A stretch of 58,051 nt of DNA, taken from the NCBI GenBank assembly GCA_002067895.1, contig MVRE01000023.1, positions 1 to 58,051 on the forward strand. The letters run 5' to 3'. The DNA comes from Methanoregula sp. PtaU1.Bin051 (GTDB taxonomy: Archaea; Halobacteriota; Methanomicrobia; Methanomicrobiales; Methanospirillaceae). This document shows, piece after piece, positions 1-58,051 of the stretch (the first letter of the stretch is position 1; every line of letters starts with the position of its first letter). The notes under the pieces were generated by a model. It ran no database searches, was not told where the DNA came from, and worked only from the letters and a program-made list of their open reading frames with translations. The position numbers and the translations under genes are program-made.

Positions 1-75
1 GTGATCCTCTATAACCTCTCAAGAATGATCTCTACTTTGTCATTTCTGGTTCTTGTTGAGGAATTCTACAGAGCC
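1..75 (+). mobile_element. 3' end of an IS element (DDE transposase C-terminus)
   Basis: The first 75 bases encode a transposase C-terminus (VILYNLSR...EEFYRA) that matches the C-terminus of the element at the right edge of the window, although the residues between these blocks differ. The segment ends with TCTACAGAGCC, the same terminal inverted repeat as the right-hand element. The rest of this copy lies outside the window. The reading frame has no stop inside the element and runs on into host DNA to a TGA near 109. It is a diverged sibling of the right-hand copy, not an identical one. Confidence 0.85.
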
Positions 76-107
76 ATCTTTTTATCAATTTTTTATCTCG
101 TGATATC

Positions 108-1418
108 TTGAAAGATAAATTAAAGAAATTATCATCACCAGAAAAGGCGTTATTAAATGATTTCAAAAATGAATTAAAAATCTATACTGACGAAGATGTC
201 ATCAATTATTTTTTAAATACTGTAGGAAAAGCAATCACTCCGAGAGATCGATCAAGTTTATCGATGCCTCTGATGGAAGAAATTGAGGCATTAGAAAAAA
301 TCTCCTATAAGGAAGAGATTAAACAATTCAAACAAGATTGTTTCAGAACAGATCGAGACTTATATGATTTAATTTTAGAATCACTCAAAATGCTTTGGGT
401 AAAAAAATACGAAAAAAGTGAGGCCTACAGAATATTTGAAATTTCAAAAGATTTCGAAAAAATTTTATTTAAAGATCCTAGATATCGAGATCATTTTATA
501 CATCAATTTCAAGTGTTTTTATCTGGACTTCCTGTAATCGACAAACAATACGATTCGATAGTAGATGTATATTCAAAAAAATTTGATGATCAATCTGAAG
601 TCAATATCGAGTTTAGCTGGCTACTTGCAGCATCATATCATGATAATGGATATCTTGTTCAAAAATTCGATAAATGGTTAGATAGTTTCTTTACAGAATT
701 TTTAGATATAAAACAATTACCTGTCCAAATAGATTTGTACCATTTGTTAATAACAAGAAATTTTCAGGAATATATTGATAAATTGACTAGTTTGTATTCA
801 TGTTTGAATAACAATTCTTCAAAAAAATGGCAATATGAAGGCTATCACAAAATTAACAATCACATTCGAAAGCTATTCACATCAAAAATTATCAATGAAC
901 GAAACCACGGAATGATTAGTTCTTTAATATTGTTAGATCGGATAGAACATAGTAAAATATCTGCGATGGATCCTAATTATAAAAAACGTTTATTTTCATC
1001 TGTAGTACTTCCAGCTGGATTATCTATATGTCTTCACGATAAAGGCATTTTTACTGATCCTGAAATTAAACCGATTGAATTTAAAAAAGATCCAATATCT
1101 TTTCTTTTAATTTTTTGCGATACAATTCAAGAATGGGGGCGACCAATTGGGCCGGATGGATCCGATTATGAATTAACAAATCCTCAATTGTCTGAATATT
1201 ACATTACGAAAGATAAAGTATCAGCAACAATTACCTATGATAAAATTATCACTTATAATACAAATACTGGAGAGAAGACAAATTTTGATTACAAAGCTGA
1301 TGAAATTACAAGTGTATTATCAAAATTAAAATCAAGTAAACCGAAATTCGAAATAACGCTTCAATCATTAGATAAGGATAATGAAATTTCAGATTTCTCA
1401 AGGACATGTCTTAGATAA
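108..1418 (+). CDS. HD-domain-like protein of unknown function, possibly 5'-truncated
   Basis: The 436-residue protein is mostly helical and lysine-rich. A set of spaced His/Asp pairs suggests a divergent HD-type metal-dependent phosphohydrolase fold: H129 and H132 in DHFIHQFQ, HD at 178-179, H267 in NHG, HD at 310-311 in CLHDKG, and a late Asp in FCDTIQEWGR. No sequence identifies its substrate. The first start codon is TTG without a Shine-Dalgarno sequence, and the frame stays open upstream into the IS element ending at 75. The native N-terminus may therefore have been cut off by the insertion. Base composition is strongly AT-rich, unlike most of the window, which suggests acquired DNA. It converges on the transglutaminase-like gene. 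Confidence 0.6.
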   Translation: MKDKLKKLSSPEKALLNDFKNELKIYTDEDVINYFLNTVGKAITPRDRSSLSMPLMEEIEALEKISYKEEIKQFKQDCFRTDRDLYDLILESLKMLWVKKYEKSEAYRIFEISKDFEKILFKDPRYRDHFIHQFQVFLSGLPVIDKQYDSIVDVYSKKFDDQSEVNIEFSWLLAASYHDNGYLVQKFDKWLDSFFTEFLDIKQLPVQIDLYHLLITRNFQEYIDKLTSLYSCLNNNSSKKWQYEGYHKINNHIRKLFTSKIINERNHGMISSLILLDRIEHSKISAMDPNYKKRLFSSVVLPAGLSICLHDKGIFTDPEIKPIEFKKDPISFLLIFCDTIQEWGRPIGPDGSDYELTNPQLSEYYITKDKVSATITYDKIITYNTNTGEKTNFDYKADEITSVLSKLKSSKPKFEITLQSLDKDNEISDFSRTCLR

Positions 1419-1512
1419 TATTATTTTCATTACTCCTCCTCCTAATCTACAAATAAACGATCCTTGGTGGGATAATTACTAAAATCAATTATACTAATAG
1501 AACTCTCTCATT

Positions 1513-2409
1513 CTATCCCTTTTTCAACGAATCAGGAGTAAAACCATGTTCTTTGAAAATATCAGGATGATGATCTGTAGATGTCATATTTGTAATATTT
1601 ACATAAAGTGGGAAATCAGTTCTTTTTAAAAATGCTGCATACTCCACAGATTTTATTGGTTCAATTGCCGTTGTGTAGGTTTTGTCGAAAACAAACCAAG
1701 TATCTCCTATTTGTATTTCGGGAAATTGATGATCTACTCCAACTCCTTTTAACATAATTGAACGTGTTTTCAACTTTGTAATGTCATTCAATAAGTATGA
1801 AATCGCATCAGAAAATTCACCACATCTCCCGGTATGTTGAACCACAATCAATTTGTTAATTCCATTAAATCCCGCATAATAAATACTTAAAAGCGGATTA
1901 AAAAAAGAATTCAGCCCGATCATTAATTCGTTTGCAGTAAGAAATCGATTTGGTGTGTAGTAGGATGAATCATAATAGACATATCCCTCTCGATAGTTTG
2001 ATACAATATCCCACGATGCATTTAATTGATCACTGGATTGATAATTTAATTTTTTTTGGTATTGCTCAAAGTAACCATTCCTTAAATTATCATATTTTAT
2101 TTCAATTGCAGCTAATGTCATTGCTTGAAAAACAACCCAAATTACAATGATAAATAAAAATAATTTAGCTTCAAATCGACTGATCGATCGATTGAAAAAA
2201 ATTATTAATGCAAACATAATCGTAATTGCGATTGAAATGAGTAGAGTAAGATGATCAAATAAAAAAAGGAGTTTTTGATTTAATATTATTGAATAAATGA
2301 GATAGATTAATGGAATACTTAATACTATACCCGTTGTTATTTCTTTTTTCATCCTTTGACGATTAAGTGGATTTGAAAAGTATTGTCTAATAACGGTTAA
2401 AACACTCAT
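1513..2409 (-). CDS. Membrane-anchored transglutaminase-like protein
   Basis: This 298-residue protein has three hydrophobic segments in its first 102 residues (about 25-45, 50-72 and 80-102). A soluble domain follows that looks like a transglutaminase/PNGase-type papain fold. The catalytic triad can be read as C196 in TGRCGEFSDA, H227 in VDHQFPEIQIG and D242 in WFVFDKTY, the spacing expected for that family. Such proteins may act as proteases, amidases or crosslinkers; the substrate is unknown. The domain is probably held at the membrane, with its side uncertain. The gene is AT-rich and shares the acquired island with the HD-like gene. No operon partner is visible. Confidence 0.7.
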   Translation of the reverse strand: MSVLTVIRQYFSNPLNRQRMKKEITTGIVLSIPLIYLIYSIILNQKLLFLFDHLTLLISIAITIMFALIIFFNRSISRFEAKLFLFIIVIWVVFQAMTLAAIEIKYDNLRNGYFEQYQKKLNYQSSDQLNASWDIVSNYREGYVYYDSSYYTPNRFLTANELMIGLNSFFNPLLSIYYAGFNGINKLIVVQHTGRCGEFSDAISYLLNDITKLKTRSIMLKGVGVDHQFPEIQIGDTWFVFDKTYTTAIEPIKSVEYAAFLKRTDFPLYVNITNMTSTDHHPDIFKEHGFTPDSLKKG

Positions 2410-2787
2410 AATGTTATTATTAAGTGTATATTTATTTTGAATCCCTTACATCTATCATGTAATCATTGCCATCGGACCAATTCGACCAAATCATTTATCT
2501 TTTTTCGAATTTGGTTATTATTGACCTATAAGACTTTGTGAATTTTGTGGAAGCTATCCGGTTGGCCCGTTGATCCAATGCCCGCAGGCCGGCATTGTCC
2601 CGTTTTGCCTAAACCGGATCTCGGAGTTTTTTGCCCCGTTCGCTTCCAATCCATCATAATATTCCCGGATTTTCCTTTTTGGAATTTATTCAGCGAAGAG
2701 CATCTGGTATTATCAACCCTATAGTATTGTCAAAGGGACTCTCAAGACAAAGAGAACCGGATAAAAAAGAACGGAGAACCAGCCGGA

Positions 2788-2804
2788 GGTACATTATATG
2801 TACC
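2788..2804. promoter_or_regulatory. Palindrome GGTACAT-TAT-ATGTACC, possible operator
   Basis: Two perfect 7-base arms flank a 3-base centre, and the symmetry extends imperfectly (GGAGG/CCTTCC). It resembles a dimeric regulator site. The nearest downstream gene starts about 265 bases away, so its target is uncertain. Confidence 0.35.
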
Positions 2805-2956
2805 TTCCAATAAAACGAGACTCACGCCCCGATTCGTTCGGGACGCACGCAACGCGCTCCGTTTTCCGGAAAAATCAAGTTATAATCAAAGCCCATTAAG
2901 TATCCGAGCAAATACTACTGCTGTCTAAGGGGCCCCGATGACACTGAAAACACAGC

Positions 2957-2978
2957 GAAGAACCCTCACGGGTTCTTC
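2957..2978. repeat. REP-like hairpin, copy 1
   Basis: GAAGAACCC and GGGTTCTTC form a perfect 9-bp stem with loop TCAC. It is followed by TCTCGTC and a second hairpin, CTGGTTC/GAACCAG. The framing CGAAGA...TCTTCTC is shared with hairpins at 4085 and 11730. Confidence 0.7.
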
Positions 2979-3034
2979 TCGTCTTTCTGGTTCTGAAGAA
3001 CCAGTCAGAAAAACAAAAGGAGGTGAAACAAACC

Positions 3035-3073
3035 ATGAGAGAAAAATCAACCATCACGGGGAGGCCGGCATGA
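3035..3073 (+). CDS. Possible 12-residue leader peptide
   Basis: A strong Shine-Dalgarno sequence AGGAGGTG (3018-3025) precedes ATG at 3035. The tiny frame MREKSTITGRPA ends in a TGA that overlaps the ATG of the next gene (ATGA at 3070-3073). This looks like a translationally coupled leader. It could instead be chance, because the downstream gene also has its own weaker ribosome site. Confidence 0.35.
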   Translation: MREKSTITGRPA

Positions 3074-3495
3074 GCCGCGGCCCGCGCCCGCACAAGGCGC
3101 TCGAAGAAGCGATCCCGATAGCAAAGGCGCGTGGTATCATCCAGGTGACGCTCTCCGGGCCCGAGCGGATCTTCGATATCGCGATCGTCTCGAAGATCCC
3201 GCTCGTGTTTGCCCGCGTCATGTTCGCGCCGAAGATCCTCGCGGACATTTTGGAGCTTGCGGAATATTACAAGCCGGAGATCGCCGAGCTCCGGCTCATC
3301 GCGAAAGATCCGGCGGTTGTGGCCGAGCTCTGGATCCGGTCCAAGCACGGGACCTGGCGGTTCTTCCTCGTCACGCCATCGACGCTCGTTGAGATCGACC
3401 GCGAGGGGAAACGGATCGTGTCGGGGCAGACGATAGCGTACCTGGCCGGGGTCGCGGCACGGGAGCAGGAGGGAGTATCTTCCTCCTCTCCATAA
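3070..3495 (+). CDS. Conserved-looking hypothetical protein (141 aa)
   Basis: The protein begins MSRGPRPHKALEEA and is a compact alpha/beta sequence without signal peptide or membrane segment. Residues such as RLIAKDPAVVAELW and KHGTWRFFLVTP look like conserved core elements, but I do not recognise the family with certainty. I chose ATG 3070 because GGGAGG lies seven bases upstream and because it overlaps the stop of the small leader frame. A longer in-frame start at 2938 would run through the hairpins and reads as low-complexity, so I rejected it. Codon use is typical of the GC-rich chromosome. The gene stands alone, flanked by hairpins upstream and a 246-bp tandem duplication downstream. 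Confidence 0.65.
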   Translation: MSRGPRPHKALEEAIPIAKARGIIQVTLSGPERIFDIAIVSKIPLVFARVMFAPKILADILELAEYYKPEIAELRLIAKDPAVVAELWIRSKHGTWRFFLVTPSTLVEIDREGKRIVSGQTIAYLAGVAAREQEGVSSSSP

Positions 3496-3518
3496 TCTCC
3501 CTATATCCTGTTTTCAAT

Positions 3519-3970
3519 CGGGGCCTGTATCGGGCCCGGTTGTACCTCTTTTCTCTCTCACCCCTTGTTTACAGAGGTCATAATTCGGAAAAATGCGGAA
3601 TCCGGGCCGGAATAACCGGGCATTTTCCGGCGGGAATTGGGGAGGTCATATTTGGCAACGTAACAGCAGCCTGCGAAAGGAGGGGATGTGTTTCAGGACG
3701 TGGCGGGACCCCGGCTGGGGGTTGCCGGATCCACCGTTCAACTCCTTGATCTGCCCTTCAGCAACGGAGCCCGTATTGGGCCCGGTTGTACTTCTTTTCC
3801 CTCTATCCCCTATACGAGTGAGGTAATAATTCCTGAAAACGCGGAATTCAGGCCGGAACAATTCAGTGATCTCCGGCGGGAATTAAGAAGGTCATATTTG
3901 GCGATGTTACAGCAAACCGGGAAAGGAGGAGATGTGTTTCAGGACGTGGCGGGACGCCGGCAGGGGGTTT
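3519..3970 (+). repeat. Tandem duplication, 246-bp period, two copies
   Basis: Copy 1 (about 3519-3724) and copy 2 (about 3765-3970) are aligned with an offset of 246 bases. Shared blocks include GGGCCCGGTTGTAC (3532 and 3778), CCGGCGGGAATT, and TTTCAGGACGTGGCGGGAC (3691 and 3937). Each copy contains AAAGGAGG followed by an ATG opening a short frame that begins MCFRTWRD. The copies have diverged by substitutions and small indels. Confidence 0.75.
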
Positions 3971-3990
3971 TTCCGGGCCTGATCTCTCTT

Positions 3991-4070
3991 TTCCCGGCCC
4001 GGCCGTTCGCCTCGTTTCCCCCGGTTTCATGTCACAGGGCGGGCCGGGGAGCGTTTGTCAGACAGGGGTC
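3991..4070 (+). repeat. Dispersed repeat, copy A (upstream of the CAP gene)
   Basis: This segment aligns base for base over about 80 positions with 5231-5310: TTCCC..., GTTCGCC, TTTCCCC, GTTTCA, CAGGGCG. The first part (GGCCGTTCGCCTCGTTTCCC) recurs at 7300-7325. Copies A and B lie in direct orientation on either side of the CAP-domain gene. Confidence 0.65.
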
Positions 4071-4084
4071 TCGTATGAGAACTC

Positions 4085-4104
4085 GAAGATATCCTGATAT
4101 CTTC
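4085..4104. repeat. REP-like hairpin, copy 2
   Basis: GAAGATATC and GATATCTTC form a perfect 9-bp stem with loop CT, followed by TCGTGCTCCC. Flanking bases match the CGAAGA...TCTTCTC framing of the copies at 2957 and 11730. Confidence 0.7.
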
Positions 4105-4186
4105 TCGTGCTCCCTTGCGGTCGCACCCTGAATGCCCTGTATTCGCGAAGGCTTTATCATCTATCTTACGTGATTAATTCTCTCTT

Positions 4187-5215
4187 ATGGGGAAGAGATT
4201 CAGATTTCGCAATTTCTCCTTCCCGAAAATATCAAAATATATCCTTATCTGCGCAGTCTTGGTTATTATTACCGGCCTTATCTATCCGACATTTTCATCT
4301 GAACTCACATTGATTGGCAAACTTGGTCTGGTTGCTGCATATCTTGTCTATGGCATTGAAGGCTACTTCTGGTTCTATGATAAGACGAGATTTGTTTGCT
4401 GGATTATTCTGCCATTACTGGCTTGGATTCATTATACTCCTGATGCATCAACAGTGCTTGCGCAGGGTATCAATGGTATTGTTACAAATGCAGGATACTA
4501 TGTCTCGCTCGTCTCACTTCTTGCGATACTCATTGTAATCGTTATCAATTGCTCCTATAACAAGAGGCGATGGCTATTTACAGGCACTGTAAACATTGCT
4601 GTAATTCTAGTTGTATTCACATTGCTTAACCCGGTTTCAGCTCTGTTCCCGGTTTCGCCGAGTGAGATTCAAGGAAAGAATACGATTACCACAACACCTA
4701 CCAGTGCTATCACAAATGTCCCGTCATCGATCTTCGATATAACTCAAAACCGTCAGGATATTTCGCCGGCGATTGAAGATGCGATTTTCCGGTATACAAA
4801 TGAGGAACGCCAGAAGTCCCAGCGATCTCCATTACAATACGATAGAAGTCTCTCAGCAATTGCACGCGCTCACAGTACAGATATGGCTCAAAATGACTTT
4901 TTCTCTCATACAAACCTTAAAGGGGAAGATCCCACTGACAGAGCTACCCGATCCGGATACAGCGTCCATAAAGAATTGGGAAGCGGATGGTATTCAGAGG
5001 GTATTGCAGAAAATATCGGGAAGATGCCAACAGGAAATGTTGTCGGGATCGGATATGTGTCATCAGATCCTGATAGTATCGCGAAAGCTCAGGTTAATTC
5101 ATGGATGACAAGTCCCGGCCATCGAAGCAATATCCTGAATTCCCAATATTCACGAATCGGTGTTGGCGTATCCTTCGATGGCATGTATTATATTTCGACA
5201 CAAAATTTCTGGTAA
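4187..5215 (+). CDS. Membrane protein with extracellular CAP/SCP domain
   Basis: The 342-residue protein has an N-terminal half with about five hydrophobic segments (residues 15-160). A Ser/Thr/Pro-rich linker follows, then a C-terminal CAP domain from about residue 195. CAP hallmarks are visible: YTNEERQ at the start, the LSAIARAHSTDMAQNDFFSH stretch, ENIG, W...SPGHRSNIL and a terminal YISTQNFW. The CAP domain is probably displayed outside the cell, where archaeal and bacterial members are thought to bind ligands or act on surface proteins; no enzyme activity can be assigned. DNA composition is AT-richer than the flanks. The gene is bracketed by direct copies of a dispersed repeat, suggesting it could have moved as a cassette. 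Confidence 0.85.
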   Translation: MGKRFRFRNFSFPKISKYILICAVLVIITGLIYPTFSSELTLIGKLGLVAAYLVYGIEGYFWFYDKTRFVCWIILPLLAWIHYTPDASTVLAQGINGIVTNAGYYVSLVSLLAILIVIVINCSYNKRRWLFTGTVNIAVILVVFTLLNPVSALFPVSPSEIQGKNTITTTPTSAITNVPSSIFDITQNRQDISPAIEDAIFRYTNEERQKSQRSPLQYDRSLSAIARAHSTDMAQNDFFSHTNLKGEDPTDRATRSGYSVHKELGSGWYSEGIAENIGKMPTGNVVGIGYVSSDPDSIAKAQVNSWMTSPGHRSNILNSQYSRIGVGVSFDGMYYISTQNFW

Positions 5216-5230
5216 TCCATTCTCCCGCTT

Positions 5231-5310
5231 TTCCCATTCGGTCGTTCGCCATTTGTTTTCCCCAGTTTCACGTCTCAGGGCGTGCCGAGGACAACTTTCA
5301 GGCGGGTTTT
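5231..5310 (+). repeat. Dispersed repeat, copy B (downstream of the CAP gene)
   Basis: Aligned with 3991-4070 at an offset of 1240 bases. The shared order is TTCCC, GTCGTTCGCC, TTTCCCC, AGTTTCA, CAGGGCG, CCGAGG. Divergence between the copies is moderate. Confidence 0.6.
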
Positions 5311-5415
5311 CTCCCGGATACTATTTCACAGGAATCGCCTGTGGAAAGGAAAGTGTTGCACCCTTTGAATCCGGTTTTCCGGTGCGCAGAGAAAAAATGA
5401 AATTCAATGCCAAAA

Positions 5416-6165
5416 TCAGATATTTGTAAGACGGGTGAAATGTATCTCGCACCCTGAAATATCCGGCATCTCTTTTTGTTTCAGGGGTATATATGTATAA
5501 AAATTCACCTGCGTATCCATGGTAAACGTCTCGTTGGATCTCAGCTCAGCGATAATTTTTCCATTCTTCCGGACTACAATAATTACGTCGTATACAGATG
5601 GTCTGATATTTCTTGGTACTAAAACACCGCCAACTGCCAGAAAATCCCACTTATCTGTTCCGGGGGTGTCTTCGCACGAGAAACCGATTGAGGTTGAGGT
5701 CTGGCCTTTGCCTTCGTAATATTCGCGGACAAACTTGTCCAGTTCAAACCCTGATATCCCGGTAACTTTTGGCGGATCGGCTCTCGTCCCATAACCGGGA
5801 TCATTGGCGATCTCTGGAAATGCCCGTCTCATAACGCAATCCTTGATATTCAAATAGGTGGCTCTCCAAGAAAAACTCCTTACGAGGGGATCGGATGCAC
5901 TTGTTACATACCCTTCAGTGAATACTTGTTGCGTTGCTGTGGGGATCTGAGTAGTTATTGTAACCGATGTATTCGAGGGGGATGTCTGGCCTGATACCGT
6001 TACTTGGGAGTCAGGAGTTGTAATTGTTGTAGTTGCAGTCGTTGGTTGCGATTGCGTTGTTGTTATCTGGTTATTTGATAACGTGGACGATGTACATCCT
6101 GCCGTAAAAGAGACCACTATTACCAGTAAAATCAGGCCTAGTATGCATGGCTTCAACATAATCAT
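5416..6165 (-). CDS. Secreted lipoprotein of unknown function
   Basis: The 249-residue protein opens with a lipoprotein signal: a hydrophobic stretch to about residue 22, then the lipobox FTAGC with the modifiable Cys near residue 24. A Thr/Ser/Gln-rich linker of about 60 residues, common in methanogen surface proteins, leads to a globular domain with three cysteines that I do not recognise. Two ATG codons lie in frame six bases apart; the second has the better-spaced purine-rich sequence. Its upstream DNA is the G/C-run tract. No operon partner is evident. Confidence 0.7.
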   Translation of the reverse strand: MIMLKPCILGLILLVIVVSFTAGCTSSTLSNNQITTTQSQPTTATTTITTPDSQVTVSGQTSPSNTSVTITTQIPTATQQVFTEGYVTSASDPLVRSFSWRATYLNIKDCVMRRAFPEIANDPGYGTRADPPKVTGISGFELDKFVREYYEGKGQTSTSIGFSCEDTPGTDKWDFLAVGGVLVPRNIRPSVYDVIIVVRKNGKIIAELRSNETFTMDTQVNFYTYIPLKQKEMPDISGCEIHFTRLTNI

Positions 6166-6865
6166 CTCTTTTCAGAACAGAATGAAATAATTTCCTGATG
6201 GTACGCAAATGTTGACTGAATAGACAAAAGGCAGATCTCCCACATCGGCAGGTAGCAACTGTCTGACAGGAGGGGTACCCCCACCACCCCCACAGGGTCC
6301 CACCCCCCATACCCCACGGGGGCCCCTGCTTTCCGGCCGCTTCTCCGACGGTGAAGGGATGTAGTACCCCCACCCTCGGGCCGGAGGGGGTACCCCCGCC
6401 CGGTTTGATGAGGATACCCCCCTGCCCCCCACGTTGGGGTCACGCGTACGGTGACCGGCCCCCCTCCCCCCCGGAGGGGGGTGGGGGTACCCCCTATTTT
6501 TGGGATTTTCGGTCTCCGACGGTGAGCCCAGTCGTTGAACCTTCATTTCCTGTGGAAAACGGGGGGTACTCCCCCTCAGGTGTGGGGGGATACCCCTCCC
6601 CCCTCAGGCTCGGGCGATACCCCCCTCCCCCCCATGGGGGGGTCGGCCGTGCTGAGGGAGGGTACCCCCCGCTCATGGACGAAAGGGGGGACCCCCCTCT
6701 TGCCTCGCCTTCCTCCCCACCCGCCCGCTCACCTCCCGGCCGGAGCAGGCCACGGCCTCCGGGCTCATAACCAGTGGTTACCATGGAACCGACAGGTATG
6801 ACATAACCGGAAGGTACAATAGTATGGTAAGACTGCCTCCGGGCAGGATACTGGAGATCACACCC
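6166..6865. other. Non-coding tract of iterated GGTACC-centred G/C runs
   Basis: Between about 6270 and 6700 there are roughly eleven short units of type GGGG(T/A)ACCCCC, centred near 6275, 6310, 6365, 6390, 6414, 6488, 6567, 6589, 6618, 6662 and 6688. Several are perfect palindromes around GGTACC. TCTCCGACGGTGA occurs twice (6341 and 6513). Frames open here in several directions only because stop codons are rare in G/C runs; the translations are Pro/Gly/Arg-rich and not credible. Confidence 0.75.
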
Positions 6866-7264
6866 ATGGTTACACTGACACAGGAGATCAAAGAGTCGCT
6901 CAAAGCGGCGAAGATCGCGTTCCTTGCGACATCGTCAAAGAAAGGCATTCCCAATAATGTCCCGATCGCGGCGTTCAAGGATCTGGATGACGGGACGCTG
7001 CTCATCTCGGACCAGTTCTTCAACAAGACGCTTGCCAACATGAAGGAGAACCCGGCAATCGCCCTGACGTGGTGGGGGGATGCAGGCGGTTTCCAGATCA
7101 AGGGTACCGTCACGCTCCACACGGATGGCGAGGTCTTCAAGAAGAACGTTGCATGGATGAAGGAGGCCTGGCCGAAATTTACGCCCAAGTCTGCCGTGCT
7201 CGTGAAGATTACGGATGTGTATATCGTGAAGCCGGGCCCCGAACCGGGAAAGAAGATTCTGTGA
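6866..7264 (+). CDS. Pyridoxamine 5'-phosphate oxidase-like FMN-binding protein
   Basis: The 132-residue protein is a small split-barrel flavoprotein. The N-terminal helix (VTLTQEIKESLK) and the strand IAFLATSSKKGIPNNVPIAAF are typical of the pyridoxamine-phosphate-oxidase-related family, as is the central TLLISDQFFNKTLANMKENPAIAL segment. Members bind FMN or F420 and carry out unassigned redox reactions in the cytoplasm; true pyridoxamine oxidase activity is unlikely for one this short. I chose ATG 6866 because CTGGAGATC lies about nine bases upstream; the earlier ATG at 6824 lacks a good site. The gene appears monocistronic and is followed by a degraded toxin-like remnant. Confidence 0.8.
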   Translation: MVTLTQEIKESLKAAKIAFLATSSKKGIPNNVPIAAFKDLDDGTLLISDQFFNKTLANMKENPAIALTWWGDAGGFQIKGTVTLHTDGEVFKKNVAWMKEAWPKFTPKSAVLVKITDVYIVKPGPEPGKKIL

Positions 7265-7268
7265 TCCG

Positions 7269-7418
7269 GGGGTTCTGCCTGAGGCCCACCCATATCACCG
7301 GCCTGGCCGTTCGCCTGGTTTCCCCCAACGCCACCGCGAACTGAAGAAAGGAACTTTTATCGCGATTCTCAAACAGGCCGAGATTGCCGTTGAGGACTTC
7401 AGGCAACTCTACCGGTAA
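7269..7418 (+). pseudogene. Probable remnant of a HicA-type toxin gene
   Basis: The frame ending at TAA 7416-7418 reads RELKKGTFIAILKQAEIAVE (residues encoded from 7335) and then DFRQLYR. This closely resembles the C-terminus of HicA mRNA-interferase toxins, which typically read H..KELKKGTLRSILKQAGISVEEF. No start codon or N-terminal half is present, and upstream sequence merges into a copy of the dispersed repeat (7300-7325). I infer a decayed gene fragment; no HicB antitoxin is adjacent. The match is from memory of the family. Confidence 0.5.
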
Positions 7419-7503
7419 TCCTCCTTCATACTCCCCATCCAATTTCTACGTAATTCCCCTGCCTCAGGCCCGAGATAATAATCCGGCCGGCAACCACTCA
7501 TCA

Positions 7504-7535
7504 CTTTTATATAGTAAATGTCCATACATTTACAT
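7504..7535 (+). promoter_or_regulatory. TATA box plus palindromic operator, likely leaderless start
   Basis: TTTTATATA at 7506-7513 is followed by the perfect inverted repeat TAAATGT-ccat-ACATTTA at 7515-7532. The ATG at 7536 lies where transcription should begin, about 27 bases from the TATA centre. The operator therefore sits between TATA and start site, ideal for repression by the HTH protein encoded next. Confidence 0.65.
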
Positions 7536-7982
7536 ATGTTCCTTCCAACGAATGAGAAACAATTCGGGTTCTGGAAGATGCGGCGCAGCGGAATGCAAAA
7601 TATCTCCATCGCAAATGAGCTGGGAATAACCCGTCAGGGGGTCTCGCAGGCACTCCGTGCAATGGACGAGAAGATAGAGTCCTCCCTTAAGGAGATGGCG
7701 CAGGCAAACCGGATCCGGATCGAGAAGATCGATGTGGAAAAGGGCGTCCTGTTCGGGAGATCAGTTCCTTTCCAGACCGCGGCTTATATCTTTGTCTCAG
7801 AAAAGCACGGCATGCAGGTCTGGTACGAACACGATGGCGACTGCAATTCCTGCAACGAGTACACAAAGTGCATCGAGTTCATCTGGGACTTTGCATCTGA
7901 ACTCGGGATTAAAATTGAGAAAACTGCCGACCCGGCAAAGATGGCCGATGAACTGCTCGAAAAAATCCGGGGGGTGGCCTGA
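7536..7982 (+). CDS. HTH transcriptional regulator with Cys-rich metal-binding motif
   Basis: The 148-residue protein has an N-terminal helix-turn-helix (about residues 12-50: NISIANELGITRQGVSQALR) followed by a basic helix. Its C-terminal half contains a Cys cluster (CNSCNEYTKC), which may bind a metal or an iron-sulfur cluster and act as sensor. I start at 7536 rather than 7518 because the earlier ATG lies inside the operator palindrome and upstream of the expected transcription start. A self-regulatory loop is likely. Its stop codon overlaps the start of the following membrane gene (TGATGA), so the two are translationally coupled and the membrane protein is the probable regulated partner. 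Confidence 0.75.
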   Translation: MFLPTNEKQFGFWKMRRSGMQNISIANELGITRQGVSQALRAMDEKIESSLKEMAQANRIRIEKIDVEKGVLFGRSVPFQTAAYIFVSEKHGMQVWYEHDGDCNSCNEYTKCIEFIWDFASELGIKIEKTADPAKMADELLEKIRGVA

Positions 7983-9130
7983 TGAATAAGCATGCAGAGA
8001 ATCCTGAATCATGGGGCGTGCTCTGCCCGAAATCGCCCGGCATGCACACAGCGGCTGCGGTACTGGCAGGCCCGCCGGAGATTGTACTTCCTGCAACGCC
8101 CGATGGCGGCGGACCTGCCGGCAGGCTTGGGCGGATCCGGGACGGCATCAGCATCGCTGTCGCGAGCCTGAAAGCACTTTTCAGGGACCGGCAGATGCTC
8201 ACCTTCACGTTCTTTGCCGGGCTCATCATGCTCTTCCTGGTGCTTGCCGAAGGATGGAGCCACCGGTATATCGACCCGGTATTCCCGGATGTTATTCTCA
8301 TTGGCGACACCTCCTTTTCAGTCAGCTGGCAATACCTGTGGGTTGCCATTCCCACCTTGGACTCGCATTTTATCTTTTATTTCGGTCTCTTCCTGATCGA
8401 GCTCATTTGCCTCTCAGGTCTCATCGTTGTGCTCTCTGCCCTCATCCTGTACCGGAGCAGGGGGTTAGGAAGAACGCCGTTCAGTGTCCGTGAGGGGCTT
8501 GCTTCGATCCGGGGATCCCTTGGCTCCCTTGCAATGCTGTCCCTTGGAATGGCCCTCCTTGCGACTGTTGCATTCGAGCTCACCTTCAACAATATCATGT
8601 TTTCCGGAATGATCCAGAAAGTCATGGAACTCTTCTGGCTCCCCTATGCATACTACGCGCCGCAGAACTGGACCCTTGGCGCAGTCTACTCCTCCGCGTT
8701 ATTTTTCAGCGTTGAGATCATGGCCATCAACATCCTCCTGTTCCTTGCTGCACTGTATCTCGTGCCGGCGATCGTGCTGGAAAAGAAAGGCCTGATTTCT
8801 GCCATTGCCGGATCAGGTACGCTCCTGAAGCGGACATGGCGCGAGGTGCTGGGGTGCGTCATCGTCTTTTTCCTCATCGTGCTTGGGGTTATTGCAGTCG
8901 GTATCCTGATCGGCCAGTCTCCTGCCCTGCTCAACCATGATTATGACTTCTTCATCTCCGAATCCCGCGGGTATCTGCCCATGATGATTATCTGTTACGG
9001 GTTCATCGTTTCCTGCTGGGCCCTGATGGCTGCGGGTTTTTCTGCGGCAGGTGTTGCCCTTGCGGACCTTTACTCGTTTGCAAAGACCGGGCAGATGCCG
9101 GATCCAGTGGAAATGGAATCGTCCGGATAA
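7982..9130 (+). CDS. Polytopic membrane protein of unknown function
   Basis: This 382-residue protein has a soluble N-terminus of about 65 residues and then about six hydrophobic segments. The motif SAIAGSGTLLKRTWREVLG precedes a transmembrane segment, as in DUF6159-like membrane proteins; I offer that only as a resemblance. The start overlaps the stop of the HTH regulator by one base, marking a two-gene operon. Function may be in membrane stress or transport under control of the upstream sensor, which is inference. A seven-T run follows directly after the stop codon. Confidence 0.7.
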   Translation: MNKHAENPESWGVLCPKSPGMHTAAAVLAGPPEIVLPATPDGGGPAGRLGRIRDGISIAVASLKALFRDRQMLTFTFFAGLIMLFLVLAEGWSHRYIDPVFPDVILIGDTSFSVSWQYLWVAIPTLDSHFIFYFGLFLIELICLSGLIVVLSALILYRSRGLGRTPFSVREGLASIRGSLGSLAMLSLGMALLATVAFELTFNNIMFSGMIQKVMELFWLPYAYYAPQNWTLGAVYSSALFFSVEIMAINILLFLAALYLVPAIVLEKKGLISAIAGSGTLLKRTWREVLGCVIVFFLIVLGVIAVGILIGQSPALLNHDYDFFISESRGYLPMMIICYGFIVSCWALMAAGFSAAGVALADLYSFAKTGQMPDPVEMESSG

Positions 9131-9137
9131 TTTTTTT
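9131..9137 (+). terminator. Poly-T terminator of the HTH/membrane operon
   Basis: Seven T residues follow directly after the stop codon at 9130, with a second run (ATTTTTTAA) about 13 bases later. T-rich runs like this terminate archaeal transcription without a hairpin. Confidence 0.6.
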
Positions 9138-9205
9138 AACTGAACATTTTTTAATAACCGTTCCCCGCCCGCACAACCACCGCAGCGGGATTGGGACAAG
9201 GGCTC

Positions 9206-9415
9206 CTACTCAGGTGGCGCACCCGGCGGCAGTTTCTGCTGTGCGAGCGGGATCCCTCCGGTTCCGATCGCGTCAAGCGGGTACTCCCGGACATACACGA
9301 AAAACGCTGGCGGCGGAAGTTTCGTAATTTCCGACGCGGTTTTTGTCAGGCTCCCGATCAGTTCTGCTTTCACTTCAGGGCTTACTTTCCAGAGATCAAT
9401 CGTAATGACTGGCAT
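9206..9415 (-). CDS. 4-oxalocrotonate tautomerase-like protein
   Basis: The 69-residue protein begins MPVITIDLW. After Met removal this exposes the N-terminal proline that is the catalytic base in the 4-oxalocrotonate tautomerase superfamily. The length (about 60-70 residues) and pattern (first strand, helix SPEVKAELIGSLTKTASEIT, second strand FFVYVREYPLDAIGTGG) fit a member forming small oligomers. The substrate in a methanogen is unknown. It lies on the same strand as the aldo/keto reductase immediately upstream (20 bases apart) and may be co-transcribed with it. Confidence 0.8.
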   Translation of the reverse strand: MPVITIDLWKVSPEVKAELIGSLTKTASEITKLPPPAFFVYVREYPLDAIGTGGIPLAQQKLPPGAPPE

Positions 9416-9435
9416 TGTACTACCTCAAACATTTT

Positions 9436-10593
9436 TCATTTCCCGAAAAATTCGCTGACGTCCTGCAGGTATTCCCGGATGGGAAAATGCTGCGGGCATT
9501 TCTCCTCGCACTCCCCGCACTGCACGCAGCAGGAGGCATACCCCGGCACTCCCCCGGAGAACGTGCCGCTGAGGGCCCAGAGGTACACGCCGGCCGCTTT
9601 CTCCTTTGCATCGTAGGCGTACGCCTGGTTGTAGTACATGAAGCACGAGGGAATATCGACCCCGTTTTCGCACGGCATGCAGTAGCGGCAGCCGGTGCAC
9701 GGGATCTTTACGCGGGAGGCAAACTCATCCCGCATCTTTTCGACAACGGCAAGCTCTGCGGGAGAGAGGGAATTCGCCACGCCCTGCCCTGCAGTGGCAA
9801 GGTTCTCTGTCACCTGCTCCGGTGCCGACATGCCGGAGAGCACGACCGTGACTTCGGGATGGTTCCAGACCCAGCGGAGCCCCCATTCCGACGGCGTGCG
9901 CCGGACCGGGGCATCGAGGAGATGCTGGTGGATCGCGGGCACGTCCCCGGAGAGCAGGCCGCCCCTGAGGGGTTCCATGACCACGATGCCAAGGCCCTTT
10001 TCCGCTGCATACTTAACTCCCTGCGTGCCTGCCTGGAACTGCTCGTCCATGTAGTTGTACTGGATCTGGGCAAAGGTCCACTCGTAGGCATCGACGATCT
10101 CCTTAAAGACCGGAAACTGGTCGTGGAAGGAGAACGCGGGGTGCCGGATCCGGCCGTCCGATCTGGCGCTGTCGAGGAACTCGAGCACGCCCAGCCTGGA
10201 GAGGTTCTCCCACGTCTCGGCGCCAAGCCCGTGGAGGAGGTAGAAATCGATGTGGTCCGTTTCGAGTCTGGCGAGCTGTTCGTCAAGGTACTTGTCCATG
10301 TCCGCCCGGGTGGCGATGAGCCAGCTCGGGAGCTTGGTTGCGAGGAAGACCTTCTTACGGTACCCGTCAGAAAGCGCCTTCCCGACAACCACCTCGCTCT
10401 CCCCGTTGTGGTACGGGTAGGCCGTATCGACATAATTTACCCCTGCATCGATGGCGGCGCGGATCATGCCGGTTGCGACGGGCACGTCGATCTTTCCCCC
10501 GGCCGGCTGGCCCGCTTCGGGCGGCAGCCGCATGCACCCGAAACCGAGGATCGAGATATCGTCACTGACCCGTGGAAACTTCCGATAAAGCAT
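9436..10593 (-). CDS. Aldo/keto reductase with C-terminal ferredoxin domain
   Basis: The 385-residue protein has an aldo/keto reductase barrel with the catalytic set visible: D and Y in YVDTAYPYHNGE, K in FLATKLP, and H in FYLLHGLG. The C-terminal region carries two cysteine clusters (CTGCRYCMPC and CCVQCGECEEKCP) expected to hold [4Fe-4S] centres. This architecture is common in anaerobes, where electrons probably come from ferredoxin-like carriers. I start at ATG 10593 because GGTGAG lies just upstream; an in-frame start at 10653 would add a non-conserved leader. The tautomerase gene follows closely and could act on a related carbonyl compound, which is inference. Confidence 0.9.
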   Translation of the reverse strand: MLYRKFPRVSDDISILGFGCMRLPPEAGQPAGGKIDVPVATGMIRAAIDAGVNYVDTAYPYHNGESEVVVGKALSDGYRKKVFLATKLPSWLIATRADMDKYLDEQLARLETDHIDFYLLHGLGAETWENLSRLGVLEFLDSARSDGRIRHPAFSFHDQFPVFKEIVDAYEWTFAQIQYNYMDEQFQAGTQGVKYAAEKGLGIVVMEPLRGGLLSGDVPAIHQHLLDAPVRRTPSEWGLRWVWNHPEVTVVLSGMSAPEQVTENLATAGQGVANSLSPAELAVVEKMRDEFASRVKIPCTGCRYCMPCENGVDIPSCFMYYNQAYAYDAKEKAAGVYLWALSGTFSGGVPGYASCCVQCGECEEKCPQHFPIREYLQDVSEFFGK

Positions 10594-10788
10594 ACTCTCA
10601 CCGTTCTCTAAGCGTACAAAGACCCCGCGGGGATAAAAAAGGAACAGGGACAAAAATGTCAGGAAGACTGGGTCAAATATGCCAGCAGGATGTGAAAAAA
10701 ATGTCAGAAGGCAGTTTTAAAAGAAATCATCCGGTGCATACTCACGGGAATTTGTAAGTATGACGCCGGATATCCCGGCCGCCTTCCA

Positions 10789-11535
10789 TCACCGCGCCAT
10801 CAGCGCGAACACGCCCCATCCAAGGTATTCACGCGTGTACGTGGCGTAGCGTATTGGTTCCGATGTCAGCTGGGCCCGGACCTCTTTTACGAGGCCGTCA
10901 TCAGGATTCGCGTCAAGCCACCGGCGCATGGTGAGCCACTTGGCCGCTTCGTACCTGTCCCAGCTGTCCTGGTCGGCCAGGACCATTTCCACAACGTCGT
11001 AGTTGAGGTCGTAAAAAGACTTAAGAAGTTCCGGGAGCAGGAGAAATTCGGAGACAGCCCCGGCACCGCATCCTTTGGCCACGTCTTCCGTCGGCGGTAA
11101 CTGCCGCCAGTAGGGCTCGCCGATGAGGATGATTCCTCCAGAGCAAAGACTCTTTGCCAGAAGCCCGATGGTGCCGGCAACTCCCCCGCCGATCCACGTG
11201 GCGCCGAGACAGGCTGCCACACCGACCTTTTCGTCGGCGACGTAGCCGGCAGCGTCTCCGTGGATGAACCCGACCCGGTCGGCGACCCCGAGTTCTTCAG
11301 CCCGGAGTTTCGCCTGCCTGACAAACAACGGGCTCATGTCGATGCCGGTGCCGGTGATCCCAAAGTCGCGTGCCCATGTGCACAGCATCTCGCCAGAACC
11401 GCTGCCAAGGTCGAGCACACTAATCCCAGGTTTAAGGCGCAACGCTGCGCCGAGAGTGGCGAGCTTTTCCGGTGTGAACGGGTTATGGATGCGGTGAGCA
11501 CTTTCGGTAATGGTGAAGATACGCGGGATGTCCAA
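10789..11535 (-). CDS. SAM-dependent methyltransferase (class I)
   Basis: The 248-residue protein has the Rossmann-fold methyltransferase motif I (SVLDLGSGSGEML, about residues 38-50), an acidic motif II (TGIDMSPLFV), and downstream motifs (FIHGDAAGYV, GGIILIGEPYW). It resembles ubiquinone/arsenite-type small-molecule methyltransferases, but the acceptor is unknown. The start codon is TTG, supported by AAGGAG about ten bases upstream; no ATG in frame gives a complete motif I with a better site. The gene stands alone. Confidence 0.85.
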   Translation of the reverse strand: MDIPRIFTITESAHRIHNPFTPEKLATLGAALRLKPGISVLDLGSGSGEMLCTWARDFGITGTGIDMSPLFVRQAKLRAEELGVADRVGFIHGDAAGYVADEKVGVAACLGATWIGGGVAGTIGLLAKSLCSGGIILIGEPYWRQLPPTEDVAKGCGAGAVSEFLLLPELLKSFYDLNYDVVEMVLADQDSWDRYEAAKWLTMRRWLDANPDDGLVKEVRAQLTSEPIRYATYTREYLGWGVFALMAR

Positions 11536-11952
11536 TGCGAAAAACTCCTTGTACTAAGTTGTGGAATTACCGGAATATACCCTTGGTGACTCTAGTGGAG
11601 GGGCGAGCGCCCGTGGCCCCGTCCCGATTCCAATTCCCGCATTTTAAAGATTTTACTATGAAAATCAAGCGAAAATGATGGGGACTGATGCCCCCATACC
11701 CCCGGTTATGATGAACGGCCGCCAAAGTCGAAGAACGCTATGCGTTCTTCTCCCGTCTCATCCCTGCGGGATTCATCGCCCCGCGAGGGGCCCTGGAGCG
11801 GGGAGTTCTCATAAAAAACCATATTTCACATGATTATTTTCGTTCAGGTATAATCCACTATTCATGCCAGTTTCTCCGAGTCAAGAAAGCCCGGGACAAA
11901 AAAGTCCGTAGTCCTAGCCAAAAAACCGGACCGGTAAAAGGGAACGGCCGGG
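11536..11952. other. Intergenic region with clustered hairpins
   Basis: I see no gene. From about 11593 to 11810 there are several short inverted repeats: GGGCGAGCGCCC, the REP-like hairpin at 11730-11750, ATCCCTGCGGGAT and CCCCGCGAGGGG. From 11810 to 11950 the sequence is AT-richer and unremarkable. Confidence 0.6.
11730..11750. repeat. REP-like hairpin, copy 3
   Basis: GAAGAACGC and GCGTTCTTC form a perfect 9-bp stem with loop TAT, followed by TCCCGTCTC. Framing bases match the copies at 2957 and 4085. Two further small hairpins follow within 50 bases. Confidence 0.7.
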
Positions 11953-12294
11953 TTATTCATGCCCGTCCTCGTTGATCTGGTCTGCCAGATTCTCATCCGC
12001 CCAGTCTTTCATTGACATGAGGATCGGGATGACGGTACGGCCCCGCTCCGCCAGCGCATATTCGACGCGGGGGGGCATGCCGGGGTACTCCGTGCGGGTG
12101 ATTAAGCGATCTGCCTCGAGAGCCCTGAGCTGGCGGGTGAGCATTTTCGGGGATATCGCCGGCAGTTTTTCCTGGATTGCCATAAAACGGAGCGGGGCGT
12201 CCTTGATCTTCCAGAGAATGTGCGGCTTCCATTTCCCGCCGATCACGTCCATTGCCGCCTCAAGCGAACAGACGTACATCCGTTTTTTTGCCAT
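11953..12294 (-). CDS. HxlR-family transcriptional regulator
   Basis: The 113-residue protein is a winged-helix HxlR regulator. It begins MAKKRMYVCSLEAAMDVIGG, followed by KWKPHILWKI, then the recognition region (AISPKMLTRQLRALEADRLI) and the wing (RTEYPGMPPRVEYALAERG). The single Cys at position 9 lies where redox-sensing members of the family place theirs. I chose the start at 12294 because the family begins shortly before the Cys; the longer in-frame versions add non-conserved residues. Its targets are unknown. Candidates are neighbouring redox genes and the flavodoxin with a palindromic promoter at 21342, both speculative. Confidence 0.85.
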   Translation of the reverse strand: MAKKRMYVCSLEAAMDVIGGKWKPHILWKIKDAPLRFMAIQEKLPAISPKMLTRQLRALEADRLITRTEYPGMPPRVEYALAERGRTVIPILMSMKDWADENLADQINEDGHE

Positions 12295-12628
12295 GTACCG
12301 GTATTTTTGGCGCCGAACCATTAACGGTTGCGTTTTATCATCCCTGATACGACATGGCATGTTCGTGACAAAAAAAAAGAACAATCTGAAGTCCCTCCCC
12401 ACTCCGGATCGGGCGAAATCCCCCCTTACCCTGTTAAGGGGGCCGTATTAAGGATGGGTACCGCCATGCACTGCCCGCAGGCGCAGTCATACCGGGTCCG
12501 GGCCATCTCTCGTGATCGCCCGGGGGTTGACGATACGCTGGACACTGTACACTTTCATGCGGTGGGAAGGGGCACAGGAGAGATCCGGACGTATCAGGAC
12601 TTCGATCCGGATAATTAGTCAAAAAATG
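12295..12628. other. Intergenic region with a hairpin
   Basis: No gene is supported. The stem CCCCCTTA/TAAGGGGG (12421-12442, loop of six) could mark the 3' end of the dehydrogenase transcript or be a regulatory structure upstream of the HxlR gene. Confidence 0.45.
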
Positions 12629-13684
12629 TTATTCCTGCGGGTGGATGATAACCTTCAGGCTCCCGTCCCGGTGTTTGGCAGTTAAGAGAAAACCTTCGAC
12701 CGTTTTGTCCAGCGGGAAAACATGGGTGACCATGTCGGCTACATTCACCCTGTCATGCTGGATCAGTTTCAGGGCCGTCGAAAGATTATGGAAATCGGCG
12801 GCATAGGAATTGGTGATCGTGGCCTCTTTCTGCCACAGGTTCCAGAGGTTCATTTCAGACCGGACTTCTGGGTTCGTGGGAGCGAAAAACAGGATCGTAC
12901 CGCCGGCCCCGACTGCTTCAAAGGACTGCTGCACCGCGACCGGGACAGGCGCGGTCATGATGACGGTATCCGCACCAAGCCCGCCATTGAGTTCCCTGAA
13001 CCGTGCGGGAACATCTTCCGTCCTTGCGGAGATGGTCGCATCCGCACCGAACTTCTTGGCAATCGCAAGCCGCTCGGGGCTTGGGTTGGAGACGGCGATA
13101 AATCCCGCGCCGTTCAGCCGGGCCAGCTGGGTATGCAGCAGCCCGGTGATCCCGGCGCCGATGACCAGGACGGACCGGCCATCCGATGCCGGGGCCATCT
13201 GCTGCCCTCGCACCACGCACCCGAGAGGCTCGACAAAGGTCCCCGCATCGAACGAAACCGAATCGGGAAGGCGGAGCAGGCCCCGGTCCACGTTGAGTGC
13301 CGGCAGTACCACGTATTCCGCAAACGCCCCGTACGCGTTCTTGAACTTTGTCGTCTGCAGGGTGGTGCACGCGGTCGTATGCCCGCGGATGCACGCGTTG
13401 CACGTGTTGCAGGGGACATGGTGGGTGAACACGACCCGGTCCCCGACTTTCCATTTCGGATCCACACCGGGACCGGTCTCTGCAATAATCCCCGTGCACT
13501 CGTGCCCGAAGGCCCCGATCCCGCCGGGCCTCCCCGCACGCTTCAGCCGGTACCATTCCATGACATCCGAGCCACACACCCCGCATGCCATGACTTTGAC
13601 CTTAATCTCTCCCGGCCCGGTTATCGGTTCGTCGACGTCCTCGATGCGGATGTCACTGTTCCTGTAATAGACCGCTGCTTTCAT
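12629..13684 (-). CDS. Zinc-dependent alcohol dehydrogenase (MDR family)
   Basis: The 351-residue protein is a medium-chain dehydrogenase/reductase. Catalytic-zinc ligands are visible as C and D/E in ACGVCGSDV and GHE in GAFGHECTG. The structural-zinc lobe has cysteines in CNTCNACIRGHTTAC (three or four ligands), and the Rossmann motif is VLVIGAGITGLLH. It looks closest to sorbitol/threonine-type dehydrogenases, acting on a polyol or sugar-phosphate alcohol with NAD(P). ATG 13684 has AGGGTGA six bases upstream; the in-frame GTG at 13693 is less likely. It lies 45 bases downstream of an LsrF-like aldolase, and the two probably form one pathway. Confidence 0.88.
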   Translation of the reverse strand: MKAAVYYRNSDIRIEDVDEPITGPGEIKVKVMACGVCGSDVMEWYRLKRAGRPGGIGAFGHECTGIIAETGPGVDPKWKVGDRVVFTHHVPCNTCNACIRGHTTACTTLQTTKFKNAYGAFAEYVVLPALNVDRGLLRLPDSVSFDAGTFVEPLGCVVRGQQMAPASDGRSVLVIGAGITGLLHTQLARLNGAGFIAVSNPSPERLAIAKKFGADATISARTEDVPARFRELNGGLGADTVIMTAPVPVAVQQSFEAVGAGGTILFFAPTNPEVRSEMNLWNLWQKEATITNSYAADFHNLSTALKLIQHDRVNVADMVTHVFPLDKTVEGFLLTAKHRDGSLKVIIHPQE

Positions 13685-13729
13685 CGTGTTCACCCTGCGG
13701 GAGCAAAATGGATAAAAGATATGAAAAAT

Positions 13730-14554
13730 TCAGTCGAGCTTGGTCGCACCGGGCAGGCATGAATTGTAGATATCCATGGCTTCCTTAACGGTATGATTCC
13801 CATGGACAATTGAGCCGATAGCCTTGATCATGCCGACCGGGTTTTTGTCCTGGAAGATATTCCGCCCGAAGTCGACTCCCGCTGCCCCCGCCTGGATAGA
13901 GTCATACGCCATCTTCATAGCATCGGGGGGACTCGAATACTTCCCTCCCGCAACGACGACGGCTGTCGGGGCGACCCAGTCGACAAGTTTTGAAAATTCC
14001 TCGCAATAATATGTCTTGACAATCCGTGCCCCGGCGTCCTGGCAGATGCGGGATGCAAGCGCAAGGTAGCGCAGGTCCCGGGCCATGTTCTTCCCGACTG
14101 CGGTTACCGCGAGCACGGGAATCCCGTATTCTTCGGCGGAGTTGATCATGTCGGTGAGGTTGAGAATCGTCTGCTGCTGGTTTGCCGAGCCGATGAACAC
14201 GCTGACTGCAACGCCGGCCGCGTCCATCCGGATGGCATCCCGGATGGTAACCGTGAGCTTCTCATCGCTCAGCTCTTCAAACAAGACGCTGTTTCCACCG
14301 GAGACCCGCAACATGATAGGCTTTGACCCGACATCCTCGGGGGCGATATTGGCCCGTACTGCACCGCGTGTCGTCATTAAGCAGTCGCAGTAGGGGAGGA
14401 GCGTTTTTATCGTAACACTCATGTTGCGAAGGCCCGTTGTCGGCCCCTGGAAATAGGGGTGGTCTATTGCCAGCATCACGACCCGGTTGTCTTTCGGGCT
14501 GATAATCCGGTTCATCCGGCTCTGGACTCCGATATCAAGATATGAATTTACCAT
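13730..14554 (-). CDS. LsrF/DhnA-like class I aldolase family protein
   Basis: The 274-residue protein is a TIM-barrel class I aldolase or thiolase of the DeoC/LacD/FbaB superfamily. It most resembles LsrF (3-hydroxy-5-phosphonooxypentane-2,4-dione thiolase). Features are NRVVMLAIDHPYFQGP near the N-terminus, the Schiff-base lysine region ARIVKTYYCEEF, and the phosphate-binding end VVVAGGKYSSPP with GAAGVDFGRNIFQ. No AI-2 transport genes accompany it, so quorum-signal processing is doubtful; a sugar-phosphate step with the next-door dehydrogenase is more likely. A TATA-like TTTATAC lies about 30 bases upstream of the start, so the aldolase-dehydrogenase pair seems to be one transcript. Confidence 0.8.
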   Translation of the reverse strand: MVNSYLDIGVQSRMNRIISPKDNRVVMLAIDHPYFQGPTTGLRNMSVTIKTLLPYCDCLMTTRGAVRANIAPEDVGSKPIMLRVSGGNSVLFEELSDEKLTVTIRDAIRMDAAGVAVSVFIGSANQQQTILNLTDMINSAEEYGIPVLAVTAVGKNMARDLRYLALASRICQDAGARIVKTYYCEEFSKLVDWVAPTAVVVAGGKYSSPPDAMKMAYDSIQAGAAGVDFGRNIFQDKNPVGMIKAIGSIVHGNHTVKEAMDIYNSCLPGATKLD

Positions 14555-14603
14555 GGGGACACTTCCGAAAATAAGTCGTACACAAATGTATAAAAAGGTG
14601 GGG

Positions 14604-14822
14604 TCATTTTTTCTCCGGCCTGACGACGAGGTATCCCTTCTCTATTAACCACTTGTGAAATTCGTGGGTCGTATGGAGGCAGTTGGATGCGCAGATCGCA
14701 CGGATCTCCTCGTATTCCGGGGTTTTTTCCGCTTGCCTGTTCAGGAGAAGTTGTATCGGGCATTTTATGTCATTGCAGTATTCCCGGCGCGTATAATCGA
14801 TATACCCATTAATCGACTGCAT
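14604..14822 (-). CDS. Small Cys-containing protein, unknown function
   Basis: The 72-residue protein has two cysteine pairs, one near residues 16-21 (EYCNDIKCP) and one near residues 44-48 (ICASNCLHTTHEFH). These could coordinate zinc or an iron-sulfur cluster. It has no signal peptide. It ends about 50 bases before the LsrF-like aldolase on the same strand, so it may head that operon or be separate. I do not recognise the family. Confidence 0.6.
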   Translation of the reverse strand: MQSINGYIDYTRREYCNDIKCPIQLLLNRQAEKTPEYEEIRAICASNCLHTTHEFHKWLIEKGYLVVRPEKK

Positions 14823-14948
14823 AAGTAATTCTCAGGGAATCAGTGAAAAAGGCTTTCGTAATAAATATACCAAAAAAAAAATTCTTTCCTCTCTGAAATC
14901 CACCACAAAAATTCTCCCGGTTCAGGCGCCCCACGGCCGCTATGGCCC

Positions 14949-15738
14949 TTACCGGTTATCCTTGAAAGGATCTGTGCTGCTTTTTGGTTGCCGGCCGATC
15001 GGGCAGACATCGGCGCAAATCGTGCAGTATTTAAGCTCCCTCTCCGGCCCAAAGGGGGTATATTCACCTTTCCCTCCACGGTAGCTGTGGCAGAGCAGGC
15101 CGTCGAATGAATCCTTAAGGATTGCCCCTGCCGGGCATGCCGTGACGCAACCGCCGCAGCGGGTGCAGGCGGGACTGCTGCATACCAGCGTCTCACGTGA
15201 AACCACATCTGTTGCGAGGAGGCGGAGCTGTATCCACGGGCCCCAGACGGGATGGAGCAGGAACGCGTTCGTCCCGGTCCTGCCCATCCCTGCAGCCTGT
15301 GCGACAGACCGGAACTGTACGCCGCATTCCCCGGGATACGGAAGAATGTCCGTGCGGTACCCGCACCTTCCGAGCGCCTGCGCAATCTCCCCGCACACAG
15401 CCTTGCAGCGGTCATCGGCATCGCAGTGTTCGGTGCCATCCTGCCTGACAAACCACCTCCATTCATCCCTTGTCATGATATGGTGGCCAAGCACGACTGC
15501 CGATTTTGCCGCAGGATAGAACCTGCGGAAATATTCCCGTTCCCGGTTACCCAGCGATGAAACGGGGGTGGCACGGGCTTCGCAACAGGGATATTTCCGG
15601 GTTACAGCAGCGATGATGCTTTCAGCAGATGTCTTAAGATCAGCACCGGTCGCAACCGTTATGGGCCTCTCAGTGTTGTAGGATCCCCCCCTCCTTAATC
15701 GTTTCAGGATGCCCGCGGATCGATTTGGTATCCCGCAT
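14949..15738 (-). pseudogene. QueG-like ferredoxin-type reductase, frameshifted at a G7 run
   Basis: From about 15680 down to 14949 the frame encodes an epoxyqueuosine-reductase-like protein: YPAAKSAVVLGHH, then a GMGRTGTNAFLLHP segment, then two Fe-S motifs (CTRCGGCVTACP and CTICADVCPIG). This coding frame has no ATG, GTG or TTG until GTG 15494, which would delete about 60 conserved-looking residues. Removing one G from the seven-G run (C run at 15685-15691 on the plus strand) joins the frame to ATG 15738, giving about 262 residues beginning MRDTKSIRGHPETIKEGG. The gene is thus either inactivated, slippage-regulated or mis-sequenced. Function would be cobalamin/Fe-S reduction of an unknown substrate; real QueG proteins are longer. 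Confidence 0.65.
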
Positions 15739-15791
15739 TGCTGCCGTTATTCATTGTCTGAAACAAAGATGGCGGGCTGTGTTCCTTCCCG

Positions 15792-16667
15792 CTATACCTC
15801 CTCTGCAGGCAGCTTCGGCAGCCGGTCGCGGAAGTGCCAGAAGACGACTGCCAGTACTACGTAGAAGGCCGCGACAAACCAGCCGAACTCCCCGAGCATC
15901 ATCTGCCCCGCTTCGGTCGTGACAGTGAGATCAGGGTAGAAATGCTGGATGAAGTAGTTCCAGAACCCGTGGAACAGAACCGCGACCCAGACCGTCCCCG
16001 AGGCAAGCCGGAGCCATGCAAGGATCACTCCTGCGCCAATGACGGACGGGACGAAAACAGCTACGGAATACCAGATCGGCCCTGTCCCATGGTAGGTGCT
16101 AAAGAAGATCAGCGGGAAATGCCAGAGGGTCCAGATTGCGGCCGAGAGAAGCGCGAGCGTAGTGAAACCCATGCACCGGGCAAGCTCCGGCACGAGGAAA
16201 CCCCGCCAGCCGAACTCTTCCCCGGCCGCGGCAAAACAGTTGAACGCAATCGCGTACAAAAACGCCGGGAGGAAGGTAATAGAAAAGACCAGCGCAGCGT
16301 TTGCCGTGTTGAACGGCGCGACGCCGGAGATCCATGCCGTCCCGAACATCACAAGGCCGGCTGCGACCGGGATAAGAATGCCGGCTGCAAGCCAGAGTGG
16401 TTTTTTGACGCTGATACCGAAGCCCTTAAGGTTGCGCTGCCAGACGAGGCGGGTGGCAACTGCTGCGAACGCCGGGCCCCACATGGCGCCGATGGTATAG
16501 ACCATCAGCCGTCCCGCGTTCTCCTTAAGCACCGGTGTTTCGGCGATCAGGTACCAGAATATTCCCGAGAAGATGATCGTCAGTACAAGAAATGTGGCAA
16601 CAGTGGTCTTCGGGCCCGTTTTTGGCTCCGGCCCGATGGGTTGCAGGGGGGGAATTGATGGTTCCAT
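15792..16667 (-). CDS. CPBP-family intramembrane metalloprotease (CAAX/Abi type)
   Basis: The 291-residue protein has about eight hydrophobic segments and the three signature motifs of the family: EEFGWRGFL (glutamates and arginine), WHFPLIF, and HGFWNY. These form the metal-binding active site inside the membrane. Members process prenylated proteins or bacteriocins, or serve unknown roles in archaea; substrate cannot be inferred. I start at ATG 16667, preceded by AGGT and a TATA-like TTTATATC about 25 bases upstream, rather than at the earlier start at 16700. It is not obviously in an operon. Confidence 0.88.
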   Translation of the reverse strand: MEPSIPPLQPIGPEPKTGPKTTVATFLVLTIIFSGIFWYLIAETPVLKENAGRLMVYTIGAMWGPAFAAVATRLVWQRNLKGFGISVKKPLWLAAGILIPVAAGLVMFGTAWISGVAPFNTANAALVFSITFLPAFLYAIAFNCFAAAGEEFGWRGFLVPELARCMGFTTLALLSAAIWTLWHFPLIFFSTYHGTGPIWYSVAVFVPSVIGAGVILAWLRLASGTVWVAVLFHGFWNYFIQHFYPDLTVTTEAGQMMLGEFGWFVAAFYVVLAVVFWHFRDRLPKLPAEEV

Positions 16668-16834
16668 ACCTATGATTATGATATAAAGGACGATAAGCAC
16701 ATCCCTTTTCTGCGCTTGACGCAGCTCAAAAGGGAGGATATCTTCTCAGCACTCTGATGACGAAGTGTTCTTACGGTGCAGACCGCAAAAGTCCTGCGTG
16801 ACGTAAAAAAAAGGTGTTCCTGTATCCTGAAACC

Positions 16835-17467
16835 TTACCGCTTCTGCTGCTGTTCGAGAAGCATGCGGATCTTCTTCAGTTCGTCAAGGATCAGCAGGCC
16901 TGTCCCGGTTGTTGCGACCGGCCCGGCGGGAACTGCCTTCGGGGCCGGCCCGGATCCGGTGCCGTCGCCCGCACCAGCGCTGCAGGCTCTCACGGCTTTC
17001 CGCAGCAGTTCGCGGAGTTCCTCTGCACGTTCAATCGCCTCGATCCGTATCTCCGGGACGGCCTGCCCGGAGTAGCCCGCGGTCTGTATGGAGATGGTGG
17101 AGATGTTCAGGTATCGCATCAGCGGCCCCTGCTTGATATCGATATTCGTGATCCGGTTGTAGGGCACGATGCCGGTCGTCCGGAACCAGACCCCGCGGCG
17201 CCAGCGGAGCTCGTCGTCATGGAGTTCGTAGAACATGGAATCGTAGTAAAGACGGGTCCAGAGAATGAACAGGACAGTAATCACAACGAGCACACCGCAG
17301 ATTGTCATGGTGAGGAAGATATCAATCGCCCCGGCGAGAATGAGCGGGACGACAATGAAGCCAATGATAAGGGCGATAAAGAGCAGGAACCCGGCAATGA
17401 ACCATGCGACAAAGGCCGGGGCCGGCTTGAACGGCGCATTACGCGGGAAATGTTCAGGTGTAACCAT
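16835..17467 (-). CDS. PH-domain membrane protein (YdbS/bPH2-like)
   Basis: The 210-residue protein has two transmembrane segments (about residues 18-40 and 48-70). A bacterial-type PH domain follows, seen in YYDSMFYELHDDELRWRRGVWFRTTGIVPYNRITNIDIKQ (read from about residue 74) and LNISTISIQTAG. A Gly/Ala/Pro linker leads to a short C-terminal coiled coil (LLILDELKKIRMLLEQQQ). Family members are membrane-associated with poorly known roles. The domain faces the cytoplasm by the positive-inside rule, as an inference. The gene appears alone. Confidence 0.82.
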   Translation of the reverse strand: MVTPEHFPRNAPFKPAPAFVAWFIAGFLLFIALIIGFIVVPLILAGAIDIFLTMTICGVLVVITVLFILWTRLYYDSMFYELHDDELRWRRGVWFRTTGIVPYNRITNIDIKQGPLMRYLNISTISIQTAGYSGQAVPEIRIEAIERAEELRELLRKAVRACSAGAGDGTGSGPAPKAVPAGPVATTGTGLLILDELKKIRMLLEQQQKR

Positions 17468-17639
17468 TCTTGTATCGCGTTTACTATTTGCAGGGCTCCA
17501 ATGAAAAGATATCGGGTTGTCTGAAAGAGAAGCGGCCCGCCGTTTCAGGAAGCTGCAGAAGAAAAAAATCGTTCGGTCAGGTCCGGGTAACAGGAACTAT
17601 CGCATCCTTTTACAGGAACCCCTCATGCAGACGGGCTTT

Positions 17640-18572
17640 TCAGAACACGTACGTCGTTCCGACGGTGTTCAGGATGCACTTACCGGGCATTTCGGCCATG
17701 AACCGGTTGATCGTATGCCAGCCGGTACAGTGCATGGGGACGACGTAATCCGGGCCAATCATCTTCATCGCGTCGATGGTTAACGGGACAGCCTGTTCGA
17801 AAGCCTTCCCGGAGAGGTGGAACCCGCCGAGGACCGCGTGGACGCGATCGATGCCGGTGATCTTTTTTGCATACTCCGCAGTGTTGATGATCCCGGCATG
17901 GGCGCAGCCGCTCAGGACGACAAGTCCCTTGTCCTTCACGTTAATCACCAGCGCCTGGTCATCGAGAAAGGGATCGGGAATCCATGTCCCGTCCTTCTCG
18001 ATCTCCCCGCCCGGCATCCCTTTCTCGAACGGAGTTAACCGTTCCACCTCGCCGGTCACGAGCAGGTGGCCTGCGGCAAGGATCGAGAGGTCGCTGCGCA
18101 TTTTGATATCAGCTCCCGCCTTCTTCAGCGCGACCGCATCGGGATGTGGCTGATCGAACACGCCCTCCGACGGGACATTCTTCCGCCGCCTGAGAAATGC
18201 GTCCGGGTGCGCAATCAGCGGCACCTGGCGACCCGCACCGGAAACGACGCATTCGAGGCTGCCGGTATGGTCATAGTGCCCATGGCTTAAGACAACCGCC
18301 TCAATCGCCCCGAGTGATATCCCCAGCTGCCGGGCATTCCACGGAAGGCACTCGCAGGAGAGTCCGGTATCCAGCAGGACTGCATGCTCCTTTTTCCCGG
18401 CAAAGACCCTGATCATACAGGAGAGGCCGTGCTCGGCTAAAAGGCGCCGGTTCGGGTCGTACGGCAGCCGCCGGTCCACGGGCGTTGACTGCGGAAGTAA
18501 TAGATCAGTATAGTTGTCTACGAGGACCGTAATTTCGACCCGGTCGGCCGGTTTCAGCTGGGGTCCGGTCAT
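17640..18572 (-). CDS. Metallo-beta-lactamase-fold hydrolase (COG1237-like)
   Basis: The 310-residue protein contains the metal-binding motif LSHGHYDHTGSL, then SGCAHAGIINT and GGFHLSG, and a late histidine in VVPMHCTGW. This arrangement matches the archaeal COG1237 group, which includes proteins annotated as dihydropterin/RFA-P synthase relatives of methanopterin biosynthesis. A role in pterin metabolism is possible but not proven by sequence. ATG 18572 is preceded by GAGGATG; the GTG two codons upstream is less likely. Cytoplasmic. Confidence 0.85.
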   Translation of the reverse strand: MTGPQLKPADRVEITVLVDNYTDLLLPQSTPVDRRLPYDPNRRLLAEHGLSCMIRVFAGKKEHAVLLDTGLSCECLPWNARQLGISLGAIEAVVLSHGHYDHTGSLECVVSGAGRQVPLIAHPDAFLRRRKNVPSEGVFDQPHPDAVALKKAGADIKMRSDLSILAAGHLLVTGEVERLTPFEKGMPGGEIEKDGTWIPDPFLDDQALVINVKDKGLVVLSGCAHAGIINTAEYAKKITGIDRVHAVLGGFHLSGKAFEQAVPLTIDAMKMIGPDYVVPMHCTGWHTINRFMAEMPGKCILNTVGTTYVF

Positions 18573-18652
18573 TGTCACATCCTCATTGGTTCATCATGCC
18601 CGGACTATAGGAATGAGCCACATCAGCGCCGTCTGCTCCCGCACCTCTTCCA

Positions 18653-19477
18653 TTACTTCGCATACGCTTCTACGAGGTCACGCGCGGTGATAATCCCTGC
18701 AATCCGGTTCTTTTTCATGAGTGGGAGCCGCCGGACACGCTGTGCTGCCATGGTCTTTGCCGCGTCATGGATGCTGGTACCGGCAGGAGCTGTTTTCAGC
18801 GGAGACGAGACAGCTTTACCCACCGGGGTGTTGAGCGACTTCCCCTTCATGAGGAACTTTGAGAGGAGATCCCGCTCGGTAAAAATACCGGGCGGTTTTC
18901 CTTCACGGGTCACGATCACGCTGCCGATCCGTTTCGATCCCATGATGCCGGCAACGGTATCGATTGTCTCTTTTGCATCGACAGTAACAACGTCTTTCGT
19001 CATGAATTCATCGACATTCAGCGAGGTCTCCGGGGCGTCGGGCATCTCGCGTATCAGGTCGGATGCGGCAATCACTCCCACGATCCTGCCGCATTCGAAG
19101 ACCGCCAGTCTTCCTTTCCGGTGGATCATCGTCCGGGCAGCTTCCCGGATCTCGGTGGCCGGGCATATCCTGATGAGCGGGAAGGACATGACTTCCTCGA
19201 CCGTGGTCGTCTCCGGGTTATGGCCGTCTGCAAGCACTTTGCTGAGCAGGTCCCGCTCGGTCACGATTGCAACAGGCGTACCGTAATCCATTACGATAAG
19301 ACTCCCGATATGCCGTTCGCCCATGATTCTTGCCGCATCGGACATCAGGGTTCCCGGTGTTGTCGTAACGACATCGCGGCTCATGATCTCGTCGACCCTG
19401 AGATGGCGTTTATGCTCCTGGTACGCCCGATCAAGAACACTCGGGAATGAAATTCCAGTTTTTTTTGCTGCAGGCAT
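18653..19477 (-). CDS. Four-CBS-domain protein
   Basis: The 274-residue protein consists almost wholly of four CBS motifs, forming two Bateman modules. Repeats of the type EIMSRDVVTTTPGTLMSDAA, EVMSFPLIRICPATEIREAA, EFMTKDVVTVDAKETIDTVA and a fourth (KAVSSPLKTAPAGTSIHDAA) are each followed by a G(R/K)(I/P)..I(V/F)T.RDL turn. Such proteins bind adenosine nucleotides or SAM and sense energy or cofactor state; in methanogens they are numerous. There is no fused catalytic domain, so the partner must be separate. It appears monocistronic. Confidence 0.9.
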   Translation of the reverse strand: MPAAKKTGISFPSVLDRAYQEHKRHLRVDEIMSRDVVTTTPGTLMSDAARIMGERHIGSLIVMDYGTPVAIVTERDLLSKVLADGHNPETTTVEEVMSFPLIRICPATEIREAARTMIHRKGRLAVFECGRIVGVIAASDLIREMPDAPETSLNVDEFMTKDVVTVDAKETIDTVAGIMGSKRIGSVIVTREGKPPGIFTERDLLSKFLMKGKSLNTPVGKAVSSPLKTAPAGTSIHDAAKTMAAQRVRRLPLMKKNRIAGIITARDLVEAYAK

Positions 19478-19567
19478 AGTGGATCACTTCAATGAAAATC
19501 AGAACTCATTATTAAACATATCGATGACTGGTCTGACAACTCCCGCGATTGCGTTTCCACCCGTTAT

Positions 19568-20257
19568 TTACAGCCGGGCAAGTTCCCGCCGCACCAGCTC
19601 GTAGTAATCGTCCGATTGAAATTTTTCGAGCCCGTACTTCCGGTAGACCCCGTCGGCATAGTGGTAGTTCATCCGGTCGATGATGATGTAGTCGACCTTG
19701 TCTTTAAGGAGTGCCGCAAGCCCCTCCGCCCCCGGGAGCACCGGTGCGATCATGGCATACGTCCGGATGCCGGCCGAATGAAGGGCACCGAGCGCCGCGA
19801 TCCTCTCTTTGACTGGCGGGGCATCTGGTTCGAACAGTTTCCTGATCGTATCGTCTGCAGTCGTGACTGAGAGGCCTGCTTCGAAGTCCTGTGCATCCCT
19901 GATAATATCCATGTCGCGGAGGACAAGGGGGGACCGGGTCTGGATGATTGCGGGCCAGCTGTTTTGGGACAGTATCTCAAGACACTGCCGGGTCAGCCGG
20001 TATTTCTCCTCAACCGGCTGGTACGGGTCACATACACCGCTCACCCAGACCGTTGCCCGTTTCTTCTTTACAATCTCCTTTCTCAGTAATTCCGGGGCGT
20101 TGATCTTGATATCGACAAATTCTCCCCATGGTTCATGGTGCCCGGTCACGCGTTTTATGAACCGGGCATAGCAGTACGAGCAGCCGTGCCGGCACCCGGT
20201 ATACGGGTTGATAACCCAGGGATAGATCTTCGATCTTGTAAGAATGGCCTTAACCAT
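19568..20257 (-). CDS. SPL-family (SplB-like) radical SAM protein
   Basis: The 229-residue protein starts MVKAILTRSKIYPWVINPYTGCRHGCSYCYA (written here across its start), giving the radical SAM cluster CRHGCSYC that binds a [4Fe-4S] centre. Further family signatures are WVSGVCDPYQPVEEKYRLTR and QTRSPLVLRDMDII. It matches the COG1533 group related to spore photoproduct lyase, though short, and its substrate is unknown. An in-frame ATG at 20281 is an alternative start. Cytoplasmic and oxygen-sensitive by expectation. Confidence 0.87.
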   Translation of the reverse strand: MVKAILTRSKIYPWVINPYTGCRHGCSYCYARFIKRVTGHHEPWGEFVDIKINAPELLRKEIVKKKRATVWVSGVCDPYQPVEEKYRLTRQCLEILSQNSWPAIIQTRSPLVLRDMDIIRDAQDFEAGLSVTTADDTIRKLFEPDAPPVKERIAALGALHSAGIRTYAMIAPVLPGAEGLAALLKDKVDYIIIDRMNYHYADGVYRKYGLEKFQSDDYYELVRRELARL

Positions 20258-20420
20258 GACTTCCCGTACGATCAGTGTCATCCGACTTCCGTAATCCTGT
20301 ACTCTCCTGCTTTATATTGTTAATATCCCGATCGGGGAAGTGTCTGGCAGGCCTTGACTGCCCGTCATTGTGCGACAAGGCACGGCCCTGAGGGAATGTC
20401 AGCTATACTTGATAACTGAA

Positions 20421-20461
20421 AAGGTTTATATTACAAAATGTACACTGTACCTTACACAGTG
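20421..20461 (+). promoter_or_regulatory. Promoter with inverted repeat CACTGT-N7-ACAGTG
   Basis: TTTATATT (20425-20432) looks like a TATA box. The inverted repeat at 20443-20461 then covers the expected transcription start. It lies about 50 bases upstream of the secreted three-repeat protein and could be a repressor site. Confidence 0.45.
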
Positions 20462-20513
20462 CGTGCTGCGAAAGGCGCCGCTGTGGAGAACTCACCTACT
20501 GGAGAATCCTACG

Positions 20514-21212
20514 ATGAAAGTACCAGCAATATACTATGGGATTCTGGGGGTATTCTGTATCTTAACGATAGGCATCAGTATCGTGACTGCCGCGGACGTG
20601 ACGCAGTCGCCGGGCCTGTCCATGATCGAAAAGAAACAGATACACCCGGGATTCGATCTGACAAACACAACAATGCAACAGGAAATAATCAGCCGGTTTG
20701 AAAAGCAGGGAACCGATGTAACCGGCCTGAAGGCGGCATTTGCATCCGGTGATAAGGATGCCGTGAAGGCATGGATGGATGCCAACCGCCCGGCACATCC
20801 GGATAATGCAGAACGCCCGTCCCATCCGGCATTCGACCTTTCCAACACGACGATGCAACAGGAGATGATTAACCGGTTCGAACAGGAAGGAGTCGATGTG
20901 ACTGAACTAAAAACGGCGTTTGCATCCGGAGATAGAGAAGCGGTAAAAGCATGGCTTGACGTAAACAGGAAAGAACCCGGTCCGGGATGCCCCGGCGGCA
21001 CCGGATGTCCGGAGTTTGACCTGACGGACGCGACGAAGCAGCAGGAGATGATCAGCCGGTTCGAAGAGAAGGGAACCGACGTATCGGGGCTGAAGGCAGC
21101 ATTCGCTTCCGGCAACACGACTGATGTAAGAACTTGGCTCGATGCCAACCGCCCCGCCCACTCCGGCCGGCAGCCGCCCGATGGCCAGAACGGAAAAACC
21201 TCTGCATCATAG
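20514..21212 (+). CDS. Secreted protein with three tandem repeats
   Basis: The 232-residue protein has a signal peptide (MKVPAIYYGILGVFCILTIG to about AADV at residue 28). Three repeats of roughly 45-60 residues follow, each built as FDL(T/S)(N/D)(T/A)T.QQE(I/M)I(S/N)RFE..G.DV..LK.AFASG(D/N)...V..W(L/M)D.NR. They start near residues 45, 103 and 163. Linkers are Pro/His/Gly-rich. Each repeat looks like a small three-helix unit; similar units occur in other methanogen exported proteins, but I know no function. The first ATG with a signal peptide is 20514; earlier starts lack one. A candidate operator lies upstream. Confidence 0.75.
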   Translation: MKVPAIYYGILGVFCILTIGISIVTAADVTQSPGLSMIEKKQIHPGFDLTNTTMQQEIISRFEKQGTDVTGLKAAFASGDKDAVKAWMDANRPAHPDNAERPSHPAFDLSNTTMQQEMINRFEQEGVDVTELKTAFASGDREAVKAWLDVNRKEPGPGCPGGTGCPEFDLTDATKQQEMISRFEEKGTDVSGLKAAFASGNTTDVRTWLDANRPAHSGRQPPDGQNGKTSAS

Positions 21213-21329
21213 TACCACGCCCGGAGCAGCGTAATCTCCACCTATCCCTTCATATTTCCTTTTTTTAACAACCGGCACAACGCTTATCATGTTGCGCCGG
21301 CACCACGAGAGCCCCGCAAACCTGAATAA

Positions 21330-21366
21330 GATGTTTTATAAATATGGTAACCATATATGTCTGATT
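21330..21366 (+). promoter_or_regulatory. TATA box overlapping palindromic operator of flavodoxin gene
   Basis: TTTTATAA (21334-21341) directly abuts the perfect palindrome ATATGGT-A-ACCATAT (21342-21356). The gene starts at 21367, consistent with a leaderless or very short leader. The layout suggests repression by a dimeric regulator. Confidence 0.6.
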
Positions 21367-21789
21367 ATGTCTGACTTCTCGGTTTATGTGGATTCACGGG
21401 GCGGGAATACGAGGAAAGTGGCCGATGCCATTGCGGAGGAGCTGGGCGTTACGGCAGGGGATGTTACCGTACCGGTTCTCGGAGATGCTAGGATCCTGTT
21501 CCTGGGAAGCGGGACATATGGCAGCAGGCCTGGCGACGCCATGACGAAGTTCATTGAGCTGGGCGACTTTACCGGGCGCAAGGTCGCCATCTTCGGCACT
21601 TCGGCAAGTCCTGCGGGAAGCGAAAAAATGATTGCCGTCATGTCAGACGATCTGAACCGGAAGGGTGCAACTATCCTCGGGCGCTGGCACTGCAGGGGGA
21701 AATTCCTCATCATGAACCGTGGGCATCCTGACAGGGAAGATATGGAGAATGCAAAGAAGTTCGCGCGGGAGATTGTCAGGTCGGCCTGA
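21367..21789 (+). CDS. Flavodoxin
   Basis: The 140-residue protein is a short-chain flavodoxin. The FMN-phosphate loop appears near the N-terminus as DSRGGNTRKVADAIAEEL, followed by LFLGSGTYGSRPG and the central VAIFGTSASPAGSEKM strand-turn. Flavodoxins carry electrons in place of ferredoxin, usually under iron or redox stress. I start at ATG 21367 because the promoter palindrome occupies the region just upstream, which excludes the longer start at 21289. Monocistronic. Confidence 0.88.
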   Translation: MSDFSVYVDSRGGNTRKVADAIAEELGVTAGDVTVPVLGDARILFLGSGTYGSRPGDAMTKFIELGDFTGRKVAIFGTSASPAGSEKMIAVMSDDLNRKGATILGRWHCRGKFLIMNRGHPDREDMENAKKFAREIVRSA

Positions 21790-21932
21790 TCCGTAAGTCG
21801 CCTCAAGGTGCTGGAATCCCGCGCCCTGCACCAATACCCCTCGTCAGGGTCCTGCTGATCGCATTACCTGTGACGGCATCCGCGTTGGCAGATGTTTGCA
21901 TAACCGGATCCTAAAAAAGTACAAAAAACAGG

Positions 21933-22634
21933 TCACTTTTCTTCCCATTCACGGCATTTGCCCATGATAATACCAAACACCATGAACCCCAGCAGTGCTG
22001 CGAGCGGGGTTACGGGCATAAGAGCGGTCTTTGGCGTGACGGTTATTGTCGGGAGGACGGTCGTATTTACCGTCATTACGGTTGTTGGCTCGGTCGTCAA
22101 TGTTGCAGATGGTGTGACCGGAGTTGGTTCTTCCGTGGAAGTTGTGGGCTGCTCTCTCGGGTTCATTGTATAGGATGTCCCGCCGCTTATCGACACTTTC
22201 GAGGTATGCGGGTCTTTCAGCCAGACCTCGAGGGTCTTGTACGTACTGGATCCGCCGAGAGCGGACCTGTCCACCGGCTGGGTCGAGGCGTACACGATAT
22301 AAGTTCCCGGATCGATCACGGACGATAACCGGGAGGTATCCCACCGGTACGACCATGTCTGGTCATCCGCGACATCGACCATAGTAAACTGTCCCTGATC
22401 GGCTCTCTGTGTGATATCGGTCAGCGTAACGCCGTTTGCAGGGAGGCCCGGGCCGGTGAAGAAGAGGTACATCCGGTCGCTTGTATAGGATGCCCCCCGG
22501 ATTGTGATTGTGTCTCCGAGGTATGTCTCGATCTCATCGTCGGCTGCAGATACCGGCGCTGTCAGCGCCTGTAAGAAAAAGGCTGCAAGGAAAAACGCGA
22601 TGAAAATAATGCAGGAATACCGGGTGTCAGGCAT
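21933..22634 (-). CDS. Surface protein with DUF3821-like domain
   Basis: The 233-residue protein has a signal peptide (to about residue 30, ending SAADDE) and a beta-rich domain: YLGDTITIRGASYTSDRMYL, FFTGPGLPANGVTLTDI and WSYRWDTSRL. I recall this as the DUF3821 domain of Methanomicrobiales surface proteins. It is followed by a Thr/Pro-rich stalk, likely glycosylated, and a C-terminal transmembrane segment (LAALLGFMVFGIIMG). It is probably tethered to the membrane within the S-layer space. ATG 22634 is preceded by AGGTGA; an in-frame start at 22709 would add a non-signal leader. Confidence 0.8.
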   Translation of the reverse strand: MPDTRYSCIIFIAFFLAAFFLQALTAPVSAADDEIETYLGDTITIRGASYTSDRMYLFFTGPGLPANGVTLTDITQRADQGQFTMVDVADDQTWSYRWDTSRLSSVIDPGTYIVYASTQPVDRSALGGSSTYKTLEVWLKDPHTSKVSISGGTSYTMNPREQPTTSTEEPTPVTPSATLTTEPTTVMTVNTTVLPTITVTPKTALMPVTPLAALLGFMVFGIIMGKCREWEEK

Positions 22635-22755
22635 AATTTTTTCACCTGATAACAATACCCTGCCCGCATGCTTATAGGTTTGCGGAAACCGTTCTGTGTC
22701 TCTGAACAACTGTGCGGCAGAGCCTGATCCTGCGGATAATGAAGGAAAAAGGTGT

Positions 22756-23271
22756 TTACTTTTTTACTTTCCTGATGATCGTGACATCTCCGAGCGTCGG
22801 GGCGAGCCGGTCGGCCTTTCCCTTCTTCTCCGCATCGGATGCGATCGTTTCGAGAAGACGGATGTTTAATACTTTCTCCAGCTTCTTACGGACGTCTTCT
22901 TCGGGGACGAGTTCGCCCTTCTCGATCTTCTTGATTAAAAGTTCCCGCTCCATCATCTGGAGGGCAAGATCTTTCTGGGAGAGACCTTTTGCCTCGCGGG
23001 CGTGCCGGATCCGATCAGAATAGTCATCGACAATCTCGCCTTCCATGTAATCGAACATATCGCGCCTGCGATATACCGTTGCCTGCGGGGGCGCGGCAAC
23101 CCTTCCTGCCGGGCCCGCAGCCGGCGCCGGCCGCCTGACATCGGTGCGTTTCGGCTGCTGGACGGCGGTGCCGAATTTCTCGCACCTGCTGCAGACCTGC
23201 AGCTCCGCCCCTTCGACCCGGACCAGTTTCGGGGGGCCGTGTATCGTCTCCCCGCACATTTCGCACTGCAT
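22756..23271 (-). CDS. Multiprotein bridging factor 1 (MBF1) homologue
   Basis: The 171-residue protein has an N-terminal zinc-ribbon ([10 protein letters not shown]... VCSRCEKFG), a Pro/Ala linker, and a Cro/C1-type helix-turn-helix ([40 protein letters not shown]), the standard archaeal MBF1 layout. It associates with ribosomes and transcription machinery in archaea. ATG 23271 has GAGG upstream. It is divergent from the PAN gene across a 54-bp gap, so both share a promoter region. Confidence 0.92.
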
Positions 23272-23325
23272 AATCCTCACAAACACTTTATAGTCACTTT
23301 CTTAAAATATCTAATTGAATCAACA

Positions 23326-24639
23326 ATGGGTGATATTCTCCCCCAGGCGAATGATCCCCAGAAGCCCGAGGATCTTTACCGCCTGTACCGGTCACTGTCG
23401 GAGCAGCTGCGCGACCAGCTGGTGCAGATCGAGAACGAGAAGCGCGAGATTGAGGACCAGATGGGCAAGCGCATCCTCGACCTCGAAGCCCGCAACATGG
23501 AGATCCGCGAGCAGCTCCGGCAGTCCGAGGCAGACAAGCGCTACATCGAGACCCAGAAGATCCGGTACGAGCGGGAAGTTAGGAAGTTAAAAAGCGAGAG
23601 CGAGCAGCTCCGGAGCCCCCCGCTCATCATCGGCACGATCACTGACGTCATCGACCCGGGACGGGTGATTGTACGGAGCAGTGCCGGCCCCCGCTTCCTC
23701 GTCCGGAGCTCCCAGAGCATCAATCCCGACGACCTCAAGCCAGGTGTCCGCTGCACGCTCAACCAGCAGTCGCTGGCTATCATTGAGCTGCTGCCCACGA
23801 GCTTCGATGCGCAGGTGTACGGCATGGAGATCGTGGACTCCCCGCAGGAGACCTATGCCGACATCGGCGGGCTCGAGGCGCAGATCACCGAGATCAAGGA
23901 AGCAGTCGAGCTCCCGTTAAAACGCCCCGACCTCTTCCTGCGCATCGGGATCGACCCGCCCAAAGGCATTCTCCTCCACGGGCCGCCGGGGACGGGAAAG
24001 ACCCTGCTCGCCAAGGCCGTAGCCCACGAGACCAAGGCCAACTTCATGCGGGTCGTGGGCTCCGAGCTGGTCCAGAAATATATCGGCGAGGGCGCACGGC
24101 TCGTCCGCGAGCTCTTCGACCTTGCAAAGAAGAAAGCCCCGACGATCATTTTCATCGACGAGATCGATGCGGTCGGCGCCTCCCGCACCGAGGCGAATAC
24201 GAGCGGCGACCGCGAGGTGCAGAGGACGCTCATGCAGCTCCTCGCCGGCATGGACGGTTTCGAGAACCGGGGGGACGTTAAGATCATCGGGGCTACGAAC
24301 CGGATCGACATCCTCGACCGGGCGCTCCTCCGGCCCGGGCGGTTCGACAGGATCATCGAAATCCCGCTGCCGGACGCCGCCGGCCGGCTGTCCATCCTGA
24401 AAGTGCACACCCGCTCGCTAACAATGGACGAGAGCGTGGATTTAAACGGGATTGCAGCCCTCACCGATGGCAGGAATGGTGCGGACTTAAAAGCCATCTG
24501 CATGGAGGCCGGTATGTTTGCAATCCGGAAGGAGCACCCCGCCATCACCCAGCAGGATTTCATCGCCGCGATCGAGAAGGTGGCAAGCGACTTCAGCCGC
24601 AGCCGGCTCGCTGAGGCCGAAGGCGCGATGTTCGCCTGA
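23326..24639 (+). CDS. pan: Proteasome-activating nucleotidase (PAN), first copy
   Basis: The 437-residue AAA+ ATPase unfolds substrates for the 20S proteasome. It has an N-terminal coiled coil (about residues 18-90), an OB-fold segment, Walker A GPPGTGKT (219-226), pore loop KYIGEGA, Walker B with D278-E279 in IIFIDEID, and arginine fingers in RPGRFDR. The C-terminus ends MFA: it has the hydrophobic-Tyr-X position but with Phe in place of Tyr, so docking to the proteasome may be altered. I start at 23326; an upstream extension in the same frame reads through the divergent promoter and MBF1 gene. A second PAN lies 3 kb away, facing this one. Confidence 0.95.
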
Positions 24640-25100
24640 TCCTTTATTATCAATTTTTTTGAAATAAACTTCTATCTTTCGTTAATGTTGTGATTGTGCA
24701 ATGCCGAGTATTCTACGTTTTTGGAAAAGCCGATACCTATTTACCGCAAGTTATCGGAGCAGTACCTACCATGATGGATTTATACTCTCTGTCTTTTTCA
24801 CGCTTTTACCAAAAAAAAGAGAAAGTCAGATCCAGCTCCCAATAGACACTTGCTCTCAATAAGTACATCTAGAACAGACTATTATCGTTATTATCATTAT
24901 TATTACTATTGTTACTACTATTCTTATTATTATCATTATTATTCATAAAGGCGCCATCGATCCTTCCGCTAAATATTTATTCGGACATTAAGATCAGCTC
25001 AAATACGTGTTTGCCCATATAGATTGCGACTATATATTGCCATGCAATGTTAACCATTATATACACGTTTGACTATATATCAACATGTAAGGAGGTTTCT
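24640..25100. other. AT-rich intergenic region with (ATT)-type microsatellite
   Basis: After a T-run (24654-24660) that probably terminates the PAN transcript, no gene is visible. A degenerate trinucleotide tract of ATT/TTA/TAC units runs from 24881 to 24945. The rest is AT-rich promoter DNA for the next gene, with repeated TATATA motifs. Confidence 0.65.
24881..24945. repeat. Degenerate ATT microsatellite
   Basis: About 65 bases of near-continuous trinucleotides (ATT, with ATC, ACT, GTT and CTT variants). No other such tract occurs in the window. Confidence 0.75.
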
Positions 25101-27017
25101 ATGAGTGAAATATCTAAAAAATATACTCAAATCAGGGGACTTAAAAAGATCCTAAAAAAACCCCTCGGTGAGGAGATGACCTGTTCCGACAAAGTCGGTC
25201 GCTATCAGATTTTTGAAAGGGGAGCTATATACTGGCATCCTGAAATTGGTGTATTTTATATTCACGGTCCCATCTATACAAAGTGGCTGGAGCAAGGTTG
25301 CGAACAGGGTTCCTTAGGCTACCCAACAAGCGATGAAATAAAAACTAGAAACGGTGTCGGTTGTTATAATACCTTCCAGAAAGGGCGGATCTACTGGACA
25401 GCAGAATCGGGCGCTTGGAGCACAGATCTCGTCAGCGATAAAGCACTGCTTGATCAAGTCTGGGCCAATGCCAAACCGATGCCGGAAGATTGGATTGCGA
25501 ATTTCAACTACGGGGAACCATTACCACCAATATTCGATTATTTGCCGGACATCAACTTCAGAAGAAACCAGGGAACAAAATTTAACGCTGGATACGGCTG
25601 TATGACTCATTCACTTCTACACATAGTAGATATCTTAAAAGACTGGGAACACCCTTACAGCCCAGCAGTATCTTGGCATTATGCGGAATGGTTCTGGGTA
25701 AACTATCTTATCAAGAACAAACATACACCATTCCTTGCTGAACAGGCCGATGCAGGTTTTGCATCGGAAGGGTTATGTCATACCGATGGGCATGAAGAGT
25801 GCCATTTTGAAAACGAACCCTCTGTGGGGGAGATTCATAAGTGGACTGATCCCTCATTGGAAGCAATAAAGGAAGCTGACCTGTATCGGGTTTGGATAAT
25901 GCCCGATAATAAATTTCATGGAGTAGATCCAAATAATCCCGGTCTGGCTGTGGAGCAGATCAAGAAGTTATTGCTGGCATATGGGCCGGTCTGGGCAGCA
26001 GGAAATGGTCATGCGAAAGCAATTGTGGGGTATGACGACCTCCAACAGAGATTCATAATTTTAGACAGCTATGTTCATCCTGAAACCGGCGGAATGAATA
26101 TTACATATATACCCTACTCAAATGTCGGGGCAATGGAGTATCACGATATCTCGTCTTTTTCAGAAGTTATTAGCATCCCTTCCGATGAAAGGGTTAAGGG
26201 CCGATATGCGTACTCTGCCCGTATCTGCATCGAGAACAACTGGCGTGGTACCTATACAATCAGTATCGGTGTAGAAGGAAAAAAGCCCTTGGTGGTTTGG
26301 ACATCCCGCGGACGTGACCATAAATATCCTCTTGAATCCAGTAAAGTACTTGCTATAGATGTCCCACTACCAGATTATGCTGCCATATACTGGCCACCGA
26401 AACTTTCCAAGAAGTGGTTCCTACGCGTCGAAGATCATGACCGTGATGGCTTTACAGGTACCATAACCGAATTCACACTGGCAAGACGGTATATAAATCC
26501 AGATTGCTATACTCTTGGTAAATTCAGAAGCGAAACATATACAAAACAGATCTCCGCGATTATTCCTGATCCAACGAGCGGTCCTGTTGCTCCGGTACCT
26601 AATAGCGAATATTGGCCTTCCCCTTCGCCGAATCCTAATCCTGGTATCATGACGGTTTATATGGATATTACTGAAAAACCTACCCTTAACATACATTATT
26701 CGATCAGTTTACAGACCGATACAACCAGCGGTTTTGGGAGCAAAGCGAAGTTGATAGGCAAACTGACAAAAACAATGACAGGCGGAATCAAACCAATGGT
26801 CAAAAAGAAAGTAGAATTATACGAATCGCTTATACACCCCTCAATCAAAAAAATAGATAAATGGTTGCTTTATGCCACTCAGGTTACAGACCTCAAGGGA
26901 CAATTTCAGTTTGAGTTAGTCATCCCGCAACCAATTCATAAACCAAAAAAATATGCCGTGGCATTCAAGGATGAGAACGGCCAATTTCTAGCATCTAGCA
27001 AATCTGTAAACGTTTAA
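25101..27017 (+). CDS. LGFP-repeat protein with papain-like cysteine protease domain
   Basis: The 638-residue protein begins at ATG 25101 with a perfect AAGGAGG upstream. Residues about 14-110 hold LGFP-type repeats (GAIYWHPEIGVFYIHGPIYTKW, split here by its W-G pattern; LGYPTSDE; GRIYWTAESGAW), a module known mainly from bacterial cell-wall proteins. Residues about 150-345 look papain-like: C167 in NAGYGCMTHS, H304 in GNGHAKAIVGYDD and D322 in LDSYV. Then come a beta-rich section (WFLRVEDHDRDGFTGTI), a Pro-rich linker and a C-terminal beta domain resembling Ig/peptidase-associated modules. There is no signal peptide. The gene is AT-richer than its neighbours, suggesting transfer. Confidence 0.75.
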   Translation: MSEISKKYTQIRGLKKILKKPLGEEMTCSDKVGRYQIFERGAIYWHPEIGVFYIHGPIYTKWLEQGCEQGSLGYPTSDEIKTRNGVGCYNTFQKGRIYWTAESGAWSTDLVSDKALLDQVWANAKPMPEDWIANFNYGEPLPPIFDYLPDINFRRNQGTKFNAGYGCMTHSLLHIVDILKDWEHPYSPAVSWHYAEWFWVNYLIKNKHTPFLAEQADAGFASEGLCHTDGHEECHFENEPSVGEIHKWTDPSLEAIKEADLYRVWIMPDNKFHGVDPNNPGLAVEQIKKLLLAYGPVWAAGNGHAKAIVGYDDLQQRFIILDSYVHPETGGMNITYIPYSNVGAMEYHDISSFSEVISIPSDERVKGRYAYSARICIENNWRGTYTISIGVEGKKPLVVWTSRGRDHKYPLESSKVLAIDVPLPDYAAIYWPPKLSKKWFLRVEDHDRDGFTGTITEFTLARRYINPDCYTLGKFRSETYTKQISAIIPDPTSGPVAPVPNSEYWPSPSPNPNPGIMTVYMDITEKPTLNIHYSISLQTDTTSGFGSKAKLIGKLTKTMTGGIKPMVKKKVELYESLIHPSIKKIDKWLLYATQVTDLKGQFQFELVIPQPIHKPKKYAVAFKDENGQFLASSKSVNV

Positions 27018-27196
27018 AAGGGCAATTATCTCATTTTTCCCTCATACGCTTAATCTAGATCCTCATCGAGCCTAATGTTATCCAAGTTGATGAGCAGAAG
27101 ACCGCCTCGATGGGAAAATACGACAAGGATCCGTAGAGCAGGTGTTGGAGAGCTATGTTGTTCATTATTCCTGTATGTGTCCTGAATTCGGGATTA
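27018..27196. other. Short convergent intergenic region
   Basis: No gene is supported between the LGFP protein and the following convergent gene. Confidence 0.5.
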
Positions 27197-27703
27197 TTAG
27201 GATTCCAGTTCGCCGGGTTTAAGGCCAGCACTCTCTTCCGGTTCCTGATCCTCCAGCGCGATATCCTCAACCTCGTCCTCCCGGCACCAGACCTCTATCG
27301 CCGTATCTGCTCCGATAACGTCCCGGCGGTAATCCTCGATAACGGAACCCGGAGTCATGACTACGGCGCTTACCATCTGCCCGTTCCGGAACCCGTACAG
27401 CCGCCGGAACTTCCAGCTGGCTCCCAGCACTACGGCGCGTTCGTAATAGACGTCCTGCGCGAGCTGGTGGGTGCAGAAGATGCCGCGCTCGATCTCGAAG
27501 AGCACTTCGCGGACATAGCGCCGGATATACCACTTCAGCTCGGATACGAGCGAGAGGGCGGAGCCCAGCGTTGAAACGGAGACGTATACGCCGCAGGGCA
27601 TCTTCTTCGGGTGGTAGAACCGGAGCGCGAGCCGGCTGGTCTCTGAGGCAAAAAGGGTGTGGTGGAGATCGGTGCCTTCCCGCTGGATGAAGAGGATATT
27701 CAT
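27197..27703 (-). CDS. Conserved archaeal protein downstream of PAN paralogue (DUF5804-like?)
   Basis: The 168-residue protein starts MNILFIQREGTDLHHTLFAS, followed by conserved-looking ETSRLALRFY and LGSALSLVSELKWYIRRYVRE. The C-terminus is acidic (EDEVEDIALEDQEPEES). It resembles a family of small archaeal proteins I know as DUF5804, but I am not certain. ATG 27703 has GGAGGTG at good spacing. It is 45 bases downstream of the second PAN gene on the same strand, so they are co-transcribed and it may assist that ATPase or its substrates (inference). Confidence 0.65.
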   Translation of the reverse strand: MNILFIQREGTDLHHTLFASETSRLALRFYHPKKMPCGVYVSVSTLGSALSLVSELKWYIRRYVREVLFEIERGIFCTHQLAQDVYYERAVVLGASWKFRRLYGFRNGQMVSAVVMTPGSVIEDYRRDVIGADTAIEVWCREDEVEDIALEDQEPEESAGLKPGELES

Positions 27704-27748
27704 CGGAAACGCACCTCCGGCACGGAACAACTGATCCTGTATGCAGGA

Positions 27749-28909
27749 TCAGGTATACATCCGGCTGTCGAACTGGGTCTCGCTCATCACTTTCCGGAAG
27801 GCCCCGGTAAAGTCCTCCCGTTCTACGGCATCGGCATCCCGGCGGACAGCCATCATACCGGCTTCCCGGCATATGGCCTGCAGCTCGGCGCCGGTCGCAT
27901 CCTCTGTCATGGAAGCGATCTCGGCAAGATCAACGTCGGCAAGCTTCATGTGGGACGAGTGGATCTTTAAGATCTCGAGCCTTCCGGCCTTGTCCGGCAG
28001 CGGGATCTCGATGATCCTGTCGAACCTTCCCGGCCGGAGCAGCGCGGGGTCCAGCATGTCCACCCGGTTCGTTGCCGCCATGATCCGGACGTCGCCGCGG
28101 TTATCGAAACCGTCCATCTCGGCCAGAAGCTGCATCAGCGTGCGCTGCACCTCCGCACTCCCGCTGGTGCCGTCATTTGTGCGCATGCTTCCCACCGCAT
28201 CAATCTCGTCAATGAAGACGATTGCCGGCGCCTTCTCGCGGGCGAGCATGAAGAGCTCGCGGACGAGTCCTGCGCCCTCCCCGATGAACTTGTGCACGAG
28301 TTCGCTCCCCGACATCCGGATGAAGGTCGCCTTTGCCTCGTGGGCGACCGCTTTTGCGATCAGCGTCTTTCCGGTGCCCGGCGAACCGAAAAGCAGGATC
28401 CCCTTGGGAGGCTCCACCCCGATCCTCCTGAAGATTTCGGGTTTTGTTAACGGGTACTCGACGGCTTCACGCACTTCCTTGATCTCGTCATCAAGACCGC
28501 CGATGTCTGTATAGGATATATCCGGCGACTCTTCGAGTTCCATCACGCGGACCCGGGAATCGTAGATATTGCCGATCATCTTAACGATCGAGAGCGCGTT
28601 GTTGACCGCGACCTTCGCCCCTGGTTTTAAAAACGGGAGCAGGTCCTCGCCAGCATGGGTAAGGTACTCCTGGTTGTTCCCCTGCTGGCGCAGGTAAACT
28701 TCGCCATTCTCGAGCACGTCCACGACGACGGCAACAAAGAGCGGCATCCGTTTCAACTGGGCATTCTCACGGCGCAGCTGGGCGTTTTCCTTGGTAAGGT
28801 CGTCCAGCTTCAGCTTCAGTTCGAGAAGGGACGCTTCCAGCTCGTTGAGCTGGATCCGGAATTTCAGTTCGTCTGCAGCGGGCGTGTTGCCCGTGGCGCT
28901 CTCTTCCAT
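27749..28909 (-). CDS. Proteasome-activating nucleotidase paralogue (PAN-B)
   Basis: The 386-residue AAA+ protein is shorter than the first PAN but has the same plan. An N-terminal coiled coil (ELEASLLELKLKLDDLTKEN) and OB segment precede Walker A GSPGTGKT (Ser for the first Pro of PAN-A), pore loop KFIGEGA (Phe instead of Tyr), Walker B IVFIDEID and RPGRFDR. It ends RMYT, a canonical hydrophobic-Tyr-X proteasome-docking tail, unlike PAN-A. The start at ATG 28909 follows family alignment. It is divergent from the DUF126 gene across a 41-bp gap. Confidence 0.92.
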   Translation of the reverse strand: MEESATGNTPAADELKFRIQLNELEASLLELKLKLDDLTKENAQLRRENAQLKRMPLFVAVVVDVLENGEVYLRQQGNNQEYLTHAGEDLLPFLKPGAKVAVNNALSIVKMIGNIYDSRVRVMELEESPDISYTDIGGLDDEIKEVREAVEYPLTKPEIFRRIGVEPPKGILLFGSPGTGKTLIAKAVAHEAKATFIRMSGSELVHKFIGEGAGLVRELFMLAREKAPAIVFIDEIDAVGSMRTNDGTSGSAEVQRTLMQLLAEMDGFDNRGDVRIMAATNRVDMLDPALLRPGRFDRIIEIPLPDKAGRLEILKIHSSHMKLADVDLAEIASMTEDATGAELQAICREAGMMAVRRDADAVEREDFTGAFRKVMSETQFDSRMYT

Positions 28910-28950
28910 ATGACTCTTATATCTGCCTGTCCTCACATAAATTAGGTGTT

Positions 28951-29367
28951 ATGTTGCACTTTGCGGGACGCGGGATCGCCCGCGGTACCGGTTCGGGAGA
29001 GCTCCTGGTAAGCCCTGCGCCCATCTCGTTCCTGTCGGGCGTCGACCCCGATACCGGCATGGTTGTCGAGACCGGCCACCCGTTACAGGGGCAGAAGATC
29101 GCCGGAAAAGTGCTCGCGTTTCCCTACGGGAAAGGGTCCACCGTCGGGTCCTATGTGCTGTATGCCATGAGCAGGAACGGGAACGCCCCCGTCGCTATCA
29201 TCAACGACGAAGCTGAACCGATCATCGCGACCGGCGCCATCATCGCGAAGATCCCGATGGTCGACCGGATCGGGATCTCTGTCTCCCGGCTCAGGAGCGG
29301 AGCCCGCGTCATGGTCGACGGCGTAACCGGCTCGGTAGTGTACGATGGCGAGATCCTGCCCGCCTGA
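28951..29367 (+). CDS. Phosphomevalonate dehydratase small subunit (DUF126/aconitase X swivel)
   Basis: The 138-residue protein is a DUF126/aconitase-X swivel domain: GRGIARGTGSGELLVS, ISFLSGVDPDTGMVVE, HPLQGQKIAGKVLAFPYGKG and STVGSYVLYAM. In archaea this is the small subunit of mevalonate-5-phosphate dehydratase, which makes trans-anhydromevalonate phosphate in the modified mevalonate (isoprenoid lipid) pathway. The large subunit, which carries the Fe-S cluster, is not in the window. Start ATG 28951. It is divergent from PAN-B and may share its promoter region. Confidence 0.88.
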   Translation: MLHFAGRGIARGTGSGELLVSPAPISFLSGVDPDTGMVVETGHPLQGQKIAGKVLAFPYGKGSTVGSYVLYAMSRNGNAPVAIINDEAEPIIATGAIIAKIPMVDRIGISVSRLRSGARVMVDGVTGSVVYDGEILPA

Positions 29368-29418
29368 CCGCGTTTTTCGATCACAACCATCTTATAAAAC
29401 AAGCCTGATAGATCATGT

Positions 29419-29892
29419 ATGAACGCGAAATATATTCTTATCATACTCGTCGTCGCGGCACTGGTTGCCGCGAGCGGGTGTACCGGGACCCGGACGGGAA
29501 CGCAGGCCGGCGCCGGTAGCTCCTCGGGCACACAGGCGACGCAGGAGGGCATAAGCCTCACGCCCGGGCCCACCGATGTCATGCCGGACTATAATGTCGT
29601 TACCGTTGACGTAGGGGAAAAGGATTACCTTGGCAGGATCCCGGTGATCTTCCAGGGCGGCATGGGGCTTGTCCATACCAAGAAGGTCGAGGCAAAAGTG
29701 ACCCGCATCGATGGTACGACCGAGACAAAGACCATCGGGACCAACAAGGGGGATGAAGCTGTACTCCAGGGCACCCGGGGTGAACCCGGCCTGCGGGGCC
29801 AGGCCGATCGGGTCGAGGTCTGGGTCACCATGGATACCGGGAAGACCTACAAGATTGTAGATGTCATCAGGGAATACCGCACTCGAGGCTGA
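29419..29892 (+). CDS. Secreted lipoprotein, small
   Basis: The 157-residue protein has a lipoprotein signal with lipobox AASGC (Cys at about residue 21) and a Gly/Thr/Ser linker. A compact beta-rich domain of about 100 residues follows (YNVVTVDVGEKDYLG; KVEAKVTRIDGT; DRVEVWVTMDTGKTYKIVDV). I do not recognise the domain. The protein is expected on the outer face of the membrane. A run of nine T (29915-29923) lies just after the gene and probably terminates it. Confidence 0.7.
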   Translation: MNAKYILIILVVAALVAASGCTGTRTGTQAGAGSSSGTQATQEGISLTPGPTDVMPDYNVVTVDVGEKDYLGRIPVIFQGGMGLVHTKKVEAKVTRIDGTTETKTIGTNKGDEAVLQGTRGEPGLRGQADRVEVWVTMDTGKTYKIVDVIREYRTRG

Positions 29893-29914
29893 ACGGTCCG
29901 GGTACCATAACTCC

Positions 29915-29923
29915 TTTTTTTTT
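29915..29923 (+). terminator. Poly-T terminator
   Basis: Nine consecutive T residues 23 bases after the lipoprotein stop codon, before the radical SAM gene. Confidence 0.6.
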
Positions 29924-29950
29924 AAAAAAATGCTCTGACACGGCGTGTTC

Positions 29951-31045
29951 ATGAAGTTCAACTGGCGGCTTATCCATGCTGCCCGCAACTCCTATGCCGG
30001 GCTCTATGCGGCCTGCGAGGCGGCGGGATACATCCTTAACCCTGTTGAAAGACCGGAGAACGATGTCACATGCTACTCGCTTAACTCGCTGAATGAACCG
30101 GTGTTTAAGACCGAGATTGCAACGGCGGACTGCATAACTGTTGTCGGCGGGCCGCACGCGACGGCACGATACAACGATGTCGCACGATATGCCGACTACG
30201 TGGTTGTTGGCGAAGGGGAGTACACCCTTCCCCGCCTGTTCTCCGCACTTGAGCGCGGGGATGAGAGACCGGTCCCCGGTGTTGCGACGCGTGAATACTA
30301 CGAACCGGTAAAAACAACCGTCCGGCTCGATGCGTACCCGGCATTTTCACAGATGAAGGGGTACGTGGAGATCACCCGCGGCTGCCCCTATTCCTGCGGG
30401 TACTGCCAGACTCCCCGGATCTTCGGGCATTGCATTCGGCATCGCTCTATCGAAGAGATCGCCCGGTACGCGAACCGTTACGAGCACTCACGTTTCGTCA
30501 GCCCGAACGCATTTGCATACGGCTCCGATGGCATCCATCCCCGATGGGAGAAGATCGAACGCCTGTTCACCCGGCTTGAGCATAAGATCTGGTTCGGCAC
30601 GTTTCCTTCCGAAGTACGCCCTGATTTTGTCTGCAGGGAATCGATATCACTCATCAGCCGGTACTGTGCCAATGATAAACTGCATTTCGGCGCCCAGTCC
30701 GGAAGCGATGCCGTGCTCGCCCGCCTGAACCGCGGGCATACTGTTGCCGATGTTATCACAGCTGTGGAGCTCTGCGGGGAGAGCGGGATCACCCCGGTTG
30801 TCGATTTCATCGTGGGGTTCCCCTTTGAGACAGACGAGGACCAGAAGAAGACAGCCGAACTGATTGGGTGGGTTGCGCGCCAAGGGATGGTTCATGCTCA
30901 CCGGTTCATGCCGCTTCCCGGAACCCCTCTTGAGGATACCGTGCCCCACCCAATCCTTCCGGGGACTGCGCACCTCTGCGGGAAACTGGCTCTGTCCGGA
31001 AAACTGACCGGCTCGTGGAACGATCCGCAGATAAGGTTTTTTTAA
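29951..31045 (+). CDS. B12-binding/radical SAM protein (MJ1487-like)
   Basis: The 364-residue protein starts with a short cobalamin-binding-like Rossmann part (ITVVGGPHATARYNDV; YVVVGEGEYTLPRLF). The radical SAM core follows with cluster motif RGCPYSCGYCQTP, which binds a [4Fe-4S] cluster and SAM. Later motifs FGAQSGSDAVLARLNRGH, DFIVGFPFETDED and HRFMPLPGTPLED are standard for the B12-radical SAM group (TIGR04013/MJ_1487 type). The substrate is unknown. Start ATG 29951 was chosen by family N-terminus (MKFNWRLIH). It is 23 bases upstream of the phosphoesterase gene and probably co-transcribed. Confidence 0.88.
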   Translation: MKFNWRLIHAARNSYAGLYAACEAAGYILNPVERPENDVTCYSLNSLNEPVFKTEIATADCITVVGGPHATARYNDVARYADYVVVGEGEYTLPRLFSALERGDERPVPGVATREYYEPVKTTVRLDAYPAFSQMKGYVEITRGCPYSCGYCQTPRIFGHCIRHRSIEEIARYANRYEHSRFVSPNAFAYGSDGIHPRWEKIERLFTRLEHKIWFGTFPSEVRPDFVCRESISLISRYCANDKLHFGAQSGSDAVLARLNRGHTVADVITAVELCGESGITPVVDFIVGFPFETDEDQKKTAELIGWVARQGMVHAHRFMPLPGTPLEDTVPHPILPGTAHLCGKLALSGKLTGSWNDPQIRFF

Positions 31046-31068
31046 CGTTCCCATCCAAATAATAAAAC

Positions 31069-31710
31069 ATGAAAGATGTGCTTTTAATAGCAGATCTCCA
31101 TGGTCAATTTGGTAAAATTGATTCATTTCTGGAACTCTCTCCGGAAGCTGTCTTTATTGCAGGCGATATCACCAATATGGGCCCCGCAGACGCGGTTGAC
31201 GATGTCCTGTCCCGGATCGACGTCCCGTGCTTTGCCGTACCCGGAAACTGTGACCCCCGCGATACGGTTGATGCCATCGAACACTCGGACGCCGTCTGTC
31301 TCCACGGAGCTCAGATCAGTCTCGGGAAGATCACGCTTGTCGGTATCGGGGGATCCAACCCCACGCCGTTTGGCACGCCGTTCGAACTGACCGACAAGCA
31401 AATCGACGATCTCCTCCATAACGCCATGAGCAAGATGGAGAAGGCGACGCACAATGTCCTGCTCTGCCATGCCCCGCCCTTTGGCTCACTCGACAAGCCG
31501 GCCGGCGAGCACATCGGCAGCAAGAGCATCGAGAGGCATATGAAATCATTCGACCTCGTATGCTGTGCACATATCCACGAACAGCGGGGCGTAGCCGAGG
31601 TCGACGGCATAAAGATCGTCAATCCCGGCCCCGCGATGGACGGGTACTGCGCCATGCTTCATTTCGGCACCGAACCGAAAGATATCCGGATCGAGATGCT
31701 CACGCTTTAG
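31069..31710 (+). CDS. Metallophosphoesterase (YfcE/calcineurin-like)
   Basis: The 213-residue protein has the metallophosphoesterase signature set: ADLHGQF, FIAGDIT, PGNCDP, LLCHAPP and CCAHIHE with NPGPA. The motifs give the two-metal centre of the calcineurin-like superfamily. Substrate could be a nucleotide or phosphodiester. Its 3' end overlaps the convergent CYTH-domain gene by 11 bases. Confidence 0.9.
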   Translation: MKDVLLIADLHGQFGKIDSFLELSPEAVFIAGDITNMGPADAVDDVLSRIDVPCFAVPGNCDPRDTVDAIEHSDAVCLHGAQISLGKITLVGIGGSNPTPFGTPFELTDKQIDDLLHNAMSKMEKATHNVLLCHAPPFGSLDKPAGEHIGSKSIERHMKSFDLVCCAHIHEQRGVAEVDGIKIVNPGPAMDGYCAMLHFGTEPKDIRIEMLTL

Positions 31711-32230
31711 AAAGGAGCAGCTCGAGGTACGACTCTAGGATCGGGTATCCGTCAATTCCCAGTTCTTTTTTGATGGTTTCGATTGCAGCGAGAGCCCTTT
31801 CACGGTCGCCATCTCCTGCGATGACCTCAATCTCGGCAAAAGTACCAAGGCCGTTAACTTCATCGAGCGAGATCGTTGCGTTACTTATTGTATAGGTCTC
31901 CCGCCACTTGTCGACGATAGCGGTTTTCACAAACCCGAGTCTTTGGAGGATCTGTTCGGTAACCTCGCCGGACTCAACCGCAGTGTTCAGCTCCTCGCGG
32001 GCCTTGAGACCCAGGTTTCTGATCTTTGCCCCTTTGTAGGTAACGACAGCTTTTCCACCTGCATACCGTATACGCAATGCTTCGTCCGTTTCTGAGAAAT
32101 TCCGGTGCGGGGCGTTGTAATAAACATCGTGCTCGTGCTCTCTGCCGCGAGGCTCCGCGCCCTTTGCTGTGAGGGCATCCCGCAGCGGCCCGAGAGCAGG
32201 AACGCGGACTTTTAACTCGATCTCCAGCAT
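31700..32230 (-). CDS. CYTH-domain protein (CyaB/ThTPase-like)
   Basis: The 176-residue protein is a CYTH (class IV adenylyl cyclase/thiamine triphosphatase) tunnel-fold protein. It has the N-terminal ELKVRV motif (ExExK type), then HDVYYNAPHRNFSETDEALRIRY (shown in part), AVVTYKGAKIR, VDKWRETY and FAEIEVIAGD with the charged residues that bind triphosphate and metal. In archaea most hydrolyse triphosphates rather than make cAMP, so I leave the activity open. It overlaps the 3' end of the phosphoesterase gene by 11 bases. Confidence 0.88.
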   Translation of the reverse strand: MLEIELKVRVPALGPLRDALTAKGAEPRGREHEHDVYYNAPHRNFSETDEALRIRYAGGKAVVTYKGAKIRNLGLKAREELNTAVESGEVTEQILQRLGFVKTAIVDKWRETYTISNATISLDEVNGLGTFAEIEVIAGDGDRERALAAIETIKKELGIDGYPILESYLELLLSKA

Positions 32231-32285
32231 GAAACTGCCACAGGTTTATGTATTTTTGCTGTGACTTAATATAGTCAGGTTGATT

Positions 32286-32963
32286 ATGGCGATAAAAGAA
32301 GGAGATTTCATAACTCTGAGCTATACCGGCAGCACCGCCGGGCGGGTTTTTGATACCACCGACGAGGAAGAAGCGAAGAAGGCCGGGATCCACTCTCCGG
32401 GCGCACTCTATGGCCCGGTCACGGTCTGCGTCGGCAGCAGGCACGTCATTGTCGGGCTCGACGAGGACCTTGTAGGAAAGAAGGCCGGGTATACGGGGAA
32501 GATCACTGTCCCGCCAGAGAAAGCGTTCGGCGAGCGCGATCCGAAACGTGTCCAGTCTTTCCCGAAGAACAAGTTCAAGGAAAAACCAGTCCGGGGACAG
32601 CCGGTCAGGATCGACGAGGCGGGTGAAGGAACGGTTGTCGATGTGATCGGCGCCCGGGTGATCGTCGACTTCAACGCACCGCTTGCCGGCATGACGCTGG
32701 ATTACAAGTACACGGTCGAAAAGGTCGTCAAAGACCCTCTCGACAAGTTCAACGGCCTCGTCCGGCTCTATGCAGGAAAAGACCTCGAGACAACATTCGA
32801 TGACGGGAAAGTCACCATCAGCCTCCCCCCCGGCATCACCTACGACAGGCGCTGGCTGCTCTGGCGGAGCAGGATCATCCACGAAGGCTTCGAGCTGATC
32901 AAGGAGATCTCCGAGATCGTGCTGGTCGAGACGTTCAAGCGGCCGGAGAAGAAGGAAGAGTAA
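32286..32963 (+). CDS. FKBP-type peptidyl-prolyl isomerase (long archaeal form)
   Basis: The 225-residue protein has the SlyD-like FKBP domain with an inserted flap: MAIKEGDFITLSYTGSTAGR, VFDTTDEE, VGLDEDLVGKKAGYTGKITVPPEKAFGERDP (in part), and the closing strand MTLDYKYTVEKV. An extra C-terminal domain of about 70 residues (YDRRWLLWRSRIIHEGFELIKE) is seen in other archaeal FKBPs. It catalyses proline isomerisation and acts as a chaperone in the cytoplasm. Start ATG 32286; the ATG two codons upstream is an alternative. Confidence 0.9.
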   Translation: MAIKEGDFITLSYTGSTAGRVFDTTDEEEAKKAGIHSPGALYGPVTVCVGSRHVIVGLDEDLVGKKAGYTGKITVPPEKAFGERDPKRVQSFPKNKFKEKPVRGQPVRIDEAGEGTVVDVIGARVIVDFNAPLAGMTLDYKYTVEKVVKDPLDKFNGLVRLYAGKDLETTFDDGKVTISLPPGITYDRRWLLWRSRIIHEGFELIKEISEIVLVETFKRPEKKEE

Positions 32964-33019
32964 ATCCAATAATTTTTAATGGATTATCAGAGCCGGGTTC
33001 TTACAGGGACCCTGATCTT

Positions 33020-34048
33020 TTATTTTCCCAATTTATACCGCAACAGTGCAGCAATACCGCCTAGGGCATCCAGCCGTTCGCCGGGTTCGAAAGCGGATGA
33101 CAGGACGATAATCTTCGCCCGCATCCCCTCCGCCTTTTCGATGAGCCGTGTGACAGTTGCATCATGCAGCAGTGTGTCCGTAATGATAACCTGTTCGGCA
33201 GCGCCATATCCAATGGCATCGGCGACGTCCCGGGTACCGTATGCAACCGCACCGTCCTGCGAGATCCGCATGAGAACGTCGTCCATGAGTTTAACCTCCC
33301 TGCCGAGCTGGAGATCGCCGATGAGCTTCTCGATCGCGCCGAGCCCGATGACGTCCTGCACGGCCCCGCGCCCGATTCTACGGGTTTCTACAACGAGGAC
33401 GCGGTCCCCGACAGCGGGATTTTTCCCTTTCAGGTACTTCACGAAGTCATCCTTCACAAAACCCGGCCCGGCAATCACGAGCGGACCGGTAATGCTGGCG
33501 CAGTGGGAAACGAGCTGGTCGAAGAACGCCTGCCGCGTATTGATCTCCGCCCCTTTCCCGCTCCCCATTGTGACGGTAACAATGTTCTCGGGCCCGTACT
33601 GCCGGAGCCTGAAGAGCTCAGCCTCCCCCTCTTCGATGGTAAGGATATGGATTACACCGTAAACCGATGCCTTCACCGCCCGGTCGATCCGATCAAGGTC
33701 AACCTGCCGCCACCGCCGGATCACCGAGATCTCGTAGCCGGTCTCGACATTGAGGGTATGGTGGGAGCCCGCATCCACCCCGTGCTCGATTATCCCGCTG
33801 ATCCGGAGGCGCACACCGTGAACGGAGAATTCTGCCCGCTCCACCCGGATCCCGAGCCGGACCGGCCGCTTCTCCACCTTCTCGGGCCGGATCTTGTCAG
33901 AGGCTGACTCTACGCTCCGGAGCGTTGTAGCAAAGACAAGGTCGCCGGGAGCTATTAAGTGTTGCAGGTGCCACAGGTCATCGATACTCTCCGGCAACAG
34001 CCGGATCTCGCCATAATCTCCCCTCATCTCGCAATGTTCAGCTTTCAT
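33020..34048 (-). CDS. pelA: Pelota (Dom34) ribosome-rescue factor
   Basis: The 342-residue protein has the three Pelota domains. The N-terminal Sm-like domain includes GEIRLLPESIDDLWHLQHLI and PGDLVFATTLRS. The middle domain reads ITGPLVIAGPGFVKDDFVKYL, and the C-terminal domain ends QVIITDTLLHDATVTRLIEKA. It lacks the GGQ motif of release factors, as expected. With ABCE1 it splits stalled ribosomes. Its start overlaps the stop of the NFACT gene by four bases (ATGA), so the two are coupled. An internal ATG at 34027 is an alternative start. Confidence 0.95.
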   Translation of the reverse strand: MKAEHCEMRGDYGEIRLLPESIDDLWHLQHLIAPGDLVFATTLRSVESASDKIRPEKVEKRPVRLGIRVERAEFSVHGVRLRISGIIEHGVDAGSHHTLNVETGYEISVIRRWRQVDLDRIDRAVKASVYGVIHILTIEEGEAELFRLRQYGPENIVTVTMGSGKGAEINTRQAFFDQLVSHCASITGPLVIAGPGFVKDDFVKYLKGKNPAVGDRVLVVETRRIGRGAVQDVIGLGAIEKLIGDLQLGREVKLMDDVLMRISQDGAVAYGTRDVADAIGYGAAEQVIITDTLLHDATVTRLIEKAEGMRAKIIVLSSAFEPGERLDALGGIAALLRYKLGK

Positions 34049-35931
34049 GCTGCATCCACGATATCCGAGCCGCCCGGCGGTACGAACGCTGCGACCGCAT
34101 CGGTGTTCAGGACAGTTTTGATGCCCCTGAACTCGTCCTCGCCGGCCTTCTCTCGCAGGATCCGTAGTACCTTTTTTGCCACATCGTTCGGTTCGAACTG
34201 GCCGGGCCTTAACTCAACAAGGATCTTTGTCCGTGCCATGACGGCCGATGGCGGCCCGCCGATCACGGCGGCCTGCGGCTCGAGCTGGAGCCCGATCGCC
34301 ACCGAGAGCGGCACGTTCCAATAGTATGTCCGCTCGCCACGGACAATAAATGAACCCTTCGCAACGAACTCCCCGTGCTCCGCGGTCTTGCTCACCTGGT
34401 CCGGCCGGGCACTGTATACATCCGCGGAGAAGTGCCCGCTCTTCCATGCGCCGGAATAAGACGCCGCGAACCGCGCGACCTCATCCATTTTTTCCGTCTT
34501 TCCTTTCACCAGTACAACACTTGCCCCGTGAACATCAGCGTGGACAAAGGTATCGCCGCCCGCCATGTACTTCTTTACCAGTTCCTCGTTCTGGGATGCG
34601 TCCCGGCCACCGAGCACGACAACACCGTCGCTGGTTACGAACCAGCGGAACCGGTGGTACCACTGTTTTTTCAGTGCTGTGATTTCGCGCCTCGCAGGCT
34701 TTTTCCGTACTACCGTTTTTGCCATCGCGGCAAGGGCCCCCTCTTTCTTCCGTTTAAACTTCTTGATCTCTTCATAGTACCGGCCGGCGTTCTGCTCAAC
34801 CCCCTCGTTCACAAGGATCATGACCCTTTCGCCAAGGTCAAGCTCAATTGCAGCCTTGTCCGGGTGAACGCCGACAATCCTCGCTGCCATGCCCGTCGGA
34901 TTCTTTTTTATAATCCCTGCAATCTCCTGCCACGACCGCTTCCTGCTCTCTTTCGAAAGCGTCTCGATCACCCTGGAGACGAGAGGATAATTCTCGTAGA
35001 TGGCAGATACGATCCGTTCCGCTTTCGCAATCTTCGCATCGAATTTCCTTACCGCATCCTGCTGATGACGGCGGATCATCTCGTCTTTTGGGATCTTCTC
35101 CTTCTTTGCCCGGGTTACTGCAGCTCTTGTCGTCGGGTAGAAAGCATCCAGTGCCTCGTTGAATGAGGGGTAAGGTATCCTGTTTTCTGTGTCATCCAGC
35201 TGTACCGGATTGCAGCTTTTCTCCGAAATAGCGGGCGCACGGTGGCGGATCACCTTGTCGAAAAGATCCCTTATTGCATGGTAGAGTGGCACGGGGTCAG
35301 CGGCGTTTGCCGGGAATGTCTTTTCCATACCTGCTTTTTTGCAGACATATTCAGCGTACGTCCCTCCCAGCATGCACCCGATGGCGAGCGCCCGCACGAG
35401 ATCCCGGTTATCGTTTTTTAAAAATTCCTCAAACTTCTCTTCCGATTCTGTCGGGTCGCTTCCGCTCACGACGTACCGGGCACCGGTAACAATATCCCGG
35501 TCTTTGAACCTGTGTGATACGAGCGGTTTTATTATCCTGTCCGATCCGTCGGCCAGTATCACGTTCCCGTCATCGTAGAGCTCGATAATGAGCCGGAACG
35601 TCGTATCCCCTTTCCCGATCTCAAAGAGCAGGATCCGCTCCAGTCCGTTCTGCCGGATCGAGAGCACTTTTCCGCCGGAGATATATTTGCGCAGCAGCAT
35701 CGCAAACTGCGGCGGGTTCTTGGGCGGTTCGGGAAGTCCCTTTACAAGGTGCGCCCGTCTGCCCGCCTCGATTATCAGCAGGTACTTGGCCCGGTTCTCA
35801 CCATTGAGCCGGATGCCGAGCGTCCGGGGATCGAACTGGTATACCTTGTCGATCCAGAGCGGCAGCTTCTCCTGCAGCTCTGACACGACCGCCATTACGT
35901 CAATCCCGCTCATACCGGCAACGGTAGCCAT
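34045..35931 (-). CDS. NFACT/Rqc2-like ribosome quality-control factor
   Basis: The 628-residue protein has the NFACT architecture. The N-terminal domain begins MSGIDVMAVVSELQEKLPLW and contains RTLGIRLNG and RKYISGGKVLSIRQNGLERI (in part). The middle HhH/coiled-coil part (KIAKAERIVSAIYENYPLVS) is followed by the NFACT-R (DUF814) domain, with WYHRFRWFVTSDGVVVLGGR, NEELVKKYM and DTFVHADVHGASVV. Such proteins bind the 50S subunit carrying a stalled peptidyl-tRNA. ATG 35931 or ATG 35913 could be the start; longer frames extend into the divergent gene. The stop overlaps the Pelota start. Confidence 0.9.
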   Translation of the reverse strand: MATVAGMSGIDVMAVVSELQEKLPLWIDKVYQFDPRTLGIRLNGENRAKYLLIIEAGRRAHLVKGLPEPPKNPPQFAMLLRKYISGGKVLSIRQNGLERILLFEIGKGDTTFRLIIELYDDGNVILADGSDRIIKPLVSHRFKDRDIVTGARYVVSGSDPTESEEKFEEFLKNDNRDLVRALAIGCMLGGTYAEYVCKKAGMEKTFPANAADPVPLYHAIRDLFDKVIRHRAPAISEKSCNPVQLDDTENRIPYPSFNEALDAFYPTTRAAVTRAKKEKIPKDEMIRRHQQDAVRKFDAKIAKAERIVSAIYENYPLVSRVIETLSKESRKRSWQEIAGIIKKNPTGMAARIVGVHPDKAAIELDLGERVMILVNEGVEQNAGRYYEEIKKFKRKKEGALAAMAKTVVRKKPARREITALKKQWYHRFRWFVTSDGVVVLGGRDASQNEELVKKYMAGGDTFVHADVHGASVVLVKGKTEKMDEVARFAASYSGAWKSGHFSADVYSARPDQVSKTAEHGEFVAKGSFIVRGERTYYWNVPLSVAIGLQLEPQAAVIGGPPSAVMARTKILVELRPGQFEPNDVAKKVLRILREKAGEDEFRGIKTVLNTDAVAAFVPPGGSDIVDAA

Positions 35932-35993
35932 CGGATATACCAAATTACATATGGCTTGCGCACCTAAAAATAAGTCTACGTAATGGAGGAGCC

Positions 35994-36362
35994 ATGAGCG
36001 ACGGCGAGACGACCGGGCAGCCCGAACTGACAAAAAAACAGAAGACGAAACTCGAGAAGCAGGGGGAGCATATCGACCGCATAAAAAGGACCCTGATCGC
36101 CTCCCTGCTCGGAATGTTTGTCGGTATACTTTCCTTCTATTCCGGCGGTACACCCGATGCAACCGGCCTCCAGAACAACGGGCTTCTCGCATTCATGCTT
36201 ATGCTGGCCGCGATCGTCATCCAGAAACATGTCTTCATGTTTGCCGGTATCGACACCGCAAAACTCGGCGGCAAGGACTGGTTCTACCAGGGGTTCATGA
36301 CATTTGCCCTCTGGTTCATGACCTGGGCCATCCTCCTCTCGTCGCACTTGCCCATATCCTGA
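35994..36362 (+). CDS. Archaeal EMC6-like membrane protein
   Basis: The 122-residue protein has a charged cytoplasmic N-terminus and three hydrophobic segments. The family pattern is RTLIASLLGMFVGILSFYSG, then GLLAFMLMLAAIVIQKH, then GGKDWFYQGFMTFALWFMTW. This matches the archaeal EMC6 group, thought to help insert membrane proteins as part of an EMC/GET-like holo-insertase. It lies 62 bases from the divergent NFACT start and 24 bases before ABCE1 on the same strand, so it is probably co-transcribed with ABCE1. Confidence 0.82.
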   Translation: MSDGETTGQPELTKKQKTKLEKQGEHIDRIKRTLIASLLGMFVGILSFYSGGTPDATGLQNNGLLAFMLMLAAIVIQKHVFMFAGIDTAKLGGKDWFYQGFMTFALWFMTWAILLSSHLPIS

Positions 36363-36386
36363 CAAAAATCCCTTTCCTGATCGCCC

Positions 36387-38159
36387 ATGCGGATAGCAGT
36401 TGTTCACAAGGACCGATGCCATAGCAAGAAATGCGGTACCGAATGCATTGTCTACTGCCCCCGGGTCAGGACAGGTGACGAGACGGTGATCCTGGGCGAG
36501 GACGGCAAGGCATTCGTATCAGAAGAGCTCTGCGTAGGCTGCGGCATCTGCATCAAGAAATGCCCGTTTGAGGCTATTGATATCGTCAGTCTCCCTGAGG
36601 AACTGGCGCACCCCACCCATCGGTACGGGAAGAACGGTTTTGCACTCTATGGTCTGCCGATCCCTATAGAAGGCAAAGTGACCGGCATCCTTGGTGCAAA
36701 CGGCATCGGCAAGAGCACTACAATCCGGATTCTCGCCGGACAGCTCCGCCCGAATCTCGGGAACTTTGATAACGAGGTCGCATGGGAAGAGATCCTGAAA
36801 CAATACGCAGGCACCGAGCTCTTCGAGTATCTCCAGACCGTTGCAAAGAAGGGCATCAGGGTTGCAACTAAACCGCAGTACATTGACTACATCCCGAAAA
36901 TGTTCACAGGCACGGTAGAAGACCTGCTGACAACAACCGATGAACGGGGAAAACTTGCTGACCTGACTGCGGCCCTCCGGCTGGACAGCATCAGGGATCA
37001 CCCGATCGGCTCTCTGTCAGGAGGGGAACTCCAGCGGGTGGCGATCGCCGCCTGCCTCGCACGTGCTGCCGACTTCTATTTCTTCGATGAGATTACGCCG
37101 TTCCTGGACATCTACCAGCGGATCGCAGCGGCAAAGCTGATCCGTAATCTTGCCCTCACCCGCCCGGTCGTGATTGTAGAGCATGACCTAGCAATCCTCG
37201 ACATGCTGGCCGACACAGTCCATATCGGGTATGGCAAGCCTGCGGTCTTCGGTATCATCACCCGGCCCAAGGGCGTCCGCGTGGGGATTAACCAGTATCT
37301 CGATGGCTACCTCCCGGAAGAGAATGTCCGGTTCCGCGAAACACAGGTTGTTTTCGAAAAAAGGGCACATGAGAAAGGATCGGCACGGCAGGACCTTGCG
37401 GAAATCCCGGCCTTAACCAAGCAGTACGAATCCTTCCGGCTGACAGTCACCGGCGGGACAATCCGGTGCGGCGAGGTTCTTGGTGTCGTCGGGGCAAACG
37501 GGACCGGTAAAAGCACGTTTGCAAAACTCCTTGCGGGCGTGGAAAAGCCGGATACAGGATCGGTTGAGACGACGCTGAAGATCTCGTACAAACCCCAGTA
37601 TATCAAGGGTGACAACACCGATACGGTCGAGATGTACCTCCGGTCAATCACGACAAAATTCGATTCCTCCTATTACCAGCACGAGATTATCGAAGCCCTC
37701 GCCCTCCAGCCCATCCTGCAGTCGGGGATCGATATCCTGTCCGGGGGAGAACTCCAGCGGGTCGCGATTGCCGCCTGCCTTTCGCAGGAAGCGGATCTCT
37801 ATATCCTCGATGAGCCCTCCGCTCACCTCGACGTCGAGCAGCGGGTGAAGGTTACACGGCTCATCAAGCACCATGCTGAAGGAAAAGAGGCAGGGATCCT
37901 GGTCATCGATCATGACATTTACCTAATCGACATGATTAGCGAGCGGATTCTCGTTTTCGAAGGGGAACCTGGAAGGGAATGCACCGCTGCAGGCCCGTTC
38001 GACATGCGGATCGGTATGAACAGGTTTTTAAGGGTTCTCGATGTGACGTTCCGGCGCGATCAGAGCGGCAGGCCGCGGATAAACAAACCGGAGTCTTTCC
38101 TTGACCGTGAACAGAAAGCAAACGGAGAATATTATTACTATACCGCTGATGCCGTATAG
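36387..38159 (+). CDS. rli: ABCE1/RLI ribosome-recycling ATPase
   Basis: The 590-residue protein has the Fe-S domain (CHSKKCGTECIVYCP and CVGCGICIKKCPFEA) followed by two ABC ATPase domains. Domain one has Walker A GANGIGKST and signature LSGGELQR. Domain two has GANGTGKST and signature LSGGELQR, with DEPSAHLDVEQR. This is the full archaeal ABCE1, which splits 70S ribosomes after termination or, with Pelota, after stalling. It is adjacent to the divergent NFACT-Pelota operon, linking recycling and rescue genes. Confidence 0.96.
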   Translation: MRIAVVHKDRCHSKKCGTECIVYCPRVRTGDETVILGEDGKAFVSEELCVGCGICIKKCPFEAIDIVSLPEELAHPTHRYGKNGFALYGLPIPIEGKVTGILGANGIGKSTTIRILAGQLRPNLGNFDNEVAWEEILKQYAGTELFEYLQTVAKKGIRVATKPQYIDYIPKMFTGTVEDLLTTTDERGKLADLTAALRLDSIRDHPIGSLSGGELQRVAIAACLARAADFYFFDEITPFLDIYQRIAAAKLIRNLALTRPVVIVEHDLAILDMLADTVHIGYGKPAVFGIITRPKGVRVGINQYLDGYLPEENVRFRETQVVFEKRAHEKGSARQDLAEIPALTKQYESFRLTVTGGTIRCGEVLGVVGANGTGKSTFAKLLAGVEKPDTGSVETTLKISYKPQYIKGDNTDTVEMYLRSITTKFDSSYYQHEIIEALALQPILQSGIDILSGGELQRVAIAACLSQEADLYILDEPSAHLDVEQRVKVTRLIKHHAEGKEAGILVIDHDIYLIDMISERILVFEGEPGRECTAAGPFDMRIGMNRFLRVLDVTFRRDQSGRPRINKPESFLDREQKANGEYYYYTADAV

Positions 38160-38180
38160 TAAGAATACTCCCTGATTAAT

Positions 38181-39428
38181 TCATTTGCGGAACCTTGAGA
38201 TCAAATCCGAAATGAAATTTGTCAGGATCTCAAAGAGCGAGGATGCCTTTTTTTCCGGCTTGATCTCTTCCGTCGGGACCGGTGTCGCTATAGAAGTAAC
38301 AGGGGGAGGCGTGGTTGTTGGTGTTGCCGTGACCTGTGCCGTTGTTGTCTGGTTCAGGATCATGATGGTGACAACGGGGGCTGCCGTTTCCTGTTCATAG
38401 TACCCGACAGATCCCTGAGTCGCAAACCAGAGCCGGCCCTTTGCGTCCATAAAGAGCCATCGGACAATTGTTGATGTACCGATCCCTTCAAACCGCCCGA
38501 GATAACCGGCAACCACCCCATCCCGCCAGAAAAATATCCCGTCATCCGTGCCTATGTACAAGGTTCCGTCAGTCCCGGCAGCGATATCGTTGATTTCCAC
38601 CTGCTTCTGCGTGAGATCCGATACCGTGAGGACTGGTACCCAGTCCCTTGCCGGTGTGTACCGGGTCACGGCACTTTCATTAAAGAAATAAACGCCTCCC
38701 ATCGGATCCTGCCTCACGTGGTTGCGGAGTGGAAGCACATTTGTATCAACATCGATCCGTAAAAACGTAACAGGGTCAGCCTGAGAAGGTATCATCCAGA
38801 TTCCGTTATTCTCTGTAGCGATGATGAGGGAATCGTTCCTCGGATCCAGTGCCATGCTGTCGATATCGTAAAAGCCGGGACCGCCTTTTGAGAACGGCTG
38901 GAACCAGGTCCAGGAGCCATTGGAAACCCGGTGGATCGCAGTACTGCCGGTTGCCACCCACATTGTCTCACCCCAGCGCTGGAACGCTTTGATCCGGGTA
39001 TCTTTCAGGAGCTGCTGGTCACGGATTGTCTGGTATGTTGCCCCGTTGAAGATCTGGATGCCCCCGGAATACCCAATCCAGAGGTTTCCCGCCGGATCAT
39101 ATTCGATCGCGGTGATGAAGTCATCCAGCAGCCCCTCGCTGAGGTTAACGCGGTTCACATGGCGGGTGCTCCAGCTTCCGTTGTAGTCCGATAGCCCGAA
39201 TGCGGTCGCAAAAAGGACGTCCCCGCTCTTTCCGTTGATCGCATCGTTGATCTGGTCACTGTGGATGAAGCCGGAAGCCGGTATAAAAAGCCGGATTACA
39301 GGAGATGGCGATGCCTGTCTGTCTGCAGATGATACCGTCATGTTTGCCGTACTGGCAAGAGCGGGTACCGAAATACAGCACAGCGCCAGGACAACGCAGA
39401 CGATATCAGATATCCCTGCTCGAACCAT
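38181..39428 (-). CDS. Secreted beta-propeller protein at the end of the chemotaxis operon
   Basis: The 415-residue protein has a signal peptide (cleavage near ALAST, about residue 26) and two-component-regulator-propeller-like repeats. Examples are DPAGNLWIGYSGGIQIFNG, TDGTLYIGTDDGIFFWRDG and DAKGRLWFATQGSVGYYE. A Thr/Pro-rich linker follows, then a short amphipathic C-terminus (SLFEILTNFISDLISRFRK) with no clear transmembrane segment. No histidine kinase or other output domain is attached. Its start codon overlaps the 3' end of cheD by 23 bases, so it is the last gene of the che operon. It may be an exported sensing or structural module, which is inference. Confidence 0.75.
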   Translation of the reverse strand: MVRAGISDIVCVVLALCCISVPALASTANMTVSSADRQASPSPVIRLFIPASGFIHSDQINDAINGKSGDVLFATAFGLSDYNGSWSTRHVNRVNLSEGLLDDFITAIEYDPAGNLWIGYSGGIQIFNGATYQTIRDQQLLKDTRIKAFQRWGETMWVATGSTAIHRVSNGSWTWFQPFSKGGPGFYDIDSMALDPRNDSLIIATENNGIWMIPSQADPVTFLRIDVDTNVLPLRNHVRQDPMGGVYFFNESAVTRYTPARDWVPVLTVSDLTQKQVEINDIAAGTDGTLYIGTDDGIFFWRDGVVAGYLGRFEGIGTSTIVRWLFMDAKGRLWFATQGSVGYYEQETAAPVVTIMILNQTTTAQVTATPTTTPPPVTSIATPVPTEEIKPEKKASSLFEILTNFISDLISRFRK

Positions 39429-39897
39429 TCGCCAACCTGACCGTCACCCTGCCATTCTCATAGGGGACAAAGTAAACGGATCGTCCCATCTTTCCACCGG
39501 TATCATCCGCTGCGATCCGGATATTGTGTTCGGCAAGGAGGTCTTTTACCTTTTCAATATTGCGCTGCCCGATGTTCATTGAAGCGGAAAATGCCTCGAA
39601 CATCGTAGCGCCCCCGGCTATCTTGGCAACAAGCGATTTCTTCTTGGAGCCGTTGACCGTCAGTTCGTTGATCAGGAGTGGAATTGCGGTATCCGCGTAT
39701 TTGCCAGGTCGATCTGTGCGCCCCGAACTCTCGGGAAGCATGATATGGACCATTGCCCCTATCTTTTTTTCCGGATCAAAGAGCGTAAGGCCGATGCAGG
39801 ACCCAAGACCGATCGAGGCCATCCGGAACGTACCGATCCGGTACTCTCCGATCCCTATCATGACGGCCTGGTCAGTTTGTGGGGGGGTGTTGTTCAT
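39406..39897 (-). CDS. cheD: Chemotaxis protein CheD (receptor glutamine deamidase)
   Basis: The 163-residue protein has the catalytic layout of CheD: the Cys in LGSCIGLTLFD, the His in AMVHIMLPE and the Thr/Asn region GGATMFEAFSA. It deamidates receptor glutamines and binds CheC, which lies just upstream (11 bases). In archaea it also contacts CheF. It is in the che operon and its 3' end overlaps the propeller gene. Confidence 0.93.
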   Translation of the reverse strand: MNNTPPQTDQAVMIGIGEYRIGTFRMASIGLGSCIGLTLFDPEKKIGAMVHIMLPESSGRTDRPGKYADTAIPLLINELTVNGSKKKSLVAKIAGGATMFEAFSASMNIGQRNIEKVKDLLAEHNIRIAADDTGGKMGRSVYFVPYENGRVTVRLANGSSRDI

Positions 39898-39907
39898 GAT
39901 TGCGGCA

Positions 39908-40522
39908 TCAGGCAGCAGGTTTCATCATCTGTTCAAGAAGGAGAACGATCTTTTTTAAGGAGCTGCTCTCCGGCATGAGGATGATATCGCTGTCGATCTT
40001 ATGTTCTGCACAGATAAGATCGGTCCGGAAGAGGAGCACTTCATCGACATCCTCGGCCATCTGGGCGATTAAGGACTGCATCGCTGCATGGGCCATATCC
40101 ACGACCAGCGAGGGGGGTGAGGGAAGCATCACAAATCCAAGAAGCTCCGCAGTCGCATCGAGGTATGCCGACACCATGATGTTGCCGACTTCCCGAAGGG
40201 CGCTCTCGTCCATCTCGTTGAGCGCACGATCCATCTCCGTCATTCCCAGCATGGTGTTTGTGATCCGGATGGCGGAGTCCCTGGAAACGTAGAATACGAC
40301 ATAACCCCCGTGCGGGATCTCCCCCTGAAGCTCGAATGCAACCATGGCAGAGGGATCTTCCCCGATATGGTCTGAGAGTCTCGCAATATCGATGGCAACA
40401 ACCTTGGGAACGCTCATCTCAACCGTACTGTTCAACATCTGGGAGAGGGTTGTCGCAGCGTGTGCGGCACCGATATTTCCCAGCTCCTGTAACGCATCTT
40501 TCTGGACTTCTGATAATCTCAT
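39908..40522 (-). CDS. cheC: CheY-P phosphatase CheC
   Basis: The 204-residue protein has two copies of the CheC/CheX active-site motif: QELGNIGAAHAATTLS near the N-terminus and REVGNIMVSAYLDAT in the middle, each with the Glu and Asn that attack the CheY phosphate. It lies 9 bases downstream of cheA and directly upstream of cheD, matching the known CheC-CheD partnership. Confidence 0.93.
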   Translation of the reverse strand: MRLSEVQKDALQELGNIGAAHAATTLSQMLNSTVEMSVPKVVAIDIARLSDHIGEDPSAMVAFELQGEIPHGGYVVFYVSRDSAIRITNTMLGMTEMDRALNEMDESALREVGNIMVSAYLDATAELLGFVMLPSPPSLVVDMAHAAMQSLIAQMAEDVDEVLLFRTDLICAEHKIDSDIILMPESSSLKKIVLLLEQMMKPAA

Positions 40523-40531
40523 GGCCGGCTC

Positions 40532-42547
40532 CTATATCATGGTGTTAATATCGAGGACGGGTACGACATCCCCGTCACCGAGAATGGTCAGGCCGCTGAT
40601 GCCACGGATGTTTCCGATGAAACCGGAGAGGGGTTTTACTACGACTTCCTGTTTTCCTTCGACAACAGTGACCGGGATCGAGCATTTACGCTTCTGGTAC
40701 TGTACGACGATAAGGATCTCACAGTTCTCCGATGATCCGAACATGTCGTCAAGGCGGCTTATCTGGATCACCTCTTCCCGCAGGAGGATCGTTTCGTTCC
40801 TCCCGATCTGGTGAGCTGCAGCTTTGTCGAAGTTTGCGACCTCGATAATGCTGTTGATGGGAATGGCAACCCGCTTGGTGTTGATCCGGACGATCATGAC
40901 ATCGACAATAGCCATCGTGGGTGGCAGCACGAGCTCGAAACTGGAGCCTTTCCCTGGCGTAGTCTCGACCCGCACTGTGCCTTTCAATGCCTCGATCGCC
41001 CGCTTGACGACATCAAGCCCGACGCCCCTGCCGCTGATATCGGTGATCTTGTCCGCAGTCGAGAACCCGGGCTGGAAGAGAAGGTCGATCGACTCTTCCA
41101 TGCTCAGCGCGTCTGCCTCTTCTTTTGTTATCAGCCCTTTTTCAATGGCTTTTGCCCTGATTTTTTCAACATTAATGCCGCCACCGTCATCGGTCAGTTC
41201 GATGATGACATTGTCGCGGTCCCGGTGTGCGGACAGTTTGACGGTTCCTTTTCTTGGTTTGCCGGCTTTTTCACGGACGTCCGGGTGTTCGATGCCATGG
41301 TTGACAGCATTCCGTATGAGGTGGAGGAGAGGATCGTTGAGTCCGTCCATCACGCTCCGGTCGAGTTCTGTTTCCCCGCCCTCCATGATGAACTCGACTT
41401 CCTTGCCATCATACTGGGCCACATCACGTACGACCCGGGGCAGCCTGTTGAAGATATGGTTGAGAGGGATCATGCGGATGTTCATCATCAGGTTCTGGAG
41501 ATCAGAGACCGATCGTTCCACCATGCCGATCGCCTCGTCCATCTCCTTGATCCTGTGCTCATCGGCAATCTGCTTGAGCCTGCCCCGGTTAATCACGAGA
41601 TCTTCGACGAGGTTCATGATATGGTCGAGCTGGTTGATATCGACCCGGAGGTGCTTGACCTCCCGTGCCTTATCCGCTGCCTGTGGTCCTTTTGCGGGGG
41701 CATTATTATTTTTATCCCCTGCAGGTGCTCCGGCTGCCGGGACCGGTGCGGGAGGTCCTGATTTTGGCAAGTCTTGACCTGCCGGTACGACCTCGACCGA
41801 CGCGATCTCGGATCCGGAAGCGGCAGTCCTGAGCGCTTCTTCCCCCGCATCGCTTGCGATCCGAACAAGGAGCGTTCCGTCACAGGTCCCTTCATCCAGC
41901 TGCTCTTTCGTTGGCGTCGAAGAAACAACGCTTCCCAACGATTCGAGATTGTTCAGGGCAATCATTGCACGTACGTCTTTCATGGCGCATTCGCCGGCTA
42001 CTGTGATCCTGACGTCGAAAAGCGGACGACCGTCACCCGAATCCGCCGTAACAGGTCCCGCAGAAGGAGCAGCAGGCGTTTTTGCCTGTTTTTTCCCGCC
42101 CTTCTTTCCCGCCTGTGCTGTCTTTACGGGCTTATCTGCAGCAGCAGCGGGAGCAGTCCCGCGGTTCCCGTCAAGCCATGTTTTGAGCGAAGCTATATAC
42201 TCGTCCGGGTTCTTGGATGAGGAGTCGCCACCAGCTTCGATATCGTCAAGCATCTCCTCAATCATATCGCTGCAGGAAAGAAGGAGGTTCCCCAGTTCCG
42301 GGGTCATCGCAGCTGTCCCGTTCCGGATCAGCTGGAAAACATCCTCCATAATATGGCAAAGGTGTTCGAGCTGTGCATAGCCCATGGATGCAGATGCGCC
42401 CTTGAGCGTATGGATCGACCTGAAGATCTCGCCAATAGCTTCAGGATCGGATCCCTTCTCGAGAATGAGAAGGTTCTTGATAATATTCTCGTGGTTTTCC
42501 CGCGATTCTGCTACAAAGAGGCCGCGGTAGGCTTCAAATTCAGACAC
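40532..42547 (-). CDS. cheA: Chemotaxis histidine kinase CheA
   Basis: The 671-residue protein has all five CheA domains. These are the P1 phosphotransfer domain with H46 in FRSIHTLKGASA, an Ala/Pro/Lys linker, P2 (about residues 175-255), P3 dimerisation (VDINQLDHIMNLVEDLVINR), the P4 kinase domain (NAVNHGIEHPDV; DDGGGIN; GRGVGLDVVKR) and P5 for coupling to CheW and receptors (near LPPTMAIVDVMIVRIN). It phosphorylates CheY and CheB. It overlaps the end of cheB by eight bases. Confidence 0.95.
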   Translation of the reverse strand: MSEFEAYRGLFVAESRENHENIIKNLLILEKGSDPEAIGEIFRSIHTLKGASASMGYAQLEHLCHIMEDVFQLIRNGTAAMTPELGNLLLSCSDMIEEMLDDIEAGGDSSSKNPDEYIASLKTWLDGNRGTAPAAAADKPVKTAQAGKKGGKKQAKTPAAPSAGPVTADSGDGRPLFDVRITVAGECAMKDVRAMIALNNLESLGSVVSSTPTKEQLDEGTCDGTLLVRIASDAGEEALRTAASGSEIASVEVVPAGQDLPKSGPPAPVPAAGAPAGDKNNNAPAKGPQAADKAREVKHLRVDINQLDHIMNLVEDLVINRGRLKQIADEHRIKEMDEAIGMVERSVSDLQNLMMNIRMIPLNHIFNRLPRVVRDVAQYDGKEVEFIMEGGETELDRSVMDGLNDPLLHLIRNAVNHGIEHPDVREKAGKPRKGTVKLSAHRDRDNVIIELTDDGGGINVEKIRAKAIEKGLITKEEADALSMEESIDLLFQPGFSTADKITDISGRGVGLDVVKRAIEALKGTVRVETTPGKGSSFELVLPPTMAIVDVMIVRINTKRVAIPINSIIEVANFDKAAAHQIGRNETILLREEVIQISRLDDMFGSSENCEILIVVQYQKRKCSIPVTVVEGKQEVVVKPLSGFIGNIRGISGLTILGDGDVVPVLDINTMI

Positions 42548-43577
42548 AGGTACCCTCCATCCGGTTTACGGCTTTACTGATATGGTCTGCAATCTTGTCG
42601 AGCGGAATGACGCAATCAACTGCATCGTGAGTGATAGCTGACCTTGCCATCCCATAGACAAGACAGTCTTTTTCATCACAGATGACACTCGTCCCCCCGG
42701 CAGCCTTTACTGCCTTCGCACCTTCACCGGCATCATTACCCATGCCGCTTAAGATCACTGAAATAATATTCTTGCCGAATACCGGTGCAGCAGATTCGAA
42801 CGTCTTATCGACCGCCGGGCGGACGCCATGGAGTGTCGGGGCGGATGAATGGACGATCCTGCCAGTTATACATCCATCGGCAAGATAACGGGAAACGATC
42901 GTGTGGAAGCCTGCTTTTGACAGGTAAATCTTCCCCTTTTCAAGGATATCTCCGTTTTCCGTCTCCTTGACCGGCAGAGGACAGAGGCGGTTGAACCGGT
43001 CGGCAAGTGGTGCGGTAAATCCGACCGGCATGTGCTGGGTGATAATGACGGCCGCATTCAGGTCCTCAGGGAGCGTTGAAAGGAGCGTATCAAGCATCTG
43101 AGGTCCGCCGGCAGACGACCCGATAAGAACGAGGCGGTCCGCCGCTTTTTTCGGTGTAGCAGCGTGCTTGAACGGTTCCCTGATCTTAAACCTGATGAGG
43201 TGCTTGATCTTGCTTACGAGCTCGTCGCTGATTTCCCTGACCTGGGGAAGATTCTTGGGCTTTGGCATGAAGTCATCAGCACCCAGCCGGATAGCCTGCT
43301 GCGTCATTTCGGCACCTTCGGTTGTAAGCGTACTGAGCATCAGGATTCTGGGGCGGTTCCGCTGTCTCCCGATCTCCTTCAATACCTCAATCCCGTTCTT
43401 CTTGGGCATCTCGATATCAAGCGTAATCAGATCAGGTGCGAGTGTCTTGATCTTGTCGATGGCATCAATACCATCTGTTGCCGATCCAACGACCTCAATG
43501 GCCGGGTCTTTTGAGAGCATATCCCGTATCACGGTCCGCATGAAGACAGAGTCATCGACGATGAGAACGCGTGCCAT
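42540..43577 (-). CDS. cheB: Chemotaxis methylesterase CheB
   Basis: The 345-residue protein has an N-terminal receiver (D54 in ITLDIEMP) and a C-terminal methylesterase domain. The catalytic residues are Ser in LIGSSAGGPQ, His in TQHMPVG and Asp in SGMGNDAGEGA. It removes methyl groups from receptors when phosphorylated. I start at ATG 43577, the family start; the longer frame to 43706 is antisense overlap with cheY. It begins two bases after the cheY stop codon and its 3' end overlaps cheA by eight bases. Confidence 0.94.
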   Translation of the reverse strand: MARVLIVDDSVFMRTVIRDMLSKDPAIEVVGSATDGIDAIDKIKTLAPDLITLDIEMPKKNGIEVLKEIGRQRNRPRILMLSTLTTEGAEMTQQAIRLGADDFMPKPKNLPQVREISDELVSKIKHLIRFKIREPFKHAATPKKAADRLVLIGSSAGGPQMLDTLLSTLPEDLNAAVIITQHMPVGFTAPLADRFNRLCPLPVKETENGDILEKGKIYLSKAGFHTIVSRYLADGCITGRIVHSSAPTLHGVRPAVDKTFESAAPVFGKNIISVILSGMGNDAGEGAKAVKAAGGTSVICDEKDCLVYGMARSAITHDAVDCVIPLDKIADHISKAVNRMEGTCV

Positions 43578-43579
43578 GG

Positions 43580-43942
43580 TTATGTTGCAAGCACATTTTT
43601 TACTTCTTCGAGAACTTTTGGTGCCTGGAATGGCTTTACGATATAACCTTTTGCACCTGTCTTGATTGCGAGCTTGACCATCTGTTCCTGGCCAACGGCA
43701 GTGCACATCACGACGCGTGCGGCAGGATCGAGTGCTTTGATGCTTTTTAATGCTTCGATCCCGTTCATCTTCGGCATAACGACATCCATCGTGACAAGGT
43801 CAGGCTTGAGCTCCTTGTATTTTTCGACAGCTTCTGTACCATCCCCGGCTTCGCCGATGATTGTATGGCCTCCGGAGAACAGGATATTTTTAAGAAGAGT
43901 TCTCATGAACAGGGTATCATCTACAATCAGGATCTTCCCCAT
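43580..43942 (-). CDS. cheY: Chemotaxis response regulator CheY
   Basis: The 120-residue protein is a single receiver domain with the acidic pair near residues 8-9, the phospho-acceptor D53 (VTMDVVMP), Thr in MCTAVG and Lys in IVKPFQ. In archaea it binds ArlCDE through CheF to change archaellum rotation. A TATA-like CTTTATAAGG lies about 30 bases upstream on this strand, so cheY probably heads a separate che transcript from the arl operon. Confidence 0.94.
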   Translation of the reverse strand: MGKILIVDDTLFMRTLLKNILFSGGHTIIGEAGDGTEAVEKYKELKPDLVTMDVVMPKMNGIEALKSIKALDPAARVVMCTAVGQEQMVKLAIKTGAKGYIVKPFQAPKVLEEVKNVLAT

Positions 43943-43959
43943 GGGGCATCAGGCATAGG

Positions 43960-43980
43960 TTGGATTTTTCCTTATAAAGA
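43960..43980 (-). promoter_or_regulatory. Likely promoter of the che transcript
   Basis: On the minus strand the 97-base cheF-cheY gap holds CTTTATAAGGAAAAA, a good TATA element about 27 bases before the cheY ATG. It suggests a near-leaderless start for cheYBACD. Confidence 0.55.
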
Positions 43981-44039
43981 CTTGCTGGCATGTCAGGCGA
44001 AAGAAATGCATGTCTATGCTATTTGAATTAAGAAAAGTG

Positions 44040-44849
44040 TTATTTGACCTGGCTCTTTGTTGCGTCCGAGATATACCGTACCCCCTTCGTAGTGAGCTGG
44101 ATCTCGCGCCTTACAGCAACGACTTCGCCGAGCTGGAGGTTCAAGATCCTGTCGTAAATCGCATCAAGTTCCTTATGAGGGATGTTCAGCATGTTCTCGA
44201 TCGCATGCGAGTCCATCCCGGAATAGACAAGCATTGCCACTTGCTGGCCGACAGCATCCAGCTCATTGCCCTTCATATCCATACCTTTCGTGGCATCTTT
44301 TAAGAAGTTGAAGAGCACCTGAAGGGTCGAGATCGGGCAGAGTACCTGGCTCGACACGACCTCCCCTGCATCGACATGGTCGATACATATGATATCGGTT
44401 GGTTTTCCCTGTACCTCCGTCTTGGTCAGTTCGATAGCTGCAGCGTCCATCAGGGGTACGCAGACCTGTTTTGCGGGAGAGACAAACCAGATGCCCGTGC
44501 GCACGACAACGATACTGCCTTTTTCCCATGGAGCTCCCTGGATGAGGACACCGCCTCTGATAGCCGGTGACTTGAAGTAGGCGGCGAGACGGTAGGCATT
44601 GCAGGAATTCAGGATTAGTTTCTTTAAAATCTCAAGAACTTTGTCGACAGATTTTACCTTGACAACACCCTCGGCCTGGGTCTTGAACGTGATGATAAGG
44701 GTATTCTTCCGTTCTGCAAGATCGACAACGGTTTTATACAGGATCTCCTGGTTGACAGGGTCGGGAAGGACAATCCTGTCCTCTGCAATTCCCAGCTTAA
44801 TGACGACCCATGCCTTGTTATGTTCGACCTTTGCCGGTACCTCTTTCAT
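44040..44849 (-). CDS. cheF: Archaeal taxis protein CheF
   Basis: The 269-residue protein matches CheF (DUF439), the archaea-specific adaptor between the chemotaxis system and the archaellum motor. It includes WVVIKLGIAEDRIVLPD, GVLIQGAPWEKGSIVVVRTG (in part), VCVPLMDAAAIELTKTEVQG and a winged-helix-like C-terminus (HAIENMLNIPHKELDAIYDR). GTGAGGG lies just upstream of its ATG. It sits between the arl and che blocks. Confidence 0.9.
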   Translation of the reverse strand: MKEVPAKVEHNKAWVVIKLGIAEDRIVLPDPVNQEILYKTVVDLAERKNTLIITFKTQAEGVVKVKSVDKVLEILKKLILNSCNAYRLAAYFKSPAIRGGVLIQGAPWEKGSIVVVRTGIWFVSPAKQVCVPLMDAAAIELTKTEVQGKPTDIICIDHVDAGEVVSSQVLCPISTLQVLFNFLKDATKGMDMKGNELDAVGQQVAMLVYSGMDSHAIENMLNIPHKELDAIYDRILNLQLGEVVAVRREIQLTTKGVRYISDATKSQVK

Positions 44850-44920
44850 AGTCCCTCACAATGTTTTTGTTGTAAAATCTGTTGTTTATAAATAATCTGT
44901 GTCAACGGGCTATATCTGTA

Positions 44921-46249
44921 TTACTTGGGGGGAGACTTCTTCCCGGCAGCAGAGGTCCGCCGTTTTTTCTGTTTCTCTGTCGCTGCATTCAGTGTCTTAT
45001 GAAGTTCGGTCAGTTCCGTCTCGATCTCTGTTCCCGGCGCACGGAAATCCTTGAGGTCACGCAGGAGACTTAAGTCCTTCTCTTTCTTTACTGTCTTGAT
45101 GCTGGCAGCAAGTGAGCTGAGCATATCGTCGTCGCCACCGGATGCTGCGGCAAATGCGGCCATCTCCTGCTGTTCGGATCGGCCTGTATCTATTGATGAT
45201 GCCGGGATCGGAGCTGCTTCTTTGGGCAACGAAACATTGGGAGCTTCTGCAGCAGCAGGGGCGGGTGCCTGAGGAGCAGAGGCTGTGTCCTCCATATCTT
45301 CGTCCTCATCCAGCTCGACAGAATCAAGGCTGATGCTGTCCAGATCCCCAAGATCCCCTTCAGACGAAGAATCAAGGCCTTCGAGTGAAGGAAGATCGCC
45401 CCCAAGATCCTCTCCGCTTGCCTTCAGGATATCATCGGCAGCGGCAGAGATATCATCGAGAGAAGCCGTTTCACCCGGTTCTCCTGAAGGAGTACCAGCT
45501 TCTCCAGCCTGATCCATGAGTGCACCTCCTGCAGGTTCCCCGCCTTCTTCCAGAGATGCTTTTGTAGCGGTCTCATCATCATCAAGACCATCGAGCAACC
45601 CGGCATCAAATTCTTCACCCGAAAGAGACAGGAATGGATCTTCTTCACCAGGGGTTATGGATGGTGCTGTACCGGCTGCAGCCCCTCCGGATGATGCGGA
45701 CGGAGCCTGGCCAGGGGAGGTCATTTTTGGGGTTGCATGTGCTTCCACCTTTCCGCTGACTGCCAGATCGAGCATATTATCGATCTTCTTCAGCTTGTCC
45801 GGATCAGCTTTTTTCCGTGTTGCGAGGAGGGTGCCCAGCGATTTTAAGGATGAGATGAAGGAGTCGGCATGGAGAGAAAGCCCGGACTTCTTGCCGGCAG
45901 CCGGTTTCGGTGCTGCCGGGGAGGGCTTTGCACTTTTCCGTGCAAACAGGGAGCTGAAACTGAATCCGCCGGCTTTTTTTGGGGACGGGGGCTGGCCGGG
46001 GGGTGTCTTTGCTGCAGGTTTCTTCGCGCCGGCGCCAGCCGGCGTTTTTTCCTTCTCTCTTTTTTTAAAGATGGTTCCAACAGATTTCAGATCGGATAGA
46101 GTAATTGCCCCTAGCAGGATTAAGAGAACGATGCCGACAGCTACGATTGCGGGAATGATTATGAGAAGTGGAAGGTCGAAGAAGATCAGGACAGATCCCG
46201 CAGTAACAATGGTACCGAAAATCAGGATCCTGCGTACACGTTCGTTCAT
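44921..46249 (-). CDS. Uncharacterised acidic membrane-anchored protein of the archaellum operon
   Basis: The 442-residue protein has two transmembrane segments at its N-terminus (about residues 8-25 and 28-48), then a long low-complexity, probably disordered region. This runs from a Lys/Pro/Ala-rich part (KKPAAKTPPGQPPSP) to a strongly acidic Ser/Asp/Glu/Leu part (DLGDLDSISLDSVELDEDED). The end is helical (DLSLLRDLKDFRAPGTEIET, then ELTELHKTLNAA). It is encoded between arlJ (13 bases) and cheF, so it is likely part of the motor or its positioning. I do not recognise it. The cytoplasmic location of the tail is inferred from positive residues after the second segment. Confidence 0.7.
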   Translation of the reverse strand: MNERVRRILIFGTIVTAGSVLIFFDLPLLIIIPAIVAVGIVLLILLGAITLSDLKSVGTIFKKREKEKTPAGAGAKKPAAKTPPGQPPSPKKAGGFSFSSLFARKSAKPSPAAPKPAAGKKSGLSLHADSFISSLKSLGTLLATRKKADPDKLKKIDNMLDLAVSGKVEAHATPKMTSPGQAPSASSGGAAAGTAPSITPGEEDPFLSLSGEEFDAGLLDGLDDDETATKASLEEGGEPAGGALMDQAGEAGTPSGEPGETASLDDISAAADDILKASGEDLGGDLPSLEGLDSSSEGDLGDLDSISLDSVELDEDEDMEDTASAPQAPAPAAAEAPNVSLPKEAAPIPASSIDTGRSEQQEMAAFAAASGGDDDMLSSLAASIKTVKKEKDLSLLRDLKDFRAPGTEIETELTELHKTLNAATEKQKKRRTSAAGKKSPPK

Positions 46250-46262
46250 GAGATCTTCCTTC

Positions 46263-47888
46263 TCACCTGCCAGACATGTTTGTCAGAGCCTCGGGGTTGA
46301 AGAATATACCGACAATCATAGGCGTTACCACCATAACCAACCCAGTCAGTATACAGAATATTGCTGCGTAGAAGTAATACATATACCGATCGCCACCCCC
46401 CACAATCTTTGCAGCCAGAATATTGGAGATCGTGATGATAGTAAGAATGACTGCGACATAGATCCCCATCTCTTTTTCCGGGAAATTGGTAAACATGCCC
46501 ATTCCCGCACCAAGGGTACCGCTCGCTGTCACACCACCGGCACCGGAAGCCGACGAAGCACCGGCCGCCGCAGTTGTTTCCTGGAAATGCTGCATCATGG
46601 TACCGACTGAAGTGGTCAGGGTAACCATGATACGGTAGAGGGCAACAAAGATGGCAGCCATGACCACGTGCATTGGGATCATCAAAAGGATAAACCCGCG
46701 GGCGATCATGTCTTTTTTATCCCGGAGGAGCACCATTTCGAGCATGGAAGACCCGACCGTTTTCCCGATCGGTTCAGGGGGTCCGCCAAGCTGGACTGTG
46801 TCGAGGTAAATATTGAGATACATATTGATCAGGTTACTTCCCGATTCGCCGATGAACCGGTCCCATGTCGGCCGTACCTCAAGACCAAGGTTCATCTTGG
46901 AATAGACCGAGTTTAAGAGATCTTCAAGAGCCATGAACGACTTCCTGTCGATCGCTCCAAGAGCATGGACGGCTGTTGCGCTCTGTCCCCCCATGATCGA
47001 GCCGAAGCTCCGGATGAACGTGGCAAAATCATTGTCCCGGAGCGTGATGTTATGGTCGTCGATAAACCCGATGATGCCAAGCGGGGCAAGGAATATGCCG
47101 ATCATAAGGTAAATGAGCCCGACCGGTACGCCCAGTACTAGTATCACCAGACCAATCACTACCGTGATTGGTAAGATGACACGTTCCATTGTACGGATTG
47201 TAATCTGTTCCTTGGAAGCCCGTTCAGTAAGACCATGAGTCTTAGGATCGCCGGGGACAGACTGATACATAAGGATAACGCCGAACGCGCAGATGGCAAG
47301 GATGATCCCATATGACATGTTCAGGGTCCCTTCCATGCCGGTCGGAGAATAGATCGCGATTGAGATCATGATGGTGACTGCAATCACGGTTCCCGACAGC
47401 AGCATCGCAACATAGGCATCACCCCATTTCTTGACAAGCTCGCAACCCTGCTCGTACTGGCTCCGGTATACGCTCCGGATGGTGTTCAGTTCCTGGGAAA
47501 GAAATTCATCATCCGGAACATTGGACTCGATTGCATTGGCATATCTCATAAGCATATTCTGGAGTGTAGGATTGGTGGTCCGTTCTGCGACAATGCTTAA
47601 GGACTCCGAGTAACTGAAACTCCATTTCTTGACAAATGTATCGACTTTTGCGATGTACTTTGAGCTGATGTACTCCTCTCTCTGAGACGCAAACGCGAAG
47701 ATCTCGGGGCGAGTGGCATTCGCCATCGACATCGACGCCATATAAGTCATCATGAACAGGATGTCGGCGCCCATCTTCTTATTCTCGGCAATCAAGGCAA
47801 GTTTTTGTTTGAGTGAAGCGATACTGGATTCAAAAGGAAGTTGGCCGCCCGATGATGCCCTGATCTTGTCCTTGACAGATTCAAACAT
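46263..47888 (-). CDS. arlJ: Archaellum membrane platform protein ArlJ (FlaJ)
   Basis: The 541-residue protein has the two T2SF-type cytoplasmic domains and about eight transmembrane segments typical of ArlJ (MFESVKDKIRASSGG; EYISSKYIAKVDTFVKKWSF; GQSATAVHALGAI). It forms the membrane platform on which ArlI acts. It starts three bases after the arlI stop. A Gly/Ala/Ser linker (about residues 440-465) interrupts the last membrane part and is longer than usual. Confidence 0.94.
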   Translation of the reverse strand: MFESVKDKIRASSGGQLPFESSIASLKQKLALIAENKKMGADILFMMTYMASMSMANATRPEIFAFASQREEYISSKYIAKVDTFVKKWSFSYSESLSIVAERTTNPTLQNMLMRYANAIESNVPDDEFLSQELNTIRSVYRSQYEQGCELVKKWGDAYVAMLLSGTVIAVTIMISIAIYSPTGMEGTLNMSYGIILAICAFGVILMYQSVPGDPKTHGLTERASKEQITIRTMERVILPITVVIGLVILVLGVPVGLIYLMIGIFLAPLGIIGFIDDHNITLRDNDFATFIRSFGSIMGGQSATAVHALGAIDRKSFMALEDLLNSVYSKMNLGLEVRPTWDRFIGESGSNLINMYLNIYLDTVQLGGPPEPIGKTVGSSMLEMVLLRDKKDMIARGFILLMIPMHVVMAAIFVALYRIMVTLTTSVGTMMQHFQETTAAAGASSASGAGGVTASGTLGAGMGMFTNFPEKEMGIYVAVILTIITISNILAAKIVGGGDRYMYYFYAAIFCILTGLVMVVTPMIVGIFFNPEALTNMSGR

Positions 47889-47891
47889 GGA

Positions 47892-49760
47892 TCAGGCACC
47901 GATTGTAAGCAGGCCCTGTTTCTTGATCTTGGTGATCATATGGAAAAGATCCCAGAATTTTACATAGCCGGCCTTGTGGAGTCGTTCGAGGATCTTCGCC
48001 CGTTTATCGACTTCGTCGTAGATTTCAGCCTTTCTCGCATCGGGAATCCCCAGCATCGTCGCAATCTTATTCTCAAGCAGGTAGGAACTTCCCTTGCCGG
48101 TCCAGACAAAGGTGTCTGAGACCGGCTCCCATATAAACATCCCGACAAATGTGAATCCGCCGGTCTCGGGATTGTACCCGACAAGTTCGTTCAGACTGAT
48201 CATCCGACGGACGGTCTGCCCGTCAGGGCGTTTTACAGCACTCTGGATAAGGACAAGGTTTAAGTTATCGACATAGGTCTTAGGAATATTGATGGGGTCA
48301 CCGCAGAGACGCTGGATCAGCTTCTCGACAGATGCTGCGTGGAAGGTACTCATAACAGGGTGACCTGTCTGCATCGCACCGAATGCGACAGCTCCTTCGA
48401 CACCACGGATTTCGCCAACAAGGATCTGGTTCGGGCGCTGACGGAGGGCAGCCTTAAGCAGATCGAACATCGTCACTTCACCGCCAGCGCCCGTGCCCTC
48501 ACCCTTCCCCTTTGCAAGTGCAACTTCACGAACCCAGTTCCGGTGGGGGATGTTCAGCTCCGGCGTATCTTCGATAGTGACGATCTTATTCTCCGGGGGA
48601 ATGAAAGTAGTTAATGCATTCAGCGTTGTTGTCTTGCCGCTTGCCGTTTCACCGGAGACGAACATTGACATCCCATACTCGATACAGATCCAAAGATAAG
48701 CAGCGACCGTATAATCAAGACCCCCGCTCTCGATGATATTCATGACAGAGAGGGGAATCTCGTTCACCTTACGGATCGTAAAATTGCTGCCGTGCCGTGA
48801 GACGTCTGTCCCGTACACGATGTTGATACGGGAACCATCAGGGAGTGTTGCATCGACAAGCGGGCTCCGGTACGTGATGGGGCGCTTGATCTTCTCTGCC
48901 AGTTTGACGACAAACTCGTCGAGCTCTTTCGAGACTTTGAACTCGATGACCGATTTTAAGCCTTTGAAGATCTTGTGCTCAATGAAGATCGGCCCGACGC
49001 CGTCACAGGAAATATCCTCGATATAGGAATCGGAGAGGAACGGTTTTAATGCTCCCATGTCAATTTTGTCCCTGATTAAGAGGTATTCGATCGCCCGGAA
49101 TTCCTCCGGTGTAAGGATCACCCTGCCGTCCGGGGTCACAGGTACATTGATCGAAGACCGGCGTTTCTTCATCTTTTTCTGGGCGGTAAAGTCGGTTTTT
49201 AAAAATGTCGTAAGCTTTGATTTTACATCCTGCTCCTCCTTATCGCCACCGGTCAGCTGTTTGAGGTCCATGTTCTTGGGTTTGACAACAGCGATGGTGG
49301 AGAACATCTTTTTTAGGACATCCGCCCGTTCCTGGTCGGTCCTCGGATCGTTCTCCAGCCCGTCGATAAGATCGATCAGTTTTCCCTCGATTACGGGCAT
49401 GAGGTCATAGACACTGTGCAGGAACGAGGGTTCGATAGGGATGTAAAAATTCCGCACATCGTCCGGGTCCGGGAGGATGTGGACAAAAGTAGTCTCATTG
49501 ACCGGATAGATCAGGTTCCATGTCTTCATCGAACGCAGGTCTTTTTTCAGCTCCGAGAGGAAAAGGGGAATACCATAGGTATTGACAGGAAATGTATGGA
49601 GGTACTCCAGGAGATGGGGGCTTGTCTTTACGTACTCCTTTGCATTCTCGGGCAGCATCTTGTAAAGCGTTGAAGATTCGATATCGCCATAGATATCAAT
49701 GGAGTCATCGAGCTTCTCCGGTTTAAAAGGGAGGTTGATGGCAACGGATAGGGTGCCCAT
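47892..49760 (-). CDS. arlI: Archaellum motor ATPase ArlI (FlaI)
   Basis: The 622-residue protein is a type II/IV secretion-superfamily ATPase. The Walker A sequence is GETASGKTTTLNAL, then IEDTPELNIPHRNWVRE (Asp box), Walker B QILVGEIRGVEGAVAFGAMQ (in part) and the His box TGHPVMSTFHA. An extended N-terminal domain of about 250 residues is present. It powers filament assembly and rotation together with ArlH and ArlJ. It lies three bases after arlH. Confidence 0.95.
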   Translation of the reverse strand: MGTLSVAINLPFKPEKLDDSIDIYGDIESSTLYKMLPENAKEYVKTSPHLLEYLHTFPVNTYGIPLFLSELKKDLRSMKTWNLIYPVNETTFVHILPDPDDVRNFYIPIEPSFLHSVYDLMPVIEGKLIDLIDGLENDPRTDQERADVLKKMFSTIAVVKPKNMDLKQLTGGDKEEQDVKSKLTTFLKTDFTAQKKMKKRRSSINVPVTPDGRVILTPEEFRAIEYLLIRDKIDMGALKPFLSDSYIEDISCDGVGPIFIEHKIFKGLKSVIEFKVSKELDEFVVKLAEKIKRPITYRSPLVDATLPDGSRINIVYGTDVSRHGSNFTIRKVNEIPLSVMNIIESGGLDYTVAAYLWICIEYGMSMFVSGETASGKTTTLNALTTFIPPENKIVTIEDTPELNIPHRNWVREVALAKGKGEGTGAGGEVTMFDLLKAALRQRPNQILVGEIRGVEGAVAFGAMQTGHPVMSTFHAASVEKLIQRLCGDPINIPKTYVDNLNLVLIQSAVKRPDGQTVRRMISLNELVGYNPETGGFTFVGMFIWEPVSDTFVWTGKGSSYLLENKIATMLGIPDARKAEIYDEVDKRAKILERLHKAGYVKFWDLFHMITKIKKQGLLTIGA

Positions 49761-49762
49761 GA

Positions 49763-50494
49763 TCAGACCTTGGCAAAGCTCATCGGGATGATCTTCATGC
49801 CATACCCGGGGTGGACCTCAAAGCTGACAAGGTTACCTGTCGTCTTATGTGCTCCGCGGACTTTGATAACTTCCATCACCATGATATACTTGTCCCCCAT
49901 GATCGCCTTCTTCATGTTAAGGTGTGCATCACAGATCGACCGGATACGGACAAGTGTGTCCTCTTCGAACGCATAGGTGTGGAGCGTAATCAGGATAGTC
50001 TTGCCATGGTCGACGAGCGACTTGCAATTGGTGAAGAACGTGAGGATGGAGTCGGATTCAGCATATTCCGTGAAGAGCGTTAAGGAATCGATCACAGCGA
50101 CCTGGGCCTTGCTCTCCTGTATCTTGTTGATGACCCGCTGCAGGATACCCTGCATCTCATCTTTTGACCATTCGAACCCGACAACATGAAGCGGGAATAC
50201 TTTGAGGTATCCCCAGGCAAAGTAATCTGATATATCAAGGCTCATGGACTCCATCTGCTTGATGAAACTCTTTGTCGTGCTCTCTGTGGTGTAAAGGTCT
50301 ACCGAGAGCCCCTGCTTCATCGCCCCCCACATGATCTGCTGGGTGAGCACGCTCTTTCCGGTATCGTTCTCGCCCTCGATAAGGGTCAGTGACTGGAGTG
50401 GAAGGCCATCGGCGATTTTCTTATCTAATTCAGAATTACCTGTAGAAACGATTTGTTTGTCATCGCCACCCATCAGATCAGCAATGCTGGCCAT
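49763..50494 (-). CDS. arlH: Archaellum regulator ATPase-like ArlH (FlaH)
   Basis: The 243-residue protein is a KaiC/RecA-fold protein. The Walker A is GENDTGKSVLTQQ (residues about 40-47), and Walker B is VAVIDSLTLF with an altered catalytic glutamate, as in ArlH, which binds ATP but hydrolyses it poorly. It stabilises the motor with ArlI. It has GTGAG upstream. Confidence 0.94.
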   Translation of the reverse strand: MASIADLMGGDDKQIVSTGNSELDKKIADGLPLQSLTLIEGENDTGKSVLTQQIMWGAMKQGLSVDLYTTESTTKSFIKQMESMSLDISDYFAWGYLKVFPLHVVGFEWSKDEMQGILQRVINKIQESKAQVAVIDSLTLFTEYAESDSILTFFTNCKSLVDHGKTILITLHTYAFEEDTLVRIRSICDAHLNMKKAIMGDKYIMVMEVIKVRGAHKTTGNLVSFEVHPGYGMKIIPMSFAKV

Positions 50495-50502
50495 ACGTCA
50501 AC

Positions 50503-51030
50503 TCACCGGATACTCACTGTATATGAAGAAGTTACACCATTCGGGGTGCTGACACTGGTAAAAGATCCTGAAACAGGCGGATTTACCAAGAAGCTGTCAA
50601 TATGGACCCACATCATCTCTCCGGGGTCGAGCATATCGGGATGGATCACCTCATTTGTGAGTCCGTCCGTTAATGTGATTTTGGAATATGTCCAGGTTTT
50701 TGCGGCCTCGGTACCCGTTGTCTCATCGTAAGAATACTTGGCCGGATTACTTCCGGGAATAGTAAGAAAAACATCCATATGTTCAAAGTCACTTATCGGT
50801 TCGTTTCCGGTATTTGTAATATTCAAATAGATATTTGTTGAACCTGTCTGATACTCGATATCTGAAATGTTGATGGCTGTCCGCATTCTTGCCTCATTTT
50901 GCTGCGTAACCTCTTTCTGGGTATTTATAATCTGATCGGCCGTCGACAAGGTGCTGCCTACAACAAGATATGCAACAATAATCAGCATCAGGATGCCAAT
51001 TGCTGCTCCTATCATTTCGCCAACAGCCAA
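50503..51030 (-). CDS. arlF: Archaellum stator/periplasmic protein ArlF (FlaF)
   Basis: The 175-residue protein has one N-terminal transmembrane helix (AAIGILMLIIVAYLVVGSTL) and a beta-sandwich domain (IYLNITNTGNEPISDFEHMD). It fits ArlF, which anchors the motor to the S-layer. The start codon is TTG with GGTGAT upstream. Assignment between ArlF and ArlG was made by sequence style and position, as both share a fold. Confidence 0.75.
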   Translation of the reverse strand: MAVGEMIGAAIGILMLIIVAYLVVGSTLSTADQIINTQKEVTQQNEARMRTAINISDIEYQTGSTNIYLNITNTGNEPISDFEHMDVFLTIPGSNPAKYSYDETTGTEAAKTWTYSKITLTDGLTNEVIHPDMLDPGEMMWVHIDSFLVNPPVSGSFTSVSTPNGVTSSYTVSIR

Positions 51031-51039
51031 TTTATCACC

Positions 51040-51540
51040 TTAAACGATAGTGAATTCGACAGATCGGTATACTCCATTGGGTAGTACAAACTGGAAATAC
51101 GCCAGCTCACCTGCAGCGTCCAATACATCGTTACGCGCAGTAATCTCGATTGTTTCACCGGTATCCCAGAGATTATTGCTGTTTTGATCATCGAGCTGGA
51201 AAGTCCACTTTTGATTGGTAGTTGTCGGATCACCGAGAGCTGCCCTGGCAAAATTCCCGGACGATCCGATAAAAACATCCGCTCCGTTTTGTATCTCGGA
51301 AATTCCTACGGGATTTGAACCTATATTTTTTATCCAGACTTTCACCAAGTGGGTTGTACTGGATCCATAAGTGTTTACAATCTTAAAGTCCGTTCTCATC
51401 CGCGTATCGGTTTCGTGCGCCGAGGAAGAGAACGTGCTGGCAGTGCTCCAGACAATCGGGTAGACCGCATTTATCAGGATACCTGCTGCTACGACTGCTG
51501 TTATGATAAACAATGCAGATACAAACGTATCGGCAGACAT
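51040..51540 (-). CDS. arlG: Archaellum stator protein ArlG (FlaG)
   Basis: The 166-residue protein has an N-terminal transmembrane helix (FVSALFIITAVVAAGILINA) and a beta-rich outer domain (LVKVWIKNIGSNPVGISEIQ; GADVFIG) with the strand pattern of ArlG. Together with ArlF it forms the S-layer-bound stator. It begins three bases after the stop codon of arlCDE. Confidence 0.78.
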   Translation of the reverse strand: MSADTFVSALFIITAVVAAGILINAVYPIVWSTASTFSSSAHETDTRMRTDFKIVNTYGSSTTHLVKVWIKNIGSNPVGISEIQNGADVFIGSSGNFARAALGDPTTTNQKWTFQLDDQNSNNLWDTGETIEITARNDVLDAAGELAYFQFVLPNGVYRSVEFTIV

Positions 51541-51543
51541 TGG

Positions 51544-52470
51544 TTAGATCCTGTCAGGGAGGTTCATCCAGTCTTCTTCGAATTCTTTCTCTTTCTGGGA
51601 TCCCTTGTCTTTGGCCGGGGCAACCGGGAACTCGACTTGGCTATGGGATGCTGCTGGAACGGCCTTGGGAGCCTGCAAACGCTGTTCCATCATGACCTCG
51701 ATCATGTCGCGGTCAAGAGTTGTGTCATCCGGTGCGATGATCCGGTTGAGTGTGTAAAGTTCTGAAACGAATTCATCAGGCCCAACTTCATGTTCATCGC
51801 CGATATTGGCCGGCATAAGGCGAGCGATCTCCCGGATTTCATCACATGCTTCCTTGCTGATATACCCCATTGTCTTGTATGACTGGAGCATAATCTCAAG
51901 CCGGTCATGACCGTATTTCCGTACAGCCTGGTTTGTCCACTTGAAGAGTTTGTATACCTTCTGGAGCCGGAACTTCTCTGAAGGCCGGGAGACCGGTGTC
52001 TTATCAGTGGCGGTTTTTGTGTCCATCAGCTGGGAGCGGAACTGGGCAAGGAGCTGTTCGTCGATGATCCGGCGTTCGTCAGTTGTAGAAGGCAGGGGCG
52101 CAATCTGCGAGGTGGCATCTGGTTGCTCCGGCTTAACTGCATGTTCAGAGGTCGCCTTCTTTTCCTGTGCTTCTGCCTGTGTCTTTTCTGCGTTGAGCTC
52201 TGCTTCCTTGGCCTCAAGGGCGGATTCCCTCGCTTCAAGTGCTGCTATTTTTGCCTCGTCTTCGGCAGAAGATCCATCGCCGCCACCAGTTATTGCTATC
52301 GTAAACGGGTTTTCCAGTTCATTCATCCGCTCCCGGATATCCATGAGCAGGCGTTTTATCGAAGTTTTGATAAGGTCGACTTCCCGTTCGAGGTTCTGCA
52401 TCTTCACCTCTGGGTCGTCTTCTGATGCGGCAGTGATGATATGGTCTACCTGAGCCTGATTTACCGCCAT
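51544..52470 (-). CDS. ArlCDE fusion protein (archaellum switch component)
   Basis: The 308-residue protein combines an ArlC-like coiled N-terminus (EREVDLIKTSIKRLLMDIRE then LENPF) with a Glu/Ala-rich coiled linker. The C-terminal ArlD/E-like helical domain reads FRLQKVYKLFKWTNQAVRKY, YISKEACDEIREIARLMP. In halophiles and methanococci these are separate genes. ArlCDE is the docking site for CheF/CheY. The start ATG 52470 was chosen because a longer frame adds a non-conserved hydrophobic leader. It heads the motor operon, with an AT-rich promoter (TATATC, TTATTAA) upstream. Confidence 0.88.
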   Translation of the reverse strand: MAVNQAQVDHIITAASEDDPEVKMQNLEREVDLIKTSIKRLLMDIRERMNELENPFTIAITGGGDGSSAEDEAKIAALEARESALEAKEAELNAEKTQAEAQEKKATSEHAVKPEQPDATSQIAPLPSTTDERRIIDEQLLAQFRSQLMDTKTATDKTPVSRPSEKFRLQKVYKLFKWTNQAVRKYGHDRLEIMLQSYKTMGYISKEACDEIREIARLMPANIGDEHEVGPDEFVSELYTLNRIIAPDDTTLDRDMIEVMMEQRLQAPKAVPAASHSQVEFPVAPAKDKGSQKEKEFEEDWMNLPDRI

Positions 52471-52732
52471 AGCAGTATGATATATTATGATCGCAGTTAA
52501 TAAGTTTTGTGTCGTGATAAAAAGGGAATAAATGGTATGATTCAAGAAAAAAATCGATAATTCTTTTCCTTTTTAATTATCAAGGCAACTAAGCGTTCAA
52601 TAAGGATGCTATAATCGTATCAGATCTCATCGTAATTATCTGTTATAGCGGTATGATTGTCTAATAACAAGGAGTACTGTAGATATCAGATTTTAAGAAC
52701 GAACCGCCAATTTTCTGGAAAAATGGAAGAAT
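52471..52732 (-). promoter_or_regulatory. Leader/promoter region of the motor genes
   Basis: 262 AT-rich bases between the last archaellin and arlCDE. There is a TTATTAA element about 35 bases and an ATAATATATC element about 20 bases upstream of arlCDE. The T-rich stretch after the last archaellin is short (ATTTTT at most), unlike the strong T-runs after the other two, so some read-through into the motor operon is plausible. Confidence 0.5.
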
Positions 52733-53326
52733 TTAGTAGAGGACGTTAACGTCCTGAATCGTTGCCGGGACGGTCCGTGTGAACGGGAGCGAGGCACCGA
52801 CTGCGGGCCGCAGCTCGATCGTAATCTTGGTGTTCTTTCCCGGCGTGGTGGTTGCAGTATATCCGGTCATGAATTCGATATCGATCTGCTCCTGCCCTGC
52901 CATCGTTGTAACGGCCGATCCGGACTTGGTCGCCGCAAATCCGTATATGGATCCATCTGTGCCGCCTATTTGCTGGATAAGCCGGGGCGATGTTGTCTCG
53001 TTGGAATAGACGATTGTAAGCTTGGACAGATCGACAGAGGGGGCACCCGGCGCAAGCCCGATAGTGAACTTGACTTTCTCAATACCGGCAGCTGTTCCGT
53101 TATTATCTACTGCGTTGGAGCCGCCCATCCCGTATACCTGCCCCATCATCTGGATGTTGGAGGTAGCCTGTTCGACACCCTTGTACACGGTCTCCTGGCT
53201 CTTCTGGGTTGTGAAGAACCCGGCGCCGAGTACGACGTAAGAGAACACCGCGGCTACGACGACGAATGCAATCAGGACGATTGCCGCTTCGAGCCCGGTG
53301 AATGCTGAATCGTTCTTGTATGACAT
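52733..53326 (-). CDS. arlB: Archaellin (copy 1, nearest the motor operon)
   Basis: The 197-residue prearchaellin starts MSYKNDSAFTGLEAAIVLIA, with cleavage by the prearchaellin peptidase expected after FTG. The hydrophobic N-terminal helix (LEAAIVLIAFVVVAAVFSYV) drives assembly. The first 65 residues are identical to copies 2 and 3. The variable loop (residues about 75-90) carries the sequon NGT, and NET in YSNETTSP is conserved. The C-terminus (RTVPATIQDVNVLY) is near-identical to the others. ATG 53326 is preceded by AGGTGA and an almost unchanged leader. Confidence 0.95.
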   Translation of the reverse strand: MSYKNDSAFTGLEAAIVLIAFVVVAAVFSYVVLGAGFFTTQKSQETVYKGVEQATSNIQMMGQVYGMGGSNAVDNNGTAAGIEKVKFTIGLAPGAPSVDLSKLTIVYSNETTSPRLIQQIGGTDGSIYGFAATKSGSAVTTMAGQEQIDIEFMTGYTATTTPGKNTKITIELRPAVGASLPFTRTVPATIQDVNVLY

Positions 53327-53586
53327 GTTTTTCACCTTGGTTAAACTGTGCAAAACTTCCAGTAGTTACCTGTCTGAAAGTCTGCAAATGATAAAAAGCA
53401 GTCATCATATATATAGTTATTTTAAACCTAATCGCTTTATTCTTTCATATTTGGGGATCTCGTTGTTTTGAGAAGGTTAGATCGAAATATTCATTTTTAT
53501 GATATCTCTTAACTGAAAAGATCCCCTGTTAGTGAATAATTCGAAGGTACGAATTGGAGTAGTGTTATACTTAAAAAAAAAGAGAT
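53327..53586 (-). promoter_or_regulatory. Archaellin copy-1 promoter and leader, and copy-2 terminator
   Basis: About 110 bases upstream of ATG 53326 are almost identical to the same region of copies 2 and 3. They hold a TATA element (CTATATATATG, about 53406-53416), a leader of about 60 bases and AGGTGAAA before the ATG. The remaining bases include a nine-A run (nine T on the minus strand, 53573-53581) just after the copy-2 stop. Confidence 0.7.
53573..53581 (-). terminator. Poly-T terminator after archaellin copy 2
   Basis: On the minus strand, nine T residues follow about five bases after the stop codon of archaellin copy 2. Confidence 0.7.
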
Positions 53587-54183
53587 TTAGTAGAGTGAGT
53601 TGACTACCTGAATCGTTGCCGGGACCGTGCGTGTGAATGGTAACGATGCCCCGACAGCAGGTCGTAGCTCAATTGTAATCTTCGTGTTCTTCCCCGGGGT
53701 ATTTACAGATGATGTTGCAGCTGACGATCCAATCAGGAATTCGACATCGATCTGCTCCTGTCCGGACATTGTTGTTACCGCTGTCCCCGCTTTTGTTGTT
53801 GTAAAGACTAGAGTACCTGGATTGGCACCGGTTGTATGTTGGAGAAGGATAGGGGAAGTTGTTTCATTCGAATATACCACGACAAGCTTGGTCAGATCGA
53901 CAGACGGGGCACCTGGTGCAAGTCCGAGGGTGAATTTAATTCTCTCTATCCCCTGCAGGCTTGAATTCGAGGATGCGTTTGACATCCCATAAACCTGCCC
54001 GATCATCTGGATGTTGGAGGTAGCCTGTTCGACACCCTTGTACACGGTCTCCTGGCTCTTCTGGGTTGTGAAGAACCCGGCGCCGAGTACGACGTAAGAG
54101 AACACCGCGGCTACGACGACGAATGCAATCAGGACGATTGCCGCTTCGAGCCCGGTGAACGCTGAATCGTTCTTGTATGACAT
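53587..54183 (-). CDS. arlB: Archaellin (copy 2)
   Basis: The 198-residue prearchaellin has the same first 65 residues as copies 1 and 3. Its variable loop (MSNASSNSSLQGIERIKF) carries two sequons (NAS, NSS), and a second variable region (TTGANPGTLVFTTTKAG; IGSSAATSSVNTPG) differs from the others. The NET sequon in YSNETTSP is conserved. It has its own promoter and a strong downstream T9 run, so it is probably transcribed separately from the motor genes. Confidence 0.95.
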   Translation of the reverse strand: MSYKNDSAFTGLEAAIVLIAFVVVAAVFSYVVLGAGFFTTQKSQETVYKGVEQATSNIQMIGQVYGMSNASSNSSLQGIERIKFTLGLAPGAPSVDLTKLVVVYSNETTSPILLQHTTGANPGTLVFTTTKAGTAVTTMSGQEQIDVEFLIGSSAATSSVNTPGKNTKITIELRPAVGASLPFTRTVPATIQVVNSLY

Positions 54184-54448
54184 GTTTTTCACCTTGGTTA
54201 AACTGTGCAAAACTTCCAGTAGTTACCTATCTGAAAGTCTGCAAATGATAAAAAGCAGTCATCATATATATAGTTATTTTAAACCTAATCGCCTTATTAT
54301 TTCAAATTTAGAAATCTCATTTGTTTTAACTGGAAATGATTGAAGCATTCCATTTTTTTTTTGATGCTGATGAAATAACAGAATCTGACTGATTTTAAAT
54401 TTTCAAATGGCTATAATTCAGTCTTCAATACACCTAAAAAAAGAAGAT
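54184..54448 (-). promoter_or_regulatory. Archaellin copy-2 promoter/leader and copy-3 terminator
   Basis: The first 110 bases match the copy-1 promoter region with one or two mismatches, including the CTATATATATG element near 54262-54273. A seven-T run on the minus strand (54436-54442) follows the copy-3 stop. Confidence 0.7.
54436..54442 (-). terminator. Poly-T terminator after archaellin copy 3
   Basis: Seven T residues on the minus strand, about six bases after the copy-3 stop codon. Confidence 0.65.
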
Positions 54449-55036
54449 TTAGTAGAGAACGTTGACTGCCTGGATTGTTGCCGGGACGGTCCGTGTGAAC
54501 GGGAGCGAGGCTCCGACTGCGGGCCGCAGTTCGATTGTAATTCTGGAATTCTTTGGCGGGGTGGTCGATCCGGTAACTCCAATTATAAACTCGATATCGA
54601 TCTGTTCCTGTCCCGCCATGGTCGTAACGGCCGATCCGGCTTTTGTAGATGCAAAGTAAACCCCACTTGCTGGAGCTGCGGTGCCATCTACATGCTGGAT
54701 AAGCCGGGGCGATGTTGTCTCGTTGGAATAGACAATAGTCAGTTTGGTCAGATCGACGGATGGTGCACCCGGAGCAAGCCCGATTGTGAACTTGATCTTT
54801 TCAATTCCGCCAAGACTCTCATTTGTTGCTGATGAAAGTCCGTATACCTGCCCCATCATCTGGATGTTGGAGGTAGCCTGTTCGACACCCTTGTACACGG
54901 TCTCCTGGCTCTTCTGGGTTGTGAAGAACCCGGCGCCGAGTACGACGTAAGAGAACACCGCGGCTACGACGACGAATGCAATCAGGACGATTGCCGCCTC
55001 GAGCCCGGTGAATGCTGAATCGTTCTTGTATGACAT
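54449..55036 (-). CDS. arlB: Archaellin (copy 3)
   Basis: The 195-residue prearchaellin shares the first 65 residues with copies 1 and 2. Its variable loop (LSSATNESLGGIEKIKF) carries a sequon NES; the conserved NET sequon in YSNETTSP is also present. The C-terminus (RTVPATIQAVNVLY) is conserved. It has its own promoter and a T7 run downstream. Confidence 0.95.
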   Translation of the reverse strand: MSYKNDSAFTGLEAAIVLIAFVVVAAVFSYVVLGAGFFTTQKSQETVYKGVEQATSNIQMMGQVYGLSSATNESLGGIEKIKFTIGLAPGAPSVDLTKLTIVYSNETTSPRLIQHVDGTAAPASGVYFASTKAGSAVTTMAGQEQIDIEFIIGVTGSTTPPKNSRITIELRPAVGASLPFTRTVPATIQAVNVLY

Positions 55037-55366
55037 GTTTTTCACCTTGGTTAAACTGTGCAAAACTTCCAGTAATTACCTGTCTGAAAGTCTGCAAATG
55101 ATAAAAAGCAGTCATCATATATATAGTTATTTTAAGAAAAATCACAATTTTACTCAATGTTTGGCAATCTGGTTCGTATATATTGATTAACAGAAATGGG
55201 TACTAGTTTAACAGGGTCTTGAATTAATGAATTATTCTGGCTTTTAGCAAACAAGAAAAATGATTCGCTATACCTGAAAAAAGGTCACCTTAAATCCTGG
55301 CTATACCTATCATTGATAGTTTCCCCATGACCTCCATAATTCTGCGTAAAAAGAGTGAAAATGATA
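55037..55366 (-). other. Archaellin copy-3 promoter, then non-coding DNA
   Basis: Bases 55037-55135 repeat the archaellin leader and TATA element (about 55114-55126) of the other copies, then the identity stops abruptly in a poly-A/T stretch. From 55136 to 55366 the DNA is AT-rich and shows no gene. Confidence 0.6.
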
Positions 55367-55942
55367 TTACAATACGTTTACTGGATAAATCTGAGGAGGA
55401 AGCGTCCGCGACATTAAAAATGCGGATCCTATCGCCGGTTTAATTTCTACATTGAATCTGGTATTTTTACCCGGACAATCTGCCGATGTATATCCAACCA
55501 TGAATTCAATATCCACCACTTCTTTTCCAGCTATCGATTCAGTATCCACTCCGTTTTTAGTTGCATTGAATGTATGGACGGAACCCATTCCGGCTGCATG
55601 AACAAGGATTCTCGGTTCAACAGTCTCATTCGAGTACACGATAGTCATCTTGTTTATATCCATCGAAGGGGCGCCTGGTGCAAGACCGATGGAAAACTTG
55701 ATCTTTTCAATACCGCTTGTAGCGTTACCAGATATGGCATAGATCTGGCTTACAAGCTGGATGTTGGAGGTAGCCTGCTCGACACTTTTATACACAGATT
55801 CCTGGCTTTTCTGGGTTGCATAATACCCGGCGCCGAGTACGACGTAAGAGAACACCGCGGCTACGACGACGAATGCAATCAGGACGATTGCCGCCTCGAG
55901 CCCGGTGAATGCATCCGTGTTTTTGGATTCTAGGGGAGGCAT
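55367..55942 (-). CDS. Archaellin (copy 4, diverged)
   Basis: The 191-residue prearchaellin starts MPPLESKNTDAFTGLEAAIV: the cleavage region and hydrophobic helix match the other copies, but the leader residues and C-terminus (RTLPPQIYPVNVL) differ. It has a single variable-loop sequon (GNATSG) and NET in YSNETVEP. It also has a Cys (TSADCPG) that the others lack. Promoter sequence differs, with CGTATATATGTG about 55 bases upstream. It may form a minor or basal filament subunit. Confidence 0.93.
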   Translation of the reverse strand: MPPLESKNTDAFTGLEAAIVLIAFVVVAAVFSYVVLGAGYYATQKSQESVYKSVEQATSNIQLVSQIYAISGNATSGIEKIKFSIGLAPGAPSMDINKMTIVYSNETVEPRILVHAAGMGSVHTFNATKNGVDTESIAGKEVVDIEFMVGYTSADCPGKNTRFNVEIKPAIGSAFLMSRTLPPQIYPVNVL

Positions 55943-56248
55943 GAGATCACATCTGATCATTTTATCAGTATTTCTTGGTTTAATAATCTTAACACATATA
56001 TACGACTTTAATTACGGATTACCCGCAGACGACATAATCCGGCTGATTGCCCATGGATGATCATCGCAGCGGACAATGTAGAAATTATCCTCATGGATCC
56101 CTTATTAAATTTTGCGCTCGTCATTCAACTAATAAAAGTTGATTTTTATTCTGATTTCCCCTTTCCGCCCTCCCCTTTTCTGAAACCGTCCGGGATTGGA
56201 AATTTTTCACTATACATTGAAATAGGTTATCCGATAAATCAGTTGTAA
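55943..56248. other. Divergent intergenic region
   Basis: 306 AT-rich bases between archaellin 4 and the next plus-strand gene. The archaellin-4 TATA (about 55995-56005) lies here. I see no further gene. Confidence 0.55.
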
Positions 56249-57043
56249 ATGCAGAAGGAAGATATCCAATGGGCTGTTTTAGGGATCCTTATTTTATTAG
56301 TGATAGCCCTTGTGATCAAACCAATGGCGACCGGGCAACCAGTCAATTTAGGGCTTCCTGAAAAAGCTACACCGTCTCCGCTAATTTCACAGGTTCAAAC
56401 CCCTTTACCTGAGGCAATTCCAACCACCCCGGTCGATGTCGCTACAACGGAATCAATTACACCAACACCCACTCCAACATGGGACCAGCAGGTGCAAAAT
56501 GTCCAGTTTGTAGATCCTTCAACTTATGGAGTGAACCTGAACCAGTCTCTGCCGAATTATACAAAGATTGCGACGGATAATGCATCATTGCGTGGCAGCA
56601 TGACCACGTATGCAACGTTTTCCGGACAGTATAGTGGCACAACCCAGATTATTAAAATCCCCTTCCCTTACTGGGAGTTATGGTATACTGTAGAACCGAG
56701 GTCAACAGATCTTGCACAACAAGCCGAACCTGGAGGGCAGTATGTTGTCACCCCCACGCAGGGAATAGGCGAAGCCAAATCCGGTTTTTCAGGATCATAT
56801 TCGACAGCGTTGCCATCATTCTCTATTCAGATAATCGATGGAGAAGATCCAAACCGGATTGTCAGATCCATTTCCCCGACCGGATCACTGGATCCCAAGC
56901 TCTGGAGTAAAGATGATCCACGCCCATGGAAGGAAAAAGTTTTCGAAGGACAACGGAGCTACTATTTCATTATCAAGAGCAGCCTTCTGGAATCTTATAC
57001 CATTGATATAAAAATTCCATCTTCATATATTGGAAAATATTAG
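56249..57043 (+). CDS. Membrane-anchored surface protein; 3' end at IS insertion
   Basis: The 264-residue protein has an N-terminal transmembrane segment ([16 protein letters not shown], about residues 9-25). A Thr/Pro-rich stalk to about residue 78 follows, then a beta-rich outer domain ([37 protein letters not shown]). It ends PSSYIGKY just as the IS begins; its TAG stop codon uses the first base of the IS repeat. The true C-terminus may be longer or essentially intact. Function unknown; probably a surface protein near the archaellum genes. Confidence 0.7.
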
Positions 57044-57943
57044 GCTCTGTAGAATTCCTCAATGACAATCCGAATAGAGAATATTATCATCGCTCTTGAG
57101 AGGTTGTAAAGGATCACCTTGATTTTGATCTCCTTGACCTGGAGTCGGTATTTTCTTGCTTTCAGGGATTCCCCGAACTTTCTTTTCAAGACGGAGAACA
57201 CGGTTTCGACCTTAATCCGTTGATAGTATAGTTCCGGATCGAACAACACCCTCATTCTTCGGCGGTAATAACCGGAGATCCGTTTCCTTTCTCTCTCCCG
57301 GATCGGGATGAGCGAACAAGAGTTCAGCGTATCCCGGATCAGCCGGTGGATCTCTTCGGAATCGTATCCTTTGTCCATGAGGTAGAGGTCAGACTTTCTG
57401 GTTCTGTGAGATTGATTCAGGAGTTTTTCGGCGTGACGGATATCATGGACGGGATGCCGGGAGATCTTCAGACCTGTGATAATCTGTTGAGCCGTATCAA
57501 CGGAGATTGATGTTTTCAGGAACCGTTTTCTGGTCTTACCGGTTCCCCAGGAATAGTAATGGCTGGCGTACGAGCTGGTGAACCCGGATGAATCGACAGC
57601 GGTACAGGGTATTTTCTCGCCCCAGTCATAGAACAATTTCATGAGCCGGTTGAGTAACCGGGTGAATGTTATGGATCGAATCCGTTGACAGAACTTGTGA
57701 ATCGTCGTGAAATGAGGTACCTGATCGAGATGGATCTTTTCCCGGGAGAGAGTCCATGATCCCGGTAAGTTCAACGATATCCCGGTAATCTTCGGACATG
57801 TACTCTTTCAGGAGAAGAAGAATGAGTAACTGGTGCTGGTTATAGGTTCTTTTCGAGAACTTTGATGAGTAAAGGGGGATTCGGGAATTCCGGATCACAC
57901 CGGAGGATAATTCAACAAAACTGATATACCGGTTTGCTGACAT
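57040..57943 (-). pseudogene. IS transposase, interrupted by a +1 frameshift
   Basis: The N-terminal frame (57943 to about 57745) reads MSANRYISFVELSSG to [16 protein letters not shown]. The C-terminal frame continues [18 protein letters not shown]. Joining them needs removal of one C in the CCC run (GGG at 57744-57746 on the plus strand), giving a protein of about 300 residues. DDE residues can be read as D in AVDSSGF, D in [10 protein letters not shown] and E in [14 protein letters not shown], with the Y..R...E spacing of IS4/IS5-type enzymes. The stop TAA lies two bases outside the element. As sequenced, the transposase is probably inactive. Confidence 0.8.
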
Positions 57944-58051
57944 TATCTCGTCTCCTTATCGTTACTGAACATAACAAAATAAGGAGACACGGTACCTTAG
58001 ATCTTTCGGTCGTCGGTGCAATTCGGTTTTAGATCGGGGTTTCTACAGAGC
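57043..58051 (-). mobile_element. IS element (DDE transposase family, IS4/IS5-like)
   Basis: The element begins with GGCTCTGTAGAA at 57043, and the window ends in TTCTACAGAGC, its inverted-repeat partner, so only the outermost base is missing. It is about 1,010 bp with a single transposase on the minus strand. The flanking bases TA on the left give TAG for the host gene. Target duplication cannot be checked because the outer flank is absent. Confidence 0.85.

Follow-up and report, generated by a model that had tools for sequence, protein, structure and literature searches.

The archaellum cluster of the window

The window, a stretch of 58,051 nucleotides from contig MVRE01000023.1 of Methanoregula sp. 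PtaU1.Bin051, carries on its minus strand a run of genes in the order archaellins, ArlCDE-type, two ArlF/G-like, arlH, arlI, arlJ, an unnamed gene, cheF, cheY, cheB, cheA, cheC and cheD. The unnamed gene encodes a protein of 442 amino acids, and the working label X is used here for both gene and product. It occupies positions 44921..46249 as an open reading frame of the minus strand, the same interval containing many stops when read on the plus strand. The preliminary description had placed it between arlJ and cheF inside the archaellum operon, and this position holds: immediately upstream lies arlJ, encoding the motor platform (46263..47888, minus strand; NF004703, 698 bits, cut-off 570), whose stop is separated from the start of X by 13 nt, and immediately downstream lies cheF (44040..44849, minus strand), identified by homology. 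The PF04283 profile gave no match to the window's own CheF, which shows 70-78% identity to CheF of the closest genomes, the copies in G017 and G064 being among the PF04283 matches.

The remaining genes of this operon-like run, also on the minus strand, follow the usual arl order. The arlI ATPase gene (47892..49760) and arlH (49763..50494) have matching genes in relatives, for arlI within their arl clusters, and the two stator-type, arlF/arlG-like genes (50503..51540) were recognized by Arch_flagellin (PF01917) and weak ArlF/ArlG matches. An ArlCDE-type switch protein, encoded from 51544 to 52470 or 52545, scores 20.3 bits with Arch_fla_DE against a cut-off of 21, and relatives encode a homologue of it in their arl clusters. 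Since this gene is encoded separately, X would be an additional component. A 415-residue protein with a Reg_prop (two-component-regulator-propeller) match is encoded after cheD (38181-39428, minus strand), closing the che/arl run of the window.

Domain structure of X

An AlphaFold2 model, built with 29 homologues, and counts of charged residues agree with the anatomy first proposed from the sequence, namely two membrane helices, a basic Lys/Pro stretch, acidic disorder and C-terminal helices. Residues 1-50 (46100..46249, minus strand) form an N-terminal two-helix membrane hairpin, with helices at 3-23 and 28-46 (pLDDT ~89) and the motif RR-x3-F-x6-GS-x5-D-x-PL, in which G18 is invariant and R7 nearly invariant among 29 sequences. 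Because the loop of the hairpin is short and basic residues border the hairpin on either side (MNERVRR before, KKREKEK after), the positive-inside rule suggests that both ends of X are cytoplasmic in Methanomicrobiales. Residues 51-166 (45752..46099, minus strand), delimited by composition, the model and a conserved motif, are rich in Lys, Pro and Ala, with 24 Lys and Arg to 8 Asp and Glu. The stretch is closed by a predicted helix pair (125-146/150-165, pLDDT ~60) that carries a KIDxxLD motif, whose I, L and D are kept in ~90% of the aligned sequences.

The acidic linker of ~190 residues that follows (167-357; 45179..45751, minus strand) has 6 Lys and Arg to 44 Asp and Glu, a pI of 4.1 and a pLDDT mostly <50, and includes the short conserved motifs DPFLSLS-x-EEFD-x-GLL and LD-x3-LD. 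The C-terminal helical tail, of the SLLRDLKD-x8-E-x2-L type (residues 358-432; 44954..45178, minus strand), is the element common to several orders. Its helices (358-367, 373-400 and 406-432) are modeled with moderate confidence (pLDDT about 60-82), its charge is mixed, and F366, R397 and L413 are invariant and L395 nearly so in the 29 sequences. Conservation across the alignment is thus confined to islands, comprising the hairpin, KIDxxLD, DPFLSLS/EEFD/GLL, LD-x3-LD and the tail, and such a pattern of short motifs in disorder with one conserved terminal domain would be typical of scaffolds. The gene as a whole has a dN/dS of 0.12-0.18 and the tail one of 0.05-0.11, and as judged from these sequence comparisons X is under purifying selection. 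A chance open reading frame is ruled out by the full-length homologues that many genera carry at the corresponding position, the synteny and the dN/dS values.

No known family accounts for the protein. Pfam and NCBIfam gave no above-cut-off match to the window protein or to the 29 members used for the family check, the PDB holds no relative by sequence or by fold, and a structure search with the model of an Archaeoglobus-type relative returned no structural match. With the absence of similarity to ArlCDE profiles, these results agree with the initial impression that no named Arl or Che component has this form, and the search brought up no unrelated family to which X might have belonged. A match to MetOD2 (PF18548) was rejected, as it reached 12.6 bits against a cut-off of 30.6 in one of the 29 members and was absent from the other 28. 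No description of X was found in the open-access literature.

Distribution in Methanomicrobiales, and unusual copies

A scan of contigs with the single X protein yielded only one relative because the linker diverges fast, and whole-genome profile searches were needed. The X profile, searched against 150 genomes of the same order, found X in 110 genomes, representing 29 of 35 genera, and a true arlJ (above cut-off, or as clear fragments) is present in 111. Both genes occur together in 110 genomes and neither in 39, X never occurs alone, and the single genome with arlJ alone (G090) has a partial arlJ; for 20 of the X-negative genomes, the pairing with the arlJ result was made by subtraction. The profile search proposed earlier for locating homologues relative to arlJ and cheF showed the order arlJ-X-cheF, on one strand, in nearly every locus examined. 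Nearly all loci have between -8 and +49 nt from the arlJ stop to the X start, a 4-nt overlap being common, so that translation of X is often coupled to that of arlJ and both products are probably made together.

Two damaged copies were found. In G001, the X homologue (L076:4512-6248) is split, in an intact-looking arl cluster, by an insertion sequence of ~1.7 kb that has 13-nt inverted ends (CAGTACTTTAAAC) and a transposase-like open reading frame of 388 residues (L076:4846-6012). In G017, presumably Methanoregula boonei, the homologue (L013:1501-2753) is frameshifted into two overlapping frames, reflecting either natural decay or a sequencing error. As both genomes are archaellated, X may be dispensable or conditional. 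In G454 the conserved tail occurs twice, the additional copy being truncated and encoded in a 110-residue open reading frame (L060:6189-6518) ~12 kb from the archaellum cluster.

Relatives outside the order

In the rest of the phylum, the full X profile gave weak matches, essentially to the C-terminal part, and the surrounding DNA showed archaellum clusters. A profile of the tail (61 columns), searched against 393 genomes of the phylum, matched 104 of them, including 36 outside the order, among them members of Archaeoglobaceae, Methanosarcinaceae and Methanocellaceae. Every one of these 36 has its match in an arl cluster (34 loci were read, and G383 and G446 are adjacent by coordinates), and since the search made no use of position, this location is independent evidence. 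The gene lies 3' of arlJ in 35 of the 36, twice after a gap of ~650 nt, and the remaining case is G360 (L090), in which X lies between arlH and arlI. Rather than being scattered, homologues thus combine archaellum synteny with a conserved C-terminal helix both in the order and in 36 genomes beyond it, the pattern that had been put forward as support for a motor role.

Comparison of profiles confirms the homology of the tail across five groups, with hhalign probabilities of 84-98% against at most 3.2% for reversed and mid-protein controls of the same pairs, and the X proteins of Archaeoglobi and Methanosarcina align over 208 columns at 99.3%. The predicted membrane anchor consists of two helices in Methanomicrobiales, whereas the groups outside the order have a single one. 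For a relative from a genome of 2,178,400 bp, which we take to be Archaeoglobus fulgidus, the model has the same plan, with a membrane helix (2-29), a helix (41-62), disorder and a tail hairpin (160-187/192-210). G536, presumably Methanosarcina acetivorans (the organism names of relatives are provisional), carries a member in its cluster near 3.79 Mb, which fell short of the genome-search threshold (E 5e-5 in a separate comparison).

The family has limits. Two haloarchaeal-type loci (L110 and L113) contain no X, and arlJ is followed there by a MinD-like open reading frame or a CheF-like protein; as haloarchaea do without it, X is not universally needed. In the second-type clusters of Methanosarcina (L095-L101) and in the f10 genomes (L102-L107), the proteins encoded directly after arlJ look unrelated but resemble X in build, with a basic or amphipathic start, an acidic linker and a leucine-rich tail, and score 2-10% and 0.5-33%, respectively, in profile comparison to X. 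They were left out of X membership and are possibly very diverged relatives or functional replacements. These limits fit the fla1/fla2 division of clusters in the literature, in which Methanospirillum, Methanosarcina and Archaeoglobus, lineages that also carry the X family, are grouped as fla2 (Desmond et al., 2007; PMC1914349). In the passages of that study consulted, hyp1 and hyp2 between flaB and flaG are treated as FlaD/E-like and the gene after flaJ is not discussed, although Figure 2 may show it as a hypothetical gene without a name (PMC1914349). X accompanies this type of archaellum throughout in several archaeal orders, which makes it very probably an overlooked part of the machine.

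Motor or taxis function

The coupling of X to arlJ and their one-to-one presence make it highly likely that X is a dedicated archaellum component. G360, a single contig of 99% completeness, bears on the kind of component, as it encodes arlB, arlCDE, arlF, arlG, arlH, X, arlI and arlJ and gave no match to CheF (PF04283) or to a CheW domain; G237 (86% complete) has an arl cluster with X and likewise no CheF or CheW match. X can therefore exist without a taxis system, its central function probably belongs to the motor and not to taxis, and it is unlikely to depend on CheF. A number of archaellated genomes (G348, G355, G418, G484, G500, G422, G363 and the f10 genomes), most of them with CheW-domain proteins, also have no CheF match, although some true CheF proteins, the window's own included, escape PF04283.

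G360 and G237 also weigh against the proposal that X works first of all as a taxis adaptor, tethered to the membrane so as to bring CheF, and with it CheY-P, to the ArlCDE switch, and serving mainly in switching. The cheF gene lies directly 3' of X in Methanomicrobiales, and CheF was found in most of the sampled genomes that carry X and in 0 of 19 sampled archaellated genomes lacking a recognized X (f10 and f24; Methanosarcina with only the other cluster type), a correlation made unreliable by the CheF proteins that PF04283 misses. However, the retention of X with the arl cluster in G360 and G237, the finding that cheF is not the gene next to X in groups beyond Methanomicrobiales, and the coupling of CheF in haloarchaea, which manage it without X, render this role unlikely. 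The tight junction with arlJ (-8 to +49 nt) and the strict co-occurrence could also be expected of an assembly or stability factor for ArlJ, such as a co-translated chaperone or platform partner outside the finished motor. That possibility appears remote, given that an acidic linker of such length with its conserved motifs, together with the conserved tail in the cytoplasm, would exceed the needs of a chaperone and that X sits between arlH and arlI, not after arlJ, in L090.

Resemblance to bacterial polar-organizing proteins had been suggested in general character only, and it goes no further than that. HubP and FimV share with X a membrane anchor, an acidic unstructured cytoplasmic region and a conserved C-terminal helical domain; the acidic region of FimV has a pI of 3.75 (PMC12918733), and the corresponding region of X, of low pLDDT, a pI of 4.1. 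The build is thus held in common (PMC12918733), but the domains are not: no Pfam or NCBIfam match to a C-terminal FimV or TPR domain was found in 29 X members, and X has no match to LysM or another periplasmic domain, with only a few residues between its two membrane helices. That X might mark the pole and place motors and receptor arrays there is accordingly rather improbable, and its strict linkage to arlJ and absence from the arlJ-less genomes of the order are better explained by a part tied to one machine. At most, the likeness to HubP and FimV would be analogous.

A proposed membrane-tethered scaffold of the archaellum motor

The reading that we favor, and consider reasonably probable, is that X belongs to the arl2/fla2-type archaellum of methanogens and Archaeoglobi as a dedicated component not described before, and that it acts as a membrane-tethered scaffold. 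The idea of a motor-associated scaffold in the preliminary description finds support in the synteny and the conserved tail; membership in the assembled motor, scaffold function, topology and docking partner are inferred. In this arrangement, the N-terminal helices (a single anchor helix outside Methanomicrobiales) would hold X in the membrane beside ArlJ, and the long flexible acidic linker with its short motifs would lead to the conserved helical-hairpin tail in the cytoplasm. The tail would dock on a conserved cytoplasmic part of the motor (ArlI, ArlH or the membrane-less ArlCDE ring), tethering it to the membrane around ArlJ, and the linker motifs could gather further clients, for example CheF.

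ArlCDE, which is thought to replace ArlX, lacks the transmembrane domain of ArlX (PMC8978795), making a separate membrane tether plausible; whether X supplies this missing tether is close to an even question, leaning toward the negative. ArlX, a crenarchaeal scaffold proposed to surround ArlI and ArlH, resembles X in its transmembrane-helix anchor, its cytoplasmic domain and its origin from the arl cluster (PMC8978795), and models predict the same N-terminal membrane helix and cytoplasmic domain in X. By published description, ArlX comes closest to X in functional terms. The gene positions differ, arlX being found toward the archaellin/arlG end of fla2 clusters and X after arlJ. ArlX also assembles into a ring, and in Euryarchaeota ArlCDE is considered to have taken its place, whereas X coexists with an ArlCDE protein.

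ArlC, ArlD and ArlE of the switch ring are, like X, cytoplasmic archaellum parts tied to taxis, with acidic low-complexity stretches, but a separate ArlCDE protein is encoded in the same clusters as X. Identity with them was rejected, as hhalign of five X groups against 21 ArlCDE proteins gave probabilities of at most 0.2%, and X lies 3' of arlJ, the slot between the archaellins and the arlF/arlG pair holding a separate ArlCDE gene. More tentatively, the euryarchaeal arl2/fla2 motor may possess X as an additional universal subunit, a disordered membrane-tethered scaffold that anchors the ArlCDE ring (or ArlI/ArlH) to ArlJ and supplies the part played by ArlX in Crenarchaeota.

Implications

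Two questions about the euryarchaeal motor are open: what keeps its cytoplasmic ring at the membrane, and which of its parts are static (PMC8978795). As a conserved, membrane-tethered protein with near-perfect linkage to arlJ, present in the presumed genome of the genetically tractable Methanosarcina acetivorans, X makes these questions testable. X would, in addition, serve as a marker of arl2-type clusters, perhaps also of the archaella whose transfer to Chloroflexota has been reported (PMC12488501).
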